Virus record (IMG/VR): IMGVR_UViG_3300017605_000687
Location: 1-25,831 of that record
Length of the DNA stretch: 25,831 nt
Origin: a virus
Direction: 5' to 3' (one strand)
In this document: piece by piece, positions 1-25,831 of the stretch
Layout of the letters: each line of letters starts with the position of its first letter
Numbering within the stretch: position 1 is the stretch's first letter
Notes under the pieces: model-generated
What the model saw: the letters and a program-made list of their open reading frames with translations, nothing else
Databases searched by the model: none
Told to the model about the DNA's origin: nothing
Made by a program: the position numbers and the translations under genes

Positions 1-211
1 AGTCGCCCGCATAGTCGATCCACAGCGCGAACGGCAGCGCGATCCAAACGGACATACAGATGATGCACGCCAGCCCGCGCCCGATCCACGTCTCACTCTT
101 TGCCAGGCCGCGCAGCTTCACAAACACGGAAAACGGCCCCTCCTCGTCGGTGATCATCCGGCTCAGGCGGTAGACCGCCAGGCTGGCCAGCGCAAAGGTC
201 AGCGGCTGCAT
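1..211 (-). CDS. DUF1360-like small membrane protein (partial, C-terminus beyond left edge)
   Basis: The first 70 codons of a gene that runs off the left edge. The start has YRLSRMITDEEGPF and later GLACIICMSVWIALPFALW, the layout of the DUF1360 family (a YRL-RLI-T-EGPF motif, then a C-x2-C-x-SVW motif at the start of a membrane segment). Members are short integral membrane proteins of unknown function, common in phages and Gram-positive bacteria. The ATG lies inside the end of the upstream isomerase gene (13-base overlap), so it is the most distal visible gene of the late operon and is probably translated by coupling. Family assignment is from remembered motif similarity only. Confidence 0.6.
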   Translation of the reverse strand, partial: MQPLTFALASLAVYRLSRMITDEEGPFSVFVKLRGLAKSETWIGRGLACIICMSVWIALPFALWIDYAGD

Positions 212-696
212 AGCGCCTCAGTGAGCCAGTGCCCGATCGTCAGGTGGCAGTCCTCGATGATGCCGTAATGGGTATGCGGCACGCGGATAGTCACATTCGC
301 GTCGCTCTCCTTGCAAAGCGTACTCGTGACCAGCGCAGATCGGATGCGCTGCGCCCGTGCTTCCCGCAGCGCACCCTCGATATTCGGGCTGGCGCCGCTG
401 CACGAGAGACAGATCAGCGCATCATCGGTCCGCACGAGCCGGCTCAACTCCGCGCCCAAGCCAAGCGCATAATCGCGATCATTCGCCCACGCCGTCAGTA
501 CCGCCGGATTGCTGCCCAGCGCCTGTACGCGCCGCCCTGCCGCTTTGGACAGGTCGCAGGCCCAGTGCTGCGCGGTACTCGCGCTGCCGCCATTCCCAGC
601 AAGCCAGAGCGTGCCCTGGCAGGCCTGCACGAAGGCGAGCAGCGGTGCAATATCGAGGCGTGAGAGCGCCACTTTCAGCTCGTCGATGTAGTTCAT
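199..696 (-). CDS. gmhA: SIS-domain sugar-phosphate isomerase, GmhA-like
   Basis: A 165-residue SIS protein resembling D-sedoheptulose-7-phosphate isomerase, which makes D-glycero-D-manno-heptose 7-phosphate, the first step of ADP- and GDP-heptose synthesis. Visible motifs: AGNGGSAS (33-40), SCSGASPNI (98-106, the phosphate-binding SIS loop) and YGIIEDCHLTIGH (144-156, containing the His expected in the active site). It is somewhat shorter than typical GmhA (about 190 residues), mainly at the N-terminus. Where GmhA usually has Glu in the QHxAAEL helix this protein has Asp (QHWACDL), a conservative change at a position I believe is catalytic. Start codon overlaps the stop of the 55-residue gene (ATGA). 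Position next to an HddA-type kinase supports heptose rather than a DiaA-type role. Confidence 0.82.
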   Translation of the reverse strand: MNYIDELKVALSRLDIAPLLAFVQACQGTLWLAGNGGSASTAQHWACDLSKAAGRRVQALGSNPAVLTAWANDRDYALGLGAELSRLVRTDDALICLSCSGASPNIEGALREARAQRIRSALVTSTLCKESDANVTIRVPHTHYGIIEDCHLTIGHWLTEALCSR

Positions 697-860
697 GGCG
701 TGATGCGCTCCCAGATCGTGATCTTCTTACCCGCCCGATACACCCATGCGCCGATCCGCGCACCGTGGATCGCGTTCGCAAAACAGCGCGGCTGCCCAAA
801 GGCGTCCTGTGCGATCGTGCGCCCATAGCTCCGAATGCCCACCGCATACTCAGGCAGCAT
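693..860 (-). CDS. 55-residue hypothetical protein between kinase and isomerase
   Basis: A short open frame beginning at ATG 860-858 and ending in TGA at 695-693. Its start overlaps the end of the heptose kinase gene by 11 bases and its stop overlaps the isomerase start as ATGA, so it fills the gap between the two enzymes exactly. The product begins MLPEYAVGIR and contains several aromatic and basic residues; no motif or signal is recognised. The perfect fit on both sides, not similarity, is the reason for calling it a gene. Confidence 0.6.
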   Translation of the reverse strand: MLPEYAVGIRSYGRTIAQDAFGQPRCFANAIHGARIGAWVYRAGKKITIWERITP

Positions 861-1776
861 AGACGACACGGCAGCCCTCCACGCCTAACCGTATCGGCAC
901 ATGCCGCAGGCCCAGCGCCTGAGTGATCGCCTGGTGGCGCTCAGGTGGCGCGAGAAAGAGCAGGAATCCGCCGCCGCCGGCGCCGCAGAGCTTGCCGCCC
1001 CATGCGCCCTCGTCACGCGCAGTGCGATACCAATCATTCACTTGCCCATTGGCAATAAACCGGCGTTTAATCTTCCATGCTTTGTGCATAACTGCCGCAC
1101 ATATATCTAGCCGATCATACGGAAGCCAATATGCAAACTCTTTTGCTAACTCCGCCAGCCGCCGCACATCGTCCCGATCCTGCTGCTGGCTGGCCAGCAC
1201 CGCGCCCGCGTCGCCCTGTCGCGCCTGTCCGGTGTCGAGCAGCAGGCAGTGACTGCTCAGCGCGTCCAGGTCACATACGAGCGGCTTGACATCTACGCCA
1301 GCGCTGGTAAAGGACAGCAGGTTCAGGCCGCCATAGGCGGCGGTGTACTGGTCTTGCTTGCCGATCGGCGCGCCGAGATCGCCCAACTCCACGTCGCACG
1401 CCGTCTCAGCATACGTCGCCGCGACCTTGCCCGGTCGGAGCGCGGCCAGCAGACCCACCGTAAAGCTGCTGCTGCTGCCCAGTCCGCTTGACCCTGGAAT
1501 ATCGGCCATGCTCGTGACCTCGATCGCGGTCTCAATCTCGACCCGCTGAAGACATGCCCGCATGCGATCGTGCCGCAGCTCCGCCACGGTCGCGACATCC
1601 TCGGTCGCGCGATAGTGCGCTAAGACGCGCCCGGTAAATTCCTTTTTCACCGCGACCCAAACAAATTTATCAATGGCGGCCGCCACGCACGCGCCAGGCT
1701 CCTCTTGGTAGAAGCCGGGTCGGTCGCTGCCGCCGCCGACGAAGCTGATTCGGAGGGGTGTTTTGGTTAGTATCAT
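850..1776 (-). CDS. hddA: GHMP kinase, D-glycero-alpha-D-manno-heptose-7-phosphate kinase-like
   Basis: A 308-residue GHMP-family sugar kinase. The N-terminus MILTKTPLRISFVGGGSDRP and the loop DIPGSSGLGSSSSFTVGLL (92-110) match the HddA branch (heptose-7-phosphate 1-kinase of the GDP-D-glycero-alpha-D-manno-heptose pathway). The C-terminal CGAGGGGFLLFL is the usual GHMP motif 3. Start chosen at ATG 1776, because the family begins directly with the MIxTxTPxRISF strand; the frame is open 11 codons further upstream. HddA uses ATP to phosphorylate the anomeric hydroxyl of heptose 7-phosphate, the GmhA product. A fucokinase or other GHMP sugar kinase is the alternative. Follows a 127-base non-coding gap, so it may start a sub-operon. 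Confidence 0.82.
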   Translation of the reverse strand: MILTKTPLRISFVGGGSDRPGFYQEEPGACVAAAIDKFVWVAVKKEFTGRVLAHYRATEDVATVAELRHDRMRACLQRVEIETAIEVTSMADIPGSSGLGSSSSFTVGLLAALRPGKVAATYAETACDVELGDLGAPIGKQDQYTAAYGGLNLLSFTSAGVDVKPLVCDLDALSSHCLLLDTGQARQGDAGAVLASQQQDRDDVRRLAELAKEFAYWLPYDRLDICAAVMHKAWKIKRRFIANGQVNDWYRTARDEGAWGGKLCGAGGGGFLLFLAPPERHQAITQALGLRHVPIRLGVEGCRVVYAA

Positions 1777-1779
1777 ACG

Positions 1780-1790
1780 TGTGCTATACT
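1780..1790 (+). promoter_or_regulatory. TGTGCTATACT extended -10-like motif (plus strand)
   Basis: The 11-mer TGTGCTATACT reads as TGn plus a TATACT -10 hexamer, pointing rightward into the non-coding stretch 1791-1903. The same 11-mer occurs twice in promoter-like positions on the minus strand (20744-20754 and 20611-20621), and a one-base variant precedes the structured region at 19634. There is no good -35. It lies just outside the kinase start and would drive transcription antisense to the sugar cassette. Confidence 0.35.
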
Positions 1791-1903
1791 CTTTGCGAGC
1801 GCGAAACACGAACGGCCTTAGTGATTGTAGGCACTCAATCTAATGGCCTAGTGCGACTAGCCGGGAGTCCCCATGCCTAGCCCCATAATTGCTAGTCCCG
1901 CGC
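1791..1903 (+). other. Non-coding gap with two inverted repeats (possible small RNA)
   Basis: No credible reading frame in either direction. Contains an interrupted hairpin (GGCC-TTAG-ATTG near 1814-1828 pairing with CAAT-CTAA-GGCC near 1837-1848) and a second inverted repeat GACTAGC (1855-1861) / GCTAGTC (1891-1897). Directly preceded on the plus strand by the TGTGCTATACT motif. It could be a small antisense or regulatory RNA, or on the minus strand a structured spacer separating the glycosyltransferase from the heptose genes. Neither is shown. Confidence 0.3.
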
Positions 1904-2752
1904 TCACCACGTCTTATGCGCGAACAGGATCGGCTGTCCATCGAGCGTCGCGGTCTCTTTGACGCCCCATCCCCCGAACGGCGGCCCCAGCTCGCCCCAG
2001 TGGCCGTGTGTCGAGAACGATTGCGGCAGCACCACCCGCTCGAAGCCCTCATTGATGCACAGATTGAGCGTCCACTGCTGCACCGCGATGTGCGCGAAGT
2101 ACGGCGCGGTGTCGAGCCAGCGGCGCAGATACGCCTGCCAGAGCTTCAGCCAGGTTGAACGGGTGGCCACCACGCAGCCGGCGTTGCCGATCGGGTCGGC
2201 CGCGCTGGTGTGAAAGATGCGCCCGATCTCGTCCTCGCTGACTAAGGGCTGAATGCGGCACAGCTCGTTGATCATATTGTCGCCGCCCACCTTGGGCTCG
2301 TTCGGCCCGATGCCTATTTGGCCGTCCTGCCAGCCTTGCAGCCAGGCCCATTCGTCAGGACTGAAGGGCCGCTGCATCTTCACATCGCCATCGATACAGA
2401 TAATCACCGCATCGTCGGCGGTGTCCAGATACGGCAGCCAATTGCCGTGCTGAATGCAGCCGTTGCCGGGGTTGCCTAAGCTCCGATCGAGCATCCCGGC
2501 CGGGATGTGATAGCAGTTGACGCCATCGGGGCAATCCGGCCTTTCGCAGCCCACCAGGCCCAGCGCCACGCAGGCGGGTCTAGCGTGTTTTACCAGCAAC
2601 TCCAGCGTGCCGATCTCGGCCAGGCGCGGCAGATAGTTGTGGGTCGCGATCGTCGTGATGACTACTTCACGAACACCAGCCCCTGCCGTGTACTGAACGG
2701 GTGCGAGCCGTTCGCTCTGACCCAGATTGTCGCTTCGGTGTCGAGTCGCCAT
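1904..2752 (-). CDS. Glycosyltransferase-like protein (GT-A, DxD)
   Basis: Up to 282 residues. The core VVITTIATHNYLPRLAEIGTL, then VIICIDGDVKMQRPF, has the layout of a nucleotide-sugar GT-A transferase: an N-terminal strand-helix unit and an acidic DGD motif for metal and sugar nucleotide. The C-terminal half contains GGWGVKETATLDGQPILFAHKTW. The ATG at 2752 is preceded 8 bases upstream by GGAG, which supports this start, but it gives a 91-base overlap with the methyltransferase; a shorter product from a non-ATG codon near 2665 would begin directly at the first strand. Third transferase of the sugar cassette. Substrate unknown. Confidence 0.6.
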   Translation of the reverse strand: MATRHRSDNLGQSERLAPVQYTAGAGVREVVITTIATHNYLPRLAEIGTLELLVKHARPACVALGLVGCERPDCPDGVNCYHIPAGMLDRSLGNPGNGCIQHGNWLPYLDTADDAVIICIDGDVKMQRPFSPDEWAWLQGWQDGQIGIGPNEPKVGGDNMINELCRIQPLVSEDEIGRIFHTSAADPIGNAGCVVATRSTWLKLWQAYLRRWLDTAPYFAHIAVQQWTLNLCINEGFERVVLPQSFSTHGHWGELGPPFGGWGVKETATLDGQPILFAHKTW

Positions 2753-3219
2753 CCATGCTGCTCCAAAAGACTAATCCAGTACCCCTGCGGCTGACAGTTG
2801 ACATGGTGCCAGCCCGGAAAGCCCGGCGGCGCGGCGGTGAGAAAGAGTACGTCGCCGACCGCGAACGTGGCCAGGTAGTTGTCCTGGTACTGCGCCTCGA
2901 CGTGCTCCACGAACTCCATACACCAGATCAGGCCAAATGCGCGCGGCGGCGTGAACGGCCCGATCGTATAGTCGTGAATGATGACGTTCGGCCGCTCCAT
3001 ATACGGATCGCCGTCAACCCCCCACGCATCGTACCCGCGCTCCGCCGCCGCCTGTACCATCCCGCCCGGCCCACAGCCCACATCCAAAAATGAGTTTTTA
3101 CGAAACCGCACGGTCAGATAGTCGAGCGTCGCCGTGTCGATGTTGCTGTTGCCGAAATGGCCGCCCAGGTGCGGCGGGAGAAGGCGCTCTAGGTCGGTGA
3201 GCGGTTGATCGTCGGCCAT
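2662..3219 (-). CDS. Class I SAM-dependent methyltransferase
   Basis: 185 residues. Motif I is FLDVGCGPGG (44-53), followed by YDAWGVDGD (acidic end of strand 2) and WCMEFVEHV, then HHVNCQPQGYWISLLEQHGW, the usual Methyltransf_11/23 pattern of small sugar or lipid O-methyltransferases. Start ATG 3219 has a good ribosome site (GGAGG, 8 bases). It overlaps the upstream glycosyltransferase by 31 bases. Lying between glycosyltransferase genes, it probably methylates a sugar or the sugar-bearing acceptor. No DNA-methyltransferase (N/D)PPY motif is present, so DNA modification is unlikely. Confidence 0.8.
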   Translation of the reverse strand: MADDQPLTDLERLLPPHLGGHFGNSNIDTATLDYLTVRFRKNSFLDVGCGPGGMVQAAAERGYDAWGVDGDPYMERPNVIIHDYTIGPFTPPRAFGLIWCMEFVEHVEAQYQDNYLATFAVGDVLFLTAAPPGFPGWHHVNCQPQGYWISLLEQHGWRLDTEATIWVRANGSHPFSTRQGLVFVK

Positions 3220-3878
3220 CCGCGTTTCCTCCGCTCGTCATACAGCCGCCCATCGCGCTCGGATTGCGCCCGGCCCTCCTGATACACGCGATCGTCATCC
3301 CCGCCGAAATACGGATGGTCGTGAAACAATGTCGCCCAGGGCGCTTTGGCGTACAGGCGATCGGCGATCGCGCGCTGGCAGAGTTCCGTGTCCCCAAAGT
3401 TGTGATCGTACCAGGTGGGCCAGCCGCCATAGCGATCGAGCAGGCTGCGGCTGATCAGAAAATGACAGCTATGCTCCGTCTCATGATGCCCGTCGTTGAA
3501 GCCGACCATGCCCGGCCCATCACCAAACGTCTGCGCGTAGGCGCTATATGCGCGCTGTAACCAGTGCTGGCCCGGCAGCAGGTCGTTGGCAAGGTTGACC
3601 AGCAGCGGCGCGTTGGTGTTGTTCAGCCACTCCGATCCGGTTTTCAGCGCCCCCCAATACCCGACGCGCTGTGTTGGCGGCTTGGTCGACCACGTTACGC
3701 TACAGATCGAATCAACGCCTTGTGGTAATTTATCGAACATCCATTCGTATAACTCAGGATCGCCATCGACCACCAGGGTTAAGCGCCACTCGACATCGCC
3801 CGCCGTCGCCAGCAGTCGATTGACGTTGCGCACGGTCTGCTCAGGGCGGCCGCGACAGGGCATGATCGCGGCGATCAT
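3189..3878 (-). CDS. Glycosyltransferase family 2-like protein
   Basis: 229 residues from ATG 3878, which overlaps the stop of the preceding gene as ATGA; the frame is open further upstream but that part is a shadow of the neighbour. MIAAIMPCRGRPEQTVRNVNRLL is a GT2-type start, LTLVVDGDPELYEW carries an acidic motif, and LLVNLANDLLPGQHWLQRAY resembles the second acidic region of GT2 enzymes; a histidine- and aspartate-rich stretch near FHDHPYFGGDDDRVYQ follows. No membrane segments. The donor and acceptor cannot be told from sequence. It may act in tandem with the upstream GT2 fusion protein. Confidence 0.7.
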   Translation of the reverse strand: MIAAIMPCRGRPEQTVRNVNRLLATAGDVEWRLTLVVDGDPELYEWMFDKLPQGVDSICSVTWSTKPPTQRVGYWGALKTGSEWLNNTNAPLLVNLANDLLPGQHWLQRAYSAYAQTFGDGPGMVGFNDGHHETEHSCHFLISRSLLDRYGGWPTWYDHNFGDTELCQRAIADRLYAKAPWATLFHDHPYFGGDDDRVYQEGRAQSERDGRLYDERRKRGWPTINRSPT

Positions 3879-4936
3879 CGCCTGGGCCTCAGCGCCTTCG
3901 TCTGCGCGTCGGGCGTCAGCACGTCGGTCGGTTTCAGGATCGGCAGCGGAGATGGCGGCTCGGGGCCATCGAACACCGGAATCACGCGCACCGGGATGCC
4001 GTGCTCGAGGAGCCAGTCGGCCTGGTCGCGCGTGACATCCTTGTAGCGGTCGATCGCGTTGTTGCCCAGGCGGATCGCGCTGTGCCGATCGGGATAGTCC
4101 CACGTCTGGCTGCCGCGCTCGTCGCCCAGATACTCCACGCGCACCTTGCCATCCGCCATCTCGGCCGCCAGCGGGAAGGGCGCACCCATCGCGGCATCGC
4201 GCGCGACCCCCGCCAGATCGGCGTCGCCGCCGCAGCAGCTTGTCATTGGAATCTCTCCCTTGCTATCGCGATAGCGCACTAAGACCGCTTCCATGAGCGC
4301 GGGATCCCCGCCGTAGAAGCGCGTCATCCGATCGCCCTCGTAGACGCGGTAGGTAAAGATTGGCTGCGGCAGCCGATGCCCGCACACGCCCGCCATAGCG
4401 AGGCGCAGATGAAACGACCAATCCTCCCAGGCGTCCACGCCCTCGTCGTAGCCGCCCACCTGCAGCGCGAACTTGGTCGGAATAAGCGCGGTCACGACAT
4501 GGATGTTGTGATGCCGCATGTGGTTCTGCACGTACTCCGGCGCCGCGCGCAGCATCGTGCGCCCGTCACGTTCCAGCGTGTAGGCATCCCCGTAAATGTA
4601 CCCATGACCCCCGCGCCCGTACTCGCGCAGCAGGCTCTCGACCGCATGCGGCAGCAGGTAGTCATCGGCATCCAGGGGCAGGATGAACGCCCCGCGCGCG
4701 GCAGTGAGCGCGCGGTTGCGCGTGTGCGCTGGGCCTCTTCGTTCGCCATCGGACGGCAGGATCGTGACGTTCGCCATCGGCTGCACATCCGCCCCGCCGT
4801 CACATGCGATAATCATTTCGCAGCTTGAGGCCAGGCTCTGCCATGCGACGCTGGCCGCCGCAAGTCGGACGTGCTGCGCGTGGCGCGGCCCGCAGGGGGT
4901 GATGATCGAAACTAAGGGAGCCATCGGCGCCACCAT
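3875..4936 (-). CDS. GT2 glycosyltransferase fused to a small Cys-containing phage-type domain
   Basis: 353 residues in two parts. Residues 7-225 are a family-2 glycosyltransferase: LVSIITPCGPRHAQHVRLAAASV, IIACDGG, GPAHTRNRAL, the LDADDYL nucleotide-sugar and metal motif (88-94), and WEDWSFHLRLAMAG near 170-183. Residues 231-318 are different: a MTSCCGG start, then KVRVEYLGDERGSQTWDYP and SAIRLGNNAIDRYKDVTRDQADWLL. I associate this layout (V-x-YxG-x3-G-x-xTW, Y/I-R-x-G-N-N, K-x-V-x3-DAxxLL) with small phage head-region proteins; this is remembered resemblance, not a search result. The fusion suggests the transferase is brought to a virion or membrane partner. First transferase after the capsid gene; overlaps the 66-residue gene upstream. 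Confidence 0.75.
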   Translation of the reverse strand: MVAPMAPLVSIITPCGPRHAQHVRLAAASVAWQSLASSCEMIIACDGGADVQPMANVTILPSDGERRGPAHTRNRALTAARGAFILPLDADDYLLPHAVESLLREYGRGGHGYIYGDAYTLERDGRTMLRAAPEYVQNHMRHHNIHVVTALIPTKFALQVGGYDEGVDAWEDWSFHLRLAMAGVCGHRLPQPIFTYRVYEGDRMTRFYGGDPALMEAVLVRYRDSKGEIPMTSCCGGDADLAGVARDAAMGAPFPLAAEMADGKVRVEYLGDERGSQTWDYPDRHSAIRLGNNAIDRYKDVTRDQADWLLEHGIPVRVIPVFDGPEPPSPLPILKPTDVLTPDAQTKALRPRR

Positions 4937-5112
4937 GGCCGGCTAAACCGGCGGTAAAAGGCCGCTTCTGCTTTGGCGCGTGCCAACTCCTGACGAACAA
5001 TATGTGTTACGGCCGCGTCCAGATTTGGCGGGAGTCCTGGCACAAAATACATGGCAGGGTACTCAAACCAAAACTCGAGCTTTTTGTTAATGTCCCAATC
5101 GTCGCTGTACAT
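4912..5112 (-). CDS. 66-residue hypothetical protein after the capsid gene
   Basis: Starts at ATG 5112 behind AAGGAG that sits in the loop of a small hairpin (5113-5131). The product MYSDDWDINKKLEFWFEYPAMY...HIVRQELARAKAEAAFYRRFSRPWWRRWLP is aromatic-rich at the N-terminus and ends in a basic, Trp-rich tail. No family recognised. Its end overlaps the GT2 gene by 25 bases, so it is the first gene of the sugar cassette and may be coupled to it. Confidence 0.65.
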   Translation of the reverse strand: MYSDDWDINKKLEFWFEYPAMYFVPGLPPNLDAAVTHIVRQELARAKAEAAFYRRFSRPWWRRWLP

Positions 5113-5131
5113 GTCTGATCTCCTTTCAGAC
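5113..5131 (-). promoter_or_regulatory. Hairpin presenting the ribosome binding site of the 66-residue gene
   Basis: On the minus strand GTCTGA (5131-5126) pairs with TCAGAC (5118-5113), leaving AAGGAGA as the loop, directly before the ATG at 5112. The Shine-Dalgarno sequence is thus displayed in, or locked by, a 6-base-pair stem. This could tune translation of the sugar cassette relative to capsid. Confidence 0.45.
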
Positions 5132-5142
5132 CTCCGAGGTTA

Positions 5143-5200
5143 AGCGCGCGGCGGGTAGCGGAGTCTCCACCTTTTCGGGCCGTCGCCCTAGCCGCGCGCT
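5143..5200 (-). terminator. Long-stem inverted repeat after the capsid gene
   Basis: AGCGCGCGGC (5143-5152) and GCCGCGCGCT (5191-5200) form a perfect 10-bp stem with a 38-base arm, starting 8 bases after the capsid stop. There is no U-run, so it is either an mRNA-stabilising or partial-termination structure at the capsid/sugar-cassette border rather than a clear intrinsic terminator. Confidence 0.4.
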
Positions 5201-5208
5201 GCTTCGTC

Positions 5209-6624
5209 CTAGCTGTTCGGGTAGAAGTAGGGCACTGGGCTTGCCGGCAGGCCGCCGTTGACGTAGTACCCCGACGCCGGATCCCACTCGCGCTCGTGAA
5301 TGCTGTAGGTGTAGCGCAGGTTCTGGAACCTGGCCGCCAGAAACGGCGTGAGCAGAATCAGCCGCGGGCGCTCAACCACCTCGACCTGGACGCAGGTGTG
5401 CGTCGGGCTCAGCCGGCTAAACAGGAAGCGGCCGTTATCCAGCACCTCGAAGTAGCCGCCGGGGGCCATCCGGCTGGCGGCCGCCACCGCCTCGGCGTTC
5501 ATGTCGAAGTATTCCCAGAACAGACTGGGCTGGCCGTTGACGGTCATCGGCAGCATGTAGATGTCTGACTGGTAGGTGCCCACCACGCCGCCGGCCGCGA
5601 CGGTCTCACTTATCGTGTCGTCGATCACGACCTCGTACTCTTTGCCTTCGATCGGCAGCATGCGGTTGGTGCGCAGCCGATCGCGCATGTTGGTCTGCTC
5701 TTCGAGCGAGGAGGTGCGCACGATGCCGTAGCTGGTGGGGCAGCCGGTGGTGGCGTAGATGCACGGCCAGATTTGGGTGAGTGTCAGCCACGCGCCGTAG
5801 CGCATCGTAAACACCCACTTGACCTCCAGGCCCAGCTGCTCCGACAGGCGCTCCATATTGTTCACCGCGTTGGCCAGCAGGTTGTAGATCGTGCCGCCGG
5901 CGGTGTTGAGCGACGCGCCGTTGAAATCGACGATGAGGCTATCGACCGCCGCGCAGGCCTGCCCGGTTCTGGCGTCGCGCTTGCCGGTCGCGATCTGCCG
6001 ATCGAGGCCGTTGAACTGCTGGTAGCCCTGACTGCCGGCGGTGGTGATCGCGTTGCCGGTATACACGTTGCGGGCATAATCGCGGGCGTAGCCGTTGAAC
6101 AGCTCGGCGATCTTGTACTCGTACTCGGTCTGAAACACGCGCTGCCAGTTGATCGGCCCCGGCGTCGGCACATCGCCGCCCGGCTGGCCCAGCAGCACGT
6201 TATCGCGAAACTCGCCGCGATTGATGGTCTGGCCGGCGTACTTGATGTTCAGCACCTGGCTCATCCGCCCCTGCTGGCCGAAGGGGAAGGTCTGGGTGCA
6301 GGTCTTGAAACTGCCCACGGTTGGCCAGTCGGAGCACGCGGCGGTCGGCTCGTTGCCGGTGCTGGCGAGCTGCCCGGTCAGCACCGGGTACAGCTCGTTG
6401 GTGTTGACTGACTTCTGCACCGGGATGCGGCCCGCGATCCCCTTGGGCATGATCATCGCGTTGACGATCTGTTTGTTCAGGCCGGGGTAGCCGAGTAATC
6501 CGCCGGGGCCGTGCAGCGGCGTGCCGGCGGCTGTCCCGGCGTCTTTGAGTGCGGGCGATGCCGACGCCAGCCAGTTCATCATCTGGATAGCGTCGGGTGA
6601 AAGGGCTGGCATAGCACCAGGCAT
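5209..6624 (-). CDS. Major capsid protein, HK97-fold type
   Basis: 471 residues; expected to form the icosahedral shell. Placement directly after the protease-scaffold gene, length, and the internal pattern (long N-terminal arm, a central VKWVFTMRYGAWLTLTQIW region, then KEYEVVIDD, a loop with DIYMLPMTVNGQPSLFWEYF, and a late RLILLTPFLAARFQNLRYT strand) fit phage major capsid proteins. Start ATG 6624 has AGGAG 8 bases upstream, the standard strong signal of a highly made protein. Residues 34-49 read GTPLHGPGGLLGYPGL, and 15 of these 16 residues also occur at 9-24 of the protease. No sequence-level proof of the HK97 fold; judged from gene order and overall look. Confidence 0.85.
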   Translation of the reverse strand: MPGAMPALSPDAIQMMNWLASASPALKDAGTAAGTPLHGPGGLLGYPGLNKQIVNAMIMPKGIAGRIPVQKSVNTNELYPVLTGQLASTGNEPTAACSDWPTVGSFKTCTQTFPFGQQGRMSQVLNIKYAGQTINRGEFRDNVLLGQPGGDVPTPGPINWQRVFQTEYEYKIAELFNGYARDYARNVYTGNAITTAGSQGYQQFNGLDRQIATGKRDARTGQACAAVDSLIVDFNGASLNTAGGTIYNLLANAVNNMERLSEQLGLEVKWVFTMRYGAWLTLTQIWPCIYATTGCPTSYGIVRTSSLEEQTNMRDRLRTNRMLPIEGKEYEVVIDDTISETVAAGGVVGTYQSDIYMLPMTVNGQPSLFWEYFDMNAEAVAAASRMAPGGYFEVLDNGRFLFSRLSPTHTCVQVEVVERPRLILLTPFLAARFQNLRYTYSIHEREWDPASGYYVNGGLPASPVPYFYPNS

Positions 6625-6657
6625 AGCGTCGTCTCCTTACGTCGGTTAAGCGATCGG

Positions 6658-7458
6658 TTAGGTTGCGGGCGGCGGCGGCGTCCATCCGGCGAAGCTGCCG
6701 CCGGCGTCGGTGCGATAGAGCGCGGGCATCGTGCGCGCGGCGATGGCGGCGAAGGGCCGGCTGGGATCGTCAGGAACGACGGGCGCGTTCGGATCGGGCG
6801 GCGCCTGCGGCCCCGTACTCTTGAGGGCTGCGGCCACGTCGTCAGCGAGAATCACGGAAGGCTGATCGCCCTCGATCTGGGCGATCTTGGTCGTCAACTC
6901 GCTGAGCGAGGCTTTGAGACTGGCCAACTCCTGCACGCGCGCGTCGTCCTTTTGGGCCACGCCGCCGTACATGCCCTTCAGCTCGGCGTGCGCGTCGCCG
7001 ATGCTCTTGACCATGTCCTGCATCTTGAGCACGGGCGCGAGCAGCGCGCCGAGCTTTTGGGCGAACTCGTCCCAGGACATATCGCCCAAATAGTCGCCCG
7101 CCATTTGCGCGGTGTCGTCGATCGGCGGCTCGCCCTCGGCTTCCTCATCCACGCCGCTGTCACCGCCCAGCGCGGGATCGTCCTCGGCGTCTAGCATCGG
7201 CGGCGCACTCGCGGCCTTGAGCGCGACCCACTGCCCCTCCTGAATAATGCCCGGCTGATTGCCCGGGCCGTAGTAGATCGTCGCGGCGGGCGTCTCGGCA
7301 GCCGGAGCTGCATCGGCGCTCTTGAAGGCGATCTGCTGCGTGCTGGCCGCCTTTTCGGTGGCGAGCAGCTGCTGCCCCAGCTCCAATCCCTGCTCAGGGG
7401 TGAGCCCCAGCTCCTGGTACATCGCCTTAAAGCGGCGCTCCATCTCGGCTAGTTCCAT
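6658..7458 (-). CDS. Nested in-frame scaffold protein (internal start)
   Basis: Inside the protease gene, AAGGAG stands 6 bases before an in-frame ATG (7458-7456), the best ribosome site of the whole gene. It falls exactly at the join between the protease domain (ending FTGFAVKEHT) and the helical tail (MELAEMERRFKAMYQELGL). Translation here would give a separate 266-residue acidic, coiled-coil scaffold in excess over the protease, as lambda does with C and Nu3. The protein would share its C-terminus with the full-length fusion. Inferred from the signal and the domain boundary; not proven. Confidence 0.6.
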   Translation of the reverse strand: MELAEMERRFKAMYQELGLTPEQGLELGQQLLATEKAASTQQIAFKSADAAPAAETPAATIYYGPGNQPGIIQEGQWVALKAASAPPMLDAEDDPALGGDSGVDEEAEGEPPIDDTAQMAGDYLGDMSWDEFAQKLGALLAPVLKMQDMVKSIGDAHAELKGMYGGVAQKDDARVQELASLKASLSELTTKIAQIEGDQPSVILADDVAAALKSTGPQAPPDPNAPVVPDDPSRPFAAIAARTMPALYRTDAGGSFAGWTPPPPAT

Positions 7459-9192
7459 GGTGTGCTCCTTGACCGCAAAGCCCGTAAACAGGTTCGCGGC
7501 GCGCGCGTAGCGGCGAGGCACCGGACTACGCTCAAATGTCCGAATGGCCGTAAACACGCCGTCCGAATCGGGGTGGCCCTCGGGATAGAGAAAGCCCGGC
7601 GACATCTCGTGGCGATCGGCAACCCGTGCCATCTTCGCAGCAATGGCCGCGCTGCGAAACGTGCCGCTCTCGATCCGCGTGCGCCCAATCACCACGCTGT
7701 AATCACAGTCGCCAATATCGATCCCCGGCCCCCACGGCGCGTCCAGATTGGACGGATCGGGCTGGCCGATATGCCAGTAGCGCAGCGGGCCGAACTGCTT
7801 CGTCGCCATCATGCGCTGGCTGTCGGCGTCTAAGGCCGCCTCGCTGATGATCTCGCCGTCGCGGTCGCGGTAGGCGGTGGTCGTGCGCGCGATCCAGCGC
7901 GGCTGGCCAGCGTGATCTTTGAAGACGACAAACGACTTGGTGCGCCAGTCCTCCGGCAGCGCGTCCATCGCCCCGATCGCTTTCGCGCGTCGGATAATCC
8001 CGCGCTTGACGGCCGCCTTGTCGTGCTTGGTGCGGCCCAGGCTGCGCACGGCGTCTTTGACATCCTGCGCCGTTTTGATGGGAAACGACCGATCTGGGCC
8101 CGCAAAAATGCTATCGTCGAGCTTGCTGCGCTTGATGCCGCCGTAGGTTTCAGCCTTGAGTCGCCACATCGTGCCGTCGTCTTCGGCCATCCCCGCGTCG
8201 GTGAGTTGATTACGCTGGGCCTGGGTGAGCTTCGCGCCGCCTTGCGCCTGGCGCTTCAACCGATCGAGCACGCGCTGCTGTTTCGCCTGGCGATCGGCGA
8301 CGGCCGCAGCGCGGCGCGCTTCCACCTGCCGCCTGCGCTCCGCCGTGGCCTGCTGACGACTCGCGCGCGCCGCATCTAGCGCCTCCTGGCGAGCCGATCG
8401 CGCTATGTCGGCGGCCTGGCGGTTCGCGCTGCCGCCGCCACCGCCGCCGCCCCCGGCAGCCTTGGGCTTTTTCGCCGCCGCCGCCTGACGCGCCGCTGCC
8501 TGCGCCCGCTTGGCGTCGGCCGCTCGCTTCCGCTCGGCCGCAGCCTGCTGGCGCTCCGTGCGTGCCGTCGTGCGGTCGCGCGCGCTGGAGATGATCGCGC
8601 CGGCGCGCCCCGCGTCGCCGCTGGCCGCCGCCGCCATGGCCGCGCGCCCGCTGGCGCTCAGGCGGTAGCTACCATCCTTGGCCTGCTCGACCAGCCCGGC
8701 CTCGACGAGCCCCCCGCGCTGTATCGCTGACGGGTCGCGCGGCTGGGCGCCGTCCGCCAGGTCGCCCAGCGCCGCCTGCCCGTCGGGCGCAATGTTCATG
8801 CCGGCGAGGATCTTCTGGCGGTTCTGGGCGTGCTCCGTAATGCGCGCTAATCGCTTCTGCTCGGGCGTCTGCGCGACCTTCTTGGGCTTCTTTGCGGCGC
8901 CGCCGCCGCCCTTCTTGGGCTTGGCGGTTTTGATGGGCGCGCGCGTGGTCGGCTTCGGCTGCTTGCTCAGCACAAACCCGCGCTTGGGCGTGGCGCCCGC
9001 TGGCGATCCGCCGCTGCCGGCCTGGAATTTGCCGGTGTCGCCGCGGTACAGATTGCCGACGATCTGCTTCGCCTTCAGGCGCATGCCCCACTTGCGGTTT
9101 TTGCGCGCGCGCCGCGAGCCGAGCCCGGGCGTGCCCAGCAGACCGCCCGGGCCATGGAGTGGGGTTCCTGGTTGTGGTGTCGGGTCGGACAT
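6658..9192 (-). CDS. Prohead protease fused to scaffold, with long basic N-terminal extension
   Basis: 844 residues from ATG 9192. In order: GTPLHGPGGLLGTPGL (9-24, shared with the capsid arm); a basic Gly/Lys-rich linker; a small winged-helix-like segment RGGLVEAGLVEQAKDGSYRLS (about 159-180); an Ala/Arg/Gln-rich helical region to about 320; KRSKLDDSIFAGPDRSFPI...VKRGIIRRAKAIG (353-408), like the DUF6582 segment found near phage proteases; a protease domain (about 423-575) with candidate catalytic His in RYWHIG (474) and Ser in HEMSPG (531); then an acidic, helical scaffold-like tail with SLKASLSELTTKIAQIEG. The protease clears scaffold and capsid arms during head maturation. There is no ribosome site at 9192: the upstream bases are the U-run of a terminator, so start level is uncertain. 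A TTG at 9210 is also in frame. Confidence 0.82.
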   Translation of the reverse strand: MSDPTPQPGTPLHGPGGLLGTPGLGSRRARKNRKWGMRLKAKQIVGNLYRGDTGKFQAGSGGSPAGATPKRGFVLSKQPKPTTRAPIKTAKPKKGGGGAAKKPKKVAQTPEQKRLARITEHAQNRQKILAGMNIAPDGQAALGDLADGAQPRDPSAIQRGGLVEAGLVEQAKDGSYRLSASGRAAMAAAASGDAGRAGAIISSARDRTTARTERQQAAAERKRAADAKRAQAAARQAAAAKKPKAAGGGGGGGGSANRQAADIARSARQEALDAARASRQQATAERRRQVEARRAAAVADRQAKQQRVLDRLKRQAQGGAKLTQAQRNQLTDAGMAEDDGTMWRLKAETYGGIKRSKLDDSIFAGPDRSFPIKTAQDVKDAVRSLGRTKHDKAAVKRGIIRRAKAIGAMDALPEDWRTKSFVVFKDHAGQPRWIARTTTAYRDRDGEIISEAALDADSQRMMATKQFGPLRYWHIGQPDPSNLDAPWGPGIDIGDCDYSVVIGRTRIESGTFRSAAIAAKMARVADRHEMSPGFLYPEGHPDSDGVFTAIRTFERSPVPRRYARAANLFTGFAVKEHTMELAEMERRFKAMYQELGLTPEQGLELGQQLLATEKAASTQQIAFKSADAAPAAETPAATIYYGPGNQPGIIQEGQWVALKAASAPPMLDAEDDPALGGDSGVDEEAEGEPPIDDTAQMAGDYLGDMSWDEFAQKLGALLAPVLKMQDMVKSIGDAHAELKGMYGGVAQKDDARVQELASLKASLSELTTKIAQIEGDQPSVILADDVAAALKSTGPQAPPDPNAPVVPDDPSRPFAAIAARTMPALYRTDAGGSFAGWTPPPPAT

Positions 9193-9208
9193 GGCAACAA
9201 AAAGCAAC

Positions 9209-9235
9209 AAAAAAGGCCCTCCGCTGCCGGAGGGC
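9209..9235 (-). terminator. Intrinsic terminator just upstream of the protease-scaffold gene
   Basis: Minus-strand reading: GCCCTCCG, loop GCAG, CGGAGGGC, one C, then six T (stem 9216-9223 / 9228-9235, T-run 9214-9209). A textbook rho-independent terminator, but it ends only 17 bases before the protease ATG with no room for another promoter. Probably partial, reducing flow from portal and neck genes into protease-capsid or acting as a control point. Confidence 0.8.
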
Positions 9236-9288
9236 GAGAACGCTCTAGGGCAGGAGGGGCCTGGACTGATACCAGTACGGGCGTTCGA

Positions 9289-9426
9289 TTATCCGCAAAG
9301 GTGGTAGCGCTTCTCCAGGTACCGAACAATCATCAACAGGGCGTTTCGGACGACGCGGGCAAAGTCGCGCATTTCGTCGTCGCGTGTTTCTAGTGTACTC
9401 TTATTGTCAAGATGATGCAATGCCAT
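9289..9426 (-). CDS. 45-residue helical, basic protein
   Basis: ATG 9426 overlaps the upstream stop as TGATG and the frame ends at TAA 9291-9289. The product has a polar start and a helix MRDFARVVRNALLMIVRYLEKRYHL that is amphipathic or membrane-seeking. No family recognised. Called because of the translational coupling and because it exactly fills the space before the terminator. A sigma70-like TTGACA in this gene has no matching -10. Confidence 0.6.
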   Translation of the reverse strand: MALHHLDNKSTLETRDDEMRDFARVVRNALLMIVRYLEKRYHLCG

Positions 9427-9782
9427 CAGCGTTGTATCCGCAGCGTCGCGCGGCTCTGCGTCGGGTCATCCACAAAGCGCACGCGCCGGCTCACGTTGAT
9501 CTGCTCCCGGTGACCACGCGCGGCCATCCGCATCGCCTGGGCCAGCCAGGACGCGGCGCTGTTCCAGTCCGGCCGCATCGCCACGAGCAGCAGCTGGAGC
9601 AATGCCGCGTTCCGCTCGACCAGGTCGGGCCGATCGGGCGGAAACAGCGCGGCCGCCTCCACGCGATCGGGGAGAATATCCAGCACAAAGCCCTCTGACG
9701 TGCCCATCGTGCGCGTGCCGTCTTCCGACTGCGACCACACGAACGACGCCGGCGGCTTGGAGAACAGCTCAACGAGATCCAA
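9426..9782 (-). CDS. 118-residue hypothetical structural-region protein
   Basis: The frame is open to 10022, but everything before about 9783 is an arginine-rich shadow of the neighbouring gene. The sensible start is TTG 9782, 6 bases after GGAGG, overlapping the end of the 95-residue gene by 14 bases. The product runs DLVELFSKPPASFVWSQSEDGTRTMG...NAALLQLLLVAMRPDWNSAASWLAQAMRMAARGHREQINVSRRVRFVDD. Mixed alpha/beta, no signal or membrane segment. Position between neck and protease genes suggests a head or head-tail accessory role; no homology claimed. Confidence 0.6.
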   Translation of the reverse strand: MDLVELFSKPPASFVWSQSEDGTRTMGTSEGFVLDILPDRVEAAALFPPDRPDLVERNAALLQLLLVAMRPDWNSAASWLAQAMRMAARGHREQINVSRRVRFVDDPTQSRATLRIQR

Positions 9783-10056
9783 ACAGACCCTCCAGGAGTT
9801 TCGATAGCGCCTCGCGCGGCGTCTGATGCCGGTGGTGACTCGGCGCAGGATAGGCCGGCGGCGGATAGGCCTCCGGCGGGTCGGTCGGCTCCGGAGCAGT
9901 GGTCGCGTCGGGATCGGGCGTGGCCGTCGGCGGCGCGGGCGTGAACGTCGCGCGCGGCGGCAGTGGCGCGTCGCGCGCGGCGGCAGGCGACAGCCCACCT
10001 GACGCCAGCATGGCGATGACAAACAGCACGCTCAGGAGGATGATTGGGATGCGCAT
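9769..10056 (-). CDS. Proline-rich protein with N-terminal membrane or signal segment
   Basis: 95 residues. MRIPIILLSVLFVIAMLASGG is one hydrophobic segment, suited to a signal peptide or anchor (no lipobox Cys), followed by a Pro/Thr/Ala-rich stretch (TFTPAPPTATPDPDATTAPEPTDPPEAYPPPAYPAP) and a short helix REALSKLLEGLF. Start ATG 10056 has AGAGG 5 bases upstream. An extended periplasm- or wall-spanning linker would explain the composition, as in some spanins or phage superinfection-exclusion proteins, but this is speculation. Confidence 0.6.
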   Translation of the reverse strand: MRIPIILLSVLFVIAMLASGGLSPAAARDAPLPPRATFTPAPPTATPDPDATTAPEPTDPPEAYPPPAYPAPSHHRHQTPREALSKLLEGLFGSR

Positions 10057-10067
10057 GTCTACCTCTG

Positions 10068-10541
10068 CTAGACTTCAGCGTCCACCGCCCGCTGCATAAT
10101 CCCTGCGAATTGCCGATTCCATTTCTCAGCAATTACCTTGTCAAAGTCGCGCGCCTCGGTGCCGGGATGATGGATGGGCCGGCGCGTAAAGACCACGTTG
10201 CCGCCCTTCGATCCCGCAGCGCTGCCGATGGAACGCACGCGGCTTTTTGGACGAAACGGCGTGCGGAACACCAGCGTGCCGCCGGGCCGGGGGGCGATGT
10301 CGTGCTCTGGCGTGCCTTCATTCAGCATCGAATAGATCGCGTCATCCGTCCCGATCTTACGGGTGTAGGGCGTCGGGCTGGCGATCGCGAACGTCGGCTT
10401 GTCGTCCCATGTCTGCGTGGTCACGTTGAAGTCCGTTTGAATCGCCAGCGCCGTGCTCTGCATGGTGTTGGTGATCGCGCGCGCCATCGCCTGCGGATTC
10501 ACGCTCAGCTTGCGGGGCAGAATAACCTTGCTTTTGCCCAC
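10068..10541 (-). CDS. HK97 gp10-like neck / head-tail joining protein
   Basis: 157 residues from GTG 10541, which shares its first base with the upstream TAG (TAGTG). The frame is open further upstream but that is a shadow. The layout (helical start NPQAMARAITNTMQSTALAIQTDF, then YSMLNEGTPEHDIAPRPGGTLVF and HHPGTEARDFDKVIAEKWN) matches the HK97 gp10 type, in which a HPGT/I-x-AR-F motif comes near the C-terminus. These proteins sit at the head-tail interface. Presence argues for a tail although no tail genes are in the window. Confidence 0.65.
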   Translation of the reverse strand: MGKSKVILPRKLSVNPQAMARAITNTMQSTALAIQTDFNVTTQTWDDKPTFAIASPTPYTRKIGTDDAIYSMLNEGTPEHDIAPRPGGTLVFRTPFRPKSRVRSIGSAAGSKGGNVVFTRRPIHHPGTEARDFDKVIAEKWNRQFAGIMQRAVDAEV

Positions 10542-11101
10542 TATTGCACCACCCCATCCCGCACCCGGATCGGCGCCCAGTCGGCCGCGCGCTGCTTGCA
10601 TATCTGGCAATGGTCGGTCGCGCCCAGCAGCCAGGTGCAATCGTAGTTGCCCTCGCCCGCCAGCTTCGTCACGTCCCACATGCACGTACAGCGGGTCAGG
10701 CAGGTCGAGGTTCCGTCCGCCGGCATGGCCGGGAGTGGCAGCATATCCACGGCGCCCTGCCAGTAGGGCGTCTTGATGCTCCCGGCGTACATATTCGCCC
10801 GACTATTCCACCCCGCCTGCCACGCATCGCCGTCCTGCATCACGAGCGCGAATTTGTCCAGGAAGCGCAGCTGCGTGGCCAGGTCGGTTGTGACCGCCGT
10901 GGTCATCTCCGGCGTCAACGTGTCCACCTCCGCGCCGGCCAGCATCGCCGCCCCGTGGTAGCGCGCGAGCTGGCGCGATAGCTCCTGCTGCCAATCGCCG
11001 ACGCCGTTCGGATAGTCGGCTTCCAGCGCGCCTGTCGCCGTCGCGATCAGCTTCGACAGGCGCGCGATCAGCCAGGTCAGCGGAGCAGGCGGGTTAGGCA
11101 C
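10541..11101 (-). CDS. Minor head protein (SPP1 gp7 / Mu F-like)
   Basis: 186 residues. C-terminal part reads MLPLPAMPADGTSTCLTRCTCMWDVT, the typical end motif of phage Mu F-like minor head proteins (PA-PADG-S-CLTNCRC-W), and then a Cys/His-rich DCTWLLGATDHCQICKQRAADWAP which could bind a metal. The N-terminal half is helical. Follows portal with an 8-base overlap, its usual place. Likely a few copies near the portal inside the head, helping assembly or DNA entry. Confidence 0.7.
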   Translation of the reverse strand: MPNPPAPLTWLIARLSKLIATATGALEADYPNGVGDWQQELSRQLARYHGAAMLAGAEVDTLTPEMTTAVTTDLATQLRFLDKFALVMQDGDAWQAGWNSRANMYAGSIKTPYWQGAVDMLPLPAMPADGTSTCLTRCTCMWDVTKLAGEGNYDCTWLLGATDHCQICKQRAADWAPIRVRDGVVQ

Positions 11102-12659
11102 GGAGACTGGCCTTTCCTAAGCGCTTGGCCCAGCCCAGCTCCGACTCGAGCAGCGCCGCTGCGTCGTCGTCCGCCGCATCCTTCGTCGCCATCCCCGGAG
11201 GGGGCTGCTTGGGCGGCGCCGTCGGCGCACTCTGTATTAATGCCAGCGCGGCCGGGCTGAGGCTGCTGCGCTCGGGCGTCATCTTCTCATCATCGCTCAG
11301 CTGGCCACCGCTGGTCACGTCATCCGCGACCAATTCCTGCGGCAAGTCCTCGCTGTCCACCGCCAGCTGGCGCGCCATCGCCGGGCTAATCTCGCCGCTA
11401 TCGATCTGCACTTTGCGGGTGTCGGCGCGCAGCTTCTGGACTTCGGCGTGCGCCTTCTGGTCGCGCATGTCGTTTTCGTCGGCAAATTGCAGCTCGGTGG
11501 TGGCCGGCAGCACGCGGTCACTGACGGTCTGCTCCCACCACTTGATGAACGCCGGCATCGCGCCCTGGCCTTTGGCCGCGTCGTCCAAGACCAGTGTCTG
11601 CGTACCGGTGCCCAGGCCCTGGCCCGAAAGCGGCTGGATGCTCTGCACCGGTACGCCGATCGTGTTGGCGTAGATCAAATAGCCGTTGTCGCGCTCGTCT
11701 TTGGGAATGAAATTACTCAGCAGCTCTTTCAGCTTCACCTCGACCATGCTGATCGGCGTGTCGCTGGGGATCGCGCCCAAAATGGTGCCCAGGTAGTAGA
11801 CCAGCCCGCGCGCCTGGGCGTCGGCCTCGCCGCTTTTCAAAATCGCCTGCAGGGTCGGGTCGTTGATGCCCTGCAAAAACACCAGCTTATTCGCGCCACC
11901 GCCGGTCAAGTTCTCGAAGACCAGCTGCTCCATCGCGGCCAGCTTGGCGATCGTCTTATAGGCCCGCCCGGCCGCGCACTCGCCCACGCCAAACAGCTCC
12001 GCGCGGGGGGACGGCTGATCGGCGTACATCAGCACCTGGTCCCAGCGGAGGATCTGCTGCATGCCGTTGATGGGCATAAAGCGCAGCGGGTAGGCGAGGT
12101 TGCCGGTGCGGATGCAGCGGAGGCTGTCGAGGTGGTAGAGCCCGGTGATCTTAGATCCCGGCGCGGAGGTCGTGACCGCCGCCTCGCTGAAATCTTGTCG
12201 CAGCGCGCCGCTCACGATGGTCGGCTGGGCGGCCTTGACGCGGATCGGCGTGGTCGTGTCGCCCTGCCGCCGGATGCGGATAAACACGCCGTTGTCGGTC
12301 GTCAGCAGATCGCGCATCACTTTCAAGGCGAACGGCACCCAGCCCTCGCCGCCGTTCGCGCCTTTCAGCAGCTGCAAGCTACTCGCCACGCGGCGCGAGC
12401 TGTCCTGGCTGTCTTTGATGATGTAGCCGTGCGCCGCAAAGCGCGTGGACGCGATCGCGACCGCCGCACCCCACATATCCTCCTTCTGCGGCGTCACACT
12501 CAGCACCCAGTCGCGGCGCGGGCTCCAGTAGGTCGGCAGATCGGTGTAACTGGGCGGCGACATCAGCCAGGGGAAGGCCAGGCCGAACACCGCCGGGGCG
12601 CTCGACGGGTATTCCAGCGTGTTGCCCTGGATGGCCGATGGTGCGAGGGTATCGGTCAT
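11094..12659 (-). CDS. Portal protein
   Basis: 521 residues, the size and place expected of a phage portal (after terminase, before minor head protein). Visible portal-like parts: an N-terminal clip and wing with DLPTYWSPRRDWVLSVTPQKEDMWGAAVAIAST, a central DQVLMYADQPSPRAELFGVGECAAGRAYKTIAKLAAMEQLVFENL (portal phi-like loop and long helix), VPVQSIQPLSGQGLGTGTQ, and a helical C-terminus ending in an acidic, Pro-rich tail. Forms the dodecameric DNA channel and docks terminase. Start ATG 12659 has AAGGG 9 bases upstream and overlaps the preceding stop as ATGA. Confidence 0.85.
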   Translation of the reverse strand: MTDTLAPSAIQGNTLEYPSSAPAVFGLAFPWLMSPPSYTDLPTYWSPRRDWVLSVTPQKEDMWGAAVAIASTRFAAHGYIIKDSQDSSRRVASSLQLLKGANGGEGWVPFALKVMRDLLTTDNGVFIRIRRQGDTTTPIRVKAAQPTIVSGALRQDFSEAAVTTSAPGSKITGLYHLDSLRCIRTGNLAYPLRFMPINGMQQILRWDQVLMYADQPSPRAELFGVGECAAGRAYKTIAKLAAMEQLVFENLTGGGANKLVFLQGINDPTLQAILKSGEADAQARGLVYYLGTILGAIPSDTPISMVEVKLKELLSNFIPKDERDNGYLIYANTIGVPVQSIQPLSGQGLGTGTQTLVLDDAAKGQGAMPAFIKWWEQTVSDRVLPATTELQFADENDMRDQKAHAEVQKLRADTRKVQIDSGEISPAMARQLAVDSEDLPQELVADDVTSGGQLSDDEKMTPERSSLSPAALALIQSAPTAPPKQPPPGMATKDAADDDAAALLESELGWAKRLGKASLRA

Positions 12660-12829
12660 TGCTTCAGCCCTTCAAGAAAGCGCTCTGCGGTCGGCATATG
12701 CCATTTCGCGCCGTCCCACACAAAGCCCAGCGCCAGCAGCCGCAAGGCGCAGCGCCGACCAGTGAAATGCGGCGCATAAAACCAGCGTTTATACAGTGCA
12801 GCGGCGCTCACGCGCTGTGCGATGCTCAT
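12656..12829 (-). CDS. 57-residue hypothetical protein
   Basis: MSIAQRVSAAALYKRWFYAPHFTGRRCALRLLALGFVWDGAKWHMPTAERFLEGLKQ. ATGA overlaps at both ends (with the GIY-YIG gene before and portal after), and AGGAAAAGG lies upstream of ATG 12829. Basic and aromatic, no recognised family. It lies downstream of the inserted endonuclease and keeps translational continuity with portal, so it may have come with the endonuclease or be an old phage gene. Confidence 0.6.
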   Translation of the reverse strand: MSIAQRVSAAALYKRWFYAPHFTGRRCALRLLALGFVWDGAKWHMPTAERFLEGLKQ

Positions 12830-13554
12830 TGCCTTTTCCTGCTTTCGCGCCAGTAGGCGGCACACGAACGCGAACAGCATTGGGTAGGCATATATTTATT
12901 GCACGAAAACATCTCGCCACAAACGACACATTGACGCGCTTCCTCATCCGCGCCCTGTGCCCGCCGTGCCGCCGCTCGACAACGGTTGGAACAAAACCGC
13001 GTTTGCGACATCGTTCTGGTGGAGTATTCTGTGCCGCAATATTGGCATTGATATGTCTTAGCTTGCCAGATAGCCCATGTGCGACGTGCCTGGCCACTGT
13101 GCCAATTGCGACCATCATCCGATCCATGCCACTCGGAAGCTTGCGACGTAAGACGCCGCATATCTTCGTCAGTCATTTGCTGGCGCGCGCGATCGCTCAG
13201 TTTTTGCTTGGTCTCATCGGTGTGTGAGCGCCCTAGCCACGGCGCCTGTGCAACCTTGCCCGTATTGAATCCCTTCTTTTGGTCGTATGCTTGATAAAAG
13301 TCAAGCCAGTATTGCTCGCGCTCATGGAGATGCTCAACGAACATGACCATTTCGAGTATTTCAAACTCGAAACTCTGTTCACCGTATTTATTCCAAGCAA
13401 ACTGTAAATGGCTGTTGTGGTGTCTGTTGGCACGAAGATCGCCTTTGTGCCAATACCACCGCTTCCGAACATCGGTCGTTGAACCGATATAGACCTTATT
13501 ATTCGCAATGCAGGTGATCTTGTAGATGCCAGCAGAAGATGGTACAGTGGACAT
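12826..13554 (-). CDS. GIY-YIG homing endonuclease with NUMOD3 and zinc ribbons
   Basis: 242 residues from ATG 13554 (AGGA 6 bases upstream). GIY-YIG nuclease at residues 8-90: SAGIYKITC, KVYIGSTTDVRKRW (catalytic Arg), and a later EILEMV/EREQYWLD region. A NUMOD3-type DNA-binding motif follows (GRSHTDETKQKLSDRA), then two Cys4-type zinc ribbons (CQYCGTEY..CSNRC and CVVCGEMF..CSRSC). Free-standing genes of this type cut a homologous site in related phages and spread by repair. It lies between terminase and portal with its own promoter and is more AT-rich than neighbours, as expected for a recent insertion. Confidence 0.88.
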   Translation of the reverse strand: MSTVPSSAGIYKITCIANNKVYIGSTTDVRKRWYWHKGDLRANRHHNSHLQFAWNKYGEQSFEFEILEMVMFVEHLHEREQYWLDFYQAYDQKKGFNTGKVAQAPWLGRSHTDETKQKLSDRARQQMTDEDMRRLTSQASEWHGSDDGRNWHSGQARRTWAIWQAKTYQCQYCGTEYSTRTMSQTRFCSNRCRAAARRAQGADEEARQCVVCGEMFSCNKYMPTQCCSRSCAAYWRESRKRQ

Positions 13555-13585
13555 GTCGATCCTATCACGAGTAGGTTTCGGCCAC

Positions 13586-13614
13586 GCTACCGGCGAGTGA
13601 GATCGCGCGGTAGC
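13586..13614 (-). promoter_or_regulatory. Hairpin in the leader of the GIY-YIG gene
   Basis: GCTACCG (13586-13592) and CGGTAGC (13608-13614), 7-bp perfect stem, 15-base loop, between the promoter and the start codon. Leader hairpins often regulate phage homing endonuclease translation; here the ribosome site itself is outside the stem, so the role is open. Confidence 0.4.
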
Positions 13615-13626
13615 ATTTATGTTCAC

Positions 13627-13662
13627 ATTATACCATGTATGTGTCATATTCTGCATTACAAT
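13627..13662 (-). promoter_or_regulatory. Promoter of the GIY-YIG gene: 12-base box plus extended -10
   Basis: Minus-strand reading: ATTGTAATGCAG (13662-13651), 18 bases, then TATAAT (13632-13627) preceded by TGG. The box starts 3 bases after the terminase stop. The same box, spacing and TATAAT precede the HNH endonuclease gene at 19589-19554. No normal -35, so it relies on the extended -10 or an activator bound at the box. Confidence 0.7.
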
Positions 13663-13665
13663 CAG

Positions 13666-14955
13666 TTAAACATCGAATCGCAAAGCCCAACAAACATATC
13701 TCGCCTCGTCTGGTCCGTGATCGAATTGCTTGATCGGCTTGCCGCTGACGCTATCGCGCCGGTAGCTGGCCATCTCGGCGCGAAAGTGCGTGCAGCGCGG
13801 ATGGACGTGCAGGCGGCGGTGGCCGTTGCGATCGTTCGCCAGCGCGCTGCGCAGCTCTTTGATACTTTCCTCGACATCGCTCGGGCTGTTGCGGGTGTAG
13901 ACGCCGGCGGCATGCAGCCGGCCCTTCAGCTCGGCTGCGCTCTTATCGACCACCGCGAAATCAGGGATCGGGTAGGGCAGCGCTTGCACCAGCTTGATAT
14001 GATCGTCCGACAGCATCCCCACGGCGTAGCTCTCGGCGAAGCGATTGAGCGACCCATCCGGGCGCAGTTGGTACAGGCCGAACACGCGCGGGTGACTGTC
14101 GCCGGTGTACTGCCCGCTGCGCGGATCAAGCTTGCCGGTGTAGCCGTCGTCAACCCCCCACAGAATGATACCACCGCCGTCGATGTACTCCGCGTCCGTG
14201 GTCACATTCCCATCAGTCGGGCCATCCGACCAGACATCATAGACGAGCCCGCTGGCCTGGATCCACTGGCCAAGCACGAGTCGCTGATACTCCACCCCGG
14301 AAAGCGTCGCCAGCCACGCGGTGTAGTCGGCAGGGTTGTGAAAGTTATCCGCGGCTGAGCTGAAGTACACCGTCGCCTCTGCGCCATCGATCAGCCGCCG
14401 CTTAATCCAGTGCAGCGGCGCATCGGGGTTAGTCGTGAAGATCAGCTGCCGCCACGGCGCGGCCTTGCCGCGCATACGCGCCGACATCGCGCTGAGATCC
14501 TCTTCCTCGAACTGGGTGCCCTCTTCGAACCAGCCAATATCGACCGCGCCATCCTGCCCGATCGATTTGAGGTTGTCGCGCGCGTTGTCGTCCAAGAGGC
14601 CGACGAACTGAAGAATCGATCCATTCGCGTACTCAAAGCGAAACTTAGGGCTGTCGACCCAGCGCACGGCGCGTGTGCTCCCGACGACTTTGCGGCGCAT
14701 AAACAGGATCGTGCCGCCGCTCATGCTGGTCTTCGCCTTGCGGGCGATCAGCGCGGTAGAACCGGGATACTTAAGACAGTAGCCGTGGATCTTCTCGCCG
14801 GCTAAGCGCGACTTGCCGCCGCCAGCGGAGCCGGTGAGCAGGAGCAGCGGGCTTTTGTCGCGCCAGGGCGCAATCTGCCAGGGCAGCGGATCGAAGACCG
14901 CGATCGGATTATGATTCGCCTGTCTGCGGCTTGTCCCAGTCGTCGGGGTCAACAT
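13666..14955 (-). CDS. terL: Terminase large subunit
   Basis: 429 residues; the ATP-driven DNA packaging motor and headful or site-specific nuclease. ATPase: Walker A GSAGGGKS (42-49), Walker B-like VDIGWFEE (138-145), coupling motif TTNP (174-177). RNase H-like nuclease: acidic positions in WGVDDGYTG (D269/D270), VVDKSAAELKG (D337) and HGPDEARYVCWAL (D416). It fits the Terminase_6/PBSX-type families and has normal length. Start ATG 14955 overlaps the TerS gene by 47 bases; no better start is visible. Works with the portal. Confidence 0.93.
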   Translation of the reverse strand: MLTPTTGTSRRQANHNPIAVFDPLPWQIAPWRDKSPLLLLTGSAGGGKSRLAGEKIHGYCLKYPGSTALIARKAKTSMSGGTILFMRRKVVGSTRAVRWVDSPKFRFEYANGSILQFVGLLDDNARDNLKSIGQDGAVDIGWFEEGTQFEEEDLSAMSARMRGKAAPWRQLIFTTNPDAPLHWIKRRLIDGAEATVYFSSAADNFHNPADYTAWLATLSGVEYQRLVLGQWIQASGLVYDVWSDGPTDGNVTTDAEYIDGGGIILWGVDDGYTGKLDPRSGQYTGDSHPRVFGLYQLRPDGSLNRFAESYAVGMLSDDHIKLVQALPYPIPDFAVVDKSAAELKGRLHAAGVYTRNSPSDVEESIKELRSALANDRNGHRRLHVHPRCTHFRAEMASYRRDSVSGKPIKQFDHGPDEARYVCWALRFDV

Positions 14956-15604
14956 GCGTATAGCCTTTGATGTCCACGCTGCCGGAGTGCTCGACCTGGT
15001 CGGTAAAGAGCTTGTGATGTTTGCCCAGCAACTGCTGCGCGGCCTGGGCGTCGTACAGCTCGATGGTCACCTTGCCTTTGTCATCCAGTCCGTACTTCTT
15101 GATCAGGCCGAGCTGGCCGCGCTTCCCAGCCTCCAGCAGATCCAGCCGCGCGACAGAGCGCGTAATCGTCGCGGTGTGCAGAATGCGATCGGTTGGCTGC
15201 ACGTTCTCCTGGCTGGCCAGGCGCAGCATGGCGCCTGCGATATCGGCCGCGCCCTCGTCTGTCTCGGGCACACTGAGCAGCGACCAGGTAAGCGTCACCT
15301 CTTCATCGTCGATGCGCAGAAAGTCAGCCATCGATCCCCGCGCCTGCGCGCTCAGTCGTGCGAGCACCTCATCAGCGGGCATCGCGTGGAGTGCTAGGCC
15401 CGCGTTGACCGCGGCTCTAACCTTAAGTTTTCTTAAGATCTGGCTCGCCTGCACGTCGGCGGTTTTCTCGCTGTAGCCGGCGCGGATCGCCGCGTTGCGC
15501 TGATGCAAGTCGCGCAGATATTCAATCACGAGCTTGCGCTCTTTGCCCTTCAGCTCAGCCAACGCCGCGTCGAATGCCTGCTGCAATGTCTCCTGATCAG
15601 CCAC
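14909..15604 (-). CDS. terS: Terminase small subunit
   Basis: 231 residues from a GTG start. The N-terminus has KGKERKLVIEYLRDLHQRNAAIRAGYSEKTADVQASQILRKLKVRAAVN, the helix-turn-helix core of the Terminase_2 family (K-x-R-FV-EYL-D-N-AA-RAGYS-KTA-A-LL). The middle is helical for ring formation and the acidic tail probably contacts TerL. Recognises the packaging start on phage DNA. The GTG follows the stop of the small membrane protein by 6 bases. Confidence 0.85.
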   Translation of the reverse strand: MADQETLQQAFDAALAELKGKERKLVIEYLRDLHQRNAAIRAGYSEKTADVQASQILRKLKVRAAVNAGLALHAMPADEVLARLSAQARGSMADFLRIDDEEVTLTWSLLSVPETDEGAADIAGAMLRLASQENVQPTDRILHTATITRSVARLDLLEAGKRGQLGLIKKYGLDDKGKVTIELYDAQAAQQLLGKHHKLFTDQVEHSGSVDIKGYTHVDPDDWDKPQTGES

Positions 15605-15610
15605 GATCTG

Positions 15611-15748
15611 CTACGCCTGCGGCTTGCGCTGCCCAAGCACCCACAGGATCGCTTCGTACACCGCGCGCGCGATCACCCAGCCGATCCCCGCGAAGAATCC
15701 GAACAAGATCAGGTTGACCCAAAGATAGGCCGTAAAGCCGATGTCCAT
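15611..15748 (-). CDS. 45-residue membrane protein (holin-like candidate)
   Basis: MDIGFTAYLWVNLILFGFFAGIGWVIARAVYEAILWVLGQRKPQA: one or two hydrophobic segments and a short basic C-terminus. ATG 15748 is preceded by GGAGGGG at a spacing of 8 bases. It lies between the small membrane gene at 15752 and TerS. Size, topology and closeness to the amidase suggest a holin or antiholin; other small phage membrane proteins look similar. Confidence 0.6.
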   Translation of the reverse strand: MDIGFTAYLWVNLILFGFFAGIGWVIARAVYEAILWVLGQRKPQA

Positions 15749-15751
15749 AAT

Positions 15752-15865
15752 CTATCCCCCTCCGAAGAACAGCCAATACACCGCCGCGCCGACGATGCAC
15801 GGCGCGAGGATCCAAAGCACCGCGACGATAATGATATGAATGCGACGGGCGGTAAACTCGCTCAT
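15752..15865 (-). CDS. 37-residue single-span membrane protein (lysis candidate)
   Basis: MSEFTARRIHIIIVAVLWILAPCIVGAAVYWLFFGGG: a charged start and a single membrane segment of about 25 residues. Its last codons contain the ribosome site (GGAGGGG) of the next small gene, so the two are coupled. Its own ribosome site is weak. Proposed as the partner of the 45-residue membrane protein in host lysis; unproven. Confidence 0.5.
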   Translation of the reverse strand: MSEFTARRIHIIIVAVLWILAPCIVGAAVYWLFFGGG

Positions 15866-15923
15866 AATGGCGGCGTGCCCCTCCGGGCTGCAGTAGAGTT
15901 CAATCCTAAACTATCCTTCCGGC

Positions 15924-16700
15924 TTACAGCGTCCCCCCGGCGTACAGGTACGGCGGCGCCTCCGGCGGCAGCGCGTAGGCGGCCTGGTCGGCGTCCAGAT
16001 AGGGCTGGCTACATGCGTGATACCAGCACGCCGCTGACACTTGGCTGGGCAGCTTGGCATGCAATGCGGCGTAACGCGTGGCCTTGGTCTCCGCCGACGT
16101 GGCCGGGTCGTTAATGCCGCACTCAGTCAGCATCCATGTCTTTGCAGGAAAAAACAGCGCCAGCTGGTCAAGCGCGCGCTGAATCTGGCCGGTGTCGCCG
16201 GCGATGAAATCGTGATAGGCGTAGGCGTGAAACCCGATCGCGTCCGCGAGCTCGAAGCCGTCCTGGCAGATCGCCCACCACTCGCTCTGGCGATTCTCAA
16301 GCAGACCAGGCGAGACAATGCGGGCCTGCGGGAAGGACTCGCGTACCACGCTCAGGCTCTCGATAAACCAGTAGCGGAAATTCCATGCCGCGTCATCGCT
16401 CGCATCGTCGGCGTTCGGCTCGTTGCCCAGCTCGACCGTGATGGTCGATCGCGCCTCGCACCAGGGGCGCAGCTCGGCGAGTACGGCCGATGGATCGAGC
16501 GCCGGCGGGCCTTGACAGCCGTCGCCGCTGATGGTGCGGACGAGCAGCTCGGGCATGGCCGTACACACGTCCATGCGGCTGGCGTCGTCCCAGGGCGCGC
16601 CCCAGCCGGTCACCACCTTGAGCAGCGGCAGACGCGCGCTGCGAATGGTCGAGAGCAGGCCGCCGACCGTGGCGCAATCTGTCAGCACGATGCCTTGCAT
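15924..16700 (-). CDS. Glycoside-hydrolase-like TIM-barrel protein (clan A type)
   Basis: 258 residues from ATG 16700, overlapping the amidase stop as TAATG. ITVELGNEPN (87-96) carries a candidate acid/base Glu94 after Asn, and WMLTECGIND (189-198) a candidate nucleophile Glu193, the two-glutamate arrangement of clan GH-A barrels (GH5/GH39 relatives). AIGFHAYAYHD (154-164) fits a substrate-lining strand. No signal peptide. Directly behind the amidase, so probably a second wall- or capsule-cleaving enzyme used in lysis or entry; substrate unknown. Confidence 0.7.
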   Translation of the reverse strand: MQGIVLTDCATVGGLLSTIRSARLPLLKVVTGWGAPWDDASRMDVCTAMPELLVRTISGDGCQGPPALDPSAVLAELRPWCEARSTITVELGNEPNADDASDDAAWNFRYWFIESLSVVRESFPQARIVSPGLLENRQSEWWAICQDGFELADAIGFHAYAYHDFIAGDTGQIQRALDQLALFFPAKTWMLTECGINDPATSAETKATRYAALHAKLPSQVSAACWYHACSQPYLDADQAAYALPPEAPPYLYAGGTL

Positions 16701-17575
16701 TACACCGGCCTCGCATAACTGCTCGGCACAAAGCCCAGTCCTGGCGGTTTGTTCACGTTTGGCGGCGAGCACCACAGCCAATCCCCCTGCGTGTCGCCGA
16801 CATTGATCGTGTCACCGGGAGCCAGCCATGTCTGTCCATTATCCGGCCCGCTGGCCAGCGGCGCACCCGGCTGACGATCGGTCAAGACCGCGCAGGGCGA
16901 TGTTACCACGTAGCGCATATACACCGTCTGATAGGGCTTTGCGAGGATCGGGATCGCGTACGTGGGCGTGAGGACCGCGCCGGGGCACTCGGGCTTATTG
17001 TAGTCGTTGTGAAAGGAGATCTGATGATCGTGCAGATCGGGTCGGTTATCGGGCGCGCTGGTGTAGACGATATCAAAGGTTTTGAGGCGGTCGCGTAGCG
17101 TCTGCACCGCAATCTGCAACAGCTTCTGCATCGCCTCCGGCCAGCCGTGACTCTGGAAATAGCCCACGGTCTCGATCCCGATCGAGTAGTGCAGCTGCCC
17201 GCTCGCGTCGTGATAGCTATTGCCGGACGCAGCGTGCGTCCCGACATCGTACATCGGGGTGAACAGCCAGATCCAGCGCTCGTCGATAAACAGGTGCGGC
17301 CCGGTTGTCCAATGCTTCGTGTCGCGGTAGTAGACCATGATGCTATCTAACTGCGGCTTCCGTTTGGCTTTGATCTGGTCAGCGCTCAGCCCGGCCTCGT
17401 TGCGATCCCACCATGATGCCTGGTTGGTGCTGATCGGCGCCCATGACGCATCGGGGCTATAGGTGTTATGGATGACCACAAACGACGGCGGCACGCTGCC
17501 GAAGTCATAGCCGGCAACGTAGTCGATAAACTCCTGGCCGGTCTTGGCCTGGCCGATGTAGGCGAATGCGGACAT
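16700..17575 (-). CDS. N-acetylmuramoyl-L-alanine amidase with SH3-like C-terminus (endolysin)
   Basis: 291 residues. Amidase_2/PGRP-type zinc amidase: PSFVVIHNTYS with zinc ligand His36, SIGIETVG (131-138), and FHNDYNKPECPG with His189 and Cys197 eight residues apart as in T7 lysozyme. An SH3-like domain (about 222-291: SPCAVLTDRQPGAPL...TWLAPGDTINVGDTQGDWLWCSPP...LGFVPSSY) probably binds the cell wall. Start ATG 17575 is chosen because AAGGGG precedes it and the longer frame is a shadow of the neighbour. Cuts peptidoglycan for release; needs a holin, as there is no signal peptide. Confidence 0.88.
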   Translation of the reverse strand: MSAFAYIGQAKTGQEFIDYVAGYDFGSVPPSFVVIHNTYSPDASWAPISTNQASWWDRNEAGLSADQIKAKRKPQLDSIMVYYRDTKHWTTGPHLFIDERWIWLFTPMYDVGTHAASGNSYHDASGQLHYSIGIETVGYFQSHGWPEAMQKLLQIAVQTLRDRLKTFDIVYTSAPDNRPDLHDHQISFHNDYNKPECPGAVLTPTYAIPILAKPYQTVYMRYVVTSPCAVLTDRQPGAPLASGPDNGQTWLAPGDTINVGDTQGDWLWCSPPNVNKPPGLGFVPSSYARPV

Positions 17576-17579
17576 CCCC

Positions 17580-17888
17580 TTATTCCCCCACGGCGCGCTC
17601 GACGAGCGGCGCCACCCGTACATTCCACGCATACACGCGCACGGTCGAATAGCCAAAGCCCAGGCGCTTGGCAATCGCGTTATAGCTCATCCCCTGCTCG
17701 CGCAGCACGCGTATCGCGCGCGCATCCTCCGCTGTGACTTTGCAGTAGCGCTTCCCCACGAACGTGGGTGGTCGGGCCGGCTCAGGTGGCGCTTCGTCCG
17801 TGGCCGGGTCAAACGGCGCAACCTCGACGCCAAGCAGCCGCGCCTCCAGGCGCAAACAGCGGTCGAGCAGATACTGGCGCTCGGTCAT
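17580..17888 (-). CDS. Small helix-turn-helix DNA-binding protein
   Basis: 102 residues from ATG 17888 (ATGA overlap with the upstream gene). C-terminal half: KVTAEDARAIRVLREQGMSYNAIAKRLGFGYSTVRVYAWNV, a clear helix-turn-helix of the resolvase/sigma-region-4 type (two helices around GMSYNAIAKRLGFGYSTV). N-terminal MTERQYLLDRCLRLEARLLGVE is helical. It could regulate late transcription or bind phage DNA ends. Third gene of the late operon. Confidence 0.7.
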   Translation of the reverse strand: MTERQYLLDRCLRLEARLLGVEVAPFDPATDEAPPEPARPPTFVGKRYCKVTAEDARAIRVLREQGMSYNAIAKRLGFGYSTVRVYAWNVRVAPLVERAVGE

Positions 17889-18268
17889 AGCCATCTCCCG
17901 AGCAGCTGCGCCAGCAGCAGGATGGTCATCGCGCCCAGCCAGAGGTTCAAATATAGCTGCCGCCGGCTGCGCTCGCCGTGGTCGGCGGCTGTCCACTCTT
18001 CGATGCGCGTGACCCGCTGCACCAGGTTGGTCATCACGTTGAGATTGAGATCGGCCTGGTCGTAGCGCCTGAGCAGCCTCCGCGTCGAGTCATCGATCGC
18101 GCCGTCGGCGACCGCGCCGACGATCCCGACCTCACGCCGCAGATCCTCGCGCTCGTTCAGCAGCTCGACGGGGGCGTGCATGTCGCCGGCGCTGGCAATC
18201 TGGATCTCGATATGTTCCAGCCGCCGAATCTTCGCCTGGCGGATTTTGGCTAAGGCCTCGTCACGCAT
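17885..18268 (-). CDS. Helical protein with C-terminal membrane anchor
   Basis: 127 residues from ATG 18268 (TGATG with the preceding stop). Starts with KIRRLEHIEIQIASAGDMHAPVELLNEREDLRREV, a helical pair, has a long amphipathic middle, and ends RRQLYLNLWLGAMTILLLAQLLGRWL, one C-terminal membrane segment. A tail-anchored topology within a lysis-proximal cluster suggests a holin-associated or spanin-like protein, but no family is certain. Confidence 0.6.
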   Translation of the reverse strand: MRDEALAKIRQAKIRRLEHIEIQIASAGDMHAPVELLNEREDLRREVGIVGAVADGAIDDSTRRLLRRYDQADLNLNVMTNLVQRVTRIEEWTAADHGERSRRQLYLNLWLGAMTILLLAQLLGRWL

Positions 18269-18639
18269 CACGCGCCCGCCTCGCGCGCCGCGTCAAGCAG
18301 CGCCTCGACCTCCGGCCAGCGCTCGCGCATGAGCGCTACGGTCTGCTTGATGTTTGCGATATCGGCGCTCACGTTGGCCAGCAGCGGCGCTGAAACGTCG
18401 AAGGATTCTTGCAGCGTGCGTAGATCGGCCGCCAGTTGGGCATCGATCGCATCCAATCTCGCCTGCATGCTGTCCTCAATCTGGACGATCGCGTGCTGCA
18501 AACGGGTGGTCTTGTCTTCGCTGGCCTTGAGGATGCGCATGATCAGCAGATCGAGCGCGCTATCGGGCGCGCCAAGCGCGCGCAGCTCATCGATCGAGCT
18601 GCGAATCTCAAGCGGCAGGAATTGGGCGTTCTGCGACAT
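18268..18639 (-). CDS. Coiled-coil protein, first gene of the late operon
   Basis: 123 residues, almost wholly helical with heptad-like spacing (LDLLIMRILKASEDKTTRLQHAIVQIEDSMQARLDAIDAQLAADLRTLQES...ANIKQTVALMRERWPEVEALLDAA). No signal or cysteines. Begins about 30 bases after the predicted transcription start at 18670, without a clear Shine-Dalgarno. Function unknown. Confidence 0.65.
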   Translation of the reverse strand: MSQNAQFLPLEIRSSIDELRALGAPDSALDLLIMRILKASEDKTTRLQHAIVQIEDSMQARLDAIDAQLAADLRTLQESFDVSAPLLANVSADIANIKQTVALMRERWPEVEALLDAAREAGA

Positions 18640-18676
18640 ACGGGCGGACTCGGAGCGCCGGGGGTGTGGTGATCAA

Positions 18677-18705
18677 ATGCTAACACGCGATTACGGTCAA
18701 GTCAA
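18677..18705 (-). promoter_or_regulatory. Late operon promoter
   Basis: Minus strand: TTGACT (18705-18700), 17 bases, TAGCAT (18682-18677) with TGT just before it (extended -10). Lies between the HNH gene and the first late gene, facing the late operon; no other strong promoter is seen at the head of the 18-kb gene block. Confidence 0.65.
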
Positions 18706-18723
18706 ACAGTAATCCGACAGCAG

Positions 18724-19482
18724 TTATCGATAGTCTATCGTTTTTGTTCCCTTGCTGCAATTACATGATATACACAGCGGTTGAATATTCGTTATCTCAT
18801 TTGTCCCGCCTTTTGCGAGAGGAACAACATGATCGACAGTAAGCGGCTTCTTTTCCTTACAACATAAACATCGAAATTCATAACGAACGCACAATGACTC
18901 CCATTCCGCCTTTGTGTACGATCCCCCTCCGCCTGCCTTGCGAGCGCGCCGCTGCTGTCTTTGTGCTTGTTTAAGTGCTTGCAATCGATCAGGGGCTAGT
19001 GAGTCAAGCCATTGCTTCTGACGATCGCGGTGCTCTTTCAGATGTGTGGAGCGGTAGCGGCGTGCATACTCCTTCCGTGCTTGGATACGACGATCCGCTT
19101 TTTCCTGAGCCGAAAGACTCGAAAGATCGGTGCGCTTTTGTTTTGGTTTTGTTCGTTTAGCATCACGAAGCGCTAACGCTTGTCTCGCGCGGCGTTCTCG
19201 CTTCTCTTCTTCGGAAAGTCCAGCGCGAGACAAGCGCTTTGGCATGACGCGCTTTGGGGTTGTTCGCTTTGCATCGCGAAGCAGCATTGCCTTGGCATTA
19301 CGCCGATCGCGCTTTTCCTGATCTGACAATTGGGGCCGTGGGGAAGGAGTCTTCGCTGCTGGGGGTTTCGCGTCCCTATACGCCTTTTGTCGCGCCGCGT
19401 GTCGTGCCTTGTTTTCCGGCTTACTCTGGTACTTCCTCGCGCTTGCAGCGCGGCGTGCTTTTTTCTCTGCTATACTCAACAT
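18724..19482 (-). CDS. HNH endonuclease with repetitive basic N-terminus
   Basis: 252 residues. The HNH/McrA-type domain is at the C-terminus: RCLCCKEKKPLTVDHVVPLAKGGTNEITNIQPLCISCNCSKGTK, with two CxxC knuckles and catalytic DH. The rest is Lys/Arg-rich with an imperfect repeated unit (LS-x-x-EKRDRR-x-AKAMLLRDAKRT-x-PK, LSEEEKRERRARQALALRDAKRTKPK, LSAQEKADRRIQARKEY), probably a DNA-binding arm. The second ATG (19482) is chosen since AGGAG is 6 bases before it. AT-rich relative to neighbours; a free-standing homing endonuclease or a packaging-associated HNH; the shared promoter with the GIY-YIG gene favours homing. Confidence 0.85.
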   Translation of the reverse strand: MLSIAEKKARRAASARKYQSKPENKARHAARQKAYRDAKPPAAKTPSPRPQLSDQEKRDRRNAKAMLLRDAKRTTPKRVMPKRLSRAGLSEEEKRERRARQALALRDAKRTKPKQKRTDLSSLSAQEKADRRIQARKEYARRYRSTHLKEHRDRQKQWLDSLAPDRLQALKQAQRQQRRARKAGGGGSYTKAEWESLCVRYEFRCLCCKEKKPLTVDHVVPLAKGGTNEITNIQPLCISCNCSKGTKTIDYR

Positions 19483-19553
19483 GTTCATCTCCTATTCAGA
19501 TGAGCCATACCCCGGCTGTTTCCAGCAGCGCGGGGCTTCGAATATCTGTGCTA

Positions 19554-19589
19554 ATTATAGCATAAACTACCGATTTGCTGCATTACAAT
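19554..19589 (-). promoter_or_regulatory. Promoter of the HNH gene, twin of the GIY-YIG promoter
   Basis: Minus strand: ATTGTAATGCAG (19589-19578), 18 bases, TATAAT (19559-19554) preceded by TGC. Box and spacing are identical to 13662-13627 although the 18 intervening bases differ. Confidence 0.7.
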
Positions 19590-19616
19590 GCGATAAATAA
19601 ACGTGGTTCGCAAGAA

Positions 19617-19627
19617 TGTGCTACACT
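19617..19627 (+). promoter_or_regulatory. TGTGCTACACT extended -10-like motif (plus strand)
   Basis: One base different from the TGTGCTATACT motif at 1780, 20611 and 20744. Points at the structured region starting about 19634; predicted start site near 19634. No recognisable -35. Confidence 0.4.
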
Positions 19628-19633
19628 ACCCTG

Positions 19634-19740
19634 CAATCAGGCCGGGCATGCGTCGGAGGTGTGGTGACCCAGGCGTCAGCCCGGCCTGAGGCATGCACAT
19701 AGAAGCCGTTCTCTGATTGAGAACGGCTTCTATGTTGTGG
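19634..19740 (+). ncRNA. Candidate structured small RNA with strong 3' hairpin
   Basis: About 105 bases without a convincing reading frame. First an 11-bp perfect stem TCAGGCCGGGC (19637-19647) / GCCCGGCCTGA (19679-19689), then a perfect 17-bp stem (19697-19713 / 19719-19735, loop TGATT). It begins at the predicted start of the TGTGCTACACT motif and ends with TGTTGTGG, the same ending that follows the inverted repeat of the XRE gene. Could be a small RNA, or only a terminator with an upstream protein-binding repeat; no known RNA family recognised. Confidence 0.4.
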
Positions 19741-20011
19741 GGATCGCGCGCCGCCTTTGCCGGGGCAGCAGCTGCGCGACCAATCCCACAAGCTATTCAT
19801 CGGGGCAGCGGCTTCACTAACACCGAAAGCAGCGCCGAGAATGTGTCCCGGTTCTCGGAAAGCCCTTATCCGCTGGCGTCCCCCTGTAGCGGGCATTGGT
19901 ACGGCGCTCAGCCCCCGGAAGCGCAAGCCCCCGGCGGTCTCCCACCGCGCCGCAAGGATAGCACAGCCGTGCGCCGTGGTCAAGGTTGCTGAGCGCCGGA
20001 TAGCCGCACAA
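19741..20011 (-). other. Unassigned block
   Basis: No convincing gene. A 120-codon minus-strand frame (19983-19621) is open but runs through both hairpins of the candidate small RNA and is rich in Arg, Ser, Pro and Gly, as chance frames in GC-rich DNA are. A second frame overlaps it. Contains a hairpin CCGAGAA (19835-19841) / TTCTCGG (19852-19858) and two similar GGGGCAGC-RGCT stretches. May be a decayed gene or an inserted repeat. Confidence 0.25.
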
Positions 20012-20563
20012 TCAGTCGGTTGGCAGCGCCTGCCCGCTCAGCCACGCCGGCGCATCCACGAATTGCGCGCCGGCCGCACGCGCGGCCGCCTCGTCGCTCT
20101 CCATGTCGCCAACATAGACCATCGTATCGCTGCGGTATTCCAGGCCCACCCCGCGCGCGGCGATGAGCATGCCGGGCTCAGGCTTGCGATAGTAGGGATT
20201 GATGAAGGTCTGGCAGCGCACGTGTGGCAGCGCCGCTTTGAGGAGCGGATCCAGCGCCGCCGCGGCGGCGGCCTCCGCGCGCCAGTAGGGCGCCGTGTCC
20301 CGGCCCGCGCAGCAGCACACGAGCAGCTGATCGGGCCACCAGCGGAGCAGGCGAAAGCCCTCGACCAGGCGCGTGACCACATCCTCGACGGTCGGGTACT
20401 TTGTCTGGCCCAGCACGGCGCGGAAGGCCGGCCCGCCCTGGTTGGTGGCCACGAAGGAGGGCGCTTTGGGCGGCAGCGTGGCCAGTTGCTCGCGTGCGTT
20501 TGGGAGCGGGGTGGATGTCCAGTTGGTGACCAGCGTATCATCGAAGTCGAAGCCGTAGATCAT
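20012..20563 (-). CDS. HAD-superfamily phosphatase, GmhB-like
   Basis: 183 residues from ATG 20563 (AGGAA upstream). HAD motifs: FDFDDTLV (motif I), FVATNQGGP (motif II, the TNQ typical of the GmhB and histidinol-phosphatase branch), YYRKPEPGML (motif III Lys) and VYVGDMESDEAAARAAG (motif IV). Length matches GmhB, which removes the 7-phosphate from heptose 1,7-bisphosphate, the step after HddA in GDP-heptose synthesis. A polynucleotide 3'-phosphatase is the main alternative. Far from the gmhA/hddA genes, following the early operon terminator with its own promoter motif. Confidence 0.75.
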   Translation of the reverse strand: MIYGFDFDDTLVTNWTSTPLPNAREQLATLPPKAPSFVATNQGGPAFRAVLGQTKYPTVEDVVTRLVEGFRLLRWWPDQLLVCCCAGRDTAPYWRAEAAAAAALDPLLKAALPHVRCQTFINPYYRKPEPGMLIAARGVGLEYRSDTMVYVGDMESDEAAARAAGAQFVDAPAWLSGQALPTD

Positions 20564-20610
20564 GGCGCGTTCCTGTGCGTGGGCGCGATGGGTTTTCTGC
20601 GTCTCTGCGC

Positions 20611-20619
20611 AGTATAGCA
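20611..20619 (-). promoter_or_regulatory. Promoter motif of the HAD phosphatase gene
   Basis: Minus strand TGC-TATACT (within TGTGCTATACT, 20621-20611), start site expected near 20604, about 40 bases before the ATG. Extended -10 without a clear -35. Confidence 0.5.
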
Positions 20620-20682
20620 CATGCGATCTGACAGGTGGTAAAAGCGCGACGCGGGCGAGATCGATCCCGCCGACGAACGCAA

Positions 20683-20718
20683 AACCGCCGCGATCCATTG
20701 GCGCGGATCGCGGCGGTT
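20683..20718 (-). terminator. Terminator of the leftward early operon
   Basis: Perfect 14-bp stem AACCGCCGCGATCC (20683-20696) / its complement (20705-20718), 8-base loop. On the minus strand it ends in TTTT (partly in the stem) then GCG. Strong hairpin, short U-run. Lies 38 bases after the zinc-ribbon gene. Confidence 0.7.
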
Positions 20719-20743
20719 CCGACTGCGTGCGTGCGGTGCGGCT

Positions 20744-20752
20744 AGTATAGCA
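20744..20752 (-). promoter_or_regulatory. TGCTATACT motif between early operon end and terminator
   Basis: Minus-strand TGC-TATACT (in TGTGCTATACT, 20754-20744) starting right after the zinc-ribbon gene stop. A transcript from it would meet the terminator within about 55 bases, so it would make a very short RNA, unless the terminator leaks. Confidence 0.35.
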
Positions 20753-20755
20753 CAG

Positions 20756-21292
20756 TCAGTCCACCTCGTAGCCAGGGCTGTCGCTTCCACGGTAGCCCTT
20801 GCACCACAAAGGATTCTCCGCCGTGCCCACATTATGCGAGTGCCAGTGGTCGTTTTGCTTATTGCGCGGTCGCATCGGCGCGCGGTGCTTCAGACACAGC
20901 TTGTACCCATCGGGCAGATCGTCGGCGGTCGCAACCGGCGCGGCGAGCTGGAGCGGAGCGGGCGCCCGGTACTGCCGCGCGTCCATCAGGTCACAGAACT
21001 CATCCAGTGTCAAGCCCTCGGCGACGATCGTGATCGCGCGGCCGCGGTGCTCGATCGTGGTCTGGAGGCTGAAGCGGCGCGCGGTCTTCTCGACTTTCGG
21101 CGCGGTCGGCGGATCGGGCAATGTCTCCAGCGGCGCGTGACCAACGAGCGGCGTGGTGGTGTCGGGACGGTCGTTCAGCGCAGCGGCGGCGCGGCTGGCC
21201 TCGGCGCGCTTGCGCTCGCGATCGCTCAGGATCTTCTCTGCGGCCGGGGTCAGCACCTCGCGGCCGGCTTGGGTGGTGGTGGCGACTGGCAT
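20756..21292 (-). CDS. Early-region protein with C-terminal zinc-ribbon-like motif
   Basis: 178 residues. N-terminus charged helix (AAEKILSDRERKRAEASRAAAAL), middle FSLQTTIEHRGRAITIVAEGLTLDEFCDLMDAR, and C-terminus YKLCLKHRAPMRPRNKQNDHWHSHNVGTAENPLWCKG, where C-x2-H, H-x-H and C may bind zinc. The WxH...WCKG ending is one I associate with small phage DNA-metabolism proteins. Last gene of the leftward early operon; possible single-strand DNA-binding or recombination accessory role, unproven. Confidence 0.65.
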   Translation of the reverse strand: MPVATTTQAGREVLTPAAEKILSDRERKRAEASRAAAALNDRPDTTTPLVGHAPLETLPDPPTAPKVEKTARRFSLQTTIEHRGRAITIVAEGLTLDEFCDLMDARQYRAPAPLQLAAPVATADDLPDGYKLCLKHRAPMRPRNKQNDHWHSHNVGTAENPLWCKGYRGSDSPGYEVD

Positions 21293-21331
21293 TCGTTCGC
21301 TCGCTTTCGTGATTGTGGTGATTATACGACG

Positions 21332-21424
21332 TTATTCGTTCGGGTTCGGGTAGGTCGGGATCGGTGCAACCGGCCCGTTGCCGATCGGCGCGGTCTCGGT
21401 TGGCGGGGTATCGTCGCGGTGCAT
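21332..21424 (-). CDS. 30-residue proline-rich small protein (tentative)
   Basis: MHRDDTPPTETAPIGNGPVAPIPTYPNPNE. The 13 bases CACGAAAGCGAGC upstream of its ATG are the same as those upstream of the next gene (178-residue protein), which suggests a repeated translation signal. A longer frame to 21658 (108 codons) exists, but its extra part is arginine-rich and lacks a start signal. The rest of 21425-21638 shows nothing else. Confidence 0.35.
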   Translation of the reverse strand: MHRDDTPPTETAPIGNGPVAPIPTYPNPNE

Positions 21425-21638
21425 TGGTGGCTCGCTTTCGTGGTGTGCAAAGATGGGTGTGGCGGTAGGACGATGCGACCGCCGGCGCTTGAGACGATTT
21501 TTGAGACGATTTTGAGACGATTGGGGTTCAGTGTTGCAAATTTCAAGATTGGGAGCAGGGCGGCGGGCCGTGGCCCGTGTCTCGACTGTTAGCCGGCTCC
21601 ATGCCCTGGTGGAGTCGTCCCGGCCAGTCCTCGACCAC

Positions 21639-21833
21639 TTACTCCGCGCAGCGTTCATTCTGTACGCGCTCTAGGTCGATAATGCGTCCGTAGAGACGTT
21701 CGCTCAGATCGGCGAGCTGTTTGACCGCGCTGATGAGGTAATTGATCTGCTCTGGGCTGACTGTGGTGTGATAGTCGGCTTCGCTCAGACTGTCGCGCAC
21801 TGATTCAAGTATGTCGCGGAAGTGTTCGTTCAT
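21639..21833 (-). CDS. 64-residue helical early protein
   Basis: MNEHFRDILESVRDSLSEADYHTTVSPEQINYLISAVKQLADLSERLYGRIIDLERVQNERCAE: acidic, helical, coiled-coil-like second half. Weak ribosome site (GAGG, about 12 bases). Middle of the leftward early operon. No family recognised. Confidence 0.6.
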   Translation of the reverse strand: MNEHFRDILESVRDSLSEADYHTTVSPEQINYLISAVKQLADLSERLYGRIIDLERVQNERCAE

Positions 21834-21890
21834 CGTCGGTTGACCTCACCTTCTTATTGTTTACATCACTTCGATTATTGTAGACAGCAC

Positions 21891-22337
21891 TTACGCCGCG
21901 CTGCGCATCAGCTGCGCCCGCGTCTCGCTGATCTTCCGGGAGAGGCGCTGCGCGGCTTCGTCTTCTGCGAGGGCCTCTAATTCCGCCGCCCGTTCAATGA
22001 CGTTACAGAGCATGTGGTGAAAGCAGAGCAGTCCGCGCGATCCAGCCTCGCAGGAACAGACCAGGATGCCGCCCTGCTTCGTCAGTCGATGCACCAAGGC
22101 GCCGGGGCGACTCGCGCTGGGCACAAGCCACGCACCACCCGCGTAGGCCGGTCGCACGCCCTGCGCCCACTGGTACTGCGCCTTGGTGAGCGCATTGTGC
22201 TGGCTTTTCCAGAACTTGACCTCATCGCGGTCTTGAGGCTTTTGCGCCTGCGCGCCGGCCAGGAGCCCCGTGACATCGGCCAGCAGCTCATCGAACGCGG
22301 CAGTGATAAAGCTATCGGAGGGGAGTAGGGTGTTCAT
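21891..22337 (-). CDS. SWIM-type zinc-finger protein
   Basis: 148 residues. Contains VCSCEAGSRGLLCFHHML, the CxCx(n)CxH signature of SWIM zinc fingers, preceded by a small beta segment (AWLVPSASRPGALVHRLTKQGGILV) as in other SWIM proteins. N-terminal and C-terminal parts are helical. SWIM domains bind DNA or proteins and occur with recombination and transposition proteins. Start ATG 22337 has AGGAGG 9 bases upstream, inside the end of the preceding gene. Second gene of the early operon. Confidence 0.75.
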   Translation of the reverse strand: MNTLLPSDSFITAAFDELLADVTGLLAGAQAQKPQDRDEVKFWKSQHNALTKAQYQWAQGVRPAYAGGAWLVPSASRPGALVHRLTKQGGILVCSCEAGSRGLLCFHHMLCNVIERAAELEALAEDEAAQRLSRKISETRAQLMRSAA

Positions 22338-22341
22338 TGGG

Positions 22342-22548
22342 CTAGTCCTCCTGATTGAAGTAGTTCAGCTCCAAGACCCGCTTGCTCTCGGCGAACCGAC
22401 CCAGCAGCGCCAGCTCGCCAGCGCGTTCGAGGGCGTTCGCCTTGAGCGCCGCGTTTGACTGCGCGCGGCTGGCCTGGCTGGCCTCGAAGCGCTGGGCCTC
22501 GTGCTGGCTCTCGATGCGGGCGATGGTGGTGTGCTGCTGGGTGGTCAT
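22342..22548 (-). CDS. 68-residue helical protein, first gene of the leftward early operon
   Basis: MTTQQHTTIARIESQHEAQRFEASQASRAQSNAALKANALERAGELALLGRFAESKRVLELNYFNQED: one long polar helix and a TPR-like ERAGELALLGRFAESKRVLEL end. ATG 22548 is preferred (AGGA 8 bases upstream); the open frame to 22629 would start upstream of the promoter's start site. Function unknown. Confidence 0.6.
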   Translation of the reverse strand: MTTQQHTTIARIESQHEAQRFEASQASRAQSNAALKANALERAGELALLGRFAESKRVLELNYFNQED

Positions 22549-22593
22549 TGCGGTATCCTGTGTGCTGCTAGAACGTTCAAGTTGCTTCTCTAT

Positions 22594-22659
22594 AGCATCA
22601 ATTATACACCCGTCGCGTGAGATTGTCAAGCATCAATTTGCTACTTGACAGCATCATTT
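22594..22659. promoter_or_regulatory. Three operator-like direct repeats (AGCATCAATT type)
   Basis: AGCATCAATT at 22594-22603 and 22629-22638 and AGCATCATTT at 22650-22659. The first overlaps the leftward -10, the second lies between the two -35 boxes, the third fills the rightward spacer. Offsets are 35 and 21 bases. Placement is that of repressor binding sites at a divergent phage switch. Confidence 0.6.
22601..22629 (-). promoter_or_regulatory. Leftward early promoter, consensus sigma70
   Basis: Minus strand: TTGACA (22629-22624), 17 bases, TATAAT (22606-22601): both boxes perfect. Drives the early operon beginning with the 68-residue gene; start near 22594. Confidence 0.85.
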
Positions 22660-22673
22660 TTCCGTGATAGAGT
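22645..22673 (+). promoter_or_regulatory. Rightward regulator promoter
   Basis: TTGACA (22645-22650), 17 bases, TAGAGT (22668-22673). Its -35 forms a 7-bp inverted repeat with the leftward -35 (TGTCAAG 22624-22630 / CTTGACA 22644-22650). Drives the XRE gene; weaker -10 than the leftward promoter. Confidence 0.75.
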
Positions 22674-22708
22674 TAGCCACGTTATTCAAACGCGAGGAGG
22701 TATCGGAG

Positions 22709-22981
22709 ATGAAAGTAATCTCGAAGGCGCGACAAGTGCGGCTCGACTACCAGAGTCGAACTGGGCACCCTGTGTCGCTGTCGGAGGTTGCGGAGAAGGC
22801 GGACGTAGATCGCATGGCGCTCACCAGGCTAGAGCGCCGCGCGCGGCTCAATCGTGTCGATATGGAAATGATCGCAAAGCTGTGCGCGTTCTACGGGGTG
22901 GCAATTGGAGATATTTTGGAGTATAGTCCTGAAGACATACGAACGCCCACGCCGGCGCAGGCTCTGAATCTAGCGCGCTAG
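22709..22981 (+). CDS. XRE/Cro-CI-type transcription regulator
   Basis: 90 residues from ATG 22709, 9 bases after AGGAGG; a longer GTG start at 22664 would lie within the promoter. Helix-turn-helix: RQVRLDYQSRTGHPVSLSEVAEKADVDRMALTRLERRARLNRVDMEMIAKLCAFYGVAIGDILEY, the HTH_3 fold with a helix-2/3 turn at SEVAEKADVDRMALTRLE. A short Cro-sized protein with no protease-sensitive C-terminal domain, so either a Cro-like switch protein or a small repressor. Most likely binds the AGCATCAWTT repeats in front of it and shuts the leftward promoter. Confidence 0.85.
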   Translation: MKVISKARQVRLDYQSRTGHPVSLSEVAEKADVDRMALTRLERRARLNRVDMEMIAKLCAFYGVAIGDILEYSPEDIRTPTPAQALNLAR

Positions 22982-22996
22982 CATGGGCGTTCGTAT
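22937..22996 (+). terminator. Inverted repeat at the end of the XRE gene
   Basis: ATACGAACGCCCA (22937-22949) / TGGGCGTTCGTAT (22984-22996), perfect 13-bp stem around the stop codon; the 34-base arm contains a 12-base palindrome CTAGCGCGCTAG (22970-22981). Followed by TGTTGTGG, not a U-run. Likely the regulator's terminator, possibly a protein-binding site. Confidence 0.5.
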
Positions 22997-23002
22997 TGTT
23001 GT

Positions 23003-23038
23003 GGTTTCGCGACCGCCTTGCAAGTAAACCGCGAAACC
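23003..23038. repeat. 9-bp inverted repeat in the gap after the regulator
   Basis: GGTTTCGCG (23003-23011) / CGCGAAACC (23030-23038) with 18 bases between. The 223-base gap from 22982 to 23204 has no gene. Could be a second terminator stem, an operator or a recombination or replication site. Confidence 0.4.
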
Positions 23039-23204
23039 GCTATGTCCCGTGCCTTCCTCGCTCTATGCTCAGTTAGCACATTGACAACCAGTGAGTGATC
23101 GTCGCCTCGCATTGAAGTATCCAGGCGTAGATGCGAGCGCCGATCGGGGCAATGCTGCCCAGAACACGTTATACCGTTGTTTTATTCAATCAAGCGGAGT
23201 ACAT

Positions 23205-23534
23205 ATGGATTACATCGAGATCAGGCTTACAAGTGACGACAGCGAGGCATTGGAGCAGTTTACAGCCGATCTCCGCAAATCTATTCCTAGCCTCCGCTTT
23301 AATCACGTTCAAGTCGGTCGTAAAGGTGACTGGCTCTGTTATGGGTACTACGACAGTGCGAGAAGTAAGGTAAGTACAGAGCCTCAACACCTTGATAGAG
23401 ATGATGTCGTTGGCTGGCTTCATGCCTATAAGCACATCCGATCACCTATCGTCTCGTTGCTTGGGGCGGATAATCCAGCGCTTCAACTCTTGGACACTGC
23501 CGTTCGCAACATGCGGCGGCGCTTCGGAGCGTAG
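23205..23534 (+). CDS. 109-residue hypothetical protein
   Basis: Start ATG 23205 is 7 bases after GGAG; a longer frame to 23091 lacks a start signal. MDYIEIRLTSDDSEALEQFTADLRKSIPSLRFNHVQVGRKGDWLCYGYYDSARSKVSTEPQHLDRDDVVGWLHAYKHIRSPIVSLLGADNPALQLLDTAVRNMRRRFGA: a strand-helix-strand-strand start and helical end. No family recognised. Less GC-rich than the late genes. Sits between regulator and integrase, where lysogenic conversion or moron genes often occur. Confidence 0.65.
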   Translation: MDYIEIRLTSDDSEALEQFTADLRKSIPSLRFNHVQVGRKGDWLCYGYYDSARSKVSTEPQHLDRDDVVGWLHAYKHIRSPIVSLLGADNPALQLLDTAVRNMRRRFGA

Positions 23535-23583
23535 CCCCACCCGGCCACGTTGCCAGGGTTTATGACTCAATTGTAATCGAACA

Positions 23584-23602
23584 CACGTACTACCCATACG
23601 TG
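23584..23602. terminator. Small hairpin between convergent genes
   Basis: CACGTA (23584-23589) / TACGTG (23597-23602), loop of 7. Located between genes that converge (109-residue gene from the left, 72-residue gene from the right); perhaps a weak two-way terminator. Confidence 0.35.
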
Positions 23603-23624
23603 CAATCGGCTGATCTCTCGCGTG

Positions 23625-23843
23625 CTACAGATCGACCGAGATGTTGAGCGCCCGCGCGATCTTCTTCAGCGCCTCGTCTTGCTTGGCCAGTCGCGCGCCG
23701 ACATTGAAGTAATCCAACACGCCGGCCACCGCGCCGCAGCTCGCGCACTGCACGAAGTTGAGCTTGTAGTTTGAGTTGCGCGGCTCGACCACTTGCATCT
23801 CAAACAGGTGGCTGTCGCACTTTGGGCAGCTTGACAATGCCAT
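23625..23843 (-). CDS. Small zinc-ribbon protein
   Basis: 72 residues. CPKC at 6-9 and CASC at 33-36 form a Cys4 zinc ribbon (SSCPKCDSHLFEMQVVEPRNSNYKLNFVQCASCGAVAGVLDYFNVG), followed by a helix AKQDEALKKIARAL. Start ATG 23843 has GGGAG about 9 bases upstream. Divergent from the 60-residue gene with only 15 bases between the starts, so their ribosome sites overlap on opposite strands. Probable nucleic-acid or protein adaptor. Confidence 0.75.
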   Translation of the reverse strand: MALSSCPKCDSHLFEMQVVEPRNSNYKLNFVQCASCGAVAGVLDYFNVGARLAKQDEALKKIARALNISVDL

Positions 23844-23858
23844 ACGAAAGGACTCCCG

Positions 23859-24041
23859 ATGGACGAAACCAAGATTGAGATCACGATCGCTCAGTCAATG
23901 AGCGACGAAGGCCGCACCGCATTCCTCCGCACGATCGCCGTCGTCGTCGCCGTGTTCAGCCGCGCGACCATCCCCACCCTCGACGATCTGGTGCAGGCGC
24001 TTCAGGCGAAGCTACCGAAACCGGAGCGCGCGACACGCTGA
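23859..24041 (+). CDS. 60-residue hypothetical protein
   Basis: MDETKIEITIAQSMSDEGRTAFLRTIAVVVAVFSRATIPTLDDLVQALQAKLPKPERATR. AAAGGA stands 6 bases before the ATG. A hydrophobic stretch LRTIAVVVAVF may be a buried helix rather than a membrane span. No family recognised. Ends 120 bases before the integrase terminator. Confidence 0.6.
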   Translation: MDETKIEITIAQSMSDEGRTAFLRTIAVVVAVFSRATIPTLDDLVQALQAKLPKPERATR

Positions 24042-24160
24042 GCGGGCTGCTGCTGAGCACGAATCCGTGTCTTCCCGCGTTCGTCCGCGATCCGCTTCTG
24101 GAGCGGATGCGCCACGGGCGAGAATCGGCATTCGCGCCCGCGCGTCATGCCGAAATGATG

Positions 24161-24203
24161 GAAAAATGGAGCGAGAGACGGGATACCGACTCGATCGCTC
24201 CAT
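24161..24203 (-). terminator. Integrase gene terminator
   Basis: Minus strand ATGGAGCGA (24203-24195), 20-base loop with a further GAG/CTC pairing, TCGCTCCAT (24174-24166), then TTTTC. A clear intrinsic terminator 25 bases after the integrase stop. Confidence 0.75.
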
Positions 24204-24227
24204 GTGCTCCAAAATCGCTGTAAAGAC

Positions 24228-25166
24228 TTACATGAGCCTGCTCGGCAGCAGGTCGATCGCCTTTTGCTTATCGCGTATATCCACAGATAAGTAAATCTGC
24301 GTTGTCGCCAGCGAGTTGTGACCAAGCAGCTGCTGAATCGTCCGCAAGTCCGCGCCCGCGCGCAGCAGCAGCGTGGCGAAGGTGTGGCGCAGATCGTGCG
24401 CCGAAATGTGTAGTCCCGCCTCACGCACCCAGCCGCCCGCTTCAAACATCTTCGCTAAGGTCTTGCCGCTAATCTTGTGGCCGTGCCGCCCGCCGGCGAC
24501 GTAGCCCACGCGCTCATCGAGCGGCACCATGGCGAGCGCAGCGACCACCCGATCGTGGAGTCCGACCGCGCGACTCTTCCGCCCCTTGCCGTACCGAATG
24601 AGCAGCAGTCGCGCCTCCAGATCGACATCGCTCCACGCGACGTTGACGGTTTCTGACAGGCGCGTCCCGGCGTAGAGCATCAGCAAGATGCCGCGTCGCT
24701 CGCGTGCGCGCACCCAGCGCGTTTCTTTGTTCAGCACTGGCAGGGGTCTGGAGAGCAGCTTTTCCAGCGTGCGCTGCTCGTCAGAGGACAGCACGCGCGG
24801 CAGGCTCTGCCCGCGTTTGGGCCACACGAAATCCAGCGTCGGATCGTCGGCGCGTAGGCCGGCGCGGATCGCCCAGCGGCAGTAGGCGCGGATCGCTGAC
24901 AAATCCTTGCCGATCGTTGCAGCATCCAGATGGCGCCGATGGATCTGGTAGCCCAGCAGCCGATCGGCCTGGATTTGTCCGATCGTTGCATCTTCCCCCA
25001 ACCAGCCGATGAAGGTCTTCATCGATCGCACGTAGGTATCCACCGTGCGACTACTCAGCTTGCGCGCAGCCAATCCAATCGCAAAGCTTGCAAGCGTGCC
25101 CGCGATGACTGGCGACACGGCCAGCCGCACCCCGGTTTCGATCTTGGTCTCTACATCAACGCCCAC
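24228..25166 (-). CDS. int: Tyrosine recombinase (phage integrase)
   Basis: 312 residues from GTG 25166, 6 bases after GGGAGG; a GTG at 25187 is the alternative. N-terminal SAM-like core-binding domain (about 20-105), catalytic domain after it with the full set: Arg169 (YAGTRLSE), Lys197 (GKGRKSR), His257-x-x-Arg260 (HDLRHTFA), His283 (LLGHNS) and Tyr292 (TQIYLS). Compact XerC/D-like size without the long N-terminal arm-binding domain of lambda Int. Inserts and excises the phage genome at att sites. No attP core could be identified from one window. Confidence 0.93.
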   Translation of the reverse strand: MGVDVETKIETGVRLAVSPVIAGTLASFAIGLAARKLSSRTVDTYVRSMKTFIGWLGEDATIGQIQADRLLGYQIHRRHLDAATIGKDLSAIRAYCRWAIRAGLRADDPTLDFVWPKRGQSLPRVLSSDEQRTLEKLLSRPLPVLNKETRWVRARERRGILLMLYAGTRLSETVNVAWSDVDLEARLLLIRYGKGRKSRAVGLHDRVVAALAMVPLDERVGYVAGGRHGHKISGKTLAKMFEAGGWVREAGLHISAHDLRHTFATLLLRAGADLRTIQQLLGHNSLATTQIYLSVDIRDKQKAIDLLPSRLM

Positions 25167-25330
25167 AACAATCCTCCCACCTGCCACGACAGCATCTCTG
25201 TCATGGCAATAACGTCACACAACGGGCGATTGGGATGCACTTTTCTTGGTACAGCCCAGCCGCGCGGGGTGCGAACGCCCTGCGAGAAAGTGAGGATCCA
25301 TGAAGTGGTGATCTGAAAACCATCGAAAAC

Positions 25331-25360
25331 GGGGTGGGGATCGTACGCAATCCCCACCCC
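25331..25360. repeat. 11-bp perfect hairpin upstream of the right-edge gene
   Basis: GGGGTGGGGAT (25331-25341) / ATCCCCACCCC (25350-25360), loop CGTACGCA. It lies in the 219-base gap between the divergent integrase and zinc-finger genes. On the minus strand it is followed by GTTTTC, so it could be a terminator, but no minus-strand gene is seen to its right; on the plus strand it lies in the leader of the next gene. Confidence 0.5.
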
Positions 25361-25385
25361 ATCACCCCGAAGAAATGGAGTGGAC

Positions 25386-25831
25386 ATGGAACATCTTACC
25401 ACAACACCCGACGTGCGCGATCTGGACTGCCTGTATCTCGCCACGATCGGCGGCTGTGACTACTACGAGACCCGCCAGATCGTGCGATCGGATAACGGCG
25501 TCCGCAGCGTGGTCGGCCTGGCCAGCGACTGGCCAATCATCCAGCGCGACGCACGGATCCGCGAGCTGACCGCGCTGCTGACCGCCAGCGAGCAACGCAG
25601 CATCGAGGCCGATTGCCACGTTGCCGAGCTGCTCGCACGGCTCAGCGCCTATGAGGAGCTGTTCGCAGTTTCGCCCAAAGCCGAGCCGATGGCCGCGGCT
25701 GCGGCGAGTAGCGCCGGCGCGGCCGCGTGCGACCACTGCGATTGGCGCGGCCACCCAAAGGGCCTGGGGTCACACAAGAAACGGGCGCATGGGGTGGCCG
25801 GCGAGATTGGCCATAAGTCGGCGGGCGGGCA
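25386..25831 (+). CDS. Protein with coiled-coil and C2H2 zinc finger (partial, runs off right edge)
   Basis: 148 codons with no stop before the edge. Starts at ATG 25386 with GGAG 6 bases upstream. N-terminal MEHLTTTPDVRDLDCLYLATIGGCDYYETRQIV, then a helical region (IIQRDARIRELTALLTASEQRSIEADCHVAELLARLSAYEELF), an Ala-rich linker and CDHCDWRGHPKGLGSHKKRAHG, a C-x2-C-x11-H-x4-H finger (about residues 117-137). Such fingers occur in small bacterial and phage DNA-binding proteins. First rightward gene beyond the integrase, so the phage genome continues to the right. Confidence 0.65.
   Translation, partial: MEHLTTTPDVRDLDCLYLATIGGCDYYETRQIVRSDNGVRSVVGLASDWPIIQRDARIRELTALLTASEQRSIEADCHVAELLARLSAYEELFAVSPKAEPMAAAAASSAGAAACDHCDWRGHPKGLGSHKKRAHGVAGEIGHKSAGG

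Follow-up and report, generated by a model that had tools for sequence, protein, structure and literature searches.

A putative palindromic promoter and a Shine-Dalgarno-hiding leader before unrelated nuclease genes suggest a portable switch in soil-type phages

Homing endonucleases have to maintain themselves in a phage without damaging it. To our knowledge, little is known about how these genes are regulated outside T4-like phages. The window analyzed here, the whole 25,831-nucleotide stretch of the viral record IMGVR_UViG_3300017605_000687, raises this question in a concrete form: why do two unrelated endonuclease genes of one genome follow the same promoter-like sequence? We consider it reasonably probable that what stands at both sites is a copy of one portable cassette that serves to express free-standing homing endonuclease genes and operates by the mechanism proposed below.

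Two copies of one upstream region

The first-pass annotation had reported the box ATTGTAATGCAG, followed by 18 bases and TATAAT, on the minus strand at 13662-13627, before a GIY-YIG gene, and at 19589-19554, before an HNH gene. Both sites are present at these coordinates and are the only exact copies of ATTGTAATGCAG-N18-TATAAT in the window. TATAAT is preceded by TGG or TGC, the intervening 18 bases are unrelated between the sites, as had been claimed, and Pfam agrees with both endonuclease assignments. The other 13 window matches at up to three mismatches all carry exactly three, and the total of 15 is at chance level (11.5 expected). Because a given 12-mer is expected only about 0.003 times in 25.8 kb on both strands, two exact copies at an equal 18-base spacing from TATAAT are not attributable to chance.

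The start codon aligned across the family places the likely gene starts at ATG 13554 (GIY-YIG) and ATG 19482 (HNH), leaving 71-72 nt of leader before each gene. The similarity is wider than box and TATAAT, extending upstream into a 24-bp palindrome and downstream into leaders with a common structure. This structured leader was overlooked in the first-pass annotation and is more constant than the box.

Cassette A (GIY-YIG locus)
13647..13670, minus strand: 24-bp imperfect palindrome TTTAACTGATTGTAATGCAGAATA, with the ATTGTAATGCAG box at its centre; one of the weaker dyads in the family
13627..13635, minus strand: extended -10 TGGTATAAT, also the proposed 5' arm of helix P1
13586..13614, minus strand: P2 hairpin, with a 7-bp outer stem, bulged C, 4-bp inner stem and TCTCAC loop
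13557..13580, minus strand: P3 hairpin, predicted to sequester the Shine-Dalgarno TAGGA
13541..13548, minus strand: ACTGTACC, codons 3-5 of gene A; proposed 3' arm of P1, complementary to GGTATAAT
12826..13554, minus strand: GIY-YIG endonuclease gene A, 242 aa, with a NUMOD3 motif

Cassette B (HNH locus)
19574..19597, minus strand: 24-bp imperfect palindrome TTTATCGCATTGTAATGCAGCAAA
19554..19562, minus strand: extended -10 TGCTATAAT, P1 5' arm, with a G-to-C change matched in the coding arm
19509..19536, minus strand: P2 hairpin, outer GCCCCG..CGGGGT, inner GCTG/CAGC, loop CTGGAAA
19485..19503, minus strand: P3 hairpin, TCATCT..AGATGA around the Shine-Dalgarno AGGAG
19469..19476, minus strand: AGTATAGC, codons 3-5 of gene B; proposed P1 3' arm, compensatory to TGCTATAAT
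18724..19482, minus strand: HNH endonuclease gene B

The insertion boundary is evident at A. Cassette A starts directly after the terminase stop, and the TGA of gene A overlaps the ATG of the next gene; the terminase stop shows the same overlap in the empty sites, of which we found two (L092, L093). The homing role of these Pfam-assigned genes and of the other nuclease families found elsewhere is predicted.

A family of cassettes before nuclease genes

Searches of IMG/VR, together with homology, yielded 19 instances of the cassette, and 17 of these stand before nuclease genes, assigned by Pfam to the GIY-YIG, LEM-3 GIY-YIG, T5orf172, HNH and Endonuclease VII (Endonuclease_7) families. In the remaining two, the ORF is cut by the contig end or encodes a 76-aa hypothetical protein (leader R, which has no P1). 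A third exact copy of the box and -10 form lies ahead of a GIY-YIG gene in a phage whose terminase is different. With the relaxed pattern ATTGTAATGCN{8,22}TGGTATAAT, all eight GC-rich matches in IMG/VR lie before an endonuclease ORF, and none of the six matches in lower-GC contigs has such an arrangement. A box-blind search added six instances, again before nuclease-type ORFs. Since most members were found with a pattern that included TATAAT, the conservation of this hexamer is partly due to selection; L097, found by the RNA model, and L217, found by protein homology, were recovered without a -10 or box pattern and nonetheless carry TGGTATAAT or TGGTATACT at the same distance. Instance E (L129) is oriented against its neighbor genes and thus requires its own promoter.

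The cassette is not universal, given that other homing endonuclease-like ORFs in the same phages (G025, G010) lack such a leader. Relatives of the window GIY-YIG protein at 40-45% identity (L035, L036) are likewise without it, HNH protein B has no close relative in IMG/VR, and leader B has no match in named phage genomes. Restricting a variant -10 search to TTGTAATGCAG gave nothing new in GC-rich contigs. Among 398 genomes of the phylum of L037, the RNA model produced two weak matches without a -10 or nuclease, which we take as chance.

Two general accounts of this distribution have to be weighed. That the sites represent an ordinary host promoter form, usable by any phage gene, is improbable. 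TGnTATAAT is a standard extended -10, and leader R stands before a gene that has no nuclease domain; however, in 23 phage records searched at up to three mismatches, sites occur only before nuclease ORFs, and the one strong additional palindrome (L204:534-511) lies before a T5orf172-like ORF as well. Nor did the worry of the first-pass annotation, that the motif might be a frequent host promoter form or be lost from relatives carrying either endonuclease, materialize: the exact box has eight matches in bacterial genomes, none with the leader, which look like chance, and the motif is conserved in relatives with either nuclease type. Plain descent from one ancestral endonuclease gene, spread so recently that the upstream region has not yet diverged, would fit the presence of both window copies in one genome with identical box and spacing, but it is highly improbable, as the nucleases belong to different families and the leaders differ strongly in sequence yet keep their pairs. 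Moreover, the leaders barely cluster by nuclease family (identity 0.598 within families against 0.569 between), and leader K most resembles the leader of an HNH gene, even though nuclease K shares 45% identity with nuclease I.

The putative promoter region and the leader

The box forms the middle of an imperfect palindrome of 24 bp that is centered at about -38.5 and has the consensus TTTAnCnnATT-GT-AATGCnGTAAA in 11 members; its outermost six pairs are paired in 38 of 60 cases, compared to 23.2 after shuffling. Not every member keeps the palindrome intact: K, L, M, P, Q and S have lost it or retain a degraded form, D and O have a displaced or partial version, and in one member the box lies 8 bp from TGG instead of 17. 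As several members have the same -10 and leader without a recognizable box, and one has it displaced, the box is dispensable within the family. The extended -10 and the leader are more constant: TGnTATAAT (TGG, TGC or TGT) is found in all members but one, S, which has TGGTATACT. A consensus -35 TTGACA is absent at 16-18 bp, where a TGCAGA/ATGCAG-like sequence is found instead at 17-18 bp, and the T4 late promoter TATAAATA is not present at the cassettes. A -35 is optional for extended -10 promoters.

The first-pass annotation had proposed a specific activator or sigma factor that would time nuclease expression, akin to a middle-promoter box. Of this, nuclease specificity of the element and its conservation in relatives with either type are supported; an activator, a sigma factor and a role in timing are conjectural. 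The HTH protein at 17580, named there as an example of a phage regulator, has no clear homologue in other cassette-carrying phages, and no HTH protein common to these phages was found in the records searched. The middle-promoter likeness is partial. In T4 middle promoters, a MotA box near -30 takes the place of the -35 ahead of a TATAAT-like -10, and the cassettes similarly have a conserved box in the -35 place and a TATAAT-like -10. Unlike the MotA box, however, the element here is a 24-bp dyad at -38.5, of different sequence, and lies almost only before nuclease genes. Class II activator-dependent promoters have a dyad operator overlapping the -35 and centered near -41.5; with its center at about -38.5 in the boxed members, the dyad lies, judging by sequence, in the kind of place where a dimeric activator would bind.

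The leader, about 60-80 nt long, is predicted to form two hairpins. In P2, 95.1% of cells are paired across 17 sequences and 10 of 11 pairs show double-sided changes (39 such cells compared to 7.8 after shuffling, 0/500 shuffles), with only 28-46% paired in slid registers, as counted in a covariance-model alignment fitted to the P2 structure. The arms of P3, picked by eye like those of P2 for the arm-swap test, are paired in 76 of 89 cells across 15 leaders, compared to 44.3 with arms swapped (0/20000 swaps reach that value). Across leaders, P3 is predicted to sequester the Shine-Dalgarno sequence. Given that P3 can form on read-through and own-promoter transcripts alike, it cannot by itself distinguish the two. 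We also asked whether the leader might extend the nuclease reading frame, which in A, C and D is open all the way from the box; leader lengths, ranging over 63-78 nt, fall in all three frames, so the leader is not coding.

A further helix, P1, between the -10 region and codons 3-5, is plausible from the sequences; as it needs the -10 sequence, it would be restricted to read-through RNA. Its core is near-invariant. The competing account, in which the leader only throttles translation via P3 and P1 arises by chance, a conserved -10 happening to be complementary to a conserved codon motif at the N-terminus (maintained for initiation efficiency or inherited from one ancestral 5' end), falls somewhat short of an even chance. 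It is consistent with the limited covariation, the A.C and T.C mispairs frequent at two core positions, outer pairs at the level of swapped arms, and the folding predictions, in which the start is clearly closed in read-through RNA of A, I, J, L, P and Q and not in B, C, E, G and O. It does not readily explain the matching changes on both sides in B and L217, the extended helices in I, K and C, the start-codon version in J, or the third codon positions fixed as T and A in 9 of 9 genes not selected on starts (background 24% and 20%). Helices were weaker when start-region letters were shuffled (0/300), and the own-versus-swapped comparison, a weak test, gave p ~0.03 for the unselected set and 0.09 for all. 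Alternatively, the leader could be a sensing RNA, with P2 (loop CNNNNAA or TCTCAC) binding a host or phage protein or ligand and opening or closing P3, so that one trans signal would serve unrelated nucleases. This is rather unlikely: P2 is kept by covariation despite not covering the Shine-Dalgarno itself, and members resemble one another more in its loop and bulged C than in its stem, but J has only a short hairpin in its place, no ligand or partner is known, and the covariance models of Rfam 15 gave no match at E up to 1 for the window leaders and ten cassette loci.

A proposed portable control unit

Under the portable-cassette reading, a dimeric regulator would probably bind the palindromic operator near -38.5, which occupies the -35 place, and the extended -10 TGnTATAAT would drive the nuclease gene's own transcription. 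P3, holding the Shine-Dalgarno, would keep translation low. Transcripts reading through from the late operon around the cassette would include the -10 sequence and could form P1 with codons 3-5, closing the start more tightly; RNA initiated at the cassette's own promoter would lack the P1 5' arm and stay translatable. Nuclease ORFs of different families would be exchanged behind the cassette.

HEARO and OMEGA RNAs are structured RNAs beside HNH genes. The cassette shares with them a structured RNA adjoining an HNH gene; in contrast, it is a short 5' leader containing the Shine-Dalgarno, lacks an Rfam match, and also precedes GIY-YIG and Endonuclease VII genes. The T4 genes for I-TevI, I-TevII and I-TevIII, T4 segB and Aeh1 mobE have their own promoter, T4 late or middle, directly upstream, and an RNA structure over the ribosome-binding site that forms only on read-through RNA (PMC2988022). 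The best reading is that the cassettes work like this control, with different parts: here too, homing endonuclease genes inside other phage transcription units have their own promoter and a predicted structure at the ribosome-binding site, whereas a single family of leaders, carrying P2 and P3, serves nucleases of several families, P3 is possible on both RNAs, and the promoter combines an extended -10 with an upstream palindrome. The I-TevI operator, used in autorepression, mimics the homing site of that one enzyme (PMC2988022). The palindrome is likewise a putative DNA-binding site at an endonuclease promoter; unlike that operator, it is the same before unrelated nucleases, which makes a common regulator likelier than self-binding.

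More tentatively, and with the chances leaning against it, palindrome, extended -10, leader and first codons might form a new class of mobile, ORF-independent 5' control module, behind which unrelated nucleases are swapped, with one trans-acting factor governing all and the -10 serving a second time, as the RNA arm that closes read-through mRNA. If true, this double use of the -10 box would be a compact, testable logic for separating own-promoter from read-through mRNA. That nucleases of several families have one control unit in common implies that a single regulatory module was captured repeatedly, and the covariance model and palindrome provide a sequence handle for unannotated homing genes and perhaps for the regulator. 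Taken together, the putative palindromic promoter and Shine-Dalgarno-hiding leader before unrelated nucleases of soil-type phages suggest a portable switch that restrains potentially harmful nucleases.

Cassette members and the genes they precede

The 12-base box that the first-pass annotation had placed 18 bases before TATAAT at two loci was confirmed at both sites exactly as described; these are the only copies in the window, a 25,831-base fragment of an IMG/VR virus, where near matches are at chance level. According to Pfam, the first gene (A) encodes GIY-YIG and NUMOD3 domains and the second (B) an HNH domain. An exact-pattern scan of IMG/VR returned 32 stretches, one of which, L028, is GC-rich like the window and carries the identical box, spacing and TGGTATAAT before another GIY-YIG gene, adjoining terS/terL genes in a phage with a different terminase. 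Records with terminases related to that of the window yielded two added instances with altered boxes, both before HNH genes: L098, with a box-to-TGG spacing of 8, not 17, and L129. The relaxed pattern ATTGTAATGCN{8,22}TGGTATAAT gave 14 IMG/VR stretches, the eight GC-rich ones all upstream of a nuclease ORF and the six of lower GC showing no comparable arrangement. A box-blind search, based on TGGTATAAT plus AYTNTACC at the start codon, added six instances, all before nuclease-type ORFs. Two members were recovered without either pattern, L097 by an RNA model and L217 by protein homology; the last, L195, came from running the RNA model on a whole record. The IMG/VR scans used exact patterns, with TATAAT demanded for most members, the records compared are fragments, and the bacterial genome scan covered the ATTGTAATGCAG form.

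Cassette members: source record and gene behind the cassette (GIY-YIG, LEM-3, HNH and Endonuclease VII by Pfam, except S)
A: window (-), GIY-YIG
B: window (-), HNH
C: L028, LEM-3 GIY-YIG
D: L098, HNH
E: L129, HNH
F: L133, Endonuclease VII
G: L134, GIY-YIG
H: L138, GIY-YIG
I: L139, GIY-YIG
J: L142, HNH
K: L175, GIY-YIG
L: L177, HNH
M: L152, LEM-3 GIY-YIG
N: L154 1789-1876 (-), leader, 5-codon stub ORF ending in TAG, terminator-like hairpin, T5orf172/MUG113 nuclease ORF
O: L153, ORF truncated by contig end, Cys-rich start as in HNH members
P: L156, Endonuclease VII
Q: L097, LEM-3 GIY-YIG
R: L195 1501-1575 (-), leader hairpins plus TGTTATAAT, then a hypothetical ORF of 76 aa
S: L217, groups with HNH genes by homology

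A Pfam search of the truncated O ORF gave no match. The R leader is possibly a scar from a lost nuclease gene.

Upstream palindrome and leader structure

Alignment of the boxed members by their -10 elements gives the consensus TTTAnCnnATT-GT-AATGCnGTAAA, an imperfect 24-bp palindrome centered near -38.5. In its six outermost pairs, which no search pattern had set, 38 of 60 cells match, compared with 23.2 +/- 3.1 for shuffled letters. When 502 kb of phage sequence was scanned with a weight matrix, a single additional copy scored highly (L204 534-511, minus strand; TTTACCGCATTACAATGCTTTAAA). It lies 27 bp before TATAAT, ahead of a T5orf172-like ORF of 143 aa, and belongs to the phage that also carries instance E. 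No good palindrome is present in K, L, M, P, Q and S, so the element is frequent but not obligatory. A Cys-rich ORF at L099 5175-4300 (minus strand), judged by eye to resemble a Vsr/EDxHD-type homing endonuclease, has an extended -10 of its own and matches the palindrome weakly.

The leader has no matching Rfam family, and its interpretation as coding sequence was rejected since leader lengths occur in all three reading frames. Hairpin P2 consists of an outer stem of ~7 bp, a bulged C, a 4-bp inner stem and a CNNNNAA or TCTCAC loop. In a covariance-model alignment of 17 members, itself structure-fitted, 95.1% of P2 cells are paired, with two-sided changes at 10 of 11 pairs (39 such cells versus 7.8 shuffled, 0/500); sliding the partner by 1-3 columns lowers pairing to 28-46%, and the count from hand-read arms agrees. 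In nearly all members, hairpin P3 encloses the Shine-Dalgarno, and its arms compensate each other (CAATCT/AGATTG, CATCT/AGATG and GCCT/AGGC are examples); 76 of 89 arm cells are paired, a value attained by none of 20,000 inter-member arm swaps.

In the proposed helix P1, promoter GGTATAAT finds its complement, A-N-T-N-T-A-C-C, in codons 3-5, where two codons end in T and A in 9/9 genes not start-selected. Matched changes occur in the arms of B (GCTATAAT/AGTATAGC) and S (GGTATACT/AGTATACC); the helix is lengthened to 11 bp in I (TATTCGTGGTA/TACCACGAATA) and is also longer in K and C, and in J, which lacks P2, the partner is the start codon instead. Because the core is elsewhere near-invariant, own-versus-swapped energies reach only p ~0.03 (unselected members), and folding of read-through RNA predicts strong closure of the start for some members but none for others, we put P1 forward as a hypothesis.

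Insertion and exchange

A is missing from L092 and L093, whose terminase DNA is ~92% identical. Cassette A of the window begins directly behind the stop codon of the terminase (TAA followed by CTGATTGTAATGC) and extends to CAATGA, where the ATGA overlap with the following gene is used again; C and D likewise begin immediately after a stop codon. The last terminase codons (window 13666-13705, minus strand) are recoded relative to endonuclease-free L092/L093 and resemble the terminase end of L097, sharing TTTGTTGGGCTTTGCG; at the corresponding position, the GIY-YIG gene of L097 is a different one. Such recoding would be expected if a nuclease cut the 3' end of the terminase gene.

Leaders hardly group by nuclease family: identity is 0.598 inside families and 0.569 across them, a result reached in 460 of 10,000 label shuffles. 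The K leader is closest to an HNH leader, and the K nuclease is 45% identical to that of I. Leader and ORFs have probably recombined, judging from these sequence comparisons. Leader divergence together with retained pairing argues for selection on the leader.

Elsewhere in the window, 5131-5198 (minus strand) matches the Rfam RF02996 int-alpA RNA (47.4 bits; gathering 35.8), just past the major capsid gene and not between integrase and alpA. A near-perfect terminator-like hairpin (CATAGAAGCCGTTCTC..GAGAACGGCTTCTATG; 19734-19698, minus strand) separates gene blocks, with a comparable one near L093 2620-2655. Phosphosugar isomerase (SIS) and sugar kinase-like genes (199-1809, minus strand) adjoin glycosyltransferase-like genes.

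A putative portable control unit

On its simplest reading, the cassette would be a portable control unit. The nuclease gene would be transcribed from its own promoter, probably with help from a dimeric regulator on the palindrome; P3 would keep translation low, and P1 might add silencing of read-through mRNA. E must have its own promoter, because it is oriented against its neighbors. In T4 I-TevI, segB and Aeh1 mobE, an RNA structure covers the RBS on read-through transcripts, not on those from the gene's own promoter (PMC2988022, section 12). The logic of the cassette would be the same as in these systems, whereas its components differ, P3 would form on both transcripts, and it serves several nuclease families.
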